Both the position numbers and the translations under genes were made by a program. Shown piece by piece: positions 1 to 10,042 of a DNA stretch of 10,042 nt. Numbering within the stretch: position 1 is the first letter of the stretch; the number at the start of each line of letters is the position of its first letter. Location of the stretch: positions 1 to 10,042 of the forward strand of contig JALLAZ010002534.1 of assembly GCA_036939755.1 (NCBI GenBank), read 5' to 3'. Source of the DNA: Stephanodiscus triporus (lineage: Eukaryota; Bacillariophyta; Thalassiosirophyceae; Thalassiosirales; Thalassiosiraceae). Under the pieces are notes generated by a model that had not been told where the DNA came from, ran no database searches, and worked only from the letters and a program-made list of their open reading frames with translations.

Positions 1-1372
1 CCAAGTTTATGGAGATATCCATACTGGTGACGAGTGGATTCCAGCACGGGACCGTTACTGTCAATCTACAAATGACATACCAGTTGGACAGGGACTTCCC
101 CCGTGGTTCGATGAGAAATGGTATAATAGATGACACAAAGTGTCAAGCAGAAGAGCGAAAGGGCAACCTATTTTGTTGTTGTGCATTGGCAGTACTGCGT
201 TGGGTTGTGAAAAATTGAAGGCCGCATTACGATACGATGATTGAATGTGGAGGAAATGGTTGGAGTTTATCCAGCTGTATTTATCCATGGAACAATGGTT
301 TCACTATTCTAATCCTAAGGAAGAGGTAAGAAATGCAAGACCGCTAATTGCCAAAGTTCTGTGATCACTCCAGATCTTGTTTCCCAGAGAAGGGACAGGA
401 AACGAATACAATATTCCAAAATTTCATGCTATGACAAAAATGCAGTTTTATAAAACGGTATGGATCAGCAATTAACTTCTACGGAGGTACAGGAGAATCG
501 GCACACAAGTTCTTCGTGAAGGCACCAGGGCAGAAGACGCAATGACAAGTTAGCGGGTTTGCAACTCAGGTGGCCAATCAATACTACAACATTTTAGTCA
601 CCGCAAAAGCATTGTGGTTTGTTGATAGTTATGAGCAATCAAAACAAACAAGAGGACACCATGGAATGCAAACATGTACTAATGATAGTGTCAACAGCGA
701 AAACCCCTACAATGACGACATACAGTTTCACCTTAGTAGAAAATATTCCATCCAACTAACGGAAAGTATAACTCAAAAGGCAAGCCGCAGTGAAGATATA
801 TATCCCCAGTGGAAGACAAATATGAATGGTGTGAAGAATAACTACAAGTTCTGTCTACATCCACGTTTGGTGAATGCAATTCTAAATAGGGTGAATAACA
901 TTGTGGATGAAACTACGTCAAACGTTATCTATAATGTTGAAGGCTACACTCGATTAACAACAATCTCACATGATGGCAATCACGTAGTATACCATGCCAA
1001 CCCACACCTCCAGGGAAGAATGTGGTATGATTGGGCATACGTGCATTTCGAAGAAACAATTGAAAAAGGGGATATCATTGAAAGATATTATCCATCCAAA
1101 ATTTTAGGCTTTGTTAAATTTGAGGAAACAACTGAGGCGGTAATGCAATGCACAGATAAACCATTATGTTGGTCAAGAGTAAAGAAACAATTTGTGGTGA
1201 AGGTCATCTAGGAACGGATGATGCTGTATCAGTTGTTACTGTTCCATTATCTTCGTTCGTTCATCCGTTATGTGTTGTACCGGATTATGGGGGTAATGAA
1301 ACATCGTACATAGTGGTGTTGCCAATGAGAAATTGGAGCAGGTACTTTGGTGATCGAATTATGTTGGACTAA
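1..1372 (+). pseudogene. Decayed DNA-transposon transposase-like gene, 3' part
   Basis: Three reading frames must be stitched to follow one protein. Positions 2-87 encode a piece with GDIHTGDEWIPARDRYC, like the region around a catalytic Asp in Plavaka/KDZ-type transposases. At about 88-90 the sequence jumps in frame to a much later part (RDFPRGSMRNGIIDD), so a large internal deletion is likely. The frame shifts again near 180, 460 and 1205. Stops TGA lie at 242-244, 362-364 and 543-545; the last sits where CGA (Arg) would fit. The longest open piece, 570-1211, has no recognised catalytic motif. It holds an aromatic stretch (WYDWAYVHFEE, then YYPSKILGFVKF) that may be a small C-terminal beta domain. 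The protein ends at TAA 1370-1372. The start lies outside the window. The family assignment is from memory of similar diatom proteins and is tentative; that it is a pseudogene is much surer. It converges on the next gene with 67 bp between the two stop codons. Confidence 0.6.
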
Positions 1373-1439
1373 ATACGGTATTTATGTTTTAGATTTTAAG
1401 TTATCTAGAATGAGAGCATGTTCTTGAGTTAGAGGTAAA

Positions 1440-1800
1440 TCATTGTTGTTCATATTCAATGATGGCAGTTTTCAAATATGTAGATGTGCACATGATCTCA
1501 TCCTTCCAATTTGCATCTGGATGAGATACAATGAGGAATCCTTGCATGAAATAACAAGTAATCACCAGGGCGTAAGGGAACAGCAACACCAAGGGTGGGG
1601 AACAGAAATATACCACAACGTAATCATCAGAAACATATTTACATTTCCCCTTGAGAAACACCTGAATATTGCTGAACGTAAAATCTGCGTCAGTGTGGCA
1701 TCTTAAAAAAACATTTGTCCCAAAGGCAATTCCACCAAAGAACTGAGCATTGCAGTTCTCATTTGATGATGTAAAGGTCTTGAATGGAACGACCGGCCTG
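1440..1800 (-). other. 2OG-Fe(II) dioxygenase-like (double-stranded beta-helix) domain remnant
   Basis: The segment GGIAFGTNVFLRCHTDADF carries an HxD pair (His codon 1695-1697, Asp 1689-1691). About 50 residues later, in another frame, comes LGVAVPLRPGDYLLFHARIP followed by His (1531-1533) and a nearby Arg (1516-1518). HxD...H binds Fe(II) and a downstream Arg binds 2-oxoglutarate in this superfamily; the GD-x-L-x-F strand before the distal His is also typical. The two halves are separated by a one-base loss near 1591-1605, and the frame returns by a one-base gain near 1499-1507. The tail IMCTSTYLKTA precedes the stop. Fold and cofactors are inferred from the motif. Substrate is unknown; TET/JBP-like (modified base) is one possibility. 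Confidence 0.5.
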
Positions 1801-2626
1801 CTTGGCATGATGTAGATAGCTTGGTACAGTGTGATCTGCAATCATACGGAAGCTTCTTTCAGCACGCTTCATCGTCCAAACCAATGATCGCCAATGTGGA
1901 TCAGGTAGATGATCCATATATGGTGGATGATTTAGAACACACTTGGAGTTCCTGGAGACCTGAGGACCAACACAGGCATAACGAACCACCTTTCTATAAT
2001 CAGTGAAAACCCTCTTTGCATCACCTCTGCTCAAAGCTCTATGTCGTAGATTTTCGCAAGCCGTTAGAGATTTGGAAATTTTCAACAAACAACATTCATC
2101 AAGAATGCCTAAAGACATCCTTTGAGGCATTCTAATAAAGGGATGCACACCGTCAATCATGGGATGGGTTAAGCCAATATTTGGATCAGTTTCATCTTCA
2201 ATGTGTACTTTGTTGACAGAAATAGAACGCCACAATACACCATCTGGTGGTTTAATCCGTGGGGTTGAATGATTGCCACCATCAAAAACAATTATATCAG
2301 AGTCAATCTCGATGGGAGACAAATTGAATTGATTACTAGGAATGATGACTTCTCGGCAGATCTCTTTAATCTTCCTTTGCTTTTACTTGGCTCTATGAGA
2401 TCTCCGGTGAAAGACTTTTGATGATTTAACGTGCTTCTGATATGCTGCAGAAGCACACTGAGTACGCAGCGATGAGGTTGCATTTGATTTGGAGAAAACA
2501 TGAACCCATGATGGGTTAAGGTCGTTAAGTTCAAGAGGTGCTACAGTTGAGGATGATTCAATGTCACCATAAAACTCACAAGTGTCAGTAATGTGGCAGC
2601 TGAAGGCATATGAGACAGTACTAGAC

Positions 2627-2718
2627 TGAGTCAAGGCGTTGCAGTGAACACTATCACTACTGACATCAAGAGANTGAGTCAAGGCGTTGCAGTGAACACT
2701 ATCACTACTGACATCAAG
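2627..2718. repeat. 44 bp direct repeat flanking an N (probable assembly join)
   Basis: Positions 2627-2670 and 2675-2718 are identical and are separated only by AGA and an undetermined base at 2674. This is what an unmerged contig overlap looks like. The duplication repeats SLDVSSDSVHCNALTQ in the - strand gene. The 48 bp offset keeps the frame, so it does not itself break the gene. Confidence 0.8.
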
Positions 2719-2801
2719 GGGAGGAGGCAGACATTGGTCATTGGAGGCAAGCGTAATTGGACTTAGTTTTTTGACGTTGAGGTCATTCCGGCGACCTTGT
2801 T

Positions 2802-2890
2802 CTGAAATGTGAAGAAAAGATCATGTTATACATTGATAACTGAGAGCAAATGGTTTGAATGAAAAATGTCATAACAAATATTACACATAC
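2802..2890 (-). other. Spliceosomal intron, 89 bp, phase 1
   Basis: On the - strand the donor reads TCAG|GTATGTG at 2891/2890 and the acceptor reads TTCACATTTCAG|AACAAGG at 2802/2801, with a T-rich stretch before the AG. Removing it fuses FRYS to a Glu made from the split codon and continues QGRRNDLNVKK, keeping the reading frame across two different genomic frames. Without splicing the frame ends at a stop inside the intron. Size and splice-site form fit diatom introns. Confidence 0.75.
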
Positions 2891-2906
2891 CTGAATATCT
2901 AAACTT

Positions 2907-2999
2907 GCAACACAAATTAAATTTATTACATTGCATGCATTGTAGATCACCAGCCGACTCAAAAACACAACGCCGATGAGCACTAGTACACTCAATGCA
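2907..2999 (-). other. Zn2Cys6-type binuclear zinc cluster
   Basis: The Cys spacing is C-x2-C-x6-C-x9-C-x2-C-x6-C, the pattern of Gal4-type clusters (CX2CX6CX5-12CX2CX6-8C). It starts at NCIECTSAHRRC, with basic residues between the second and third Cys as usual, and ends at NKFNLCC. Just before it is a basic run (GKRQKRILKN) that could help bind DNA or act as a nuclear signal. Spacing and basic residues are seen; DNA binding is inferred from the family. Confidence 0.65.
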
Positions 3000-3628
3000 G
3001 TTCTTTAGAATTCTCTTTTGCCTTTTCCCCATAATGCTTTCAGTGAAGGTTGGGCCACGGTCCTCTAAAGTAGCGACAGAGGAATGATCCAGGATAACAC
3101 GTGACGGTGTATCTGATTTCACTTCGGGTAAATGAAAAGCTTGAGTCAATGGAGTGATATGTTCCATTGGGTGTACGGATGCGTCCATTTTGATGTATCA
3201 AAGGGATGTCTTGAATGATAGGACCAAAATCGACTCCGTTAAAATCAACGGTAGATACAGATGATATAGACGATTCATCGTCATTGTGTTTGTCTTGGCG
3301 GACAAGGTCAACTTGATTAATGTCACAAAAGCTGACAGTGGAGAGAGAGTACACAGCGTTGTCGTCTTTGTTGTTTCTGTTGTCGTCGTCGTTGTCGTCA
3401 TCGTTGTCTCCGTTACCATCGAATGGAACAAAATATCCTTCGTACACGTCGCCCTTGTTGTCCTCGTTGTCCTCATCTTCGTCTATTTCGTATTCACTTA
3501 GGAGATTACCATCACTGTTGTAGTGAGAGGGATGGTAAACAAACGTGTCTTAGTCGTCGCCTTCTGGATAAGAGTAATCACTTAATATAAGGTGACCTTC
3601 ACTGTCATTGGGAGGATGGGGAAAATAC

Positions 3629-3858
3629 CCGTCTTCGTCGTCTTCATCATCGTCGTCGTCATCATCTTTGTCGTCATCATCGTCGTTGTCATCGTTGTCG
3701 TCGTCATCGTTGTCATCATTGTCGTCGTCGTCGGCAGCGTCTTCGTCGGCATTGTCGTCGTCATCGTCGTCGTCGTCGTCGTCCTCGTCCTCGTCCTCGT
3801 CGTCCTCGTTGTCCTCGTCGTCCTCGTCGTCATCGTCCTCTTCGTCCTCGTCGGCAGC
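3629..3858. repeat. Degenerate trinucleotide repeat coding for an Asp/Glu tract
   Basis: On the + strand this is an imperfect run of TCG/TCA/TCC/TTG triplets. On the - strand it reads as GAY/GAR codons, giving about 75 residues that are nearly all Asp and Glu with a few Asn and Ala. A shorter similar stretch lies at 3363-3418 (the DNDDDNDDDN part of the same protein). Long open frames on the + strand here are only by-products of the repeat. Confidence 0.8.
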
Positions 3859-4009
3859 GTCGTTGGTGTGGCGTCCAGTGCGTCGACGTTTCAACTGCGG
3901 GAGAAGGTCAAGAGAAGTAAATACAGACCACTTGTCGCGTTCTTCGATTTCTCTGCGTCGAACAGTGTTGTCGAATGCTCTCTAAGACAGCATAGGCATG
4001 ATCATTAGG

Positions 4010-4039
4010 ACAAAAGGTTGTTCAACAAAAGGTTGTTCT
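4010..4039. repeat. 15 bp tandem duplication inside the LTR
   Basis: ACAAAAGGTTGTTCA (4010-4024) is followed at once by the same 15 bases with one mismatch in the last position (4025-4039). Each unit can also form a small hairpin. Duplicated LTR blocks often hold regulatory sites; nothing here shows that directly. Confidence 0.6.
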
Positions 4040-4044
4040 TAGCA
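4035..4044 (-). other. LTR segment complementary to the primer-binding position
   Basis: In element sense this reads TGCTAAGAAC. It is the exact reverse complement of the ten bases that follow the 5' LTR (9995-10004 on the + strand). If the transcript starts at or near this point, its 5' end could fold back onto the primer-binding position, as in the yeast element Tf1. The transcript start is not known. Confidence 0.4.
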
Positions 4045-4072
4045 ATTATGGCTATATCGTCTAGGGAAAAAG

Positions 4073-4124
4073 GTCAGAGAAGTCTCTGACTAAACCTGAG
4101 TGCGTTGCCTACGCTAGGCAACGC
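4073..4124. other. Two perfect palindromes at the 3' end of pol
   Basis: At 4073-4090 the arms GTCAGAGA/TCTCTGAC flank a two-base loop and contain the pol stop codon (4074-4076). At 4102-4124 the ten-base arms GCGTTGCCTA/TAGGCAACGC flank a CGC loop. Both would form stable hairpins in the element RNA next to the 3' LTR. They may affect RNA 3' end formation, or may belong to the LTR itself. Confidence 0.55.
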
Positions 4125-7100
4125 TGGAATCCATTTGGATGGTTTGAAGTAACCAGGTAATTGTATTCCAATGGGAGTAGTCGGCTCGGGACTCGCTCTC
4201 TGCTCTCGTGGGACTCTAGGTAAGGGTATGTTACGTACGTACCCGTCCTTGAGAGTTCCAACACACCCTTTCAGAGTGCTAGGCTTGATGGCCCGCGGTA
4301 ATACCAAGGGCGAATTTTTCTCATGGAGGTAAAAAGGGCGTACTGCTGTGTGGTGCGCCCCAGGGTGATGCTTGCTTTGGTAGTCAGCCAAGTTCTCTTG
4401 GCCGGGGTGCCAAACTAGTTGGTATCGATCCTGTGCAACTTTATCAGCAATCCAAAAATATCTCATTTCCATTGCTCGCGATCGTTGTCGTTTGATGGTG
4501 TTGTTTGCAATACCAATGGCAGTTGCATTATCGCAGTGCACGGGGGTTTTGGGTTGTGGATGTCCAAGGTCTTCGAGGGTAAGTCGAAAAATTAGTCCCT
4601 CCTGACAATTTAGAAATAACGCTCCCAATTCTGCTTCCGCGGCTGAAGATACAACAAAACGGAGGATGGAACACAAGGTGTGAAATGCGCCATTCAAACG
4701 AATGGGCGCTCCATCTTTTGGTATCCATCCGAGGAAAAAATGTCCACTCGCACGGCTGCGCGATTTAGGCTCCGTGAGATATGATGCGTCGGAATGGATA
4801 TTCAGAATCATGTCGGATGCGCGGAATCGTACGGTGGCATCAGGGTGCGTCGCAAGATAATCGAGGACCTGCAGTGCCTTCGCCATTGTTCGTTCCGTGC
4901 CCTTTGTTTGCTCACTCGCTATTGTGCTGAGTGACACTAATACTGTCATATCCACTGCCCTTGCATAATAAAGGATGCTCCCCACAATTTTCTGAACACG
5001 TTTTATTTCGTTGTCGTCAAGCTTGCGGGATGTGTCGATGGGGAGAGGTGATTGTGCCTCTGATCCATATTTTTTCGGCTCAGGTGAGTAAGGGCAATGT
5101 TGTGGACGGGGGGACACGACGTGTTTGTATTTGTCCAGTTGTTTCTGAACGTATCCCGGCATGGATATGTCGAGTGTGCGCGCGTGATAATCCCATTTCA
5201 ATTTTATTCCGCAGTACAGGTCGCCCGTCCAGTCCTCGACGAGTTTGTATTCTTCCCCGATGCATTTTACCAGGTGGTCTGCATGTTCTTTGCCGACATA
5301 TTTTACGCCGAAATCGTCGACAACAAGCGAAAATGTGATCGGGCGCCATTCGTGTCGCCAGAGCCCCGGGGTGTTTGCGCATTCGTGGTATCCGTGTGGG
5401 GCAAGGCGCTGTCGGAGGAGTTTGTTGGCAAGTATTCCTGCCTGCGGTAACCCCCACACTGCTCGCTCCAAACGTAAGTGCACAAATCCTTTGTATGCGC
5501 AATTGTCGAGGTCATATTGTTTCCGAATCCATGCAGGGAACAACTCGAGCGGCATTCGCATATACTCGAAATAGTCAAGGGCGGCGGTGAGGTAGAAATT
5601 TTTAATGTCGAGGCACATGAATTTTGCGTCGGGCGTGCTGAGGACACTGTTCCACAGCAACTTCGAGGTGCACAGGTCCGCTGTGCGTGTGGAGACGTTG
5701 CCTTTGTATTGGATTAGATTGCCGCCTGCCGTGATACGGATGCGGTTGGGATCTTCCTTTTGGGGGCGGTGATCGACGACGACCTTGGCGTAAGTGAATT
5801 TTTGCTTGTCCAAATATGCCTTTTTTATCTCGTCGTGTTTCATCACGAACATTGAATTGGTCCCTTTTTGGCCTGTTTTGTTATCGCCCTGCGCCATCCC
5901 ACCAAAATCCTTTCCGAACGCTGTTTGCCAAATCTCCGCCGTCGCGGGATCGTTCATGAGACGTTTGTAACTCGAAATCAATTCTCCATTGACAGGATGT
6001 ACCATCGGGGATGCGTAGTGCGCAAAATTAGGGCGCGTGTCGACAAAGTCAGGCAGGGTCAAATCACGGTGAGTGAATGCGACTTGCTTGTACAATGCCT
6101 CCCGTGTCGTGAGCGCATTCAAAGCTTGCTGACTGATAAGATTCGCGCGCGCCCTGGGAATGCGATGCCCAGGCATAGCCGTGAAGTGTACTTTTGGTAG
6201 GCTGGGGGTCTCGGTTCGTGTACGTGGCGAACGCCGGGGAGCTGCCTCGGGTGTATCATCCTGAGTAACGCCGGGGAGCGTGTCGCGTGTGATTGGCGGC
6301 ACTGCCCCGGGGGTGTTACCGCGCGTGACGCGTCGATGTATCCGGGCCGTAGTGAGTAGACTGCGTTTTGCTGTGGGATTGCGTGCTTGTATGATAGCAG
6401 GGCTGTCAGTCACCCGTTGGATTGTCACAGTTGTTGTCGGTGCAGGCGTAGTCACCCTTTGTTGTGTTTCTGTCACAGGGGGGTCCAAAATTGCGTCAAG
6501 GTGAGTGCGCAGTAACTTGATGAGGGCTTTGCCTTTGGGTGTCATGGCTGCTTCCCGCGCTTCATTTGTTAGTTCTAACGTCAGGGCTTCGATGTGCTCA
6601 TTTGGCGTTAGATTCGGTAATTGGCAATGTTGGGGAAAAAGCTCCGCTGATCCCGAGATACGGTAAGCACGCGTCTCGGGGACGTAATATATATTGCAAC
6701 GGTAATGGTCCTTCGATGGACCTAGCAACCACGCATCTGTTCCGCGCGCCGCCCATGATCCTCGTACGGCCGGGGCTTCATATATTACTGCCTTGCAGCC
6801 TGGGGGTGCAAGAGGATACCGGCCCCAATCGTATGGCCCGTTGAGGGCCTCGTATGCCGAAACTTCGGGGTTGACACGCGACGCCCTGAGCAGGTTCAGC
6901 GTGTCCTGTACTTGTGGGGCCAGTTTGTCCCAGAGTTGCAGTGGGAAATCTGCATCTGTCGTTGCAAGCGTTGCAATGAAAGCATCCTTGAACGTTTGTA
7001 TCGCCCGTTCAGCGGCGTTGACCCGATGGTTGTGTGGCTCAACGAGTTGGAGTTTGCATTCTTTGTCGGTAAGAAATTTTTTGATAAATTTTGTGGCTTG

Positions 7101-8339
7101 ATTGTCCATGACGTTGACTTTCGGCTTGTACCCCTTGGATTCTAACATGTCGAAGTGAGTTTTGTACGCGTTGAAAATACTTTTGTCGTCTAGGCCTGCA
7201 ATTGGCGTTGCCAGAATCGCGTTGGTTTCATAGTGATATAGCACAAAGAAACATACGCTGCCGTCCAATGACATAAATGGGAAGTTGCCGGTCAAATCGT
7301 TGTACACTACGCCCGACACCTTGTCGGCGAATGCCCCAAAACAAAACACGTTGGCAATTGATTGATCAACGTTGGAGTCGTCGTCATCACTGATGACCGT
7401 ACGCAATGCGCCGTACGCTGGGCCTTGGAACGGCGGGGGTTGGTCGAACAGGGGTAGAATGATGGGACCGGGCGGGGGCACGACTGTGACATTCCTGGTG
7501 GGACGTGGTGTCGTGCTACGGATTCCTTTTTTTGGCCTTTTCATGTGACCCTTGGTGGTGGCCGGGCTGGCGTTCAAGTACTTGGTGACAAGTTCGACAC
7601 TCATGTTAGGGCACCCTTTGAGGAACCCCTTTTTCAATGCCTTTAGCAGTGTGGATATTCTGGGATTGCCGAGTGACTGATGGGCAAATTTGACGGCGTT
7701 CGCACGTGTTCGGATCGAGTGTGTGAACGCCGCCACCGAGACATGGTTTGGGTTTTTCTGATCACCCTGATCTTTTCCCACCATGTTGTTGATCTGCTTG
7801 TGTATCGCCTCATGGGTGATGGGTAGCGTCCATAGATCGGTCGATAGATCTTTGCGTCCTTGTAAAATAACTTTGTTGTCATATTTTACGTCACATGTTG
7901 CGTCGGTGAACGTCACTTCGCAACCCGCCTTGCATAGTACCCTAATTCCTAGAAGGGATGCCATCGCCAAACCGGGCACGATGTGTCCCGTCAGGATCTT
8001 TGGTAACCCTGGGATGATAATGTCACATACGTGCGTCGAGTTCACAATGCCTCCATTTGGGAGGTTGATACTGAGGGGTGCCTCGGTGGTGCGCACATTA
8101 GTCATGGGTGTGCCTGCCATGACAAAAATGGAGGTCGCACCTGTGTCTGCGATGGAATGTGACGGCGGGACTGTAAATTTTACAGCTTGTGGAATGGCCG
8201 ACGCCGCATGTTGTTCTTTTGGCGACAAGTTGGATGCGGCTACTGTTACATCATCCATCATTTTAATTTTAATGGGGTCCAAAGCATACTGCGTGATTTC
8301 ATTTATTTTATGACAATCTATATGCTCCGCCCCCCACCG
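4074..8339 (-). CDS. pol: Pol polyprotein (protease, integrase, RT, RNase H) read through from Gag
   Basis: Cleaves Gag-Pol, copies element RNA to cDNA and inserts it. The frame is open from the codon after the Gag TGA to TGA 4074-4076. Residues are numbered from the TTG at 8282; the first ATG is residue 8. Aspartic protease: DTGA at 46-49. GAG-pre-integrase region about 195-260, with the usual zinc-binding His/Cys pattern degenerate. Integrase triad D329, D393, E425; the last spacing is 31 residues against the canonical 35. A Pro/Thr-rich linker (about 600-700) has two 12-residue repeats. Reverse transcriptase (RVT_2) about 785-1030 with D892 in FMCLDIKNFYL and VDD at 988-990. RNase H D1165, E1216, D1251, D1300. 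A C-terminal tail of about 80 residues is not recognised. No ATG lies between the Gag stop and residue 8, so expression by readthrough is likelier than a separate start, but is inferred. No premature stop is seen. Confidence 0.9.
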   Translation of the reverse strand, partial: RWGAEHIDCHKINEITQYALDPIKIKMMDDVTVAASNLSPKEQHAASAIPQAVKFTVPPSHSIADTGATSIFVMAGTPMTNVRTTEAPLSINLPNGGIVNSTHVCDIIIPGLPKILTGHIVPGLAMASLLGIRVLCKAGCEVTFTDATCDVKYDNKVILQGRKDLSTDLWTLPITHEAIHKQINNMVGKDQGDQKNPNHVSVAAFTHSIRTRANAVKFAHQSLGNPRISTLLKALKKGFLKGCPNMSVELVTKYLNASPATTKGHMKRPKKGIRSTTPRPTRNVTVVPPPGPIILPLFDQPPPFQGPAYGALRTVISDDDDSNVDQSIANVFCFGAFADKVSGVVYNDLTGNFPFMSLDGSVCFFVLYHYETNAILATPIAGLDDKSIFNAYKTHFDMLESKGYKPKVNVMDNQATKFIKKFLTDKECKLQLVEPHNHRVNAAERAIQTFKDAFIATLATTDADFPLQLWDKLAPQVQDTLNLLRASRVNPEVSAYEALNGPYDWGRYPLAPPGCKAVIYEAPAVRGSWAARGTDAWLLGPSKDHYRCNIYYVPETRAYRISGSAELFPQHCQLPNLTPNEHIEALTLELTNEAREAAMTPKGKALIKLLRTHLDAILDPPVTETQQRVTTPAPTTTVTIQRVTDSPAIIQARNPTAKRSLLTTARIHRRVTRGNTPGAVPPITRDTLPGVTQDDTPEAAPRRSPRTRTETPSLPKVHFTAMPGHRIPRARANLISQQALNALTTREALYKQVAFTHRDLTLPDFVDTRPNFAHYASPMVHPVNGELISSYKRLMNDPATAEIWQTAFGKDFGGMAQGDNKTGQKGTNSMFVMKHDEIKKAYLDKQKFTYAKVVVDHRPQKEDPNRIRITAGGNLIQYKGNVSTRTADLCTSKLLWNSVLSTPDAKFMCLDIKNFYLTAALDYFEYMRMPLELFPAWIRKQYDLDNCAYKGFVHLRLERAVWGLPQAGILANKLLRQRLAPHGYHECANTPGLWRHEWRPITFSLVVDDFGVKYVGKEHADHLVKCIGEEYKLVEDWTGDLYCGIKLKWDYHARTLDISMPGYVQKQLDKYKHVVSPRPQHCPYSPEPKKYGSEAQSPLPIDTSRKLDDNEIKRVQKIVGSILYYARAVDMTVLVSLSTIASEQTKGTERTMAKALQVLDYLATHPDATVRFRASDMILNIHSDASYLTEPKSRSRASGHFFLGWIPKDGAPIRLNGAFHTLCSILRFVVSSAAEAELGALFLNCQEGLIFRLTLEDLGHPQPKTPVHCDNATAIGIANNTIKRQRSRAMEMRYFWIADKVAQDRYQLVWHPGQENLADYQSKHHPGAHHTAVRPFYLHEKNSPLVLPRAIKPSTLKGCVGTLKDGYVRNIPLPRVPREQRASPEPTTPIGIQLPGYFKPSKWIPALPSVGNALRFSQRLL
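6237..6329 (-). repeat. Short internal repeats in the integrase-RT linker
   Basis: Two 12-residue units, VTRGNTPGAVPP (652-663) and ITRDTLPGVTQD (664-675), are followed by a partial third, DTPEAAP. Basic residues just upstream (ARIHRRVTR) could form a nuclear signal. Repeat expansion in a flexible linker is the simplest reading. Confidence 0.4.
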
Positions 8340-8342
8340 TCA
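8274..8342 (-). promoter_or_regulatory. Candidate stop-codon readthrough signal between gag and pol
   Basis: The Gag stop is TGA (8342-8340) followed by CGG, and every codon after it is sense into Pol. UGA-CGG is one of the known leaky contexts in plant RNA viruses. Six nucleotides after the stop a stem can form: GGGG (8333-8330) with CCCC (8277-8274), a GA bulge, then CGGAGCATA (8329-8321) with TATGCTTTG (8288-8280) including two G-U pairs, closing a 32 nt loop. Sequence and pairing are seen; function is inferred. The alternative is a single CGA-to-TGA mutation in a once-continuous frame. Confidence 0.6.
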
Positions 8343-9941
8343 GAAGTTTGGTAGTTGCGTCTTGTGTTTAGCCTTCGAGCAAGGATCGTACCCAGCCTCG
8401 ATATACTGCTGGGCGTTATTGCGATCGTACGCTTCTTGGTGGTTGGCGCGCCTCCACTCTTGGGGACACGTGCGCGACGTGTGGCCGTCCTCAACATCAA
8501 AGCCGCATGAAAAACATGCATTCATGTTGTTGTGCTTTTTGACGATGTTCGAAAACATGGCAGCAGTGTTTCGCGCTGGCGTCACGCCGCCGCCGATCAT
8601 TGTAGGGATGAACGCTGGGATGCCGCCACCCCTGCCGCCGTTGCGTGCAGTGTATTCAGCAAACGGTGTGCGTGGGTTGCGGCGTCCACCTTGATTGGGG
8701 GCGCGCGTCCCACGTCCGCGTCCACCGCCTTGCCTCCCGCCCCGTTGGTTGAAGGGCTGGAACGTGCTCATCGCGGGGATGTTGAAATTATGCACTCCCA
8801 ACATCGGTGGAGTGGCTGCGTTGACGCGTGCTCGGTGAGGGTCTGCGTTGGCGACGCCGTATGCCATCATTTGGGTCATCATGGCTTGTTGATTCGCAGC
8901 CAGTTGCGTGATGGCTGCGTTGACGTTGTTTGTCGCGGCGGCCGCTGATGCCGCTGATAGCTGGCTTTGATTGGTCATCGCTGCCAGTTGCGTGACAATA
9001 GTCGCGACATCGTCATCGTCGTCGTTGTCGGATTGTTCAGCAAGCGCATTGAATGCGTTCTGCACATAGCCATGTTGGCCTGTCGTGTTGGCGGTCGCGT
9101 TGAGGCGACGCTGGAAAGCTGCTTGGATGAACGGCTTTAACTCGAGGTACGTTTTCGTCGCGTCCGCACGTCGGTCCCACTCTTCGAAATCGCGCATGTA
9201 CATGCCGCATCCTAGGAGGAGGCGCACTGCGTTGTTCAGAAGTTGGGTCGCAGTGTAAGGGTCCTCTCCCAGCACTTGTACTTCCTGACAGTTCTCGATG
9301 CGCCGAAATAGGACTTCCGGCGCATCTGCGGGGGAGTATGGGCTGCGAAACAACGTGTCATTTTGCAACAGGGCCGACGCCGTGGGGCGGCCGTATGTCG
9401 ACACCAAAGTGTCGATCATATCAATGATATTCATTGACGGATTCCAGCCTGTTAGCAAGGGGTCGTTCGACACCTTGAACGCGTCGTCAACGTTATCGTC
9501 GAGCATGTTATAACATGCTCGCTTGATGTTCTGGTATGTCCTCCAGTAGTTCTTGGCGCGGTTGTAGCTCGCGTCGATCGTCGCGAGCGTGGCGCGGCTG
9601 AGCACTGGGAGGGGAGGATATTGTAGGTTGCCTCCTGCATCCAGTTCGGGTGCATCTCCTGCTGCATTCATGATGGGTTGTTGGGCTGGATAATACACCG
9701 CTTGAGGTCCAGGATCAAGTGGGAGGATAAACGGAGCTAGGCTCAGTAATGCGTACATGGGGCGTGCCATTACGAATCCAGACCAACCGAGAACGTTGCT
9801 CTGGGGGCAACTTAGGCGCTGAAGGGCGCGTTGCATATGACGACGTAGCTCCCTCAAATTTGCGAAATTTGGGCGTGGAGCGAGCGAGGGGGGGCTTGCG
9901 AGGGCCTCGGCCACCTCGTCGTAGCTGATGAGTGTATCCAT
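8340..9941 (-). CDS. gag: Gag capsid/nucleocapsid protein
   Basis: 533 residues forming the particle that packages element RNA. ATG at 9941-9939 has A at -3 and G at +4 and is the first ATG in the 63 nt leader. The first 300 residues are a mostly helical capsid-like region with no motif I can name precisely (NVLGWSGFVMAR near 49-60). Then come a short acidic run (SDNDDDDD, 304-311), an Ala/Gln/Asn-rich stretch with two similar units (about 316-356), and an Arg/Gly-rich RNA-binding section (399-440). The zinc knuckle is C476-x2-C479-x7-H487-x4-C492, three residues longer between the second Cys and His than the usual retroviral CX2CX4HX4C; this form seems usual in diatom elements, from memory. 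The frame is intact, ends at TGA, and is the same frame as Pol. Confidence 0.87.
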   Translation of the reverse strand: MDTLISYDEVAEALASPPSLAPRPNFANLRELRRHMQRALQRLSCPQSNVLGWSGFVMARPMYALLSLAPFILPLDPGPQAVYYPAQQPIMNAAGDAPELDAGGNLQYPPLPVLSRATLATIDASYNRAKNYWRTYQNIKRACYNMLDDNVDDAFKVSNDPLLTGWNPSMNIIDMIDTLVSTYGRPTASALLQNDTLFRSPYSPADAPEVLFRRIENCQEVQVLGEDPYTATQLLNNAVRLLLGCGMYMRDFEEWDRRADATKTYLELKPFIQAAFQRRLNATANTTGQHGYVQNAFNALAEQSDNDDDDDVATIVTQLAAMTNQSQLSAASAAAATNNVNAAITQLAANQQAMMTQMMAYGVANADPHRARVNAATPPMLGVHNFNIPAMSTFQPFNQRGGRQGGGRGRGTRAPNQGGRRNPRTPFAEYTARNGGRGGGIPAFIPTMIGGGVTPARNTAAMFSNIVKKHNNMNACFSCGFDVEDGHTSRTCPQEWRRANHQEAYDRNNAQQYIEAGYDPCSKAKHKTQLPNF

Positions 9942-10004
9942 CTTGTGTGGGTCGCACGCTCACGTGGGGGCGGACCGTCCTTTCTTATTTGTTATGCTAA
10001 GAAC
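9942..10004 (-). other. 5' leader with unusual primer-binding position
   Basis: Between the 5' LTR edge and the Gag ATG. In element sense it begins GTTCTTAGCATAAC. It does not resemble the complement of the initiator-Met tRNA 3' end (TGGTATCAGAG or similar) used by many copia elements. Its first ten bases are the complement of TGCTAAGAAC inside the LTR, flush with the LTR end. The rest is a purine-rich stretch (AATAAGAAAGGACGG) and a GC-rich run before the ATG. Confidence 0.5.
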
Positions 10005-10042
10005 TGTCGAATGCTCCCTAGGACAGCATAGGCATTAATCGT
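10005..10042 (-). repeat. 5' LTR, inner end only
   Basis: Begins TGTCGAATGCTC and matches 3969-3999 at 29 of 31 positions; both differences are transitions (T/C and A/G). The last seven bases may align only with a one-base gap. The rest lies outside the window. Both copies hold ATGCT...AGCAT short inverted arms around a CTAGG/CTAAG core. Confidence 0.75.

Follow-up and report, generated by a model that had tools for sequence, protein, structure and literature searches.

LTR elements as a rule prime reverse transcription with a tRNA. The DNA described here raises the question of how a retrotransposon starts this synthesis when the bases that follow its 5' LTR are the complement of a segment of its own LTR. 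The whole stretch analysed, referred to below as the window, is the entire contig C1281 (10,042 bp) of an assembly of 21.65 Mb in 1,324 contigs. Its minus strand carries a Ty1/copia-type retrotransposon which, judged from its sequence and from that of its relatives in the same genome, is very probably self-priming, as fission-yeast Tf1 is.

Coding regions and LTRs of the element in the window

The coding part of the element consists of the following features.

8340..9941, minus strand: gag ORF, with its ATG at 9941-9939 and a UGA stop at 8342-8340
4074..8339, minus strand: pol ORF, with a DTG protease motif, RT (VVDD) and a C-terminal RNase H-like stretch; the ORF ends within the 3' LTR
8271..8342, minus strand: gag/pol junction, a candidate stop-codon readthrough signal made of the in-frame UGA-CGG and a stable predicted stem from the fifth base

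Gag and pol share one frame with the UGA between them. RT carries its VVDD at Pol 1006; the other pol motifs were assigned by eye, and by eye a DDE-like stretch is seen at about Pol 395-470, upstream of RT, with nothing integrase-like after the RNase H-like end. The Ty1/copia RT model of Pfam, RVT_2 (PF07727), matches the RT of the window at E 7e-4, which is under the curated cut-off. With this model, C1044, a relative in the same genome, scores 32.6 bits, above the cut-off of 31.6 bits, and C990 scores 30.6 bits, just under it; all five of the database relatives scanned also match, each below the cut-off. Pfam gave no integrase family at E values up to 5, a search of solved structures gave nothing at E values up to 1, and the domain order PR-IN-RT-RH is a tentative one, read from motifs by eye. 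The arrangement of a Ty3/gypsy-type Pol of the Tf1/sushi group, with integrase after RT and RNase H, was not found, and the RT matches RVT_2.

A protein search returned 2,767 relatives at E<=1e-20 from 7,997 scored candidates. Among the 120 relatives listed, four have names that bear an organism, either CCRYP tags, which we take to denote Cyclotella cryptica, or Cyclotella_meneghiniana, and these are 61-62% identical, so a diatom is the likely host. Searches beyond this genome gave one locus of 22% identity in viral contigs and none in other genome contigs, neither result being informative.

The predicted stem at the gag/pol junction has an MFE of -26.2 kcal/mol (z -3.84). UGA-CGG is a known readthrough context, and the related element on C1168 carries an identical TGACGG at its gag/pol junction. 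The pol ORF extends about 190 nt into the 3' LTR (window 4263-4074, minus strand), so that U3 encodes the Pol C-terminus; in C1168, the 5' LTR is covered by a stretch that matches the last 81 query residues of Pol. Two further observations concern the surroundings of the element. A long acidic, Asp-rich low-complexity ORF (window 3550-3981, minus strand) lies beside its 3' end and overlaps the last LTR bases, and at window 2614-2709 an N lies between two units of 48 bp that are 90% alike, perhaps marking a scaffold join.

The LTRs and the features next to them are as follows.

3969..4263, minus strand: 3' LTR, 295 bp, TGTTGGAA...TTCGACA, from alignment with C1168
10005..10042, minus strand: the 3'-terminal 38 bp of the 5' LTR, up to the contig end, by comparison with the C1168 5' LTR end
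9995..10004, minus strand: putative primer-binding site (PBS) GTTCTTAGCA, flush with the LTR end, from sequence and covariation
4035..4044, minus strand: putative self-primer TGCTAAGAAC in the 3' LTR copy, LTR nt 220-229, from sequence
4046..4050, minus strand: initiator-like CATAA (in CCATAA) just upstream of the primer, a candidate start site
4264..4271, minus strand: polypurine-like tract AAAGGGTG directly before the LTR, read directly from the sequence, with a putative role as such
4009..4038, minus strand: 15-nt tandem duplication (GAACAACCTTTTGTT / GAACAACCTTTTGTC) with its start in the primer site, not shared by C1168, from comparison of the two sequences

The plus strand at 9995-10004 reads TGCTAAGAAC and thus GTTCTTAGCA in element sense, right after the ..TTCGACA of the 5' LTR. 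The first-pass annotation had proposed that the ten bases following the 5' LTR are the exact complement of 4044-4035 and stand flush with the LTR edge, and reading both segments bears out each point. Its estimate of an LTR of about 100 bp does not stand. The 5' LTR of C1168 aligns with the 3' region of the window from TGTTGGAACTC to ..GACA, which sets the 3' LTR at 4263-3969 and the primer segment at nt 220-229; a short LTR beginning at 4044 is ruled out by the same alignment. The sequence AAGGGTG precedes the LTR also in C33, C1306, C990 and C1311.

The contig stops 38 bp into the 5' LTR, so the paired segments of the window belong to different LTRs. Over these 38 bp, the ends of the two LTRs are not identical, with 4 substitutions and a 1-base gap between them. 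In C1168, LTR and leader are contiguous, with 1 mismatch in ten. The 10-mer is present once in the 295-bp LTR and arises in 5 of 20,000 dinucleotide-preserving shuffles of that LTR (chance about 2.5e-4), which agrees with the earlier view that such a match is unlikely by chance.

Covariation of the putative primer and binding site among related elements

Twelve places were read where a 5' LTR-leader junction was expected or found, all in this one genome, and 11 of them have a recognisable LTR edge; C1308 has the gag start and no recognisable LTR upstream. C1168 was found by DNA likeness to the window junction, and C563, C1221 and C137 by likeness of the gag start. The expected distance led to C1306, C876 was part of a locus examined for its RT, and C990 and C250 came from the forecast described below. 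C33 and C483 emerged when the fetched loci were scanned for the LTR-leader complement itself. As the scan picks up chance matches of 9-12 nt at other places too (e.g. 12 nt in L015), it is by itself no proof, and the LTR context decided. The junctions are given below as LTR segment / leader.

C1281 (window): TGCTAAGAAC / GTTCTTAGCA; perfect over 10 nt
C1168: TGCTAAGAAC / GTTCGTAGCA; 9/10, with an uncompensated mismatch at base 5
C563: TAATTAGAAC / GTTCTAATTA; perfect over 10 nt
C1221: ATATCAGAAC / ATTCTGATAT; 9/10, with the first base mispaired
C137: ATACTTAGAAC / GTTCTAAGTAT; perfect over 11 nt
C33: ATAAGTAATCAC / GTGATTACTTAT; perfect over 12 nt
C876: TAGAGAAC / GTTCTCTA; 8 pairs, then a 1-nt bulge and four more pairs
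C483: ATAATCTAGGTA / TACCTAGATTAT; perfect over 12 nt
C1306: AATAATCTAAGTA / TACTTAGATTATT; perfect over 13 nt
C990: ATGATTAATAAC / GTTATTAATCAT; perfect over 12 nt
C250: TTGATAAATATC / GATATTTATCAA; perfect over 13 nt with the next base

Pairing is complete over 10-13 nt, beginning with the first base of the leader, in eight of the 11 junctions; two pair at 9/10 and one has the bulge. The putative binding site thus lies flush with the 5' LTR and is complementary to the element's own LTR, with the LTR edge independently fixed in 4 of the 11 (C1281, C33, C1306 and C990), where the 3' LTR ends at the same base with a different flank. For the other seven, the edge was judged by eye or from similar relatives, in part with knowledge of where the complement lies. 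Identity over RT-RH is 42-87% among the seven junction contigs measured, the window included (C563, C1221, C137 and C1168 left out). The 3' and 5' LTRs of C990 are not identical in the segment: one base separates them, and it is the adjoining 5' LTR that agrees with the leader.

C33, C876 and C483 (L082/L083, L076 and L085) appear as tandem Copia elements that apparently share one LTR, either real arrays or assembly joins, and their leader and measured RT may therefore come from neighbouring copies. A second C876 leader, L110, has the same first 16 bases but one; it was not counted, its LTR being cut before most of the primer segment.

From family to family, the putative primer and PBS change together. 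With rows of 10+10 nt placed at their best match, which leans towards pairing, and with shuffles that ignore relatedness, 97.3% of the 110 base-pair cells pair (0 of 500 shuffles as high) and two-sided changes occupy 38 of the 110, compared with a mean of 9.7 after shuffling (0 of 500 as high). At least one two-sided change is found at 9 of the 10 pair positions (mean 5.9 shuffled, with 6 of 500 reaching 9), further pair types number 19 (mean 13.0 shuffled, 4 of 500), and the covariation score is 0.989 against 0.205 (0 of 500 reach the observed value). When the partner is slid by 1-3 columns, pairing falls to 27-40% and the covariation score to 0.03-0.11. Lack of covariation between the two segments among relatives had been named in the first-pass annotation as grounds for giving up self-priming, and the observed changes go the other way.

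Because of the best-match placement and the kinship-blind shuffling, the leaders were also permuted among the LTRs with a free search of each LTR tail. The true assignment gives 106 matches of 110, whereas 200,000 permutations have a mean of 75.6 and a maximum of 99, none reaching the observed value; with C1168 left out, 97 matches compare with a maximum of 91. For the six junctions not chosen by primer match (C1168, C563, C1221, C137, C876 and C1306), only the true assignment, 1 of 720, reaches the score. Control 10-mers taken 13-29 nt further downstream exceed 8/10 in 0 of 153 cases. Among close relatives, C483 and C1306 (RT-RH 87%) differ at one paired position, with both sides changed, and C990 and C250 (RT-RH 80%) have three paired positions swapped and compensated.

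These results bear directly on the reading of the complement as a chance match or an artefact of repeat assembly. The window by itself offers one 10-mer, the scan of the fetched loci shows that matches of 9-12 nt with the same layout arise by chance, and C33, C876 and C483, in their tandem LTR-sharing arrangements, are possibly mis-joined. Set against this are the rarity of the match in shuffled window LTRs, the permutation of all 11 junctions and the single true ordering of the six; moreover, mis-joining would be expected to mix families, not to create matches within them. We regard chance or artefact as extremely improbable.

The self-priming reading was also put to a forecast. The expected junction and its places were derived from the 3' LTRs of C990 and C105 and written before the search, with C250 marked 'maybe'. 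At no more than one mismatch, the forecast 15-mer has 6 genome matches compared with 2 for the reversed control. C990:4307 and C250:12988 fall within the stated intervals with one mismatch each, and the sole exact match lies elsewhere (C1294). The two forecast junctions as read pair perfectly with their own LTRs, over 12 nt in C990 and 13 nt in C250. At the C105 site no match was present in the interval at up to 1 or 3 mismatches; at three mismatches the 15-mer total of 67 is similar to the 64 of the control. Four more C990-type junction matches, with 0-2 mismatches over 17 nt, were seen at C1294:7191-7207, C1143:11337-11353, C557:7132-7148 and C1010:1298-1314, and are perhaps further copies.

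Start-site motif, leader folding and candidate primers

Upstream of the inferred cut, all 11 junctions have CA followed by TAA, TTAA or ATA, with the A at 15 nt (4/11) or 16 nt (7/11); counting back from the inferred cut after 4035, the A of CATAA in the window (4049) is nt 15. CATAA itself is present in 8 of the 11, and a pyrimidine precedes the motif in 10. The pattern, which was picked after the sequences had been seen, occurs at 28 of the 822 positions in these LTR tails, a figure that includes the true sites. The motif is constant while the paired letters vary between families. We take this CA(T)WA-type motif to resemble an initiator, in which case the RNA would begin at the primer, in line with what the self-priming model requires. 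Pairing begins 3-6 nt past the motif A, so transcription may start slightly downstream, or the first bases of the primer may go uncopied.

When leaders are folded from the presumed initiator A, the primer-PBS helix is predicted in 9 of 10 native leaders, with a mean pair probability of 0.80-1.00. The mismatched C1168 leader does not fold in this way (pair probability 0.11). The C137 leader, 84 nt long and the only one set against shuffles, has a fold with z -4.71.

Candidate tRNA primers were taken from an Rfam tRNA search in which 63 of 561 candidates were scored and 64 matches listed; 50 loci were read to give 60 distinct sequences, an incomplete set that includes organelle-like tRNAs. Within this incomplete set, the best match of a tRNA 3' end is 4-6/10 across the 11 leaders, and the best internal site reaches 7-8/10 in 10 of them. 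The C1168 leader is the exception, matching the anticodon arm of tRNA-Arg(ACG) on C66 at 9/10 and ending in the anticodon stem; apart from this internal match, no PBS complementary to a tRNA 3' end or half was found among the 60. No leader of the 11 starts with TGG. The earlier remark that a tRNA-like primer site is lacking holds for the incomplete set, internal regions included, in that none of its members beats the element's own LTR and ties occur at C1168 (9/10) and C876 (8/10). A pattern search for tRNA-Arg(ACG) gave the C66 gene and one other match, on C39. Half-tRNA priming, prompted by the 9/10 match of C1168, was dropped once the covariation was seen.

Drosophila copia is primed by a tRNA half, and a cellular tRNA or tRNA half might likewise prime at these leaders, with the LTR complement being secondary or accidental. 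The C1168 match ends as a half-tRNA primer would, and the tRNA set, with 63 of 561 candidates scored, is incomplete. We nevertheless hold this to be very improbable. The 3'-end and internal matches are low outside C1168, the leaders do not begin with TGG, and C66 presumably carries organelle- or bacterium-like tRNAs. The leaders change from one family to the next in step with their own LTRs, for which a tRNA does not account.

Tf1-like self-priming of a copia element, as the first-pass annotation had suggested, is supported by the covariation and the forecast, and we consider it highly likely. The anatomy fits, with the primer at the presumed RNA 5' end and a PBS of 10-13 bp flush with the LTR. 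In the scheme that we propose from the sequences, transcription would start in the LTR, at or a few nt after the initiator-like CATAA, and the first 10-13 transcribed nt would fold onto the complement that begins at the first base past the LTR. The RNase H of the element would nick the RNA after the paired stretch (after ..GAAC and before AACC), and the reverse transcriptase would extend the nicked end through U5. Plus-strand synthesis would later copy the primer, so that the binding site would be rewritten each round to match the LTR, and the segments would thus covary though their letters differ between families. That the PBS is recopied from the primer at plus-strand synthesis would follow from general retroviral replication, which makes close covariation a prediction of the model.

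Some junctions count against self-priming. C1221 mispairs at the first base, where the primer 3' end should pair; C1168 has its mismatch and a leader that does not fold; the forecast missed at C105; and C1308 is without a recognisable LTR.

Covariation demonstrates pairing, not priming, and the stem might have another role (packaging, dimerisation, RT loading or that of a GalEa-like hairpin) while something else primes. Fungal GalEa, which is without a PBS and has a conserved hairpin there whose role is unknown, lends weight to this reading (PMC5445492, in extract). We think it improbable for the elements described here. The 3' arm of the stem begins at the first base past the LTR, where the first DNA base must be added, a position that depends on the edges as set (4 of 11 independently fixed, and the first base of C1221 mispaired). 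The 5' arm sits just after the initiator-like motif, the tRNA set offers no alternative primer site, and the GalEa authors report no U5 complement (PMC5445492).

Comparison with known systems and significance

Self-priming of the kind favoured above is best compared with that of Tf1, in which the first 11 RNA bases prime and RNase H cleaves between bases 11 and 12 (PMC7175516, in extract). In Tf1/Tf2 of S. pombe and Tj1 of S. japonicus, as in the window element, a 5' segment of the RNA is complementary to the PBS, and Tj1, also self-primed, likewise has a stop at the gag end. These yeast elements are Ty3/gypsy elements, with Tf1 shown by experiment, whereas the window element has a Ty1/copia-type RT and is known from sequence only. 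The putative primer of the window-type elements is 10-13 nt long and lies 29-66 nt before the LTR end.

Among plant LTR elements analysed, self-priming has been predicted for 12%, including the Ty1/copia TAR lineage (Neumann et al. 2019, PMC6317226, in extract), and earlier proposals for Houba and Osr-1 are cited in the same source. The plant TAR elements (Houba, Osr-1) resemble the window element in being Ty1/copia and in the complement of 10 bp or more, starting 0-5 bp past the 5' LTR, from which their self-priming was predicted. They differ in their plant host, and the extracts of PMC6317226 contain no covariation test or start-site motif for them. Osser, Bryco and Bianca are Ty1/copia elements with half-tRNA primers and so likewise use no complete tRNA (PMC6317226, in extract), but the window-type elements are without a consistent match to a tRNA half. 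Fungal GalEa, another Ty1/copia element, has no tRNA PBS and carries a paired structure where the PBS would be (PMC5445492, in extract). The GalEa site is a palindrome in itself, with no complement reported in U5, whereas the partner in the window element lies in the LTR.

The CoDi elements, like the window element, are diatom Ty1/copia elements with short LTRs (163 bp in Blackbeard), and in most of them gag and pol are separated by at most one stop or frameshift (Maumus 2009, PMC2806351, in extract). Priming terms are absent from the main text of that paper, where the sole 'PBS' is a buffer. A self-primed diatom Ty1/copia element, of which the first-pass annotation knew no description, was not found in the literature searched either (including PMC2806351, PMC8147415 and PMC12477816, with supplements and subscription papers outside the search). 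Since self-priming was already predicted in plant Ty1/copia (TAR, PMC6317226, in extract), what is new here is the lineage and the evidence from covariation rather than self-priming in Ty1/copia itself.

Taken across families, the junctions incline us, by a small margin of confidence, to a broader view, in which self-priming is a general and long-kept mode of a deep and diverse diatom Ty1/copia branch (RT-RH to about 42%). Such elements would be free of host tRNAs and would measure out the primer by a constant distance, from an initiator to a cut 15-16 nt past its A. With the binding site copied anew from the primer in every cycle, the primer sequence could drift without constraint from family to family. 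If true, this drift contrasts with the frozen tRNA-matched sites of other elements.

To our knowledge, there are few examples of self-priming outside the Tf1/sushi group and a plant Ty1/copia lineage. Here it looks usual in a diverse Ty1/copia group of one algal genome, with support from compensatory change at 11 junctions (RT-RH down to 42%) and from a forecast that was right for two of three elements. The scheme yields exact predictions of RNA 5' ends and a covariation filter for the automatic detection of such elements. With its naturally varied primer/site pairs, the group would also help to date the loss or gain of tRNA priming.
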